Part shown: in pieces, positions 1 through 36,819 of the stretch | Numbering within the stretch: position 1 is the first letter of the stretch | Layout: the number at the start of each line of letters is the position of its first letter | Origin: a virus | Reading direction: 5' to 3' (one strand) | Length of the DNA stretch: 36,819 nucleotides | Virus record (IMG/VR): IMGVR_UViG_3300025132_000122 | Coordinates: 1 to 36,819 of that record | The notes under the pieces: model-generated | What the model saw: only the letters and a program-made list of their open reading frames with translations | Told to the model about the DNA's origin: nothing | Databases searched by the model: none | Translations under genes and position numbers: made by a program

Positions 1-934
1 TGATTCCGCTGCCGTCCATGTCCAGCTTGACATACGACTCGTATATCTGGACAACCATTTCGCTATCAGCGGCAGCTTGGTTAGGGTATACGTCCGTGGA
101 GTCATAGGCGTGTCTGGCCATATACTCTTGGCTGGTGGTGATATCGTCTGCACCACCTGTGTAGCCGGGGAGGTCTTCCACCACGTCCGGGTCAAATCCC
201 ATCTGGAGCAGTTCGCTTTTGGACTTGTGCGAACGATGGCAAATGAACCGAGCATCTTCTAACGTCTTGGCACCACGGTTAATCAGGAACTCTTCCGGTG
301 GTACGTTTTCAATGGTGACCTTGCCCTCCATCGATGTCCTTGCAAAGGTGACATCGTGAAAGACCTCTTCGACCTGCACTATGTCTCCGGTGAACGGGTC
401 AGGCTGCTCGCTGATCGTTACGTTTTCTTGGTGTTCTACGACTTCTAGCTCGTCGTCTTGCTGGAGCAGGGAGTATTCCTGCTCTGTAAGGTTCTGATAT
501 GACTCTGTGGTGGTCTTTTCAACCTCTTCCCAGTAGTGTTTGACAATGCCGACTTTTTGCATCAGCGCGTCAAGGAACATGTTATATAGCACCATAAACC
601 CGTCGTTCTGCTTGTAGAACACGTGATTTACGTACTTGGTGGCCTGTTCTGCGGTGTCCTCGTCTTCCGGACCTTCTGGTACAAACTTGACTACCCTGTC
701 TCCAGCTGTGAAGATGCGCATCAGGCTGGGCATCATCCACATCAGGGTGTCTTGAACATCGGTGACTACGACCTGACTACGCCCGTCTTCCTCGTTGCCA
801 AACGGTTCTCCATAGAAATACTCCATGGAGCGTTCGCGCTGGGAGCTTATCTCGGAGTCCATGTAGTCCGAGGAGCCGTTGATCTCGCTTTCTACAAGAC
901 CAATGATTTCCTCTTCAGTCATATTATGAGCCAT
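1..934 (-). CDS. Portal protein, N-terminal part (runs off the left edge)
   Basis: This reading frame starts at the ATG at 934-932 and stays open for 311 codons to the edge. The portal forms the ring at the capsid vertex through which DNA enters and leaves. The N-terminal region is acidic and rich in Tyr/Glu, including the segment SMEYFYGEPFGNEEDGRSQ and a methionine-rich stretch LMWMMPSLMRIF, typical of podovirus portals of marine phages. The start overlaps the end of the preceding small basic gene by 11 bases. The C-terminal part is at the right end of the window, so the genome was cut inside this gene. Family assignment is from memory of related portals; the gene position between terminase and capsid genes supports it. 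Confidence 0.85.
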   Translation of the reverse strand, partial: MAHNMTEEEIIGLVESEINGSSDYMDSEISSQRERSMEYFYGEPFGNEEDGRSQVVVTDVQDTLMWMMPSLMRIFTAGDRVVKFVPEGPEDEDTAEQATKYVNHVFYKQNDGFMVLYNMFLDALMQKVGIVKHYWEEVEKTTTESYQNLTEQEYSLLQQDDELEVVEHQENVTISEQPDPFTGDIVQVEEVFHDVTFARTSMEGKVTIENVPPEEFLINRGAKTLEDARFICHRSHKSKSELLQMGFDPDVVEDLPGYTGGADDITTSQEYMARHAYDSTDVYPNQAAADSEMVVQIYESYVKLDMDGSGI

Positions 935-1166
935 TTTTTCTCTTTCTCCCGGAGGCTGTCACAGACCAGTTTACCCTGCCGGGTCCAGTTTTCTTTCTAG
1001 CTTCAGACTTTGAAATTCGTTTTGCCACGTTCTTGGGGCGACAGGCAGGGTATCCACGCTTGTCTTTTTTGCCACTGCGGCCACAAGGCTTTCCGGTTTT
1101 GACATCCACCCACTGTTCGTCAAACCACTTGCCTAGGCCACCTCTACGCTTTCTTGCTCTTCGCAC
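924..1166 (-). CDS. Small basic cysteine-containing protein, DUF5872-like C-terminal half
   Basis: This is an 80-residue, very basic protein starting at GTG 1166. It contains GGLGKWFDEQWVDVKTGKPC, then CGRSG and GYPACRPK, a pattern I recall from the DUF5872 family found in phages and algal viruses. The two cysteines and many Lys/Arg suggest nucleic-acid contact, but function is unknown. It overlaps the next upstream gene by 23 bases in a +1 frame. In relatives I recall, the two parts form one protein, so this may be a split gene or a frameshifted pair. It lies between terminase and portal, so a role in packaging or in the virion is possible. Confidence 0.6.
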   Translation of the reverse strand: MRRARKRRGGLGKWFDEQWVDVKTGKPCGRSGKKDKRGYPACRPKNVAKRISKSEARKKTGPGRVNWSVTASGRKRKNGS

Positions 1167-1338
1167 GTTTCTTTACCCTGTTATCGGCACCTGACCATGT
1201 GCCACCCATGCGTTTGTATTCCTTTGCAGCCCAAGCGTTTGCATATGCGCTTGGATAGACTTTAAACTTAGCTCTGGCCTTTGCCTTGGCACGTGACCAC
1301 TTGGCCGGGTCGTTAGGCTTTGACTTTCCTCTTGCCAT
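1144..1338 (-). CDS. Small basic protein, DUF5872-like N-terminal half
   Basis: This 64-residue protein starts at ATG 1338. The segment KFKVYPSAYANAWAAKEYKR with the nearby RMGGTW is a characteristic conserved core of small viral proteins of the DUF5872 type. About one third of residues are Lys/Arg. Function is unknown. It overlaps the 42-residue gene upstream and the 80-residue gene downstream, so the three are likely translated in a coupled way from the leftward late transcript. Confidence 0.65.
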   Translation of the reverse strand: MARGKSKPNDPAKWSRAKAKARAKFKVYPSAYANAWAAKEYKRMGGTWSGADNRVKKRAKSKKA

Positions 1339-1441
1339 TTTTCTTCCTTACCTTTTTAAGATCAGCAGCGGTAATCTTGTTTCTAGGCGGTGCGACCCGT
1401 GCCAGCTTTTTCTGCTTTGGGCTGTATTTGCTAAATGGCAT
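1313..1441 (-). CDS. 42-residue basic protein between terminase and portal
   Basis: The ATG at 1441-1439 overlaps the TAA of the preceding gene (TAATG), and the frame closes at 1313 inside the next gene. The protein begins MPFSKYSPKQKKLARVAPPR and continues NKITAAD, followed by a Lys-rich tail. I recall similar short proteins beside terminase genes in marine podoviruses, but I cannot name the family. The overlaps at both ends are the main evidence that it is expressed. Function is unknown. Confidence 0.6.
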   Translation of the reverse strand: MPFSKYSPKQKKLARVAPPRNKITAADLKKVRKKNGKRKVKA

Positions 1442-1698
1442 TAGATATCAATACCCTTTTTAGGGTCAATTGATTTTATAACCTTTCTGCGTTTTTTTGC
1501 TTTTTGTTCTAAACTTTTCAGCATATTGTACAAAGGTGAATCTCTCTTTGGAACACTTGACAGCATTTCTTCACGGCTTTGATCTAACTGAAAATGTTTT
1601 TCAAAAGGACTTGCTTTTGCTGCTTCACTAAGTTGCTGAAGTCGTTTTCTTCTTTCCGCCAAAGATAAACGGTCTCTTTTTCGTGTAAACATGCTCAT
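1441..1698 (-). CDS. Hypothetical 85-residue charged protein
   Basis: This protein begins MSMFTRKRDRLSLAERRKRL and is helical and strongly charged throughout, with a basic C-terminus (KAKKRRK). Its start overlaps the terminase stop by one base and its stop overlaps the next ATG, so it belongs to the packaging operon. By eye the DNA is clearly more AT-rich than the flanking terminase gene, which hints at separate acquisition. I do not recognise the family. A coiled-coil or scaffolding role is possible but not shown. Confidence 0.6.
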   Translation of the reverse strand: MSMFTRKRDRLSLAERRKRLQQLSEAAKASPFEKHFQLDQSREEMLSSVPKRDSPLYNMLKSLEQKAKKRRKVIKSIDPKKGIDI

Positions 1699-3131
1699 TA
1701 GACTATTCCTGCGCTAGAGTATTTGATTTCTTGTTCGAATCCGTATCTACGGTAGTGTGTTTTGTTTTTGAGCTTCTCGCCAAAGCGTTCAACTGATAAC
1801 ACTGCGTATCTCATTGCTGAGATCAGGTCGTCTTTGATCGGAACTACTTTTCCGTTTTTCCGATGATAGAGACGCATTTCTTCCAGAGTTTCTGCACAGG
1901 ACTCAAAAATTTGCAAACGGCCTGTTTCAAACCGTTGTAGCATTTCGCTGATGCCTGCTTCAATTGAGTTATTACCATTTAGCTTACCTTCTGCTGGCGG
2001 GTTGGTAAAGTGTTCTGGTAGCATATAGACACCTAGGTCTCTGTACTGCTGTGCCAACTGAATGCCGGAGCCTTTGTCATGCTGTAGTCCGTCGTGTGGG
2101 AAAGCTACAGGTATACCGGGTGTCCTGCCGTTGAGTGCTGCTGCATGTGTCAGAGGTGTCTCTTTGCTTCTCCTGTATTCGTCATAGACGTAAATTATGT
2201 CATCGTCTGCGTCAAATGCGACCCAACTGATGGCAGTGGGGTGATCAAAGCCAAAGTCAATTGCAGCCAGCCGGGGGAAATGTTCTGGCAAGTCGAAATC
2301 TTCGCAGACGATGTCCTCTTCTGAGACAGGAAAGACCAACCCTGAGCCGAACACCGGAATACCCTTTGAGCGCATATCCCGCTCTGCTGGGCTATATACA
2401 GCTAGCAGCTGCTCCTTTGTTTTTTCGTCTAGGTGGTCTACGTCGTCCCATGTTGCTGTTATTAAGCTCTGACCCGGTTTCAGGTCGTTCATAAAAGCCG
2501 AGACTACGGATGTCATCCCCCGCTCCGGGGTGAAAGTCATATAGACAATCCCATCTGTATCTGCGGTTCGCGTTATGCACTGGCTAAAGATTTCCTGTTT
2601 TGGTTCCTCGTCTAGCCAGACAACGTCTATTGCCTCGCCCATGAACTTCTCAAAACCCTGCTCGTAGGCTTTGAAACTTATCTGGGAGTTGCCTCCTGAT
2701 TTGTGCTTGACCAGTACGGACGAGAAGGCATTTGGTACACCCGGTTTACGCACTGTTTCAACGATGTTGTCTAGCGGGACAGCGCCAGTGCCTTTCTTTG
2801 TTGGGTCTTGCGGGTTGCCAAAAAGTTCTTTCTGGATGATGTCTCTGGTGGTGTCGTTTGACTCACCAGCTGCCCACGCCCTGATCGGCTTGTTAAACTT
2901 GTGTCCCTTCCACCACTCCGGGTACTCTCCGGTCAGGTGGTATGCTGTCTCCGCTGCCCCACAGTAGGTTTTCCCTACCCGGTTAGCTGCCATTAAGATG
3001 CGTTGTGGACAACCTTGACCTTCGGTGTGAAACTTTGTCTGGTAACCGTATGGGTCGTATTGTGCAATGCGTCTTGTTTCTAGCCGCCGTTGTTTCTCTT
3101 GTAGTAGCTCTAGAACCTTTTCCTTATCCAC
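1698..3131 (-). CDS. terL: Terminase large subunit
   Basis: This is the ATPase-nuclease that drives DNA into the prohead and cuts the concatemer. The ATPase domain has Walker A AANRVGKT at residues 48-55 and Walker B VVWLDEE near 170-176. The RNase H-like nuclease domain has its first catalytic Asp in AAIDFGFD (about 289-296) and a late conserved KDDLISAMRYA segment with a further acidic residue. The length of 477 residues is usual for the family. Translation starts at a GTG (3131) that overlaps the end of the small-subunit gene by 8 bases. Confidence 0.95.
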   Translation of the reverse strand: MDKEKVLELLQEKQRRLETRRIAQYDPYGYQTKFHTEGQGCPQRILMAANRVGKTYCGAAETAYHLTGEYPEWWKGHKFNKPIRAWAAGESNDTTRDIIQKELFGNPQDPTKKGTGAVPLDNIVETVRKPGVPNAFSSVLVKHKSGGNSQISFKAYEQGFEKFMGEAIDVVWLDEEPKQEIFSQCITRTADTDGIVYMTFTPERGMTSVVSAFMNDLKPGQSLITATWDDVDHLDEKTKEQLLAVYSPAERDMRSKGIPVFGSGLVFPVSEEDIVCEDFDLPEHFPRLAAIDFGFDHPTAISWVAFDADDDIIYVYDEYRRSKETPLTHAAALNGRTPGIPVAFPHDGLQHDKGSGIQLAQQYRDLGVYMLPEHFTNPPAEGKLNGNNSIEAGISEMLQRFETGRLQIFESCAETLEEMRLYHRKNGKVVPIKDDLISAMRYAVLSVERFGEKLKNKTHYRRYGFEQEIKYSSAGIV

Positions 3132-3582
3132 GTAGCTTTACCACGTTTTTAGACAACCGCTCGATTTGCTCGTCAAGCTCTGCGTCGGTCAGGTCAGTGA
3201 CCTCTTTTACTACAGTTTCCTGCTTGTGGACTGCATCGTACCCCGCCCTGGACAAAATGTCTCTGGCAGCGTTGAGCTTGACGTTCTCAGACTCTGCTTC
3301 GCGCATCAGACGCTCTAGCACAGTCAAGGCCAACGTTGCCGTTTCACCTACCCGCTCCTTAATCCGCTTTTCAATATGGAGCCAAAGGTGACGTTGTAGT
3401 CGTTTGGCTCGATTCTTGCCGTTTGAATTGGGCGCAGTGTACCCAGCTTTGTAAAAGGCATCTTCCGGATCAAGGTGGTTGTCCACCAGCTCTAGCACAA
3501 ACTGGTGTTCCCGTTCAGTCAGCTGTGCGTCTGCTGCCTTTGGTTCTGTGTAGCTTGCGTACTTGCCAGTTTTCTTAGGCAT
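3124..3582 (-). CDS. terS: Terminase small subunit
   Basis: This 152-residue protein has an N-terminal helix-turn-helix-like region (LTEREHQFVLELVDNHLDPE, then AFYKAGYTAPNSNGKNRAKR), which in this family recognises the packaging site. A helical oligomerisation region and a C-terminal acidic/coiled segment follow. It directly precedes terL and overlaps it. It is the first gene of the leftward late operon: a consensus promoter lies 43-71 bases upstream, and a G-rich ribosome binding site (seven Gs then AGA) precedes the ATG. Confidence 0.85.
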   Translation of the reverse strand: MPKKTGKYASYTEPKAADAQLTEREHQFVLELVDNHLDPEDAFYKAGYTAPNSNGKNRAKRLQRHLWLHIEKRIKERVGETATLALTVLERLMREAESENVKLNAARDILSRAGYDAVHKQETVVKEVTDLTDAELDEQIERLSKNVVKLRG

Positions 3583-3624
3583 TGAATCTCCCCCCCTAAA
3601 CCAAGTTAGGTACTTTATATAAGT

Positions 3625-3653
3625 AGTATACTATAGATACAGCTTTGTGTCAA
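3625..3653 (-). promoter_or_regulatory. Sigma70-type promoter for the leftward structural operon
   Basis: On the minus strand TTGACA (3653-3648) is followed after exactly 17 bases by TATACT (3630-3625). This matches the -35 consensus fully and the -10 consensus at five of six positions. An AT-rich stretch just upstream could act as an UP element. The predicted start near 3618 gives a leader of about 35 bases before the small terminase ATG. Confidence 0.8.
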
Positions 3654-3746
3654 CAGGTTTTCAAAATATCCCCCAGAATGGACGCACTGGACATGACAAC
3701 AATGAAACACTGCTGGGGGGGTCGCGTTCCTGTTTTGTTCTCCTAT

Positions 3747-3785
3747 TGTTCCACCAATGAACAAAAGTGAAACAATGGTGGAACA
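3747..3785. repeat. Inverted repeat TGTTCCACCA / TGGTGGAACA
   Basis: Two perfect 10-base arms (3747-3756 and 3776-3785) flank 19 bases. The right arm overlaps the first AAACAATGGTGGA box. It could be an operator for a dimeric regulator or part of an origin. Confidence 0.7.
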
Positions 3786-3859
3786 GACGATAGGTCAGCT
3801 ATGCTTACTTATATTGCACCACCATTGGCCACGGCTGGCGGGCGGTAAACAATGGTGGA
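3770..3859. repeat. Direct repeat AAACAATGGTGGA (two copies)
   Basis: Identical 13-base copies lie at 3770-3782 and 3847-3859, 77 bases apart. Between them, CCACCATTG at 3819-3827 forms a perfect 9-base inverted repeat with CAATGGTGG at 3850-3858. Such boxes look like binding sites for a regulator or initiator. Confidence 0.7.
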
Positions 3860-3867
3860 CAATATTG

Positions 3868-3884
3868 GGTCAATGTTGTTGACC
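3868..3884. repeat. Short palindromic site GGTCAA-N5-TTGACC
   Basis: Six-base arms at 3868-3873 and 3879-3884 are exact reverse complements separated by TGTTG. It lies about 140 bases before the rightward promoter. An operator or a chance palindrome are both possible. Confidence 0.4.
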
Positions 3885-4020
3885 TATTCCAGGTTTGCGG
3901 CTGGTTCAATAGTGACCATGGTTGAAAATTTCCAGTGAGTGTGTGAGTGTGTACATAGGATATGCCCGGCGTTGATTTCATTGGATTTCCGGGGATGAAA
4001 AAAAAATGTTTGAACATGGG

Positions 4021-4049
4021 TTGACATATTCGAAACCCGTCCCCATATT
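4021..4049 (+). promoter_or_regulatory. Sigma70-type promoter for the early rightward operon
   Basis: TTGACA at 4021-4026 is followed after 17 bases by CATATT at 4044-4049 (four of six matches to TATAAT). A run of nine A residues around 3998-4007 lies where an UP element would be. The predicted start near 4056 leaves about 30 bases before the first early gene, which has an AAAGGAG ribosome binding site. Confidence 0.65.
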
Positions 4050-4086
4050 CGCATCATCGACAACGCAACACAAAGGAGTAAATCAA

Positions 4087-4296
4087 ATGCGAGTCACGAA
4101 GAAATTACTGGAAGACAAGGTCGAGACGTTGAACCGAAAGCTAGGCGGTTTCGCGTCCAAGAAGCTAGAGTTGGACCATGCCGCGTGTTATGGCGGCTAT
4201 TGTCTAAAGGACTATGACGGCAGTCATCATGTCACGCCACGCATGAGCGGCAAGGAAATGCTTTCATATCTTAACGGCGCAATTGATTGGGTGTAA
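4087..4296 (+). CDS. Conserved early phage protein of unknown function
   Basis: This is the first gene of the rightward arm, 69 residues from ATG 4087, with AAAGGAG a few bases upstream. It starts MRVTKKLLEDKVETLNRKLG and then has HAACYGGYCLKDYDG and a C-terminal MLSYLNGAID helix. I recall similar short proteins in early regions of many phages and plasmids, without a known role. As the first product after infection it may act on the host, but that is inference. Confidence 0.75.
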   Translation: MRVTKKLLEDKVETLNRKLGGFASKKLELDHAACYGGYCLKDYDGSHHVTPRMSGKEMLSYLNGAIDWV

Positions 4297-4300
4297 TATC

Positions 4301-4858
4301 ATGAAAATTTTAATAGCTTGCGAATACAGCGGCGCGGTACGAGACGCATTCCGTCAGCGTGGCCACGATGCAATGTCATGCGACCTGTTACCGACAGACG
4401 CGACCGGCCCGCATCATCAGGGCGATGTGTCTGATATCTTGAACGATGGTTGGGATATGCTTATAGGCTTTCCGCCATGCACTCATCTAGCGGTATCGGG
4501 TGCTCGCTGGTTTCCGGAAAAGCGGGCAGACGGCAGGCAGCAAGCGGCATTGGATTTTGTCCGCCTGCTGATGAATGCGCCGATAGAAAAGATCGCGATT
4601 GAAAATCCGGTTTCGGTTATCAGTTCGCAAATCCGCAAACCTGATCAGACAATACAGCCTTGGCAATTCGGGCACGGCGAGACAAAGCGGACCTGCCTGT
4701 GGTTAAAGGGATTACCTAAGCTTACACCGACGGACATTGTGGACGGACGCGAACAACGCATATGGAAAATGCCACCGTCGCCAGATAGGTGGAAAGAGCG
4801 CAGCAAAACATTCACAGGCATTGCCAATGCAATGGCGGACCAATGGGGGAAATCATGA
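4301..4858 (+). CDS. Compact DNA cytosine-C5 methyltransferase-like protein
   Basis: This 185-residue protein has the core of C5-cytosine methyltransferases. Motif I-like CEYSGAVRDAF binds S-adenosylmethionine, GFPPCTHLAVSG carries the catalytic PPC Cys at residue 60, and IENP at 100-103 is the motif VI Glu. IQPWQFGHGETKRTCLWLKG and a C-terminal FTGIANAMADQWG follow. It lacks the long target-recognition domain of normal restriction methyltransferases, as do other short phage members, so its target is unknown. It may protect phage DNA from restriction. ATG 4301 is chosen because it follows the previous stop closely and matches the family N-terminus MKILIACEYSG. The end overlaps the next gene (ATGA). 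Confidence 0.8.
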   Translation: MKILIACEYSGAVRDAFRQRGHDAMSCDLLPTDATGPHHQGDVSDILNDGWDMLIGFPPCTHLAVSGARWFPEKRADGRQQAALDFVRLLMNAPIEKIAIENPVSVISSQIRKPDQTIQPWQFGHGETKRTCLWLKGLPKLTPTDIVDGREQRIWKMPPSPDRWKERSKTFTGIANAMADQWGKS

Positions 4859-5016
4859 TACGATACAAATCAGACAACGTAGTTTGGGAAGTATGCCCAA
4901 CGTGCGACGGACAAGGCGAAGCGGACTATGACCGCGAGACATGGAATGGACCGCGCCAGTACTGGAAAACATGCGAGACATGCGGCGGTTCAGGCGAGAT
5001 ACCGATAGACGAATAA
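4855..5016 (+). CDS. Small zinc-knuckle protein with two CxxCxGxG-like motifs
   Basis: This protein has 53 residues, starting at the ATG that overlaps the methyltransferase stop. It has CPTCDGQG and CETCGGSG, the paired zinc-binding repeats known from the DnaJ central domain, and little else. It may help fold or recruit another protein, or bind nucleic acid. No J-domain is present. Translational coupling suggests it works with, or is made in step with, the methyltransferase. Confidence 0.75.
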   Translation: MIRYKSDNVVWEVCPTCDGQGEADYDRETWNGPRQYWKTCETCGGSGEIPIDE

Positions 5017-5089
5017 TCGGGTTTACAGATTGCAGCGGGCGCACTATTGTGCCCGTTGTTATGTGCAAACCTGATCAATGGGAGTTATC

Positions 5090-5809
5090 ATGATCATATA
5101 CAAAGGACCGTCTGAAATAGACGGAAAACCAATTGTCGTTATCGCGCCGATTGCTAAGTCACGGAACAGTAAAACCGGCGCAATGCTACAGACCTATATC
5201 CTACGCGCCGATATTGATCCGCGCGATGCAAACAAAAGCGGGCAGGATTATTCCATCTGTGGCAATTGTCCACATCGCGGAACCCCTACTGACGACCCGG
5301 ACCGCAAGCTTGCAATCAAACGGTCCTGCTATGTGAACATTGCTCAAGGTGTCCTGATAGTCTACAAACAGTTTGCCGCGGGGAAATACCAAACAGCCAC
5401 AGACATTGCCGCGGTGGGCAGGGATAGAATGGTGCGCCTTGGCACCTATGGCGACCCTGCTGCTGTCCCGTCTTACGTTTGGGATGAACTATTGTCCGAT
5501 TGTAAGGGACACACCGCCTATTCGCACCAATCGGGCATGACTGGTGCAGATTTTCGCCCGGATTTGTTTATGACTAGCGCCGATAGTTTGAAAGAGGCGG
5601 AACAGGCATGGAAAGACAATCGCAGAACGTTTCGCGTTGTGTCAGACGTCGCAGACGTATCACCATTGGAAATCCTGTGCCCCGCTAGTGAAGAAGCGGG
5701 CAGGCGCACACAATGCCACACCTGTGGACTATGCGCAGGGTCTGCGATCAAGGCGAAGTCTATCGCAATCGTCGCCCATGGTGCCGGTCGCAATAACTTC
5801 ACAGGGTAA
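5090..5809 (+). CDS. Conserved cysteine-rich phage protein (DUF7227-like)
   Basis: This 239-residue protein is placed at ATG 5090 because GGGAG lies six bases upstream; an earlier in-frame ATG at 5078 sits before that site. Two cysteine clusters stand out: CGNCPHRG with a later Cys, and CHTCGLC near the C-terminus, suggesting metal or Fe-S binding. Segments such as VRLGTYGDPAAVPSYVWDEL and GHTAYSHQSG are familiar from a widespread phage and plasmid family of unknown function; the DUF number is from memory. It is the last gene before a strong terminator. Confidence 0.75.
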   Translation: MIIYKGPSEIDGKPIVVIAPIAKSRNSKTGAMLQTYILRADIDPRDANKSGQDYSICGNCPHRGTPTDDPDRKLAIKRSCYVNIAQGVLIVYKQFAAGKYQTATDIAAVGRDRMVRLGTYGDPAAVPSYVWDELLSDCKGHTAYSHQSGMTGADFRPDLFMTSADSLKEAEQAWKDNRRTFRVVSDVADVSPLEILCPASEEAGRRTQCHTCGLCAGSAIKAKSIAIVAHGAGRNNFTG

Positions 5810-5816
5810 ACCTGGT

Positions 5817-5851
5817 GGGTGTGGCAAAATTGTCACACCCATATTTTTTTT
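5817..5851 (+). terminator. Rho-independent terminator ending the early operon
   Basis: GGGTGTGGCA (5817-5826) pairs with TGTCACACCC (5831-5840) through a 4-base loop, with one G-T wobble. ATATTTTTTTT follows at once. It begins 8 bases after the stop of the cysteine-rich gene. Confidence 0.9.
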
Positions 5852-5862
5852 CGGACCGCCCC

Positions 5863-5892
5863 TTGAAATCAGACAAACCAGTACTATATATA
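5863..5892 (+). promoter_or_regulatory. Sigma70-type promoter for the middle operon
   Basis: TTGAAA at 5863-5868 is followed by overlapping TATATA candidates at 5885-5890 (spacer 16) and 5887-5892 (spacer 18). It lies just after the early terminator and just before the palindrome at 5893-5910, which would cover the transcription start. Confidence 0.6.
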
Positions 5893-5910
5893 CAATTGTG
5901 ATCACAATTG
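5893..5910. promoter_or_regulatory. 18-bp perfect palindrome, putative operator
   Basis: CAATTGTGATCACAATTG is identical to its own reverse complement. It sits directly downstream of the -10 element, a classic repressor position. The half-site with flank, TACAATTGTG (5891-5900), recurs at 5957-5966. The binding protein is unknown; it could be a host regulator or the small phage HTH protein downstream. Confidence 0.65.
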
Positions 5911-5996
5911 GAGCTATACAATAGAGGTATTAACCTATACGTTTACCACTATTGAATACAATTGTGTGCCGATTGAAAAAAAATGGAGGATACCGC

Positions 5997-6194
5997 TTGA
6001 AACGTGATCAATTAAAACTATATACAACTATGGAGGAATACGAAGACGCTTGTCTATTCGCAGACAAGGGCAGAGGTAAACAGGTGCAGATACGTCGCGA
6101 CCAGTTGAAGCACCTGTTGATGGACCACTCGAACATGGTCGCTCGCTTGAATGACGTTGGGATTTATCCCGTAACAATTGAGGAAAAGAAATGA
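5997..6194 (+). CDS. Hypothetical small helical protein
   Basis: TTG 5997 is the preferred start because GGAGG lies seven bases upstream; a TTG at 5952 in the same frame has no such site. The resulting 65-residue protein has two related segments, KRDQLKLYTTMEEYED and RRDQLKHLLMDHSNMV, suggesting a small internal repeat. It is the first gene after the operator-controlled promoter and overlaps the HTH gene by 4 bases. I do not recognise the family. Confidence 0.6.
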   Translation: MKRDQLKLYTTMEEYEDACLFADKGRGKQVQIRRDQLKHLLMDHSNMVARLNDVGIYPVTIEEKK

Positions 6195-6391
6195 CCCAGA
6201 ATCAGCAAATCCTGGACCACCTTCGCACCGGCAAAGACATCACCCCGCTACAGGCGCTTGGTCTGTACGGTGTCTATCGCTTGGCTGCGCGGATCAACGA
6301 CCTGCGCAAGCAGGACGTGCCGATTGAAACTGTGATCCGAACCGATGGCCAAGGCCGCACCTATGCCAGCTACAAGATGGAGAATGTCTAA
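6191..6391 (+). CDS. Small helix-turn-helix protein
   Basis: This 66-residue protein has the layout of a winged HTH: NQQILDHLRTGKDITPLQAL, a turn at LYGVYRLAARINDLRKQD as recognition helix, then a beta wing (VIRTDGQGRTYASYKM). Short proteins of this type are common in phages. It may bind DNA as a regulator, possibly at the palindrome 300 bases upstream, but this is inference. It overlaps both neighbours. Confidence 0.7.
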   Translation: MTQNQQILDHLRTGKDITPLQALGLYGVYRLAARINDLRKQDVPIETVIRTDGQGRTYASYKMENV

Positions 6392-6537
6392 TGCGCTGCT
6401 CAATTTGCGACACCCCCTTGACCTCTTTCCAAGAGGACATATGTCACACCTGTGAACACGAGATCGACAAGGTGTTCCGCGTTGATTTCGACGACCTGTC
6501 TGACGACAGCGTGGTACCGTTCAATGACAGAGGATAA
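6391..6537 (+). CDS. 48-residue zinc-finger-like protein
   Basis: The ATG overlaps the preceding stop (TAATG). The protein begins MRCSICDTPLTSFQEDICHT and has CSIC and CHTC pairs, consistent with one zinc site, then an acidic tail rich in Asp. Similar tiny Cys4 proteins are frequent in phage early and middle regions. Function is unknown. Confidence 0.65.
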   Translation: MRCSICDTPLTSFQEDICHTCEHEIDKVFRVDFDDLSDDSVVPFNDRG

Positions 6538-6664
6538 ACCCGTTCGTAAACGCCGCGTCCCATACTGGGATGCAAAGGAGGTGATGGACAACGATTGGAA
6601 GACTGAGGGCCTTACCCCAATGGGGTACTATGATGAAATTATAAAGGATGACGACGATGAATAA
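6524..6664 (+). CDS. Hypothetical 46-residue charged protein
   Basis: The start is ATG 6524, which lies inside the end of the previous gene. The protein begins MTEDKPVRKRRVPYWDAKEV and ends with a run of acidic residues (KDDDDE). Evidence for expression is the tight packing with neighbours. No family is recognised. Confidence 0.5.
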   Translation: MTEDKPVRKRRVPYWDAKEVMDNDWKTEGLTPMGYYDEIIKDDDDE

Positions 6665-6950
6665 CTTTATAGCACCATTGGTCGTGATGGGTCTGATAAC
6701 TGCAACCGCCGTAGGAGCCGCTACGGTGACCGGTGAGTGCGATTATAACCCAGATGGTACCTACCCTACCCCGGATGGCGGCGTCGCAGTGTACGGCCCC
6801 TTTGAGGCCGCGCAAACGTGTGCCATGGCAGGACTGTTACCTGACATCGTGGCCCAGCGGCTGGGTATCTACGGTGACAAGGCCACCCGCCTGAATGCAG
6901 ACTGGTTACGCAAGAGGAACTTGGAGAAACAACAGGAGAACGCGCAGTGA
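6657..6950 (+). CDS. Small exported or membrane-anchored protein
   Basis: This 97-residue protein is placed at ATG 6657, about eight bases after an AAAGG site; ATG 6648 is an alternative. The N-terminus (NFIAPLVVMGLITATAVGAA) is a hydrophobic segment with an Ala-rich end, like a signal peptide or single anchor. The rest has two cysteines, a Gly/Pro-rich part and a charged helical tail (LRKRNLEKQQENAQ). Function unknown. Confidence 0.6.
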   Translation: MNNFIAPLVVMGLITATAVGAATVTGECDYNPDGTYPTPDGGVAVYGPFEAAQTCAMAGLLPDIVAQRLGIYGDKATRLNADWLRKRNLEKQQENAQ

Positions 6951-7456
6951 ATATCTTTTACCTAGACAGAGACCCTAAGAAATGTGCCGAGATGCATTGC
7001 GACAAGCACGTGGTCAAGATGATCCTGGAATATGCACAGCTGCTCAGTACTGCGCACCATTGGGTCGATGGTAATCCCATTGTCGATTGCTACAAGGCAA
7101 CCCATAAGAACCACCCCAGTGCAGTGTGGGCTAGGGAAAACCGTAGTAATTACCAATGGTTGTGGCAGCTTCTTGATAACTTGCTGCAAGAGTACACTCT
7201 CAGGTACGGCAAGACGCACAAGACCGAGAGCAGTGGGGTATTTCTAGCACTGAAAACGCTGCCGTGCGATTTACCGGGCGGTAAGTTCACTGATCCACCC
7301 CAGTGCATGCCCGACTATTGCAAAGCTCCTGATGCTGTGATAGCATATAGGAACTACTACATCAGGGAGAAATCATATATGGCGCGTTGGAAAAACACTG
7401 ACTCACCATTGTGGTACAAAATTGGACTCGCAGCTGAACTGAAGGAGGCAGCATGA
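6947..7456 (+). CDS. Conserved viral protein with HCDKH motif, function unknown
   Basis: GTG 6947 overlaps the previous stop. The 169-residue protein starts MNIFYLDRDPKKCAEMHCDK followed by HVVKMILEYAQLLSTAHHW. This N-terminus is strongly conserved in a family I recall from marine phages and large viruses, without a proven function. The clustered Cys13, His17, Cys18, His21 and later His-His suggest a metal site. It is densely packed among nucleotide and replication genes, so a nucleic-acid or nucleotide role is likely but unproven. Confidence 0.7.
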   Translation: MNIFYLDRDPKKCAEMHCDKHVVKMILEYAQLLSTAHHWVDGNPIVDCYKATHKNHPSAVWARENRSNYQWLWQLLDNLLQEYTLRYGKTHKTESSGVFLALKTLPCDLPGGKFTDPPQCMPDYCKAPDAVIAYRNYYIREKSYMARWKNTDSPLWYKIGLAAELKEAA

Positions 7457-7656
7457 AGATGTACAAGTGGAGCTATGACGAAGAGATCACCGCCGAAGAG
7501 TTTCTCAAGCGACTGGTGCCGCTGGTAAACGGCCCTGTGCAGACGATGTGGGAGTGCGACGGCGATATGTTCATGTCTGACTACTCAAAGCTGTGCGATG
7601 CAGCTGCGCGTCTCAGGCATTTTAAGGACCAGATGGAGGGCACCGATGAAGCGTGA
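7453..7656 (+). CDS. Hypothetical 67-residue protein
   Basis: The ATG overlaps the preceding stop. The acidic protein begins MKMYKWSYDEEITAEEFLKR and contains a MWECDGDMFMSDY segment. No family recognised. Both ends overlap neighbouring genes, which supports expression. Confidence 0.6.
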   Translation: MKMYKWSYDEEITAEEFLKRLVPLVNGPVQTMWECDGDMFMSDYSKLCDAAARLRHFKDQMEGTDEA

Positions 7657-7936
7657 CGATGTAATAGCCAAGGCAGGCGAACTGATCAACGGCGACAGAA
7701 AGGAGGACTACGGTGACGCATACCTGAACCATATGCGCATCGCCGAGTTCTGGAACAACTACCTAGAGACCGAGACCAAGATCACGCCCACCGACGTGGC
7801 GATGATGATGCTGTTGGTCAAGGTGGCCAGGCTGATGCACACATACAAGGAGGATAGCTTCGTGGATATCTGTGGATACGCAGCGTTAGCAGGGGAGATG
7901 TCACGTGCTGATGTCAAACGTCCTGACTGGGGGTGA
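7646..7936 (+). CDS. DUF6378-like phage protein
   Basis: This 96-residue protein starts at ATG 7646 inside the end of the previous gene. The N-terminus (RDDVIAKAGELINGDRKEDY, then GDAYLNHMRIAEFWNNYL) and the middle (TPTDVAMMMLLVKVARLMH) match a common phage family that I know as DUF6378. All-helical with acidic residues, it recalls MazG-type nucleotide hydrolases, but I do not see a clear catalytic set. It sits beside nucleotide-metabolism genes. Confidence 0.75.
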   Translation: MKRDDVIAKAGELINGDRKEDYGDAYLNHMRIAEFWNNYLETETKITPTDVAMMMLLVKVARLMHTYKEDSFVDICGYAALAGEMSRADVKRPDWG

Positions 7937-8003
7937 GATCATTGCCTTGTCTACCACGGGAGTCGTGCTGATAACCCTTTGTTACTTTATCTGGAGAGGT
8001 TAA
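7911..8003 (+). CDS. 30-residue single-pass membrane protein
   Basis: An ATG at 7911, within the end of the previous gene and about 13 bases after AGGGGAG, opens a 30-codon frame. It encodes MSNVLTGGEIIALSTTGVVL followed by ITLCYFIWRG. Residues 8-28 form one hydrophobic helix ending in Arg. The TAA overlaps the next ATG (TAATG). It resembles the tiny membrane proteins phages use against host functions, but role is unknown. Confidence 0.55.
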   Translation: MSNVLTGGEIIALSTTGVVLITLCYFIWRG

Positions 8004-8209
8004 TGGAAGAGTACATACAAGACGCATACTTCGACGCACTGATCAAGGAGGGACTAGACGCTGACGTTATCGGTTGGCTGATACAGATGGCCGAGATCAA
8101 TCAGCGGACACCTACGTACTTTGTCATGATGGCGCTGGAAGAGTTCAAGATGTACCTAGACCAGTCACCAGAGTACGAGATAGAGCTAGAAGAGGAGAGT
8201 GTACATTGA
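8003..8209 (+). CDS. Hypothetical 68-residue acidic protein
   Basis: It starts at ATG 8003 overlapping the preceding stop. It is all-helical and acidic, with EYIQDAYFDALIKEGLDADV and a C-terminus EIELEEESVH. The stop overlaps the TTG start of the primase-helicase, so it is likely coupled to it. No family recognised. Confidence 0.65.
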   Translation: MEEYIQDAYFDALIKEGLDADVIGWLIQMAEINQRTPTYFVMMALEEFKMYLDQSPEYEIELEEESVH

Positions 8210-9852
8210 TCTTAGAAGAACATGAAGGATCAAAGGCGGTCAAGACGCACCAGCCTTGCCCAGACTGCGGGAGCAGCGATGCCCTGACTATCTACGACGA
8301 TGGGCACACCTACTGTTTCAGCTGTGAGCAGGTCACCAGAGATCAGGAGATGGATAACGTGGTGGAATATGTTCCAAAGGACACGGGACCGGACAAGCCG
8401 TGGTCTGACAGGCGGATCAGCCCAGCCGTGGCGGAGTACTACGACGTAACTGCAAGCGACATGGCCGTGGTCTTTCCATACCATAACCAAGACGGCTTGG
8501 CGGTGGCCAAGAAGATCAGACACAAGGGTAAACAATTCAGCACAGACGGAGATTTCAAAAATTGTACGCTATTTGGGACGCATACACTGAACAAGACCAT
8601 AGGCCAGAAATCAAAGACTATTATCGTAACAGAAGGTGAAGCCGACGCACTGGCAGCGTTCCAGATGGCCAACCTGATACCTAGTTCCGCCACCAGTATC
8701 ATGAAGAGATCACAGGCGGTGACCAGTGCGCTGAGTATCAAGAGCGGACAGGCCAGTGCAGCTAGGGATTTCAAGAATAACCTAGAGCTACTGGAGACGT
8801 TCGATCGCGTGTTCATCTGCTTTGACAACGAACCTAGGGCACAGGAGGCAGCGGAACAGTGCGCCAAGTTGCTCAGACCGGGCAAGGCGTTCATCGTAAA
8901 GCTGGAGCACAAGGACGCCTGCGAGTACACCAGCCAAGACAAAGCTGACCTGTTCGTAGCCAGTCTGAAGAACGCCAGCTGCTATACCCCAGCGGGGATC
9001 AAGAACGCAGCCACGGATTTCGACGGGCTATGGTCTGAGCAAAACCTGGCTAGCGTGGAGTTCCCATGGCCACAGCTACAGTCCAAGACACTGGGCACTC
9101 GTGGCAGGGAGATCGTCACATGGGCAGCTGGTACAGGCGTGGGCAAGAGCAGTATCCTGCGCGAACTACAGCACTACCTGCTGAAGAACACCGGTGAAAA
9201 CATAGGCATCATCGCCTTGGAGGAGTCAGTGGACCGCACACGGCGGGGTATCTTGGCGGTAGAAGCAAGTGATAGACTGCACCTGAACGAAGTATTCAGT
9301 AAGTATTCTAAAGAACAGATCAGAGAATACTTTGACTGTACTCTGGGTACTGGCAGGGTGTTCATCTATGACCATTTTGGTAGCCTAGAGATGGACGACC
9401 TGCTAGACAGGGTGCGGTACATGGTGCAGGGACTAGACTGCTCGACTATCTTTATCGACCACCTGAGCATACTGGTCAGTGGTCTGGAGATCACCGACGA
9501 ACGCAAGGCCATAGACCGGACCATGACACTGCTCAGACAGGTCACGGAGGAGACAGGATGTTCGATCCATTTGGTCACACATCTGCGCAGGCTGGGCAGC
9601 GACAGGTCTCACGAGGAAGGCGTGGAGGTAAACCTTGGTCACCTGCGTGGTAGTCATGGCATCGCGCAGATCAGTGACACCGTGATAAGCCTAGAGCGTA
9701 ACACCCAGAGCGACGACGTGGTTGAATGCAACACTACGACCATGCGGGTTCTGAAGTGCAGGTACACCGGTGACGTGGGAGCATGTGATCGCTTGTTCTA
9801 TGACAAGACATCTGGTAGACTAAGTGTAACACACCAACAGGATGAGTTTTAA
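8206..9852 (+). CDS. T7 gp4-like primase-helicase
   Basis: This protein unwinds the replication fork and makes primers. It has 548 residues starting at TTG 8206, which overlaps the previous stop and follows GAGGAGAG. A zinc site (Cys18, Cys21, Cys37, Cys40) recognises primase templates. TOPRIM follows with EGEADAL starting at Glu143 and the DNE-type stretch FICFDNEPRA. The RecA-like helicase has Walker A GTGVGKSS at 309-316 and Walker B TIFIDHLSILVSG, then the VTHLRR and GSHGIAQISDTVI segments. Length is close to T7 gp4A (566). The zinc finger is retained, so primase should be active. Confidence 0.93.
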   Translation: MILEEHEGSKAVKTHQPCPDCGSSDALTIYDDGHTYCFSCEQVTRDQEMDNVVEYVPKDTGPDKPWSDRRISPAVAEYYDVTASDMAVVFPYHNQDGLAVAKKIRHKGKQFSTDGDFKNCTLFGTHTLNKTIGQKSKTIIVTEGEADALAAFQMANLIPSSATSIMKRSQAVTSALSIKSGQASAARDFKNNLELLETFDRVFICFDNEPRAQEAAEQCAKLLRPGKAFIVKLEHKDACEYTSQDKADLFVASLKNASCYTPAGIKNAATDFDGLWSEQNLASVEFPWPQLQSKTLGTRGREIVTWAAGTGVGKSSILRELQHYLLKNTGENIGIIALEESVDRTRRGILAVEASDRLHLNEVFSKYSKEQIREYFDCTLGTGRVFIYDHFGSLEMDDLLDRVRYMVQGLDCSTIFIDHLSILVSGLEITDERKAIDRTMTLLRQVTEETGCSIHLVTHLRRLGSDRSHEEGVEVNLGHLRGSHGIAQISDTVISLERNTQSDDVVECNTTTMRVLKCRYTGDVGACDRLFYDKTSGRLSVTHQQDEF

Positions 9853-9995
9853 TGGCAAGAAAAATACAGAACGTCTACAGTCCACGCAGCAAGACCAAGC
9901 GGCGGCGCAAGCCTAGGCCGTTCAACCATAAGAAAAAGGTGGGCAAGCGTTCACCGTTCTTTGGAATGCAGAAAAAGAAACGAGGGCAAGGATGA
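9852..9995 (+). CDS. 47-residue highly basic protein
   Basis: ATG 9852 overlaps the helicase stop, and the TGA overlaps the thyX ATG. The sequence starts MARKIQNVYSPRSKTKRRRK and continues with many Lys/Arg, so it has a very high positive charge. It probably binds nucleic acid; the location between primase-helicase and ThyX suggests a replication-time role. No family recognised. Confidence 0.6.
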   Translation: MARKIQNVYSPRSKTKRRRKPRPFNHKKKVGKRSPFFGMQKKKRGQG

Positions 9996-10618
9996 TACAG
10001 GTAGCACTGATAGACAAGATGGGCACTGACCTGAGCGTGGTCAATGCTGCACGTGTCAGCTTCAGCAAGGTCCACATAGAGATGGAGCACAAGGACGAGA
10101 AGCTGATCAAGTACTTGGCAAAGCACCAGCACTGGTCGCCGTTTGGTCACACCAGTTTGCAGTTTCATATCCATGCGCCTGTGTTCGTTGCCCGGCAGCT
10201 GGCCAAGCACCAAGTTGGTCTGGTCTGGAACGAGGTCAGCCGCAGGTATGTCAGCGATCAGCCCAGCTGCTACAGCCCAGAAAAGTGGCGCAAGGCAGCT
10301 GACGACAAGAAGCAGGGGTCAGTGGACCAAGAAGTGCAAAGCTCTAAGTTGATCAGTAAGATATACGATGAAGCCGTGCGCACTGCAATAGCAACGTATG
10401 ACAACATGATAGACCTTGGTGTCTGTCCTGAGCAGGCACGTGCTGTGCTGCCGCAGTCCATGTATACCGAGTGGTACTGGACCGGTAGCCTGTACGCCTT
10501 CAGCCGAGTCTGCAAGCTCAGGCTGGCACCTGACGCCCAGCAAGAGACTAGAGAGGTAGCCTTGAAGATATCAGAAGCGTGTGCCAGAGAATTCCCTGTT
10601 AGCTGGAAGTACCTGTGA
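9992..10618 (+). CDS. thyX: Flavin-dependent thymidylate synthase
   Basis: It makes dTMP from dUMP using FAD, NADPH and methylene-tetrahydrofolate. The 208-residue length is typical. The ThyX signature is present in the phage form ARQLAKHQVGLVWNEVSRRY, where the usual RHR is KHQ and there is one extra residue before NE; I recall the same variant in other marine phages. PFGHTSLQFHIHAPVFVARQ upstream and SLYAFSRVCKLRLAPDAQQE downstream are conserved. It supplies thymidine for phage replication together with the RNR gene. Confidence 0.95.
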   Translation: MIQVALIDKMGTDLSVVNAARVSFSKVHIEMEHKDEKLIKYLAKHQHWSPFGHTSLQFHIHAPVFVARQLAKHQVGLVWNEVSRRYVSDQPSCYSPEKWRKAADDKKQGSVDQEVQSSKLISKIYDEAVRTAIATYDNMIDLGVCPEQARAVLPQSMYTEWYWTGSLYAFSRVCKLRLAPDAQQETREVALKISEACAREFPVSWKYL

Positions 10619-12264
10619 GAGTCTGCTACCTAGACATAGAGACCGACAGCCTTGATGCCAGTGTGATACATTGCGTGGTCACCTTTGACTCGGATGTTGG
10701 CATCAGGGTCTGGACACAGGCCGATGGTCTACAGGACTATCTTGATAAGTTCCAAGAGGTGGTTGCGCACAACGGGCTGAGCTTCGACTTCCCTGTGCTA
10801 GCCAGGCTATGGGGTGTCCGGTTGAAGTTCGACCAGATGGTGGACACACTGGTCCTGTCCATGATGGAGAACCCGTCACGGGAGGGAGGACATAGCCTTG
10901 ACGCATGGGGCAAACGCCTAGGCAAACACAAGGCCGAGTTCAGTGGAGATTTCAGTGCATATACACGCGAAATGCGAGACTACTGCATTCAAGACGTGAA
11001 GGTATGTATGCACCTACATTGGACACTATGGGCAGAGATGGAGGACGAGTTCAGCGAACAGTCGATCAGGGACGAGCACAGGATGCGCATCGTTGCTGAC
11101 CGGGTAAGCGGTAATGGGTTTGGTCTGAACAAGCACAAGGCCGTGGAGCTTTACAACAGGCTGGTCCTAGAACAGGACCGGATCGCAGCCGAGTGCGTCA
11201 GCATGTTCCCGCCGATTGTACAAGAGAGGTACTCCGAGAAGACGGGCAAGCGTTTGAAGGACAAGGTCACGGAGTTCAACCCGGCGAGCAGGCAGCAGAT
11301 CGCGGAGCGCCTGATCGAGCTAGGCTGGAAACCAACGGAGCTAACGCCCAGCGGCAGGGCAAAGGTAGACGAGAAGACACTGTCCAAGTGCAGCCTGCCC
11401 GTGGCACAGAAGCTGGCTAGGTACTTCCTGCTACAGAAGCGGTCTGCACTGGTCAAGGCATGGATCGAAGCCTGCTCAGCTGAGTCTAGGGTGCATTGCA
11501 GGTATCGCACACTGGGGGCTATCACCAACCGCATGAGTTGCGTCAGCCCTAACCTGCAACAGGTACCGGCTGTGCGCGTGGAGTACGGCAAAGATTGTAG
11601 AGAGTTGTTCGAAGCCCCGCAGGGCAGCAAGTTGCTGGACACAGACGCAGCTGGCTTAGAGCTACGGGTGCTGGCACACTATATGGATGATGAGAGGTTC
11701 ACACGTGAGATACTTGAAGGAGATGTACACACTGCTAACCAACAGATGGCTGGTCTGGAGACTAGAGACCAAGCTAAGACGTTCATCTACGCGCTTCTCT
11801 ATGGAGCGGGAGACGCAAAGATCGGAGCGGTGGTCAACGGGTCTGCCAAAGATGGTGCGCAACTTAGGTCGCGGTTTATGGCGAATATGCCAGCTTATAA
11901 GAGATTGAGCGAGGCGGTCATACACAAGGGAGAATCGGTGGGAAAGCTCAAAGCATTGGACGGTAGAGTGCTCAGGGTCAGATCAGGACACGCCAGTCTG
12001 AACACTTTGATCCAAGGGTCTAGCGCAGTGCTTATGAAGAAGTGGTTTATGTACGTTGATTATCACCTAAGAAGGAGACAGGCGAATGCAAAGATCGTAG
12101 CAATGGTTCATGACGAATTAGTTATAGAAAGTGGTAGTAAAGATGTTGACCTTGCCAAGGATTGTGTTATACTATCTATACGTCAGGTCAACAAGGCGTA
12201 CAAACTGCGTTGCCAGCTAGACTGCGACGTGCAAATTGGAAACAACTGGAGCGAGATACATTAA
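10615..12264 (+). CDS. T7-like family A DNA polymerase
   Basis: This is the replicative polymerase, 549 residues from GTG 10615. The 3'-5' exonuclease is intact: DIE at residues 7-9, AHNGLSFDFPVL, and YCIQD. The polymerase has motif A DTDAAGLELRVLAHYM, motif B RDQAKTFIYALLYGAGDAKI and motif C VHDELVIE. The residue equivalent to E. coli Phe762 is Tyr392, as in T7. It is about 155 residues shorter than T7 gp5 and seems to lack the thioredoxin-binding loop, so processivity must come from elsewhere. The start overlaps thyX. Confidence 0.95.
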   Translation: MRVCYLDIETDSLDASVIHCVVTFDSDVGIRVWTQADGLQDYLDKFQEVVAHNGLSFDFPVLARLWGVRLKFDQMVDTLVLSMMENPSREGGHSLDAWGKRLGKHKAEFSGDFSAYTREMRDYCIQDVKVCMHLHWTLWAEMEDEFSEQSIRDEHRMRIVADRVSGNGFGLNKHKAVELYNRLVLEQDRIAAECVSMFPPIVQERYSEKTGKRLKDKVTEFNPASRQQIAERLIELGWKPTELTPSGRAKVDEKTLSKCSLPVAQKLARYFLLQKRSALVKAWIEACSAESRVHCRYRTLGAITNRMSCVSPNLQQVPAVRVEYGKDCRELFEAPQGSKLLDTDAAGLELRVLAHYMDDERFTREILEGDVHTANQQMAGLETRDQAKTFIYALLYGAGDAKIGAVVNGSAKDGAQLRSRFMANMPAYKRLSEAVIHKGESVGKLKALDGRVLRVRSGHASLNTLIQGSSAVLMKKWFMYVDYHLRRRQANAKIVAMVHDELVIESGSKDVDLAKDCVILSIRQVNKAYKLRCQLDCDVQIGNNWSEIH

Positions 12265-12704
12265 TGGCACCTACAGCACAGCACTACCTTGAAGGCGTTA
12301 TGTTCTTCCCCTACCTGTTCGACGTTAAGGATAAGTTCGACCGGTTCTCTGTTGCCTTGGCACTGGAGGGAGACCAGGTTGGTCATGCAAAGAAGCTGGG
12401 CCTAAAGGTCAAGCAGGAGGAAGGCAAGATGGATGGCCTGCCCTATGTCCAGCTGAAGAGCAACTACGAACCACAGCTGTTCGACGGTGACGGGAAGGTC
12501 TACAGCGGACCACGTCAGCTGGCCAATGGGTCAAAGGCTACTGTCCGCATCAGCCAGAAGCCGTACAACAATAAGTACGGCACGGGCGTGACCACGTTCA
12601 TGAACGCCGTGAAGATCACGGAAGCCATTGAGTACAACCCAGAAGGTGGATCGTCCTTTGCTGATACAAAGAAAGACGATCTGAACGATGACGTTCCGTT
12701 CTAA
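12264..12704 (+). CDS. Single-stranded DNA-binding protein, T7 gp2.5-like
   Basis: This 146-residue protein directly follows the polymerase (TAATG overlap). A beta-rich body is followed by the acidic tail KKDDLNDDVPF ending in Phe, the hallmark of phage and bacterial SSBs that dock with polymerase and helicase. Sequence similarity to T7 gp2.5 is not obvious by eye; the tail, size and position support the call. Confidence 0.7.
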   Translation: MAPTAQHYLEGVMFFPYLFDVKDKFDRFSVALALEGDQVGHAKKLGLKVKQEEGKMDGLPYVQLKSNYEPQLFDGDGKVYSGPRQLANGSKATVRISQKPYNNKYGTGVTTFMNAVKITEAIEYNPEGGSSFADTKKDDLNDDVPF

Positions 12705-13305
12705 GTACGGACATTGGGACACAGATGCGGTAGGCGAGTTCAATCCGGGAGACCATTTTGGATTTGTCTACCGCATCACCCACAAGGAGTCAGGCAAAAG
12801 CTACATAGGATGCAAGCACCTATACAAAACCAGACGAGGAAAGCGTACAACGGAAAGCAACTGGAGGTATTATAGCTCAAGCTCCAAGGAGTTGGCACCA
12901 TTGATAGCCAAACTTGGAAAGAAGCAATTCACCTTTGCAATTTTGTTGTTATGTAGAAACAAGCGTGACCTGTACTACAACGAGATGAAGATGCAGGTCG
13001 ATCTGGATGTTCTTGAGAGCGACAACTTTTATAACAAGAACATCGGTGGCAGGCGTTTCTTCAGACCGGTCAAGAGTTATGGCGAAGAGTTCCGGGACAA
13101 ACTACGGGGCACCAAGAACCCCAAGTACCTAGGACCGTTCACTATCACCTATGACAACGGTGTTCAACACCGGGTCACAGATATGTCCATGAGAGAGTTC
13201 GCTGAGTGCCATGGATACGACCAAGCCAATCTCAGCAAGGTCAAGAACGGTAAAGCTAAACGTTGCAAAAACATTGTGAAGGTGGAATATGACGAAGACA
13301 ATTGA
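12688..13305 (+). CDS. GIY-YIG endonuclease with C-terminal HTH
   Basis: The 205-residue protein has the GIY-YIG core at GFVYRITHKESGKSYIG (residues 25-41), a basic helix with ESNWRYYSSSS, the conserved Glu99 in YYNEMK, and NFYNKN. The C-terminal MSMREFAECHGYDQANLSKV and the following KNGKAKRCKNI look like a NUMOD-type DNA-binding helix, as in homing endonucleases. It begins inside the SSB tail codons (17-base overlap). T7 carries endonuclease I at the same place after its SSB gene, so this may be a functional substitute; a homing enzyme is the alternative. Confidence 0.75.
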   Translation: MTFRSKYGHWDTDAVGEFNPGDHFGFVYRITHKESGKSYIGCKHLYKTRRGKRTTESNWRYYSSSSKELAPLIAKLGKKQFTFAILLLCRNKRDLYYNEMKMQVDLDVLESDNFYNKNIGGRRFFRPVKSYGEEFRDKLRGTKNPKYLGPFTITYDNGVQHRVTDMSMREFAECHGYDQANLSKVKNGKAKRCKNIVKVEYDEDN

Positions 13306-14110
13306 CACACTGGTAGACGACATCTATCAGCTGGTAGACCAAGGAACCAAGAAGCCAGACCAAGAGGCGTTGTTCGCACTGGGCAGCACGGTGATGGACG
13401 CAGTGCGGCGACAGCTGTGGATGGGAACAGCGGAGTCCAAGCCTAGGCTGCGGATGTCTAACATCGGCAAGCCATGCTCTCGGTCTTTGTGGTACGACAT
13501 CAACGGCGACGATCAAGCAGAAGACTTCAGCCCACAGACTCGGTTGAAGTTCATGATCGGTGACATCGTTGAGGCACTGTTGATCTACTTGGCCAAGGAG
13601 GCTGGGCACGAGGTCACGGAGCAGCAAGCAGAGATCGAAATGGATGGCATCAAGGGTCACATTGACTGCGTGATCGACGGTGAGCTTGTCGATATTAAAT
13701 CTGCTTCTTCGTACAGCATGAAGAAGTTCAAGAACGGTACGCTGCCAGACGACGATCCCTTCGGTTACATCAGCCAGATCAGTGGCTATGGCAACGCACT
13801 AGGCAAGAGCCGTGGCACATTCTTGGCCTTTGATAAATCCAGCGGGGAGCTTGCCACGTATACGCACTCCCAGCTGGAGAACACGAAGATGAAGATCGCG
13901 GAGATCAAGACCGCTGTCTCTCAAGTTGATCCGCCTGATCGTGCGTTTGCCACCGTTAAGGATAGGCAGTCTGGTAAGCAGAAGCTGGGCGTCAACTGTT
14001 CGTACTGCTCACACAAGCAGACCTGTTGGGAAGAACTTGATGTTAAGTTCAGATCAGGGAGGCCGGTGTTCTTAGTACCGGGGGAGGAAGCAAGTGCCCC
14101 AACTTTCTGA
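13289..14110 (+). CDS. Cas4/RecB-like PD-(D/E)XK exonuclease with Fe-S cysteines
   Basis: This 273-residue nuclease likely degrades host DNA or processes replicating phage DNA ends. The catalytic core is GHID (Asp126) and VDIKSAS (Asp135, Lys137), then QISGY (Gln163-Tyr167), the RecB QxxxY motif. Cys63 (GKPCSR) together with Cys237, Cys240 and Cys246 (CSYCSHKQTC) form the four-cysteine set that holds a 4Fe-4S cluster in Cas4 and AddB. It lies where T7 has its exonuclease gene. No cas1/cas2 or repeats are near, so a CRISPR role is not suggested. Confidence 0.85.
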   Translation: MTKTIDTLVDDIYQLVDQGTKKPDQEALFALGSTVMDAVRRQLWMGTAESKPRLRMSNIGKPCSRSLWYDINGDDQAEDFSPQTRLKFMIGDIVEALLIYLAKEAGHEVTEQQAEIEMDGIKGHIDCVIDGELVDIKSASSYSMKKFKNGTLPDDDPFGYISQISGYGNALGKSRGTFLAFDKSSGELATYTHSQLENTKMKIAEIKTAVSQVDPPDRAFATVKDRQSGKQKLGVNCSYCSHKQTCWEELDVKFRSGRPVFLVPGEEASAPTF

Positions 14111-14267
14111 AGAGCAGCTTAGGGACATCGCGGATGCGTACAGCTGTGAGCAGATCATCGACATACTCGACATTGATTCGCTCACTCTGTTAGACTTCTT
14201 CCGCGAGTACGTAGAAGACAACCTAGATAAATTCAACTTGAGGCCGGTAGACTGCAATGACTTTTAA
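14094..14267 (+). CDS. Small acidic 57-residue protein
   Basis: The GTG start at 14094 follows GGGGAGGAAG with good spacing. The frame overlaps the nuclease gene at its 5' end and the RNR gene at its 3' end. It begins MPQLSEEQLRDIADAYSCEQ and is helical and acidic, ending in CNDF. No family recognised; function unknown. Confidence 0.65.
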   Translation: MPQLSEEQLRDIADAYSCEQIIDILDIDSLTLLDFFREYVEDNLDKFNLRPVDCNDF

Positions 14268-15939
14268 GAGCAATGAAAACCCGATGTTCCGTAGCAAGTT
14301 CAGCGAGGACATCTTCAAACAGAAATATGCACATGAGGGGTGCAGCACTTGGTCTGACCTAGCCAAGACACTGGCAGAGGATGTCTGCAAGGGGGTGCTG
14401 AAAGACGACGAGGTGGAAGCACTGACCGAGATCATTCGGGACTTGAAGTTTATCCCCGGTGGTCGCTACCTGTACTATGCTGGCAGACCGAACAAGTTCT
14501 TTAACAACTGCTACCTGCTTCGGGCAGAGGAGGACAGCCGGGAGGACTGGGCCAACCTTAGCTGGAAATCGGAGTCCTGTCTGATGACGGGCGGTGGTAT
14601 CGGCATAGACTACTCGGTGTACCGTCCGGAGGGTTCTGGTCTGAGCAAGACAGGTGGACTGGCCAGTGGCCCTATCCCCAAGATGCAGATGATCAACGAG
14701 ATCGGACGCAGGGTCATGCAGGGAGGGAGCCGCAGGTCTGCTATCTATGCCAGCCTGAACTGGAAACACAGGGACGTGGAGACGTTTTTATCCAGTAAGA
14801 ACTGGTACGACATGCCAGTAGGATCGACCGGGTTCAGCGTTGGCCAGGTCAAGGAGCAGGACTTCAACTTCCATGCACCGCTGGACATGACGAACATCAG
14901 TGTCAACTATGACACAGAGTGGCTGTTGAACTACTGGAAGACCGGAGAAGTTGGGGATGTCTTTAGGACTAATGTACGTCAAGCTCTTAGAACAGCTGAG
15001 CCGGGATTCAGTTTCAACTTCTTCGACAAGGAGAACGAGACGCTGCGTAACGCCTGCACAGAGGTCACAAGTGCTGACGACAGCGACGTGTGCAATCTTG
15101 GTAGTATCAACCTTGGTCGCGTTGACGATCTGAAAGAGTTCACGCAGATCGTAGAGCTAGCAACTAAGTTCCTGATCTGCGGTACACTGAAAGCCAAGCT
15201 GCCCTATGAGGCTGTGTATAAGACACGCGAGAAGAACCGCAGGCTGGGACTTGGCCTGATGGGTATGCACGAATGGCTGATCAAGAAGGGGAGTAAGTAT
15301 GAAGTCACCGACGAGCTTCATAAGTGGCTGGCTGTCTATCAAGGCATCAGCGACGACACTAGCCGTGCGATGGCTGATAGTCTTTCAGTTAGCCGTCCTG
15401 TGGCTAATCGGGCTATCGCCCCCACCGGATCAATTGGCATATTGGCTGGTACCAGCACTGGCGTTGAGCCTATATTTGCAGTGGCGTATAAGCGCAGGTA
15501 TCTGAAGGGCGGCAACAAGTGGCACTATCAGTACGTGGTGGACAGCGCAGCGCAGGAGATCATTGACCTGTACGGTGTCAAGCCTGACAACATCGAGTCC
15601 GCACTGGACTTGGCCGAGGACTACCGACGCAGGCTGAAGTTCCAAGCAGATGTCCAAGACTACGTTGATATGTCTATCAGTAGCACGATCAATCTTCCGC
15701 AATGGGGCAGCAAGTTGAACAATGAAGACACCGTTGATGGTTTTGCTGATGCTCTTGCCAGCTATGCTCACAGGCTGCGTGGTTTCACCGTGTATCCGGA
15801 CGGATGCAGAGGAGGCCAGCCGCTTAGCAGTGTGCCTTACAGTGAAGCTGCCGATAAACTGGGAGAAGAGTTTGAAGAGTCAATTGAAACCCACGATATC
15901 TGCGACATCACAGGACACGGAGGGAGTTGCGGCGTCTGA
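14257..15939 (+). CDS. nrdJ: Class II (B12-dependent) ribonucleotide reductase
   Basis: It converts ribonucleotides to deoxyribonucleotides using adenosylcobalamin. The 560 residues include the first redox Cys85 (FNNCYLL), the active-site Asn265-Cys267-Glu269 (NACTE) and the second redox Cys279 (VCNLGSINLG). RLGLGLMGMHEWL, RAIAPTGSIGILAGTSTGVE and a C-terminal CDITGHGGSCGV follow. No small subunit gene is near, in line with class II. With ThyX it feeds dNTP supply. The host must make or import cobalamin. The start lies within the end of the previous gene. Confidence 0.92.
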   Translation: MTFKSNENPMFRSKFSEDIFKQKYAHEGCSTWSDLAKTLAEDVCKGVLKDDEVEALTEIIRDLKFIPGGRYLYYAGRPNKFFNNCYLLRAEEDSREDWANLSWKSESCLMTGGGIGIDYSVYRPEGSGLSKTGGLASGPIPKMQMINEIGRRVMQGGSRRSAIYASLNWKHRDVETFLSSKNWYDMPVGSTGFSVGQVKEQDFNFHAPLDMTNISVNYDTEWLLNYWKTGEVGDVFRTNVRQALRTAEPGFSFNFFDKENETLRNACTEVTSADDSDVCNLGSINLGRVDDLKEFTQIVELATKFLICGTLKAKLPYEAVYKTREKNRRLGLGLMGMHEWLIKKGSKYEVTDELHKWLAVYQGISDDTSRAMADSLSVSRPVANRAIAPTGSIGILAGTSTGVEPIFAVAYKRRYLKGGNKWHYQYVVDSAAQEIIDLYGVKPDNIESALDLAEDYRRRLKFQADVQDYVDMSISSTINLPQWGSKLNNEDTVDGFADALASYAHRLRGFTVYPDGCRGGQPLSSVPYSEAADKLGEEFEESIETHDICDITGHGGSCGV

Positions 15940-16499
15940 TGTACGGTGACATCTACTACTCTGGTGGCTCAGTGCCTGACATGCCGGAGGAGTTCTGCAA
16001 AGCTGTTATGCAGCTGAGCCGGAACTTCGAAGAGCAGGAGGCACAGGTGCTAGACGGTCAGACAAAGACACAGATCAGGAACAATTCGATCTATGCCCTA
16101 GATGACGAGAAGTTCAGATCGATTGTCTTTGATTGGATTCAGACGGCCAACTTTGAGATGGGTTGGCTGTTTGATCTGACCGAGCTAGAGAACCTACAGC
16201 TGAGCAAGTACACCATGCAGGAGAGGTACGGGTGGCACCACGATGTACAACCGGGGAACAAATGCCGCAAGCTGACGTTCAATGTTGTGCTCAATGAAGA
16301 CTACGAAGGGGGAGACTTTCAGTTCAGCTGGGGGTCTCCCAGTGCTCCGTACAGGAAGCGCGTGATCCCTGAGCCTGCCTTGAGAAGAGCAGGCAAGATC
16401 GTGATCTTCCCGTCTTACTACTACCACAGGGTACAGCCTGTTATCAAAGGTGTGCGTTATAGCCTGACGGGCTGGGCATGGGGTCCACCATTTAGGTAG
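15939..16499 (+). CDS. 2OG-Fe(II) oxygenase (prolyl hydroxylase-like)
   Basis: This 186-residue dioxygenase has iron ligands His100 and Asp102 (WHHDVQ) and His163 (YYYHRVQPV), plus Arg173 for 2-oxoglutarate (GVRYSLTGWAWG). EGGDFQF lies between them. This is the P4Hc/PKHD-type fold common in marine phages; the substrate, possibly a protein or nucleic acid, is unknown. ATG 15939 overlaps the RNR stop (TGATG) and follows GGAGGGAG. An upstream in-frame TTG at 15927 sits too close to that site. Confidence 0.85.
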   Translation: MYGDIYYSGGSVPDMPEEFCKAVMQLSRNFEEQEAQVLDGQTKTQIRNNSIYALDDEKFRSIVFDWIQTANFEMGWLFDLTELENLQLSKYTMQERYGWHHDVQPGNKCRKLTFNVVLNEDYEGGDFQFSWGSPSAPYRKRVIPEPALRRAGKIVIFPSYYYHRVQPVIKGVRYSLTGWAWGPPFR

Positions 16500-16525
16500 A
16501 CAAACCTATGGTTTTGTGGTATACT
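16497..16525 (+). promoter_or_regulatory. Extended -10 sigma70 promoter for the heat-shock gene
   Basis: TAGACA (16497-16502) and TATACT (16520-16525) are 17 bases apart, each five of six to consensus. TGG directly before TATACT gives the TGn extended -10. It starts within the last codons of the oxygenase gene. The predicted transcript start is near 16532. Confidence 0.75.
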
Positions 16526-16531
16526 TTTTTT

Positions 16532-16574
16532 GAGGTGCCAATCCTGGGCCTCTAATTCTTGCCAATTGGGAGAA
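16532..16574 (+). promoter_or_regulatory. Putative ROSE-like RNA thermometer in the hsp20 leader
   Basis: Two small hairpins can form between the predicted transcript start and the ATG. The first pairs GAGGU-CC (16532-16539, G16537 bulged) with GGGCCUC (16546-16552). The second pairs UUCUU-CC (16556-16563, G16561 bulged) with GGGGAGAA-like bases 16568-16574 (GGGAGAA), leaving loop AAUU and fully masking the ribosome binding site GGGAG (16568-16572). Both share a UGCC strand with a bulged G facing GGG. ROSE elements of bacterial small heat-shock genes use a U(U/C)GC motif with a bulged G in the same way. Function is inference. Confidence 0.45.
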
Positions 16575-16578
16575 ACAA

Positions 16579-16998
16579 ATGACTATTATGTTCCCGTCCA
16601 TATCGGACTCTGCTCTTGGATTTGAGCGCCTGTTTGACAATATGCACAAGGTTGCAGAAGTAATGTCAGGCAACCAGAACTTCCCACCGCACAGCGTTGT
16701 GAAGCTAGGGGAAGACAGCTATGAGATCACCATGGCCGTTGCCGGATTTAAGAAGGAGGACATTTCCGTTCACGTAAAGGAAGACATTCTGTCTGTTACG
16801 TCTAGCGGTGTCAAACACGATGACAAAGATGCCGAGATTATATATGGAGGCATTGCGTTCCGCCCGTTCAAGAAGCTGTTCCTGTTGGGCGAACATGTAA
16901 ATGTAGAGGATGCTGGTCTGAGCGACGGCATTCTGCGCATCAAACTGGTACGGGAAGTACCGGAAGCAAAAAAGGCTAGGCAGATAGAACTTAGCTGA
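16579..16998 (+). CDS. hsp20: Small heat-shock protein (Hsp20 / IbpA family)
   Basis: This 139-residue holdase chaperone has the alpha-crystallin domain at about 40-128: EDSYEITMAVAGFKKEDISV, then the A-x-x-x-n-G-v-L-type motif seen here as GLSDGILRIKLVREVPE, with GGIAFRPFKKLFLLGEHV before it. A short N-terminal arm and a C-terminal tail without a clear IxI motif flank it. Small heat-shock proteins are known in marine T4-like phages, where they may protect virion assembly; here one ends the replication arm. It has its own promoter and a structured leader. Confidence 0.92.
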   Translation: MTIMFPSISDSALGFERLFDNMHKVAEVMSGNQNFPPHSVVKLGEDSYEITMAVAGFKKEDISVHVKEDILSVTSSGVKHDDKDAEIIYGGIAFRPFKKLFLLGEHVNVEDAGLSDGILRIKLVREVPEAKKARQIELS

Positions 16999-17002
16999 CT
17001 AT

Positions 17003-17047
17003 CGGGTGGTGCCGTAATACACCCGTGGGGGGCCAACGGTTAGCCCC
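17003..17047. terminator. Paired hairpins at the convergent junction
   Basis: CGGGTG (17003-17008) pairs with CACCCG (17020-17025). Next, GGGGCCAA at 17029-17036 faces TTAGCCCC at 17040-17047; on the minus strand this is an 8-base stem with a 3-base loop that includes the stop codon of the leftward gene. Neither has a U-tract, so if they end transcription they do so inefficiently or with another factor. Confidence 0.45.
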
Positions 17048-17327
17048 TCAACCCTATCTCATCTTTAAAAGCATTTATAGCCAGACCAAGAAGCCCGGCT
17101 CTAGGAAGGTCTGGCAAGTTTTGCATAATTTGCGGCATCGCTGCAAAAAGAGGCCCAAGAAGCCCACCCGTGGGTACGGCTTGCAAGTTTTGTTGCGTGA
17201 CGTAGTCTGGCAGAGAAGTTCCTATTCCACGGGCGGCACTCAGTATAGGCTGTTGAACGATTTGCGGAGCCTGCTGCATAGGCATCTGAGATAGCAGTCC
17301 ATATCCATATGGGTTATATCCAAACAT
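17040..17327 (-). CDS. Hypothetical 95-residue Gln/Pro/Leu-rich protein
   Basis: Start at ATG 17327 follows GGAG by about eight bases. It begins MFGYNPYGYGLLSQMPMQQA and continues with Gln/Pro-rich and hydrophobic stretches (LPRAGLLGLAINAF). It is the last gene of the leftward late transcript, after the lysis genes. A minor virion or lysis-associated role is possible; no family recognised. Confidence 0.6.
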   Translation of the reverse strand: MFGYNPYGYGLLSQMPMQQAPQIVQQPILSAARGIGTSLPDYVTQQNLQAVPTGGLLGPLFAAMPQIMQNLPDLPRAGLLGLAINAFKDEIGLRG

Positions 17328-17331
17328 TACG

Positions 17332-17502
17332 TCACTCCATCGACACCGTTGATTTTCCCCAACCACTGTTGCGCCTGTACATTTGCTTACAGTGGCAGTC
17401 TCCACAATCGCAGTGTGGACACGGTTGCGGACAGTGGCACTCTTGCGGCTGACACACGCAGGTTATGCAAGCGTCTTCAGTTTCGGGTATATTATTTTGC
17501 AT
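17332..17502 (-). CDS. Metallothionein-like cysteine-rich protein
   Basis: ATG 17502 overlaps the last 11 bases of the holin gene in another frame. The 56-residue product has ten cysteines between residues 12 and 38 (12, 15, 17, 22, 24, 28, 31, 33, 36, 38) and three histidines (23, 30, 37), arranged in CxC and CxxC pairs such as CHCPQPCPHCDCGDCHC. This matches the chemistry of bacterial metallothioneins, which bind Zn, Cu or Cd. The tail is basic. A zinc-binding structural role is the alternative. The frame is short and is the only claim to a gene besides its composition and coupling. Confidence 0.7.
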   Translation of the reverse strand: MQNNIPETEDACITCVCQPQECHCPQPCPHCDCGDCHCKQMYRRNSGWGKSTVSME

Positions 17503-17935
17503 TCTTCACCATTGAAGCACCAAAGTACAGCCCGATGATCGCGCTGAGCAAATGTGTATCCAGTGGTGTCAGGACCAAGCCTTTCAGGCTCTGCCACTTG
17601 ATCTCTTCTGATCCTTCGAAGATACCAAACAGCGCACCGGGGTTGAACTCAGTGTAGCCAACGTTGACAGGTATCTCAGGCCAGAACACTGCCACCATCT
17701 TTGGCCAGACAATCACAGCAAACACAGCCATCAGCGCAATGATCCTGCGCGTAACTTGGAAGCCCTTGTTCTCGTACCTGCGAGCTAGGTCAGTGGCCTC
17801 TGACTGCGCAGCAAGGCCGTCTATGGCCCTGTTGAATGCTTCCTGCTTGGCTTTCTGGTTCTGGCTCCACAGTGTCATCACCCCGGACAACAGCCCGGAG
17901 CCTAGCATGGTGATCAGTTCAAAGGGTATACCCAT
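17492..17935 (-). CDS. Holin-like membrane protein
   Basis: This 147-residue protein has an N-terminal hydrophobic segment (ELITMLGSGLLSGVMTLW), a charged helical stretch with KAKQEAFNRAIDGLAAQSEA, then two hydrophobic segments (RIIALMAVFAVIVWPKMVAV and LLSAIIGLYFGASMV). The pattern matches the phage holin family with three membrane segments. It would permeabilise the inner membrane to time lysis. It follows lysozyme and a coiled-coil membrane protein, a normal lysis cassette order. Confidence 0.75.
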   Translation of the reverse strand: MGIPFELITMLGSGLLSGVMTLWSQNQKAKQEAFNRAIDGLAAQSEATDLARRYENKGFQVTRRIIALMAVFAVIVWPKMVAVFWPEIPVNVGYTEFNPGALFGIFEGSEEIKWQSLKGLVLTPLDTHLLSAIIGLYFGASMVKNAK

Positions 17936-18297
17936 CAGTCTGCCTTTCTTGTGTCTGCCACAGGCGGATGTTTGCCATTGTGCATGGCATAGAGTCGGTC
18001 ATAAGATTTTTCAAGTTGCTTGACTGTAGTCAACAGTTCTGCTAGCTGCATGTGATCTCTGCGCAGGTTCTCAGGGCTGGCCATCTTTGCCAATATGTTG
18101 ATCCTCTGCTCCTGTGTCTCCGTGGATGTGACCAACTTGTCACCACGTGAGTCCATCTGGCGCAGACGCCTCTCCATGTCAGACAACTTTTCGATGATGT
18201 CCTTGATCTGCATTTTGGCCACCGCACTGGCTCCTGCCACGCTGAACAGGATACCGGCAATGGTGACCACCAGCCGGATGTCGATACCGCCTTCCAT
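17935..18297 (-). CDS. Membrane-anchored coiled-coil protein, possible i-spanin
   Basis: This 120-residue protein has one N-terminal membrane segment (about residues 8-28, LVVTIAGILFSVAGASAVAK) followed by a long helical coiled coil (IIEKLSDMERRLRQMDSRGD, later TTVKQLEKSYDRLYAM). Such a layout is like Rz-type inner-membrane spanins, and it lies between lysozyme and holin. No overlapping lipoprotein partner with a clear lipobox is visible, so spanin function is uncertain. Confidence 0.6.
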   Translation of the reverse strand: MEGGIDIRLVVTIAGILFSVAGASAVAKMQIKDIIEKLSDMERRLRQMDSRGDKLVTSTETQEQRINILAKMASPENLRRDHMQLAELLTTVKQLEKSYDRLYAMHNGKHPPVADTRKAD

Positions 18298-18300
18298 TTA

Positions 18301-18960
18301 TTACCTAATTCCCTGAAACAGTCTTCGTTCTTTCGCTCTACGATCAACAAGACCTTTTGATATTTTTTTATTAACCTTTACAAATCCAATTTTAGGATCA
18401 AAAGCTTCTTTTAAAAATCCAGAAATGTTACCTTTTTCTAAATTATTTTTAGCGTTGCTTTTCCCCCACATTCCCTGTCCTATATTATAAATAAGAGAAG
18501 TTAGAGCTTGAAGTTCATTGTCTGTGTAAGAACCCTTACCTTTTTCAAGAGATTTTCGAGCAACTTCTCTAGCATTAGCTGTGTCTTGTTTATATAATTG
18601 GTTTACTTGTTGGGGAGTGAGTCCGTTTTTAAACTCTACCAACTGATTGCCTATTTTTATTTTACCTGTTCTATCTTCATTTTTGTTTACTTTGTGTCCC
18701 CAACCTATAGTTGGCCTACCTCCTTCAAGACTTTCATGCGCAAACCACTGACCATTTTCAAAACCTACTAGTGCTTCATTTTCAAACTTCTTTAAAAGAG
18801 TATCCGGCCTTACAGGATTTCTTCCCGGTCTCGGCACATCTAACATACCCTGATCAGTTTGAGCAGGAGACGCTCCAAGAAGACCACCAATGTTTTCGTC
18901 ATAGATGCGCTCAAACCCTCTACCAATCTGGTCGAGGATGCCTAGGATACCTTGTGCCAT
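18301..18960 (-). CDS. Phage lysozyme (muramidase), AT-rich gene
   Basis: This 219-residue enzyme starts at ATG 18960, just after the upstream stop; an in-frame ATG at 19110 lies inside the neighbour. The lysozyme domain begins near residue 55 with HESLEGGRPTIGWGHKVN, the EGG-TIGxGH signature of phage muramidases, followed by LTPQQVNQLYKQDTANAREV and LQALTSLIYNIGQG. The first 50 residues form a separate helical/Gly-rich leader without a signal peptide. By eye the domain-coding part is much more AT-rich than its neighbours, suggesting acquisition. It may be the endolysin or a virion lysozyme. Confidence 0.85.
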   Translation of the reverse strand: MAQGILGILDQIGRGFERIYDENIGGLLGASPAQTDQGMLDVPRPGRNPVRPDTLLKKFENEALVGFENGQWFAHESLEGGRPTIGWGHKVNKNEDRTGKIKIGNQLVEFKNGLTPQQVNQLYKQDTANAREVARKSLEKGKGSYTDNELQALTSLIYNIGQGMWGKSNAKNNLEKGNISGFLKEAFDPKIGFVKVNKKISKGLVDRRAKERRLFQGIR

Positions 18961-18961
18961 A

Positions 18962-19516
18962 TTAGAAGTTCCTTGTGTATCGGAAGCCTGCGGTGATGTT
19001 GTCGAGCAAGCCCTTAACACTAGAGGTTCGCTCAGGCACAGGAGCATTAACATAAGCACTGAGACCATCTTGCGCATAGTTGACACCCATTGTACCACCT
19101 TGTGGACCATAGTTCAATGTGCCGGTGAAGTCACCCATTGGCACCTGTGCGTCAATGTTGTAACCAAGTAGCCCACCTTGGCCCATGGTTGCCTGCGCTT
19201 GGCCTTGTAGGTAAGGACTGATAGCGGACAGGTCTAGCCTAGGTGTTACAGTGGTGGCCATTGGGTCTAGGTAGTTGGGCTGTGCGGAGACAGACATACC
19301 TTCAGGTAACGCATCGCGCATCATGCGTATGTCGGAACCAAACCTGTCGTCTATGTCCCTGCCTGTCTGACGAATGTCCTCTACGTTCTCCGGGCCAAGA
19401 GCCATGGCACCAAGACCAACAGCGCCTCTCATGGCCTGCTCTTTGGCCGCGTCTAGCACAGGCTCAGCGCCCTGTCTCTGAGCGGCCTGTTCCAGTTGTT
19501 CAAATATGCTTGCCAT
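18962..19516 (-). CDS. Putative internal virion protein (184 residues)
   Basis: Begins MASIFEQLEQAAQRQGAEPV and is followed by Ala/Gly-rich segments and a C-terminal part with repeating polar beta-like motifs (NYGPQGGTMGVNYAQDGLSA). It overlaps the end of the large internal protein by one base. Placed after the large ejection-type protein, it is likely ejected or structural. No named family. Confidence 0.6.
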   Translation of the reverse strand: MASIFEQLEQAAQRQGAEPVLDAAKEQAMRGAVGLGAMALGPENVEDIRQTGRDIDDRFGSDIRMMRDALPEGMSVSAQPNYLDPMATTVTPRLDLSAISPYLQGQAQATMGQGGLLGYNIDAQVPMGDFTGTLNYGPQGGTMGVNYAQDGLSAYVNAPVPERTSSVKGLLDNITAGFRYTRNF

Positions 19517-22230
19517 TATCTTTCCTTAGCTAGCCGCTCGTTATACTTCTCTGCCCCGCCTAGGAACCAGTTGTACAGCATTGGTCCAATGACTGGAATG
19601 CTTCTGGCGTACTGAGACAGGTTGGGGTCTTCTTCTGTTAGCTCAGCTGTGCCACCAAGCACAGCATCTATGATCGGAGTAGCAGGCGCAAGAGTTTCAA
19701 TCGCGGCATCTGTGAACTTGCCTTCGCTCAGGTACTTGTCGCTCATGTACTTGTTCACGCCAAAAACACCCAGCAATGCCCACATTGAATTGTTAGGCAA
19801 GTCCTCTGCACGTACATCCCGACCAAGTAAAAAGTCTTTGGTGGTCTGTGTGCCCACGTTTGCAGCAGCTAAGTAGGATGCAAGCACTCCTGCTTTCTTT
19901 GCAGCAGCCAGCTTGTTTCCCTTCTTGTACTCTTGCACAATGTCTCTGCGCACTATGTCATATTGTTTCAAGGTGAACGACTTCAAGGCATACAGGATAC
20001 GACCATTGGGATTTTTCAGGTAGCCCTCTGGAAGCTCAAGCAGGGTGATCGGCTGTACGTCAGACAATTCATTAAAGGCATGTAGCTTTACCGCCTCTGT
20101 TATACGACCAGTCTGTAGGTCCGCAACCAGCCCGTCGATCTCATCACCGTAGAACTTGCCCCACTTCTTACGGAACGCCTGCTCACCCAGCGCAGTCTTG
20201 ACCATCTTCTGGTTCTTACGCAGCGAGGCGTTCATCACAGTTTCTTTACCTAATCGGTCAACTGCCTTAAAACCAGTCTTGGCAAACATCTGGTCAAGAA
20301 GCTTAGCAGTCTTGCGCACATTGGTAAATTCTGCCGAGATAGTATCAAGACCTTGGTCAACCAGCTTGATGTTCTTGGTGTTGAACATGGCAGCAATGGT
20401 ATCAGAGAAGCCATACTTGGCAGCAGACATAGCCAAATCGCCCAGCTGTGTGATAGCTGAGATGGGGTTGGCAATCGTTCCCATGTACCCCAAGTCACGT
20501 AGGAAACCAATTGGGCTACTAGATGAACGCTCACCTCCCATGAACCTGGATTCGATAAGCTGTTTCAGTTCCAGTTGCTGGTCTGGCTTCAGGTTGCCGT
20601 CCTGCACCTCCCTGTCAACAAGCCTGCCTATTGACGATTTGAGATCAATCCCGTCATCGTCTAGGACCATATCATCGCGCTTGGTGCCACGTCCTAGGAA
20701 GCGGCCGCGTTCAATGTTGTTCACAGCGTTGCGGATATATAGGTGCAGCGCCTCCTCTGGGTCACGATAGAACGGCAGCGTCTGGTCTGTCAGTTTACGT
20801 ATGGTTCTCTTGCGGCTGTTAGGCGGCAAGTTAGCATCCATCTTCTGACCATATCCGCGCAAAGCCTTGTTGACTATGTCCTCTCTGGTCAGATCGTCTA
20901 TGTCTCGTATGTCTATCTGCTTACGCTTGGCATACTCTTCCAAAGCTGTGTCTATAACACCAGCAGGTTCTGTTCCCAAGGATGCTCTGAACTGTTTGTA
21001 GCTTTTCATGCTACGTGGGAAGTAGTTGCTAAGCTCGTTCAGCTTAACACCGCCTATGTCCTTCTGCTCATCGAACAAAGTCTTCAGCTGTGTTTTGACA
21101 TTTGCAAACTCAGCCTTCATTGGCTCATCCATCAAGGCTTCAGCTTGTTTGAAATCTTGATTGAACAGATGACGAGCAACTTGTTCTTTTCTAGTCTTTG
21201 GCATGGCTTTCAGCTGACGCATGAAAGGCTCAGCTGCTTTCAGCTCATCAGCTGTACGAACACGGATGTCTCTTTCAAACACTCTGAGCCTACCCAGAAC
21301 AGGCTCAGATATATTTTTAATTCTGGTAGATACGCTTCCTAAATATGTATCCAAACTCTCAGCTAGAGGACCAACTGTCCTAGACCAAGCACTGTCGTTT
21401 ACGATAGCATCATCAACTGCTTTATCAGCTGTTTCCTCCAAGGCCAAAGCTGCGTCACTGACAACCTCTTTGCCACCACGTTCTCTGAGTGCTCTGACAG
21501 CCTTGCCAGCAACGGGAAATAATGCGCCACCCGCACCGCCCAATACAGTGTGTATCGCCGCCTTGGCTGGATCAATCTTGCCTTCAAGCGCCAAGTCTTC
21601 GGCTGAGCTGTAAGACAAACCAAGAGCACCACCAATCGCGGCAGCTGCCTTGATGCCTTGACCAACAGGGAGCAAAGTTGTGGGATCAGCAAGAGCACCT
21701 GTGATCTCACCAATGGCCTGTGCTGTACCTTCTTGTGGCTCAAAGTACGGACCATACTCCTGCATCAGATCGCGTTCACGTTTTCGCAGGATCATCTCTC
21801 TGCGCGTGTCAAAGTCAGCGTCGTTAAAGCCTTCGCCGTATGCTTCTTCTGGCGGAACGTACCTGAACGTATTGAAGTCTACTTCTCCAAAGGGAGCAAC
21901 GGAGCGCAGGATGTCAGTGGTGTACCTAATGAAGTTACCTGCCTTGTCGAAACCATACATGAACTGCTGCATGATATCATCAGAGCCACTGTCGATCAGC
22001 TTGTTGTCTACGATGCGGTCACCGGCAGCAGCACCTAGCTCTTGCAACCTAGCAGAAGACGCAACGTCCTGCTCAGTCAGACGCTGACCAAGATCGCGCC
22101 TGTCTTCTTCAGACGAGAATATCCTAACAAGGTTATTACCAGCTACCTGATCACCGGGCTGCACCCCTAGCTCTTGAAGCCGGGGAGAGGACATGATGTT
22201 CTCAAGCGTTATGGTCTGCGTTTGCGCCAT
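19516..22230 (-). CDS. Large internal virion (ejection) protein
   Basis: At 904 residues this is the longest gene in the window. The N-terminus has two copies of a short unit, SSPRLQELGVQPGDQVAGNN and SARLQELGAAAGDRIVDNK, likely a small repeat domain. Small Ala/Gly-rich hydrophobic segments (GQGIKAAAAIGGALGLSYSS, GGAGGALFPVAGKAV) near 195-265 could insert in membranes. The rest is helical and charged. Size and place between tail and lysis genes fit the T7 gp15/gp16-like role in DNA ejection. No transglycosylase motif is seen. Confidence 0.7.
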   Translation of the reverse strand: MAQTQTITLENIMSSPRLQELGVQPGDQVAGNNLVRIFSSEEDRRDLGQRLTEQDVASSARLQELGAAAGDRIVDNKLIDSGSDDIMQQFMYGFDKAGNFIRYTTDILRSVAPFGEVDFNTFRYVPPEEAYGEGFNDADFDTRREMILRKRERDLMQEYGPYFEPQEGTAQAIGEITGALADPTTLLPVGQGIKAAAAIGGALGLSYSSAEDLALEGKIDPAKAAIHTVLGGAGGALFPVAGKAVRALRERGGKEVVSDAALALEETADKAVDDAIVNDSAWSRTVGPLAESLDTYLGSVSTRIKNISEPVLGRLRVFERDIRVRTADELKAAEPFMRQLKAMPKTRKEQVARHLFNQDFKQAEALMDEPMKAEFANVKTQLKTLFDEQKDIGGVKLNELSNYFPRSMKSYKQFRASLGTEPAGVIDTALEEYAKRKQIDIRDIDDLTREDIVNKALRGYGQKMDANLPPNSRKRTIRKLTDQTLPFYRDPEEALHLYIRNAVNNIERGRFLGRGTKRDDMVLDDDGIDLKSSIGRLVDREVQDGNLKPDQQLELKQLIESRFMGGERSSSSPIGFLRDLGYMGTIANPISAITQLGDLAMSAAKYGFSDTIAAMFNTKNIKLVDQGLDTISAEFTNVRKTAKLLDQMFAKTGFKAVDRLGKETVMNASLRKNQKMVKTALGEQAFRKKWGKFYGDEIDGLVADLQTGRITEAVKLHAFNELSDVQPITLLELPEGYLKNPNGRILYALKSFTLKQYDIVRRDIVQEYKKGNKLAAAKKAGVLASYLAAANVGTQTTKDFLLGRDVRAEDLPNNSMWALLGVFGVNKYMSDKYLSEGKFTDAAIETLAPATPIIDAVLGGTAELTEEDPNLSQYARSIPVIGPMLYNWFLGGAEKYNERLAKER

Positions 22231-22233
22231 CAG

Positions 22234-23352
22234 TTAGTTGACCTTTGCAAAGGGATCGCCGCCTGTTTCTGCTTTTTGAGGCGTACCTCCTAGCCCAGCG
22301 ATAGCTTCCTGTATAGCCACACTTGGTGTTGCACCCGTTCGTTGCTGAATAGCTATAGCATCAAGAGCCACTCTTGATTTTATACCATCTTCGTCTATAC
22401 CTTCGCCAAATCGCCGACTTAGCCAAGTTGTTCCCTTTTCAGAAAATTTAGTAATTGCGTCTACAAAGGCTGGTTCAGAATCAATAGCCGCCTTAAACTC
22501 ATCTACTTTAGGACCAGTAATTCCCAAAGCACGGGGAGTCGTGCCGCTCCTCTTCGCTGTCAACATAGCCGCGTCTGCCCTCTGTCTGGCTATGTCTAGC
22601 TCTTCCTGCTCACGCTGTGCCTTGGCTTCGGTAGCTTCTTGGGCCTGCTGCGCAGCGGTCCTAGCAGCGGCTGCTCTGGAGAAGCCTTGGGCAAACGACT
22701 GGCCAGGTTGCAGGAACTCAGGCCGCGCAAACACCTGTAGCAGACCAGCCACGTCAACATTGCCCAACAGTGTATCAAGGAAGCTGGACTCTCTACGATC
22801 TTGGTTCTGCGACGCGGCTACTTCAGCACCCTCATTGACAGACTTAGCAGCTGTTCCTGTAGGGGCTAAAGGACGCCTTTCAAGTTGCCTTGACCGCATA
22901 TAGTACGCAGCAGGAGTTTCTCCACTTAACATAGGTACAGAAGGCGGAGGACCGCCATATGGAACCTCGGTCATAGCGGGTGCAGCTGCTGCTGGCCTTC
23001 CGGTTAGTTGCTGTCTGGCAAGTACTTCTTCTCGCGCTGCTTTCATTCTGTCTATGGCAGAAAGTGCCGACATGTCTGAACCACCCGCTCGAAGAGCAGC
23101 CCTTTCAGCATCTTGAATTTCTCGGTTTAACCTAGCTTGACGTTCTTGTGCAGCCCTTTCAAGTCTTTGTGCTTCAAGAGCCGGTGCTAGAAATTGATTC
23201 AGTTGTTGTTGCCGAGCAGCAGCAAGAAGACCTTGCTCTGCTTCTCGAACACGCGCAGGATTTGTAACACTTTGATCTGCAAGGGTCGTTGCATACCCAG
23301 AGCCGTAAGTCTGGCCGGTATATGGATTTATATTACTGCGATTCTCAGCCAT
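22234..23352 (-). CDS. Putative internal virion protein (372 residues)
   Basis: Helical, Ala/Gln/Arg-rich protein beginning MAENRSNINPYTGQTYGSGY, with long heptad-like regions (LERAAQERQARLNREIQDAE; QQAQEATEAKAQREQEELDI) separated by a Pro-rich linker near residues 120-165. Composition resembles internal core proteins of T7-like virions. No catalytic motif is visible. Confidence 0.6.
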   Translation of the reverse strand: MAENRSNINPYTGQTYGSGYATTLADQSVTNPARVREAEQGLLAAARQQQLNQFLAPALEAQRLERAAQERQARLNREIQDAERAALRAGGSDMSALSAIDRMKAAREEVLARQQLTGRPAAAAPAMTEVPYGGPPPSVPMLSGETPAAYYMRSRQLERRPLAPTGTAAKSVNEGAEVAASQNQDRRESSFLDTLLGNVDVAGLLQVFARPEFLQPGQSFAQGFSRAAAARTAAQQAQEATEAKAQREQEELDIARQRADAAMLTAKRSGTTPRALGITGPKVDEFKAAIDSEPAFVDAITKFSEKGTTWLSRRFGEGIDEDGIKSRVALDAIAIQQRTGATPSVAIQEAIAGLGGTPQKAETGGDPFAKVN

Positions 23353-23372
23353 AATTTATCTCACAATAACTA

Positions 23373-23846
23373 TCAGAGAAGAGGGTTGATTTTGCGAGGG
23401 CGTATGTTACCCTTGAGCAAAGTGTTTACCAGCTGTCCTACTAGCTTGTTGTAGTCAACTGAGCCAGCTAAGTACGACGGTGCGGCATATGGGTACGGAC
23501 GTTCGCCCGTCATACCAGACACTCTGCCGCGCCCCATGCTTGGTAAACTGGGAGGACGAGAACCAGCAACTGGCTTAGGAGGTTCAAACTCTTCAATCTT
23601 GCCAATGGCTGTGGCAGCTTTGGCTAGATCGACGTCCTTAAAATATGTAGTCTCTCCGGTAGACGGATCATAGTCGGCGCTGTATCCAGACAAACTACCT
23701 TCGGTCCCTTCGCCCCAGTCTCCTTCAAGCTCTGGATTTATCTCACCGCTAAATAGTTCTTCTTCACTGGTAAGGCCCCGTATGATTTCATCAGACGGGT
23801 CTATCTCCATTCTAGGAGAACTAAATAATCTTGAAATGTCACCCAT
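23373..23846 (-). CDS. Hypothetical virion-region protein (157 residues)
   Basis: ATG 23846 overlaps the preceding stop (TGATG). The N-terminal half is acidic (IDPSDEIIRGLTSEEELF and ELEGDWGEGTEG) and the C-terminal half is Pro/Gly-rich and basic. No family recognised; position among virion genes suggests a minor structural component. Confidence 0.55.
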   Translation of the reverse strand: MGDISRLFSSPRMEIDPSDEIIRGLTSEEELFSGEINPELEGDWGEGTEGSLSGYSADYDPSTGETTYFKDVDLAKAATAIGKIEEFEPPKPVAGSRPPSLPSMGRGRVSGMTGERPYPYAAPSYLAGSVDYNKLVGQLVNTLLKGNIRPRKINPLL

Positions 23847-24916
23847 CACAACGCTCCATAGTTGACCATCAGGTAACCATCAGGTCCAGTCTTGACAGCT
23901 TTGGGTTTGATCTTCTGTACCTCTTGGGCTATGACACCGTAGCTGGGCTGTTTGTTGGACTTGTCTTTCCACTCCCAAGTGTACCAGCGGATACCGTTAG
24001 CCAGCTGTCGAACAAACTTGATCTTGGTCTTCAGATGTTTATCTGACGGTCTAAAGAACGGAGCAGCTGCGCCAACCAAGCCAGCAGCTTGCTGGAACAT
24101 GCTAGGACCACCGGGCGTAACACTGCTGCCAAATCCGCTACCAGTCTGCTGCATCTGTGTGCTACTGCCCAGACCGGCCAGACCACCAAACAGGTTGGCC
24201 ATGGTGACCATCTGCGCCCTACGCGCTTCTTGATCTTGCTGTGCCAGCCGTGCTGTATCTGCAAGCTGGGCCTGTTGCCTAGCTTCTACCTGTTGACCGA
24301 TAGCTTCCTGTAAGGTAGCAGGCGTCATCTGCGCCTGTAACGCGGCAGTAGCAGCCTGCGGTGCTCTCTGCGCAGCTGCTATCCTACGAGCTTCAGCTTG
24401 CTCTAGCGCCGTGGCCATCTGACGCTGTGCAAGTTCTTCCCGCTTCTGTTGCTGCATGGTCTCCAGTTCGCCTAGGGCAGTAGAGCCTAGACCAAACTGA
24501 CCAGCCTGTATAGCCTGCTGTTGGGCAAGCTGCTTGTCTCGCTCAGTCATGTCCCTAGCCTGTTGCGAGATAACTCCCAGCTGTGCTTGGTAGATGGGGT
24601 CTTGACTTGGATCAGCCATACCACGGGCGATGTCGGCTTGACCAAGCTGCATAAACTGAGGAGCTAGTCCAGAAGCAGTCTGTCCAACCTGTCCATAGAT
24701 GTCTCTAGCTGCCAGCGTCTGTGCAGCCTCTCCCGGCACCAGTGAACCAGTGAAAAGCTCAGGTGCCTGCGTAAAGGTCTGACGTATCTCTGGAAGTATC
24801 TGTTCAAGAAAAGGCTCTACCGGAGCATACGGCTTGATCTCAGACGAGCCAGTGCTTGCTTGCTGAAACGGCGTAGATACAACTACGGGCGGCGGTGATC
24901 TGAATATGCTACTCAT
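23846..24916 (-). CDS. Virion protein with C-terminal S74 intramolecular chaperone domain
   Basis: This 356-residue protein has a Gln/Ala-rich helical body (about 95-270) and a C-terminal peptidase S74 domain at 291-356: SDKHLKTKIKFVRQLANGIR, WYTWEWKD, YGVIAQEVQKIKPKAV and GYLMVNY. S74 domains trimerise a neighbouring fold, then cut themselves off at the Ser-Asp start. They are usually found on tail spikes and fibres; here the host protein is helical and lies among internal virion proteins. It may be a tail needle or helical fibre that needs trimer assembly. Confidence 0.8.
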   Translation of the reverse strand: MSSIFRSPPPVVVSTPFQQASTGSSEIKPYAPVEPFLEQILPEIRQTFTQAPELFTGSLVPGEAAQTLAARDIYGQVGQTASGLAPQFMQLGQADIARGMADPSQDPIYQAQLGVISQQARDMTERDKQLAQQQAIQAGQFGLGSTALGELETMQQQKREELAQRQMATALEQAEARRIAAAQRAPQAATAALQAQMTPATLQEAIGQQVEARQQAQLADTARLAQQDQEARRAQMVTMANLFGGLAGLGSSTQMQQTGSGFGSSVTPGGPSMFQQAAGLVGAAAPFFRPSDKHLKTKIKFVRQLANGIRWYTWEWKDKSNKQPSYGVIAQEVQKIKPKAVKTGPDGYLMVNYGAL

Positions 24917-24917
24917 C

Positions 24918-25295
24918 TTACAGCTTCTTTCTCAGTGTTATCGTCTTAAATTCGTATCCAAGAGGTTCCATTATCTTTTCCCAACCTTTTCGGCCTGTCA
25001 TCTCAAAGAACTTAAATCCTAGTTTTTTGTAGTAGTCTGCTATCACAGGTGTGATCACGTTGAAATCAAACTTGCCACCCATAGCCTCTGCTCCGATTAT
25101 GCGTCCCTTTGGCATCTGTCCAAAGCCTATCACAAGAACACCCTTTGTATTGTTGTCAGCGTCCGTGGACACCCATAAGTCGCTTTGTTTGTTCAGAACT
25201 CTTTTTACAATGTCCTCTGCGTCATACAAATCAGAGCAGTTGCTTTTTACTATTGACTTTTGTATGTGCTCGAAATTTTCTCCAAGTTTTTTCAT
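24918..25295 (-). CDS. GNAT-like acetyltransferase-related phage protein
   Basis: The C-terminal part (DLWVSTDADNNTKGVLVIGF, then VIADYYKKLGFKFFEMTGRK and GWEKIMEPLGYEF) resembles GNAT-fold proteins often found in the internal-virion gene block of marine podoviruses. The frame is open from an ATG at 25418, but that would overlap the preceding gene by 95 bases, so ATG 25295 (125 residues) is preferred; the true start is uncertain. AT content is higher than in neighbours. Catalytic activity is not shown. Confidence 0.6.
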   Translation of the reverse strand: MKKLGENFEHIQKSIVKSNCSDLYDAEDIVKRVLNKQSDLWVSTDADNNTKGVLVIGFGQMPKGRIIGAEAMGGKFDFNVITPVIADYYKKLGFKFFEMTGRKGWEKIMEPLGYEFKTITLRKKL

Positions 25296-25323
25296 CAACA
25301 GGTGGCTGGTGTGGTTTACCAGC

Positions 25324-25584
25324 TTATAGCTTAGTCCATGCTCCAGCGGCGTTGTAAAAATATATTCCTTCTCCGCTTCCGGGGTTCCAGTTAGTGCCAT
25401 CAGCATATCGTATATCACCCTGTTGTGGTTTCTCCGGCGGAGAGTTCTGAACGTCTAGGTGTCCGTCTCTGACCAACTCTAGGACCGTCCTGATCTCTTG
25501 AAACATTTCGTCCAGAAAACGAGGCAGGTCTTGTGGATCACTTGGTGCAAGCGTCGGGTCAAACCGTAGAAACTCTCTGCTCAT
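25324..25584 (-). CDS. Conserved phage tail-region protein (86 residues)
   Basis: It has a helical N-terminus (FLRFDPTLAPSDPQDLPRFL, DEMFQEIRTVLELV) and a C-terminal segment PPEKPQQGDIRYADGTNWNP followed by GSGEGIYFYNAAGAW, a small beta motif common in phage tail proteins. It overlaps the stabilisation protein gene by 4 bases (ATGA), so it is likely co-translated and possibly a tail knob component. Confidence 0.65.
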   Translation of the reverse strand: MSREFLRFDPTLAPSDPQDLPRFLDEMFQEIRTVLELVRDGHLDVQNSPPEKPQQGDIRYADGTNWNPGSGEGIYFYNAAGAWTKL

Positions 25585-27152
25585 CGGTCAGACACAACCT
25601 CTGCTTCTACAGCGTACCCAGACAGATCAAACTGGCTAGCAGTCTCGCTTTCAATCTTGATCGCCATATATCTGCCACGTACCCTACAGTCTACCTTTGA
25701 GTCTTGTCCTATCTCAAACGACACCGGGTCATTATAGGACACACCTTGGAACGGCTGTAGCTCAGAGCCGATGCTAATGTTTACGGTGCCAGTACCTTCG
25801 ATCCTAGGATAGACACGGGTGATCGACTTGACTGCATCGGTGCGACCAGCTGACAAACCAACGCGCTCTAGCCGTGTGGTAAAAGCAGTGCCGTCAAACG
25901 TGGTGCCACTGTCTGCCAAGTAAAACTTGGTGTCGTTGGTTCCACACATCAACAGCGAGTCAATGGCAGGGTTGTACTCTTGCTGCGACCATGCCAAGGT
26001 TGTATTTTCATACGTGCCAGTCGATGCTGTCCATGTGTTTGTCAACGCAGGATTTACCAGACCTTTGGCAATAAAGTTTACATTAGGCAGATCACGGAAA
26101 GTCCAAGTGTTCTCCCTGTAGTTCCAAATCAAAGCTACATTTGGAAAACCATTGGTAGCTCCTGTCTGGGGAAAACAAATCCAAACCTCGTTTCTGATCT
26201 TGTTGTGAGCCAAGAATGTTTTATAGAAGTATCCAGAGTCAATCTCAGAAAACAAGAATGTCTTAACTTTGTCGTCAATCACGCTCTTGATTGTGTTACC
26301 ATTGTGTATCATGACATCGTTAGTAGACATCATCACGTGGCGACCATCGCCAAGGTCTACTACAGCATCTTTGGCAAACAGGCCGGTGTCTTTGAACTTC
26401 TCTCTGACGTTAAAGGTAAACGAACCTCCAACGTAGTTCAGCGCAAACACACTGTCTTCCTTGTAGATAATCAATTCATTACCAAGCTGGAGACCATTGA
26501 GTACGTGGCCCTTGGTACCAGTCAGCGAAGTCTCTGCCGACTCACTGGCCGTGCTGGCAGTGTTCCAAGTGTTCGCACCATTGGTGGCTGCACCGGCAGG
26601 AATTGCATCGCTCCACCTGATGGTAAACGGCTTAGCTGTGCCACTGTCTGTCAAGTTTAGTGCAATCAAGTGGTTTCTGAACGGCACAATTGCTTTGCAA
26701 CGCAGCGTAGACGGCCAATCGGCAAGGTCAGTAAACTGTGAACCAGCTTGGGTAAAGCTCTGTGGTACGTCTAAACCATTAGTGCAGACCAGCACACCAC
26801 CTAGCACACCGCCTTGCCAGTTGTTCTCAGTGCTGGCAATCGTTGTATAAGACCCACTAGACCGTGTGACAGTGCTGTGCGTAACACCGCTGATCTTATA
26901 TAGCTCAGTCAGGCCACCGTATATCCACAGATCAGTGGTACCTTGTAGCCAGCTGATAGCCCAATAGGGAGCAGCGGTAGGCGTACCCAAAACCTGCGAG
27001 TGGCCAAGTATCTTACCAGCTTTGCCATCTAGAAACCGGGCGTTCTGAACATCGCTGAAGAACGTAGAAGGCATGTCATACGGTGACAAGTCCTTGTTCA
27101 GCGAGAAGCCGCTCTGTGGTGTTGCTGCTACGTTGAAAAGTTCTTTTGCCAT
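25581..27152 (-). CDS. Head/tail stabilisation protein, P22 gp10-like
   Basis: The 523-residue beta-rich protein starts at ATG 27152, overlapping the previous stop. C-terminal RYMAIKIESETASQFDLSGY with AVEAEV, and inner repeats such as WRFD-like LIWNYRENTWTFRDLP, match the gp10/packaged-DNA stabilisation protein family, which forms the tail hub below the adaptor. Its place after the gp4-like adaptor gene fits. Assignment is from memory of the family. Confidence 0.75.
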   Translation of the reverse strand: MAKELFNVAATPQSGFSLNKDLSPYDMPSTFFSDVQNARFLDGKAGKILGHSQVLGTPTAAPYWAISWLQGTTDLWIYGGLTELYKISGVTHSTVTRSSGSYTTIASTENNWQGGVLGGVLVCTNGLDVPQSFTQAGSQFTDLADWPSTLRCKAIVPFRNHLIALNLTDSGTAKPFTIRWSDAIPAGAATNGANTWNTASTASESAETSLTGTKGHVLNGLQLGNELIIYKEDSVFALNYVGGSFTFNVREKFKDTGLFAKDAVVDLGDGRHVMMSTNDVMIHNGNTIKSVIDDKVKTFLFSEIDSGYFYKTFLAHNKIRNEVWICFPQTGATNGFPNVALIWNYRENTWTFRDLPNVNFIAKGLVNPALTNTWTASTGTYENTTLAWSQQEYNPAIDSLLMCGTNDTKFYLADSGTTFDGTAFTTRLERVGLSAGRTDAVKSITRVYPRIEGTGTVNISIGSELQPFQGVSYNDPVSFEIGQDSKVDCRVRGRYMAIKIESETASQFDLSGYAVEAEVVSDR

Positions 27153-27295
27153 TAACCAGAGCCAGTCGCTGTCTGTTCAGTCCACGTGGTAGATTCAAAC
27201 TCTTGTAGAGCTACAAGGTCGCTGTCCTCCATCAGGATGTTGCCACCCTCTTCTTGGATCAGACAAAAGTTTTCTATTACCCAGTTGGTAGGCAT
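27152..27295 (-). CDS. 47-residue protein between adaptor and stabilisation genes
   Basis: ATG 27295 directly follows the TAG of the adaptor gene, and the TAA overlaps the next ATG. The acidic sequence starts MPTNWVIENFCLIQEEGGNI and ends with a Thr/Gly-rich tail. Tight overlap at both ends supports a real gene. Function unknown, perhaps a small tail component. Confidence 0.6.
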   Translation of the reverse strand: MPTNWVIENFCLIQEEGGNILMEDSDLVALQEFESTTWTEQTATGSG

Positions 27296-27946
27296 CTAGG
27301 CACCCCTGCGCACAAGCGAGCCGGGATCGCCCTGTACGCTCATGGTCATCACCGTGCCACCGTACCGAGCAGAGTCCTCAGACTTCTTAATGTCGTCCAT
27401 GGCTTTCTGAAAGATACCACCAAAACGCTGTAGCTGTTCTGTGTCGTTCAGGTAGATGGAACCTTCCATACAAGCTCCAAACAGGTACAGGTCAGGAAAC
27501 TCTGCCAAGATGTTGTTGGTGGTCACACTGTCGGACAGTGGGTTTAGTTTACCAAAGTAGTTGATGCTTACAGTATATGCAGCATCTGGAGTTGGTGAGA
27601 GCTTAAACGTCTTTCCAATGTTAGTATAGGCTCGTGGAAAACCACTGGACGTTGTACCATATTCTCTGCTGAGCGACTCAGGAGATAGATAAGACAGAGC
27701 ATAGCTGGAGGACGTAGTGTCATAAGTGATATTCCGTAGCTCAATCAGATCGTCTGGCAGATCGTAGAAGGCCGTACCAGACGTGGTAGTTGTCTGCGCC
27801 CTAGCTACGTTTGCACGGATGCGCAGTTCTCTGTTCAAACGGTTCTCAGTAAGCGTGATGAAATCAGGAATGACACTGGTAAGGTCATCCCTGTTCAGGT
27901 AGTTGGCTACGCTGGTCTTCAGCTCTGAGTACGTTGAAAGGCTCAT
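27296..27946 (-). CDS. Head-tail adaptor protein, gp4-like
   Basis: 216 residues; the N-terminus LSTYSELKTSVANYLNRDDL followed by VIPDFITLTENRLNRELRIR is the usual start of phage adaptor proteins that join portal to tail (P22 gp4 / T7 gp11-like role). FPDLYLFGACMEGSIYLND later is also typical. Order capsid, small protein, adaptor, stabilisation protein agrees with related podoviruses. Confidence 0.75.
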   Translation of the reverse strand: MSLSTYSELKTSVANYLNRDDLTSVIPDFITLTENRLNRELRIRANVARAQTTTTSGTAFYDLPDDLIELRNITYDTTSSSYALSYLSPESLSREYGTTSSGFPRAYTNIGKTFKLSPTPDAAYTVSINYFGKLNPLSDSVTTNNILAEFPDLYLFGACMEGSIYLNDTEQLQRFGGIFQKAMDDIKKSEDSARYGGTVMTMSVQGDPGSLVRRGA

Positions 27947-28254
27947 TACAGATGGCTCTCATGTGTGCGAAGGAACCTGTTCTCAGGATCGTTCAACAAT
28001 TGTTTAATCTTGGGCCAGTCATTCTTGTTCATGATATCGACGCCAAGCTCACGCTTCCATTTCTCAATGACAACCAACGGAATGCTGGCAACCTTGCGCA
28101 TACCGGCAACGTTGTCTCCGGTGCCGTACATGGAGTCACCGTTGATCTCTTTCTTGTTAAGCTCCAGCAGAGGCTCAACGTCCTGCACGTTCTGGAGAAT
28201 AACCTTGTCTTCATTGTGGTCGTAGCGGAACTTGGTTTTGATAGGGTCGTTCAT
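27946..28254 (-). CDS. Conserved head-region protein (102 residues)
   Basis: Begins MNDPIKTKFRYDHNEDKVIL, then QDVEPLLELNKKEI and VIEKWKRELGVDIMNKNDWP. I recall close relatives directly downstream of the capsid gene in marine podoviruses. It may be a capsid-associated or assembly factor. AAGAGG precedes the ATG. It follows the hairpin after the capsid gene. Confidence 0.65.
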   Translation of the reverse strand: MNDPIKTKFRYDHNEDKVILQNVQDVEPLLELNKKEINGDSMYGTGDNVAGMRKVASIPLVVIEKWKRELGVDIMNKNDWPKIKQLLNDPENRFLRTHESHL

Positions 28255-28273
28255 GATAACCTCTTGTTAAAGT

Positions 28274-28298
28274 GGGGGAGAGCACACAGCCCTCCCCC
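28274..28298 (-). terminator. Hairpin after the capsid gene, likely attenuator
   Basis: On the transcript, GGGGGAG (28298-28292) pairs with CTCCCCC (28280-28274); with inner pairs the stem has ten pairs and a 5-base loop. ACTTTAA follows, so the U-tract is weak. T7 has a leaky terminator at the same place after its capsid gene; this could likewise raise capsid mRNA relative to downstream genes. Confidence 0.6.
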
Positions 28299-28305
28299 TT
28301 GTGGC

Positions 28306-29262
28306 TTACGACAGGTCGTAGACCGCACCGAGCGCCTTCTCGTTCTTACAAACGAGAGTGTACTCGGCGATGATCGCACGCTGTTCGCCGTCAGACGTGC
28401 TGGCAACTTCGCGCTGGAAGAACGGACGCAGATAAGCCACGCCGTAGTATTCCGGATCAAGAAGCCATACATCGCGAGAACGCTGGAAGCGGTTAGGAAC
28501 AACCGCCATCTCACCGAAATCGCTGACGTACACGTCCATGCCGCCAATGATGCGCTGGTCAGCAACGTCGTTAAAGTTGCTAACACCGGCTGAACCACCA
28601 ACACCAACGAAGCTGGAGAAGGTCTGCTTCTGCGCAGGAGCCATCATCAGGTATTTGATGTCAGCGCCTTCGTCATAAGCGGACAGGATCGCCGCTTTGA
28701 GCAGGGCTTCCGTGAACGTCCGGGCCGTACCATCGGTACGAGCCGCTGCGCCAGCACCAGCACCGTTGGCACCGTCAGATGCCTTGGAGATGTTGGTGTT
28801 GACCCACGTGGTCAGGGAGCCGAGCTTACGCACGGTGCTGTCAGCGGACATCGCTGCTTTGGCGGTGTTGACACCAACCATTGCACGCTCCATATCGCGC
28901 TTCAGTTCCTTGGAACGCTTGGACATCTGATACGCCAGTTCTTCCCGACGACCCGCCTTGCTGACGGCGTCAAGAGTACCGGATACCAGCGTGGTTTTCA
29001 AGCTGATCTGGCAGATGTTACCAACGCGAGTCGTGGCAGTCGGCTCAGCAGCTGTGAGCGTTGCGCCTTCTTCGTGATGGTTGTTAGCAGCCGCTGCCAA
29101 AGCATCGGTCTGCCATTCGTGGTTGACTGCAATCGCGTCCATGCGACCGCCCATTGACATGAACGGCGTATCAGTCGGCGAAATATCGTAGATCACATTC
29201 TCCAAGTCTTCGCGAAGACCCTTAGAGGAGAAGGTGACGTAAACACCAGTAGGCTGTGCCAT
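28306..29262 (-). CDS. Major capsid protein (SU10/DUF5309-like)
   Basis: 318 residues, starting MAQPTGVYVTFSSKGLREDL, with ISPTDTPFMSMGG early and EQRAIIAEYTLVCKNEKALG at the end, as in the HK97-fold capsid proteins of the SU10/DUF5309 family. Further support is its position between scaffold and adaptor and a strong GGAGGGA ribosome binding site before ATG 29262. Its gene has a more even GC content than neighbours, consistent with high expression. Confidence 0.85.
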   Translation of the reverse strand: MAQPTGVYVTFSSKGLREDLENVIYDISPTDTPFMSMGGRMDAIAVNHEWQTDALAAAANNHHEEGATLTAAEPTATTRVGNICQISLKTTLVSGTLDAVSKAGRREELAYQMSKRSKELKRDMERAMVGVNTAKAAMSADSTVRKLGSLTTWVNTNISKASDGANGAGAGAAARTDGTARTFTEALLKAAILSAYDEGADIKYLMMAPAQKQTFSSFVGVGGSAGVSNFNDVADQRIIGGMDVYVSDFGEMAVVPNRFQRSRDVWLLDPEYYGVAYLRPFFQREVASTSDGEQRAIIAEYTLVCKNEKALGAVYDLS

Positions 29263-29283
29263 GTGTAGTCCCTCCTTATAGGG

Positions 29284-30261
29284 TTATGAGATTAAGTCCA
29301 GAAAAACATCCGCAGCGTCACGTGCATTACCTGTTTTCGCTAGTCTTTCTCGTTTAGCCTGTACCGCTTTCTTAACCTTTTGGGTCTTAGTTTGCGGTGT
29401 GCCAGACTTAACAACCTTGGGAACTGGTTTGGCCTTCTTAACACCTTTGACAACCTGGTCTTGCATCATGGCCTTGTGTAGGACCATAACGACCCGGTGA
29501 TCGGTGATGCCATCTACATCCTGCTCTGAAAACCCTAGACCAAGAGCATAGTTGCGCAGGTCGTTCTTCAGGTTAGAATTAGGATCGGCGTACTCTGGTA
29601 GCTTCTGCACAAGAAGTTCAGCTTCGTTCTGAATTTTTTCCTGTAGCACATTGGCCATTTCTGCTTCGTTCTGCTGCTGAACTCGGTAGCGTTCGTTGTT
29701 CAGTTCAGAAATCTTTTCCTTAGCCTCTTGGTACTCCAACCGTTTCTCCATGTATTCCATGGGGTCACTGTCTTTGAGTTCCTGCCAGTTAATGTTCTCA
29801 TAACGCTGAAGCTCAGCATTCTGATTAGCTGACATATTTTCAAGCACCTGCGCATACTGATTACGCTCTGCTTGAACGGCCTGTAGATTAGCTTCGTAGG
29901 CTTTACGCTGTTCCGCTAAAGACTGCGACTTACGGGTATAGTCCGCTTGCCGCTGGTATCCGTTCCGTAGCTCGTCAAGAGTAACCTCAAATTCTTCACC
30001 GTCGATCTTGACAGTGTATGCGGTGTCCGTCTGTGCTTCCGGTTCTTCTACCTCGTATTCTACTTCTTCGGATTCGAGAGCTTCCTCCGCTTCTTCCTCA
30101 TCAGAGGCTTCAACTTCGGCGACTTCGTACTCCTCTCCCGTATCGTCAGACTCGACTGCTTGTTCTGGATTGGTGGTCTCCTCACTTCCAAACATGACAT
30201 CGAACATATTAAGTTTCGGCTGTTCGACTTCCCCTTCGGGATTGGTCTGTGCCTCACTCAT
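29284..30261 (-). CDS. Capsid scaffolding protein
   Basis: 325 residues. The first 100 are highly acidic (runs of Glu/Asp), residues about 75-110 hold the motif YTVKIDGEEFEVTLDELRNG with YQRQADYTRKSQ, and the middle (110-210) is a long coiled coil (SLAEQRKAYEANLQAVQAER; EAKEKISELNNERYRVQQQN). The C-terminal 60 residues are basic, as expected for the part that grips the capsid shell. It lies just before the capsid gene. Confidence 0.85.
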   Translation of the reverse strand: MSEAQTNPEGEVEQPKLNMFDVMFGSEETTNPEQAVESDDTGEEYEVAEVEASDEEEAEEALESEEVEYEVEEPEAQTDTAYTVKIDGEEFEVTLDELRNGYQRQADYTRKSQSLAEQRKAYEANLQAVQAERNQYAQVLENMSANQNAELQRYENINWQELKDSDPMEYMEKRLEYQEAKEKISELNNERYRVQQQNEAEMANVLQEKIQNEAELLVQKLPEYADPNSNLKNDLRNYALGLGFSEQDVDGITDHRVVMVLHKAMMQDQVVKGVKKAKPVPKVVKSGTPQTKTQKVKKAVQAKRERLAKTGNARDAADVFLDLIS

Positions 30262-30266
30262 TGTAT

Positions 30267-30491
30267 TTACCTTTCTGTGTTTTCAATTTTGTCGCTATGG
30301 ATGGTCGCTTCTAGGTCTTCCTGTATGGAACGCAAAGCATTAAGTTTCATCCAACATAGTTCTCTCTCTTCTGTAGTGTCAGCTATGCCCCATTGAGAGA
30401 TCAAGTCATTGCTGAGTCGTTCTAGTGTATCTTTGAATACAGGGTTGTTCAAAATTGCACTAGCTTGGTTGGCTCTTTCTCTAGAGTCCAT
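30267..30491 (-). CDS. Small head-region protein (74 residues)
   Basis: Begins MDSRERANQASAILNNPVFK, then TLERLSNDLISQWGIADTTE and EERELCWMKLNALRSI. It is helical, and I recall a similar short protein before the scaffold gene in many phages. The ATG overlaps the TGA of the 23-residue gene upstream. Function unknown. Confidence 0.65.
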   Translation of the reverse strand: MDSRERANQASAILNNPVFKDTLERLSNDLISQWGIADTTEERELCWMKLNALRSIQEDLEATIHSDKIENTER

Positions 30492-30562
30492 CAGTAACGG
30501 TTTCCACCTTTTTTCTTTTTCTTTGGTTTGGGCTTTTGTTTATATGGGGCTTTATATGGCAC
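30491..30562 (-). CDS. 23-residue Lys-rich peptide
   Basis: GTG 30562 with GGAG eight bases upstream opens a frame MPYKAPYKQKPKPKKKKKGG ending NRY and stopping at 30491. The stop overlaps the next ATG. I recall comparable tiny Lys/Pro peptides near the scaffold genes of marine podoviruses. High charge suggests DNA or capsid-inside contact. Confidence 0.5.
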   Translation of the reverse strand: MPYKAPYKQKPKPKKKKKGGNRY

Positions 30563-30571
30563 GGTATTCTC

Positions 30572-30823
30572 CTACCATTTTTTGCAAGACCAATATCTTG
30601 CGGTGAGTTTGCTAGGCGGACTGGTATCGCATTTGTGCCTAGCTCTGAAACTTTTACGACGCTTTGGCTGGTCTTTCTTGATAGACATATTTGGGTCACC
30701 AAACCTGACCAGCCTGACCTTGTCTCCCTGCTTTGCGAGCACGGCAAACTTCTTAGACTTGCCGCGAGTTCTTTTTGGTTTGTTGTATCCTGAGAACTTT
30801 TCGCCTCTGTAGTTGATTGCCAT
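30572..30823 (-). CDS. Small basic protein, DUF6321-like
   Basis: 83 residues; starts MAINYRGEKFSGYNKPKRTR, then KFAVLAKQGDKVRLVRFGDP and KSFRARHKCDTSPPSKLTAR with C-terminal YWSCKKW. The FRARHxC-SKLTARYWxC pattern belongs to a conserved phage family that I know as DUF6321, with two cysteines for a likely metal site. Function unknown; location suggests a head role. Confidence 0.65.
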   Translation of the reverse strand: MAINYRGEKFSGYNKPKRTRGKSKKFAVLAKQGDKVRLVRFGDPNMSIKKDQPKRRKSFRARHKCDTSPPSKLTARYWSCKKW

Positions 30824-30824
30824 G

Positions 30825-31313
30825 TTAGCTCTTTATGATAAAGTTAATTGGCTGAACCTTCAGGGTGTCTGTGCCAGTGGCTGCGCTTGCGCTCACAGAG
30901 GTGCCTAGAACAAAGCTGCCACCTACACCTACGGGGAAAAATGTGCGATAATCTGGTACGTTAAAGTTGGAACCTGATCCGCCAAAGGTGGTGCCTATCA
31001 CAGCGTACAAATCTGAATACGTAGATGTTGAATAGGAACTACCATCGCACAGTAAAAAGTCATTTACACCACTGATGGTTTGCGTAGTCGGAATGGTGTT
31101 AGAGGCGTACATCAAGACGCTGCCAACTTCAAAACCATGTTTGTTAAACTGTGCCGCAGTTGGGTTTACAGCTGTGGTAGACAGATTTGGAAACTGGGTT
31201 TTTAGGACAGACTTGATTAGCCTGAGATGATCGTCTCCTTCGGAGATGTTATCGCCAGCTGCCGGGTATGCCGTGTTAAGCTGGCTAATATAGCTGGCGG
31301 ATTCTACCGTCAT
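30825..31313 (-). CDS. Phage tail collar-domain protein
   Basis: 162 residues. Residues about 60-132 form a tail collar domain: GVNDFLLCDGSSYSTSTYSD, LYAVIGTTFGGSGSNFNVPD and YRTFFPVGVGG. The N-terminal part (YISQLNTAYPAAGDNISEGD, DHLRLIKSVLKTQFPN) is the helix typical of short phage fibre proteins. It sits directly downstream of a perfect consensus promoter, so it may be expressed strongly or earlier than its neighbours. Confidence 0.85.
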   Translation of the reverse strand: MTVESASYISQLNTAYPAAGDNISEGDDHLRLIKSVLKTQFPNLSTTAVNPTAAQFNKHGFEVGSVLMYASNTIPTTQTISGVNDFLLCDGSSYSTSTYSDLYAVIGTTFGGSGSNFNVPDYRTFFPVGVGGSFVLGTSVSASAATGTDTLKVQPINFIIKS

Positions 31314-31331
31314 CTTTCACTTCCTTTTCCT

Positions 31332-31360
31332 ATTATAGCATGATTACAGTGGTTTGTCAA
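31332..31360 (-). promoter_or_regulatory. Perfect consensus sigma70 promoter upstream of the collar gene
   Basis: On the minus strand TTGACA (31360-31355) is followed by exactly 17 bases and TATAAT (31337-31332), matching the consensus at all 12 positions. The -35 element overlaps the end of the upstream gene. The predicted start near 31325 lies about 12 bases before the collar ATG, which follows AAAGGAAG. Confidence 0.85.
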
Positions 31361-31554
31361 ACTGCCAGGTTTTTTTCGCAGACTGATTTTGTCATGATAA
31401 TGTTTGGCATTTGTACTACAGTGTTTTCAACAGAGAGTTTGTAAAGTTCGCACTGTTGTTTTGTTTCAAATGGCCCGGTCATTGATTTCTCACTTACTTG
31501 ATCACCACTGGCCATCATCAGCGGTAGCAGGATCACAGACAAATAATAAAACAT
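31357..31554 (-). CDS. Small secreted or membrane protein with two cysteines
   Basis: The ATG at 31554 overlaps the preceding stop (TGATG). The 65-residue protein has an N-terminal hydrophobic segment (MFYYLSVILLPLMMASG) like a signal peptide, then a polar domain with two cysteines (QQCELYK and SVCEKN) that could form a disulfide in the periplasm. Possible roles are lysis or superinfection exclusion; no family recognised. Confidence 0.6.
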   Translation of the reverse strand: MFYYLSVILLPLMMASGDQVSEKSMTGPFETKQQCELYKLSVENTVVQMPNIIMTKSVCEKNLAV

Positions 31555-32132
31555 CAATCAAGCTCCGGCCAGTCGTACAGGATTCCAGACTTTGTAGTGC
31601 TGCCATCGTCTTCTAAGGTGTACGTCAGGAACAACGCAGCGATAGCGTCAGTGTCGGCAGCGTTAGTAATAGCTGTTTCCATCTCTGTGGCCTTGGATCG
31701 GATAGCTGCACGGTACGTTGCGATGTTCTCCGGTATATCTGTACCAGCGTCTGCCTTGCGGATCACAGCCCAGTCAGTTTGAGCTAACAGTGAACCTTGC
31801 TGCGCTTTGACCTCTGCAATCAAGTTTGATTTAACGCCTTCAATAACAAGCTGTTTGCCGTTTTCGATAACCGGGTCACCGTTTTGATCGACAGCGTTTA
31901 CGTCGTCTAGCGACTTAGCTGTACTGTTAACTGTACCGTCGTCGTTGTAGCTCCAAGTGTACAACCGGCTATCAGGTGCAGGCTGTTGCACGATCTCAGT
32001 GATACCTAGTTCTGCCTTACGCTCTGCGCTGTAGGTGTGCCAGCTTGCCGGATGCGTAACACCGTCTCCGTCAGTCCACGCTTTACCGGGTCGGATAGTC
32101 TGCCCGTGGCCGCATTTATAAATTGATGTCAT
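31554..32132 (-). CDS. Tail fibre assembly-like protein
   Basis: 192 residues. The C-terminal half (LLAQTDWAVIRKADAGTDIP, ENIATYRAAIRSKATEMETA) resembles the DUF4376/tail fibre assembly chaperone pattern LaxTDW...R...yR.alR. It comes right after the large fibre gene, where fibre chaperones usually sit. The N-terminus starts MTSIYKCGHGQTIRPGKAWT. Confidence 0.65.
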   Translation of the reverse strand: MTSIYKCGHGQTIRPGKAWTDGDGVTHPASWHTYSAERKAELGITEIVQQPAPDSRLYTWSYNDDGTVNSTAKSLDDVNAVDQNGDPVIENGKQLVIEGVKSNLIAEVKAQQGSLLAQTDWAVIRKADAGTDIPENIATYRAAIRSKATEMETAITNAADTDAIAALFLTYTLEDDGSTTKSGILYDWPELD

Positions 32133-32141
32133 ATGTGCCTC

Positions 32142-34451
32142 CTATCGGGCAGTTGAAGTTTTAAAAGGTGTCTCAGCAAAGGCTATATAAAGATAATTAC
32201 CACCACTAGCATTAAAATCAGCGTGTGAACTACGGTGCTTAAATCCGTTACTCAGCCAATCTATATCGCGAGTAGTCGCATTCCACTCCGCTCCGCTGCT
32301 ATTAGGCTGTAGAATAAGTCTTACCGGATTGTCAGGATCACGAACACGATCTGATACTTCCCATTCACCAGCAGAATCATAACGCTTTAACATAATCCAA
32401 GCTGGCTTAAATCCGGTGTAAATAAAAGTACCATCTGTAGAGCCATTACCTTCATATCTGCCTATAGAACTATAGCCTTCAATTTCTGCAAAGGCGTACA
32501 TAATATAATCAATACCTGAACCGTTTGATCCATTACCTGTCGCAATGTTTACAACGCTGCTTGTCGGGGCTGATCCAAAAATTGCACCATCGGTGCTTTC
32601 TGCAACATTTTGATCAAGATAAATGACCTTGGTCGCAGCACTCAAACCGTCGTGATAAATATTCCACGACCGGCTGTTGTCTCGGTCTTTTACTATGACC
32701 ATTTTGGGGGCAACGCCCAGCCCATGCGGAACCGTCGTGGCCGAACCCGTTCCCTGATATTTTATAATACTGAAACCGGCTGTAGCGTTCGCCGATACCG
32801 TTGCCGAAAGACCGGCTGAACTATCGGTGCTACCAGCGCCGTTGGCTTTCCAGTTCCATGAAACGTATGAGCTTCCGCTTTCGTTCACGTTCTGGTTTAC
32901 GTCATCAATTGTAAACCCATCACTGTCAAAGCTGATAAATTCATTTGAAATATCTCCTTCAGCATTAGCGTTATTAGATTGCAAGTTTAGACCTGCACCC
33001 CGCACAGCATCAAAAAGTTGGTGGCTGTATGAATTTGGACTGCGAATTTTTGTCCAGACCCAATCGGGCTGAAACCCAACGCCCGTGATGCTTTGGCCAG
33101 TCGCCCCGTTGCCAGTATACAGCACCGTATTCATGTGGTCGCCGGGAAGGGCAATGGTTGGGTCGGGTAGGTTGGTGGTGCTTAGTGCGGTAAAGTTTGC
33201 CGTGGGAGTCCCTGCAAAACCCAACTGACCAAAGTTCGCTTTGACTGCGTCTGCCTTGCAACGGCACCAAAAGAACCAAGTTTTGGTCGAGTCGATGTCG
33301 GTGAAGGCGTCGCCCTGCGATACGCCATCTTTGAAAAATTCTATTGTGCCGGGGTTGTTTGATAGATCGACCTCAATGCGAATGACGTTCGAAGACGAAA
33401 AAGATGCGCCGTAGCTCGAACTATTACCGTCCTTGTCCACCTTGTTGCCATTCGTGTCAAAGTAGCCACGGCTATCGCCTGAAAACCCGTTGGCGTCTGC
33501 CACGAAATCTTCGTCGCATATTCCCAAGGTTATACTAGCCCCGCTAACCGTCTGCATTTCGCAGACCTTTTTCTCGCCAGACGTAAAGCTAATTGTGCTT
33601 TTTGCGTGCTGCGAGATCGATCCTCCACTCTGAGTAAACTGCAAATTGCCGTCTGAAAAGCTGCCGTTCGATAGCGGTATTATCGGGTTCCACGTTGCAA
33701 AGTTATTCGTCGGGGTATCCGTTACCTGATCCGCCGCAGCCAAGCCACTGCTGGTAAAGTCGTTGTTGTTGCCACTGCTATCGTCACCCAACGCAGAACT
33801 GTCTTGCCCTTTCAGGTAGAAGCCGTTGGTGCCGTAAGAGCCAGTGTATTCAATTGGCACCCACTGGCCTGTGTCGCTGTTTGTTTCGCCAAAGCTGGTT
33901 GGGGTTAGTTGCTGACCATCAATAAAGTAATATTCTGCAATGTATCCATCAAATGGACCATTAACACCGTCACCAATTAAATGCTCTACAGCGGAGTTAA
34001 GAAACCCATCAAAGTCTTGACTAGGATATGTCTCTGTTCCAAAATCAGTTTCTTGGGTTCCATTTATATATACCTTGATACGATCAGCGGCAGTGCTTTG
34101 TGTGGTATCAAAAGCAACAACTAAGTGAACCCAAGCAGAAGGATCACGAAAAACTCTTGTAGTGCGTAAATCAATTCTGGCACTTCCGCTAGAATAATCA
34201 AAAACATCTACACGGCCACCTGCACCTATAGTAATGTTGGCCCATGTGCTTCCGCCAGATTGATTATACTCCAGCATTGAACCCGCACTGCTTCCATTTT
34301 TTTGCCATACGGACAAAGTAAATTTTCTACGATTTGTAGCTGTGCCAAATGTTCTGGTTAATTTGGCGTCATCATCTTTGTTAAACCGGATCGACTGGTC
34401 GATGCTGTACCCAGCCGCAGACGACTTAGATGTGCCTTGGATAATCGACAT
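32142..34451 (-). CDS. Tail fibre/spike with LamG and SPRY lectin-like domains
   Basis: 769 residues, overlapping the previous gene by one base. Residues about 20-205 are a LamG/concanavalin-like domain (KFTLSVWQKNGSSAGSMLEY; WVHLVVAFDTTQSTAADRIK). About 250-435 look like a SPRY domain (GYFDTNGNKVDKDGN; RIEVDLSNNPGTIEFFKDGV). The rest (about 440-769) matches a repeated fibre domain I know as DUF7483 (FQPDWVWTKIRSPNSYSHQL; FKPAWIMLKRYD). Such lectin folds bind cell-surface sugars, so this is the likely receptor-binding protein. GC content varies along the gene, suggesting mosaic origin. Confidence 0.75.
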   Translation of the reverse strand: MSIIQGTSKSSAAGYSIDQSIRFNKDDDAKLTRTFGTATNRRKFTLSVWQKNGSSAGSMLEYNQSGGSTWANITIGAGGRVDVFDYSSGSARIDLRTTRVFRDPSAWVHLVVAFDTTQSTAADRIKVYINGTQETDFGTETYPSQDFDGFLNSAVEHLIGDGVNGPFDGYIAEYYFIDGQQLTPTSFGETNSDTGQWVPIEYTGSYGTNGFYLKGQDSSALGDDSSGNNNDFTSSGLAAADQVTDTPTNNFATWNPIIPLSNGSFSDGNLQFTQSGGSISQHAKSTISFTSGEKKVCEMQTVSGASITLGICDEDFVADANGFSGDSRGYFDTNGNKVDKDGNSSSYGASFSSSNVIRIEVDLSNNPGTIEFFKDGVSQGDAFTDIDSTKTWFFWCRCKADAVKANFGQLGFAGTPTANFTALSTTNLPDPTIALPGDHMNTVLYTGNGATGQSITGVGFQPDWVWTKIRSPNSYSHQLFDAVRGAGLNLQSNNANAEGDISNEFISFDSDGFTIDDVNQNVNESGSSYVSWNWKANGAGSTDSSAGLSATVSANATAGFSIIKYQGTGSATTVPHGLGVAPKMVIVKDRDNSRSWNIYHDGLSAATKVIYLDQNVAESTDGAIFGSAPTSSVVNIATGNGSNGSGIDYIMYAFAEIEGYSSIGRYEGNGSTDGTFIYTGFKPAWIMLKRYDSAGEWEVSDRVRDPDNPVRLILQPNSSGAEWNATTRDIDWLSNGFKHRSSHADFNASGGNYLYIAFAETPFKTSTAR

Positions 34452-35440
34452 TATGCAAACGCGGCGCTGGTAACTACATACGCATTCGTGCCGTCGTCGT
34501 AATACGACAGCCAGTAAGTGCCAGCGGTGCTGATGGTTGAGGCCAGATTTGCATCGCCCTTGGTATTTGCGTGTAGGCTAATCGCATGACCGCCTGTGTT
34601 AATCAACAAGATGTTTCCCGACTGTCCAGCGGTGTGGTTTGTAAACGTCAGAGTGCCTGTGCCGCTGGGAGTACACTTGAAGTTATTTGTAGCGTTCTGG
34701 TCAAACGACAAGTCGTTGTCTGTAGTGATAGTCCCACGCTGGCTGACGGTAAACGTCTGCGCAGCGTCCGTCTTCGCCGTGTCTGCATCGAACGCCTGCA
34801 CGTCTGAGCCAATAGCCACGCCAAGGTTTGTACGCGCTGCACTGGCGGTGCTTGCACCTGTGCCACCATGTGTTACAGCAAGATCAGTTGTTAGTCCTGT
34901 TAGGGCTGTAATATCACTGTTCGATCCACTAGCCGCTGCTCCGAGGCTAGTTCTAGCTGCACTGGCACTAGTAGCATTGGTGCCGCCATTAGCTATTGCC
35001 AAAGTTCCACTCAGTTCAGTGGCTGCTACATTACCATAGGCAATGTCTGTACCATCAGATTTCAGAACTGTTCCAGAGCTACCCAAGGCTAGCCGTTCAG
35101 TTGCACTAGCACCCCGGCGTATAATATCGCCACGTGTAGTCAATGGGTCTTCCATTGCACCCAGAGCAGTTCGTGCAGCACTTGCCGTGGTAGCTCCTGT
35201 GCCACCTTTGTTTATAGGCACGGTTCCTATGCTAACGGTCACAGCACCAGTTGACTGGTCTACCGCAACCGGAGTTGTAGCCGACAAGCTGGCAACACCG
35301 GCCAGCGCACTGGCCAAGGTTGATTTACGAACCTTGAACGTCTGGCCTGCGCTGATGTCTACAATCGGTAGAACATCATCATCTGCTAAGTCAGCCTCTA
35401 CAAGTTCTGTAAGCTCTGTGATCTTTTTATTGGTGGCCAT
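34451..35440 (-). CDS. Tail fibre protein with GGTGA-T-ASAART repeats
   Basis: 329 residues. The N-terminal ELTELVEADLADDDVLPIVD segment is a common phage fibre head domain. Three repeats of the form GGTxA-T/S-ASAARTxLG lie at residues 79-94, 152-167 and 192-207, typical of fibre shafts. The C-terminal part is polar and beta-rich (HTAGQSGNILLINTGGHAIS). It probably makes the fibre shaft onto which the lectin-like protein attaches. Confidence 0.75.
   Translation of the reverse strand: MATNKKITELTELVEADLADDDVLPIVDISAGQTFKVRKSTLASALAGVASLSATTPVAVDQSTGAVTVSIGTVPINKGGTGATTASAARTALGAMEDPLTTRGDIIRRGASATERLALGSSGTVLKSDGTDIAYGNVAATELSGTLAIANGGTNATSASAARTSLGAAASGSNSDITALTGLTTDLAVTHGGTGASTASAARTNLGVAIGSDVQAFDADTAKTDAAQTFTVSQRGTITTDNDLSFDQNATNNFKCTPSGTGTLTFTNHTAGQSGNILLINTGGHAISLHANTKGDANLASTISTAGTYWLSYYDDGTNAYVVTSAAFA
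34820..35209 (-). repeat. Three coding repeats in the fibre shaft gene
   Basis: The repeats are encoded at about 35159-35209, 34940-34990 and 34820-34870. They share the residues GGT, ASAART and LG. They are protein-level repeats and the DNA has drifted between them. Confidence 0.7.
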
Positions 35441-35743
35441 TTAGCCCTCCAAGAAAGTAACGTTTACCGTTGCTGAGCCAATGGTTGCTAGTTTTTCGCC
35501 ATCTGTTGCACTGGGTGAGCTATCACCACGGATGACAAAGTAAGCTGCATCAGCTGGGTCAATGCGCGTACCCGCTGCCGTAGCAGTTGGGTTAGGTCCG
35601 ATTACGATATTAACAGCAGCACTAGTTGCAACGCGAACAATGGTGCAACCAAAGGGAGCACGTCCGCTTTGTGCGCTACTTCCACTGCTGCTAACGTTTG
35701 CACTGCTTATAATCCGAGAAGCAATGTTGTTCTGATAAGCCAT
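35441..35743 (-). CDS. Small tail/virion decoration-like protein
   Basis: 100 residues, Ser/Ala-rich and beta-like: SSANVSSSGSSAQSGRAPFG, ATSAAVNIVIGPNPTATAAG, YFVIRGDSSPSATDGEKLAT. It resembles small head or tail decoration proteins. It lies between portal and fibre genes. No family recognised. Confidence 0.6.
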   Translation of the reverse strand: MAYQNNIASRIISSANVSSSGSSAQSGRAPFGCTIVRVATSAAVNIVIGPNPTATAAGTRIDPADAAYFVIRGDSSPSATDGEKLATIGSATVNVTFLEG

Positions 35744-35745
35744 AT

Positions 35746-36819
35746 CTATGCCTTTATGTTTTTGTCAGAGTTCATTTCAAATCCAAGCTCAATACCCTTG
35801 AGCTTCAGTTCTTCTTCTTTCAGCGCCATCTCGTGCTCTACTTCTATGCGCTCAAGTTCTAGCTTAGCTGCTTTGATTTCAAGTTCTTTTGCTTTGACCT
35901 CTGCTTCAAGCTGCGTAGCCTGTGCAATTGTCATCTGGGCCTGTGCCTGCATTTGACCTAGCTGCTCTTGAGCACTCGGCGGAGGCGGCTCTGTAGGCGG
36001 TGTACTGATAAACTTGTCTACGTTCTTGATGCCCATTTCGTCTGCTATTTCGCGAACCAGGTTGTAAACGTTACCTGGCTGTATCATGCCTTGGGTTTGC
36101 TGTCCAACTTTTTCTATCAGGCCAGCAAAGTTGCTGATGTTCTGTAGTCTGACATCTTGGTCACCGTAGCCAATGCCAACTTCAATGTCTACGTCTAGGT
36201 CTTCTCGCCAGCTGGCAGGATCAATCTGAAAGTAGTTGTTGTTCAGCCGGACAACCTTCTTACGGTCTTCGTACCGCTGGATCAGGTTGTAGATCGACTT
36301 GAACATATTCCTTACGCCAGTGTCTGCAAAGACCCTAGCTATTAGTTCCAGCCGTCCTTGGGCATTGGTCAGCGCAGCGGTGACTGCACCGGTAGTTACG
36401 TGCGTTTTCAGAACGTCTGCGCTAAGCCCCTGCGTCTTGGGATTAACACCAGTGCGACCGCTCTTGATGTCTTCCCAGTATTGGAGCATCTGAAAGCTGT
36501 ACGGCTGAAGGCTAGGCGTCTGAATCGGCTGTAAGGCACTAGGGCTGCGTGTACGGACGATGCCACCGGGCCTGTTGGTCAACAGGTCGTCAATGTTGAC
36601 TTGGCCTTCTACAACTTGGAACCTGCCGTTGTTGGACAGGTACATATTGTCTAGCAGGTTTCTGGTTAGCGTAGACCGGATCAGTTGAATGTCTTCTACC
36701 GTTTCTGCTACCGACAGTCCGTAGAACTTATGAGGAATCGGTATAGGACAGACAGTGCTGAACGGAATGTAGTCGATAGGCTCAATGTCTAGCAACTCTG
36801 AACCAGCGTGACAGATTTT
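35746..36819 (-). CDS. Portal protein, C-terminal part (runs off the right edge)
   Basis: The frame is open from the right edge (KICHAGSELLDIEPIDYIPF) and closes at 35746; 357 residues are seen. It contains VCPIPIPHKFYGLSVAETVE and a long C-terminal coiled coil (QAQAQMTIAQATQLEAEVKA, KELEIKAAKLELERIEVEHE), both usual for podovirus portals. With the 311 residues at the left edge the full protein is about 670 residues. The frames of the two ends differ by two bases (modulo three), so a short piece is missing at the joint. Confidence 0.88.
   Translation of the reverse strand, partial: KICHAGSELLDIEPIDYIPFSTVCPIPIPHKFYGLSVAETVEDIQLIRSTLTRNLLDNMYLSNNGRFQVVEGQVNIDDLLTNRPGGIVRTRSPSALQPIQTPSLQPYSFQMLQYWEDIKSGRTGVNPKTQGLSADVLKTHVTTGAVTAALTNAQGRLELIARVFADTGVRNMFKSIYNLIQRYEDRKKVVRLNNNYFQIDPASWREDLDVDIEVGIGYGDQDVRLQNISNFAGLIEKVGQQTQGMIQPGNVYNLVREIADEMGIKNVDKFISTPPTEPPPPSAQEQLGQMQAQAQMTIAQATQLEAEVKAKELEIKAAKLELERIEVEHEMALKEEELKLKGIELGFEMNSDKNIKA

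Follow-up and report, generated by a model that had tools for sequence, protein, structure and literature searches.

An open reading frame (ORF) among the late genes of a marine-type phage is a real gene under strong purifying selection, and its Cys- and His-rich product, to judge from its sequence, is metallothionein-like in design. The gene starts within the coding region of a probable holin, and its product belongs to a mini-protein family that is unnamed so far and is matched by no profile family or solved structure.

The window analysed here is the complete 36,819-nucleotide IMG/VR record IMGVR_UViG_3300025132_000122, a 36.8-kb virus sequence with a GC content of approximately 50%. Replication and nucleotide genes occupy the plus strand (primase/helicase, thymidylate synthase, PolA, Cas4-like exonuclease, ribonucleotide reductase, 2OG-Fe(II) oxygenase and Hsp20), and the minus strand carries the terminase, portal, head, tail and lysis genes. 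The top matches of PolA are pelagiphages, at approximately 40% identity. With TerS/TerL at its left end and portal at its right, every one of them on the minus strand, the record has the appearance of a circularly permuted genome that is close to complete and is cut between TerL and portal. A protein similar to the homing-endonuclease-like gene product is found at the same place in two relatives (L009 and L132). The Cys-rich gene is the next to last of the minus-strand structural and lysis block, in the order GH24 lysozyme, transmembrane (TM)/coiled-coil gene, 147-aa membrane gene, Cys-rich gene. The relevant features are as follows:

1-3582, minus strand: TerS/TerL, left end
12688-13305: homing-endonuclease-like gene, between PolA and Cas4-like exonuclease
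15927-16998: 2OG-Fe(II) oxygenase and Hsp20 genes, convergent with the late block
17040-17327, minus strand: next late gene (MFGYNPYGYG...), directly behind the holin-like gene where the Cys-rich gene is absent
17328-17491, minus strand: stretch missing in the near-identical phages L388-L390 (alignment, empty site)
17332-17502, minus strand: Cys/His-rich gene, 56 aa, 10 Cys, 3 His (conserved frame, purifying selection, relatives)
17389-17469, minus strand: 27-residue core CITCVCQPQECHCPQPCPHCDCGDCHC, putative metal cluster (conserved core; Cys/His interchange in the wider set)
17492-17935, minus strand: holin-like membrane protein, 147 aa, stop overlapping the Cys-rich gene start by 11 nt
17935-18297, minus strand: protein of 120 aa with N-terminal TM segment and coiled coil, weakly spanin-like in layout
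18301-19110, minus strand: GH24 phage lysozyme (endolysin; PF00959 E 2.5e-16; phrog_7 endolysin)
19516-22230: late protein, 904 aa, no confident Pfam or PHROG match
35746-36795, minus strand: portal, right end

The original prediction described a 56-residue ORF with ten Cys in 27 residues and three His, and gave no strand. Translation confirmed the ORF on the minus strand, where positions 17332-17502 encode MQNNIPETEDACITCVCQPQECHCPQPCPHCDCGDCHCKQMYRRNSGWGKSTVSME; the plus-strand reading contains a stop. The ten Cys fall within residues 12-38, the His residues are at positions 23, 30 and 37, the core has no aromatics besides His, and no signal peptide was seen in the window protein. The predicted start was also correct: the ATG (17502-17500) lies 11 nt inside the 147-aa gene, overlapping its stop (17494-17492), with a Shine-Dalgarno-like GGTGAAG immediately upstream. 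First-order Markov versions of the window (n = 200) yielded no ORF of at least 40 aa with ten Cys per 27 residues; the maximum, nine in 27, was reached in three of them.

Peptide and motif scans of IMG/VR identified close relatives on approximately 20 viral contigs, which fall in two phage backbones. In the first (the window, L009, L244 and L132) the gene directly follows the 147-aa protein; in the second (L013, L238 and L246, among others) small basic proteins and the terminase come after it. Across all pairs of relatives, the 27-residue core has a pS of 0.80, near saturation, and a pN of 0.04; with the shared Cys codons removed these values are 0.73 and 0.07. Between the window and a single relative (L001) there are approximately 16 synonymous differences and one amino acid change. 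No stop or shift interrupts the frame in relatives, where it is intact wherever the gene is present and retains the start overlap with the upstream gene, while each of the other five frames of the core has stops in at least one relative or does not keep its residues. Conservation of the frame at near-saturated synonymous sites is the decisive evidence that this is a real gene.

A relaxed pattern, CxxCxxxCHCxxxCxxCxCxxC, gave at least 120 matches, and pooling distinct proteins with the earlier matches produced a wider set of at least 98 distinct proteins of 28-95 aa (mean 44) with the core CxxC-x3-CHC-x3-CxxCxC-xxC. Examples are MIKCEKCGCSCHCEMTCINCDCAGCTHKE, MTCIHCEHPCHCEKKCENCVCEDCNCRDEEE and a 28-aa member, MKCEKCGCPCHCEMTCINCDCAGCTHKE. 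Profile searches with members matched no Pfam, NCBIfam or PHROG family, and the sequences are too short and too Cys-rich for common descent to be proven. L132, whose loop is one residue shorter, forms a link between the window's group and the short one. Between subfamilies only the ligands are conserved, with no non-ligand residue common to all, whereas within the window's own group conservation extends to the non-Cys residues and the tail, a hint of a partner. A further sample was picked through its neighbour gene rather than its Cys residues, so is independent of the Cys search, and yielded loop variants that keep the Cys: a 12-residue insertion in L399-L402 and CDC replacing CHC in L435. 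Four members, among the matches listed, have a C-terminal TM segment of their own. In the MKTFCFECKHDCHC subfamily (L276, L292, L298, L380; L293, L316, L381) the protein has at its end either a TM segment or an amphipathic stretch, cationic and rich in Trp, behind an internal Met.

One copy resides in a phage that has been cultured, Pelagibacter phage HTVC023P, as an ORF without annotation (MN698239.1, 29014-29178, plus strand) that matches a family member in tblastn (70.6% identity, E 2e-5). It has the family core, with eight Cys and CHC, but differs from the window protein in that this core is shorter and the ORF overlaps the 3' end of gp44, among structural genes. This gp44 is annotated as PurM. 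An M15 peptidase gene lies 2.7 kb from the ORF; zinc supply to an M15 endolysin was rejected as a general reason for the family, as the lysozyme encoded in the window and in several others is of the GH24 type. Proteins starting MAYLNANIP or MAYLASNIP (HTVC023P, locus L261, 5349-5993; L337, 3207-3854; L013, 9338-9997), with a doubtful PHROG label of ferredoxin, recur next to the Cys-rich gene in a different group of phages. At L013 (8159-11287) and similar loci, unrelated small basic proteins have near-identical tails (AKGGGVRKPKLK, AMGGGVRKVRY, RRMGGPIRKPRMK), as if sharing a common C-terminal tag. Outside viral contigs, the strict group-A DNA motif had no match in 257 Gb of bacterial and archaeal genomes (species-level collection), and a search of plasmids gave no match.

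The pattern of substitution within the core points to metal. The search fixed eight Cys, plus one His in the relaxed pattern, and left two further core columns free. Among the matches listed (n = 83), the residue counts are 44 C, 37 H and 2 D for column 6 and 33 H, 32 C, 13 N and 5 D for column 24, while C and H make up 2.1% of residues in the other free columns. Cys-His interchange is tolerated at metal sites and not in disulfides, so both columns suggest ligands rather than disulfide partners, and on this basis we regard a metal cluster as a very probable biochemical reading. Binding of several d10 ions in a thiolate cluster is indirectly backed by the same interchange and, by analogy, we infer that His among the ligands would favour Zn or Cd over Cu(I). 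An AlphaFold2 model from 41 family sequences, computed with no metal, has low confidence (pLDDT 57.6), which fits a metal-organised core and proves nothing.

Whether these proteins are metallothioneins in the strict sense is a separate matter. The window protein has the low mass (56 aa), the high proportion of Cys in CxC and CxxC pairs and the scarcity of aromatics that serve as biochemical criteria for the class. It matched no Pfam or PHROG entry, however, and a search of the window's own record with bacterial metallothionein family PF02069 was negative, with the same search positive in Synechococcus elongatus as a control; PF02068, which lacked a working control, also gave nothing on this record. 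On sequence, the protein is not a member of PF02069. Profile searching of the PDB returned insignificant matches only, to CCHC nucleocapsid zinc knuckles (E 0.33 and above). The original prediction of a metallothionein-like protein is partly upheld: the metal-ligand pattern with its Cys/His interchange supports it, but no metallothionein profile matched and the protein falls in none of the metallothionein families tested. The roles that it suggested, in buffering metal, in detoxification or in carriage of metal in the particle, are hypothetical. The open-access literature searched contained no paper on phage metallothioneins.

An independent scan, selected on the 147-aa protein alone, covered 80 loci. 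A Cys-rich ORF lies directly behind this protein in seven of the 49 loci at 73% identity or more, and in none of the 31 with more distant homologues. In L388-L390 the membrane protein is 97-99% identical and the Cys-rich gene is absent; the 2OG and Hsp20 genes of L388 are also 99% identical to those of the window. The membrane-protein stop in these phages abuts the ATG of the next gene, exactly where the window has approximately 165 extra bases. Since near-identical phages display such a clean empty site, the gene is an accessory one that is acquired or lost whole, and lysis does not depend on it. A link to the neighbouring 2OG-Fe(II) oxygenase was considered and rejected, as this backbone gene is present where the Cys-rich gene is absent.

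The placement originally proposed, in the lysis region, is borne out and recurs in other phage lineages. The 147-aa neighbour was called a holin, a label that its position makes probable, since it lies behind the GH24 lysozyme and TM/coiled-coil genes, but that has no profile support: the protein has no Pfam match and belongs to phrog_38283, of unknown function. It is 49-55% identical to pelagiphage and roseophage proteins, one of which is encoded directly behind a lytic transglycosylase gene. The 120-aa TM/coiled-coil protein matches an Rz-like spanin (phrog_739) at E 0.16 only. Among the matches listed, which are not phylogenetically independent, the gene directly upstream is holin-like in 45 of 98 same-strand loci (group 0, n = 31; group 11, n = 10; group 23, n = 4), and predicted TM content is 54% at this position versus 8-29% elsewhere. 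Group 11 consists of confident GTA_holin_3TM proteins (PF11351 E 2.3e-11; PHROG holin E 1.7e-27), the largest, group 0, falls below threshold against PF11351 (E 0.057), and group 23, which includes the window's own neighbour, has no Pfam match. Comparison of the three groups with hhalign, using shallow profiles, detected no homology and so lent no support to their common descent; the holin-adjacent placement is therefore not one inherited pair. In L274 and L278 (group 11), as in L327 (group 0), a GH24 gene lies immediately upstream of the holin-like gene, giving the order lysozyme, holin-like gene, Cys gene, to which the window, L132 and L244 add the TM/coiled-coil gene.

The explanation that we favour, with slightly less than even confidence, is an accessory, Zn-type metallothionein-like mini-protein that is made together with the holin and buffers or sequesters metal late in infection. 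Ten Cys and one to three His would bind approximately three to four ions of Zn(II) (or Cd), and these would themselves make up the protein core. Through translational coupling to the holin, expression might then fall late in infection, and the metal might be buffered or sequestered in the dying cell, as by bacterial metallothioneins; both steps are more tentative than the binding itself. The benefit would be optional rather than a step that lysis needs. Metal binding as the function itself is the best explanation because the gene is optional and the subfamilies share only their ligands, as is also the case among metallothioneins, and the position of the gene in the minus-strand structural and lysis block counts in the same direction. 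No metal-responsive regulator was seen beside the gene. Simple buffering does not account for the recurrent position behind holins, nor for the membrane tails that some members have.

These two features, coupling to unrelated holins and membrane tails, make the tuning of lysis a serious rival, if a less probable one. Here, a cytosolic, Zn-stabilised mini-protein co-translated with the holin would bind or modulate it and so adjust lysis timing, in the manner of the P1 antiholin LydB, a TM-less protein encoded with its holin (PMC9025707). The frequency of holin-like upstream genes, the recurring gene order, the lack of detectable homology between the three groups and the four members with their own TM segment all favour such a partnership, as does encoding with the holin itself: the start overlaps the holin-like gene in the window, and does so by a 4-nt ATGA in most short members, albeit with two of the three groups being uncertain holins and group 11 alone a confident one. 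The association is not obligatory, however, given the phages that have a nearly identical holin-like protein and lack the gene; more than half of the loci among the matches listed have another upstream neighbour, and the subfamilies share no residue beyond the ligands. A bolder proposal, which we judge improbable, is that these are widespread micro-metalloproteins of marine-type phages, some only 28 residues long, that are co-translated with unrelated holins and would set lysis timing by metal or redox sensing through a Zn-thiolate cluster.

It is also quite improbable that the protein is a zinc-finger-like domain of the zinc-knuckle style, binding nucleic acid or protein in regulation or packaging. 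Short members do contain CX2CX4HX4C, nucleocapsid knuckles were the sole PDB matches, all of them insignificant, and in the other backbone group A precedes small basic proteins and the terminase, but the spacing in the window protein is CX2CX7HX4C, a single knuckle needs far fewer than 8-10 Cys in 24-27 residues, and the core is poor in basic or aromatic contact residues. A disulfide-rich virion or envelope protein would suit the late-gene position and the structural genes among some neighbours, yet is very unlikely given the missing signal peptide, the CxC pairs and the Cys/His interchange at ligand positions. Low-complexity Cys-rich frames do turn up by chance in viral contigs, but a chance ORF of striking composition is already refuted here by the conserved frame at near-saturated synonymous sites, the retained overlapping start and the clean empty site.

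If the metal-binding reading is right, phages carry metallothionein-like proteins of their own in large numbers, which were overlooked because the genes span only 28-60 codons and match no profile. Phages might then directly influence cellular zinc or copper at lysis, or lysis timing might receive a metal or redox input. Direct tests are feasible, as near-identical phages exist with and without the gene and one carrier, HTVC023P, is in culture.

Among known systems, P1 LydB resembles the window protein in being small, TM-less and encoded with a holin gene; no sequence relation between the two is known, and LydB is not described as Cys-rich. The CCHC zinc knuckle shares its spacing with the short members but not with the window protein (C12-x2-C15-x7-H23-x4-C28), which has many more Cys. 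The beta domain of animal metallothioneins (Zn3Cys9) has a dense CxC/CxxC spacing within approximately 25-30 residues, as here, but differs from our protein, which has conserved His and no recognisable homology to it. The bacterial metallothioneins SmtA/BmtA (PF02069) differ in Cys spacing and give no profile match, ours being phage-borne and beside lysis genes, and SmtA has a zinc-finger fold that our core, nearly devoid of hydrophobic residues, could hardly form. Clusters of three or four Zn, bound by nine Cys plus His, are known from bacterial metallothioneins, Zn3Cys9His among them (PMC7387436, PMC10612145), and SmtA/BmtA share with the phage protein a length of approximately 56 aa, a Cys/His ligand set, CxC and CxxC pairs and, probably, a three- or four-metal cluster.
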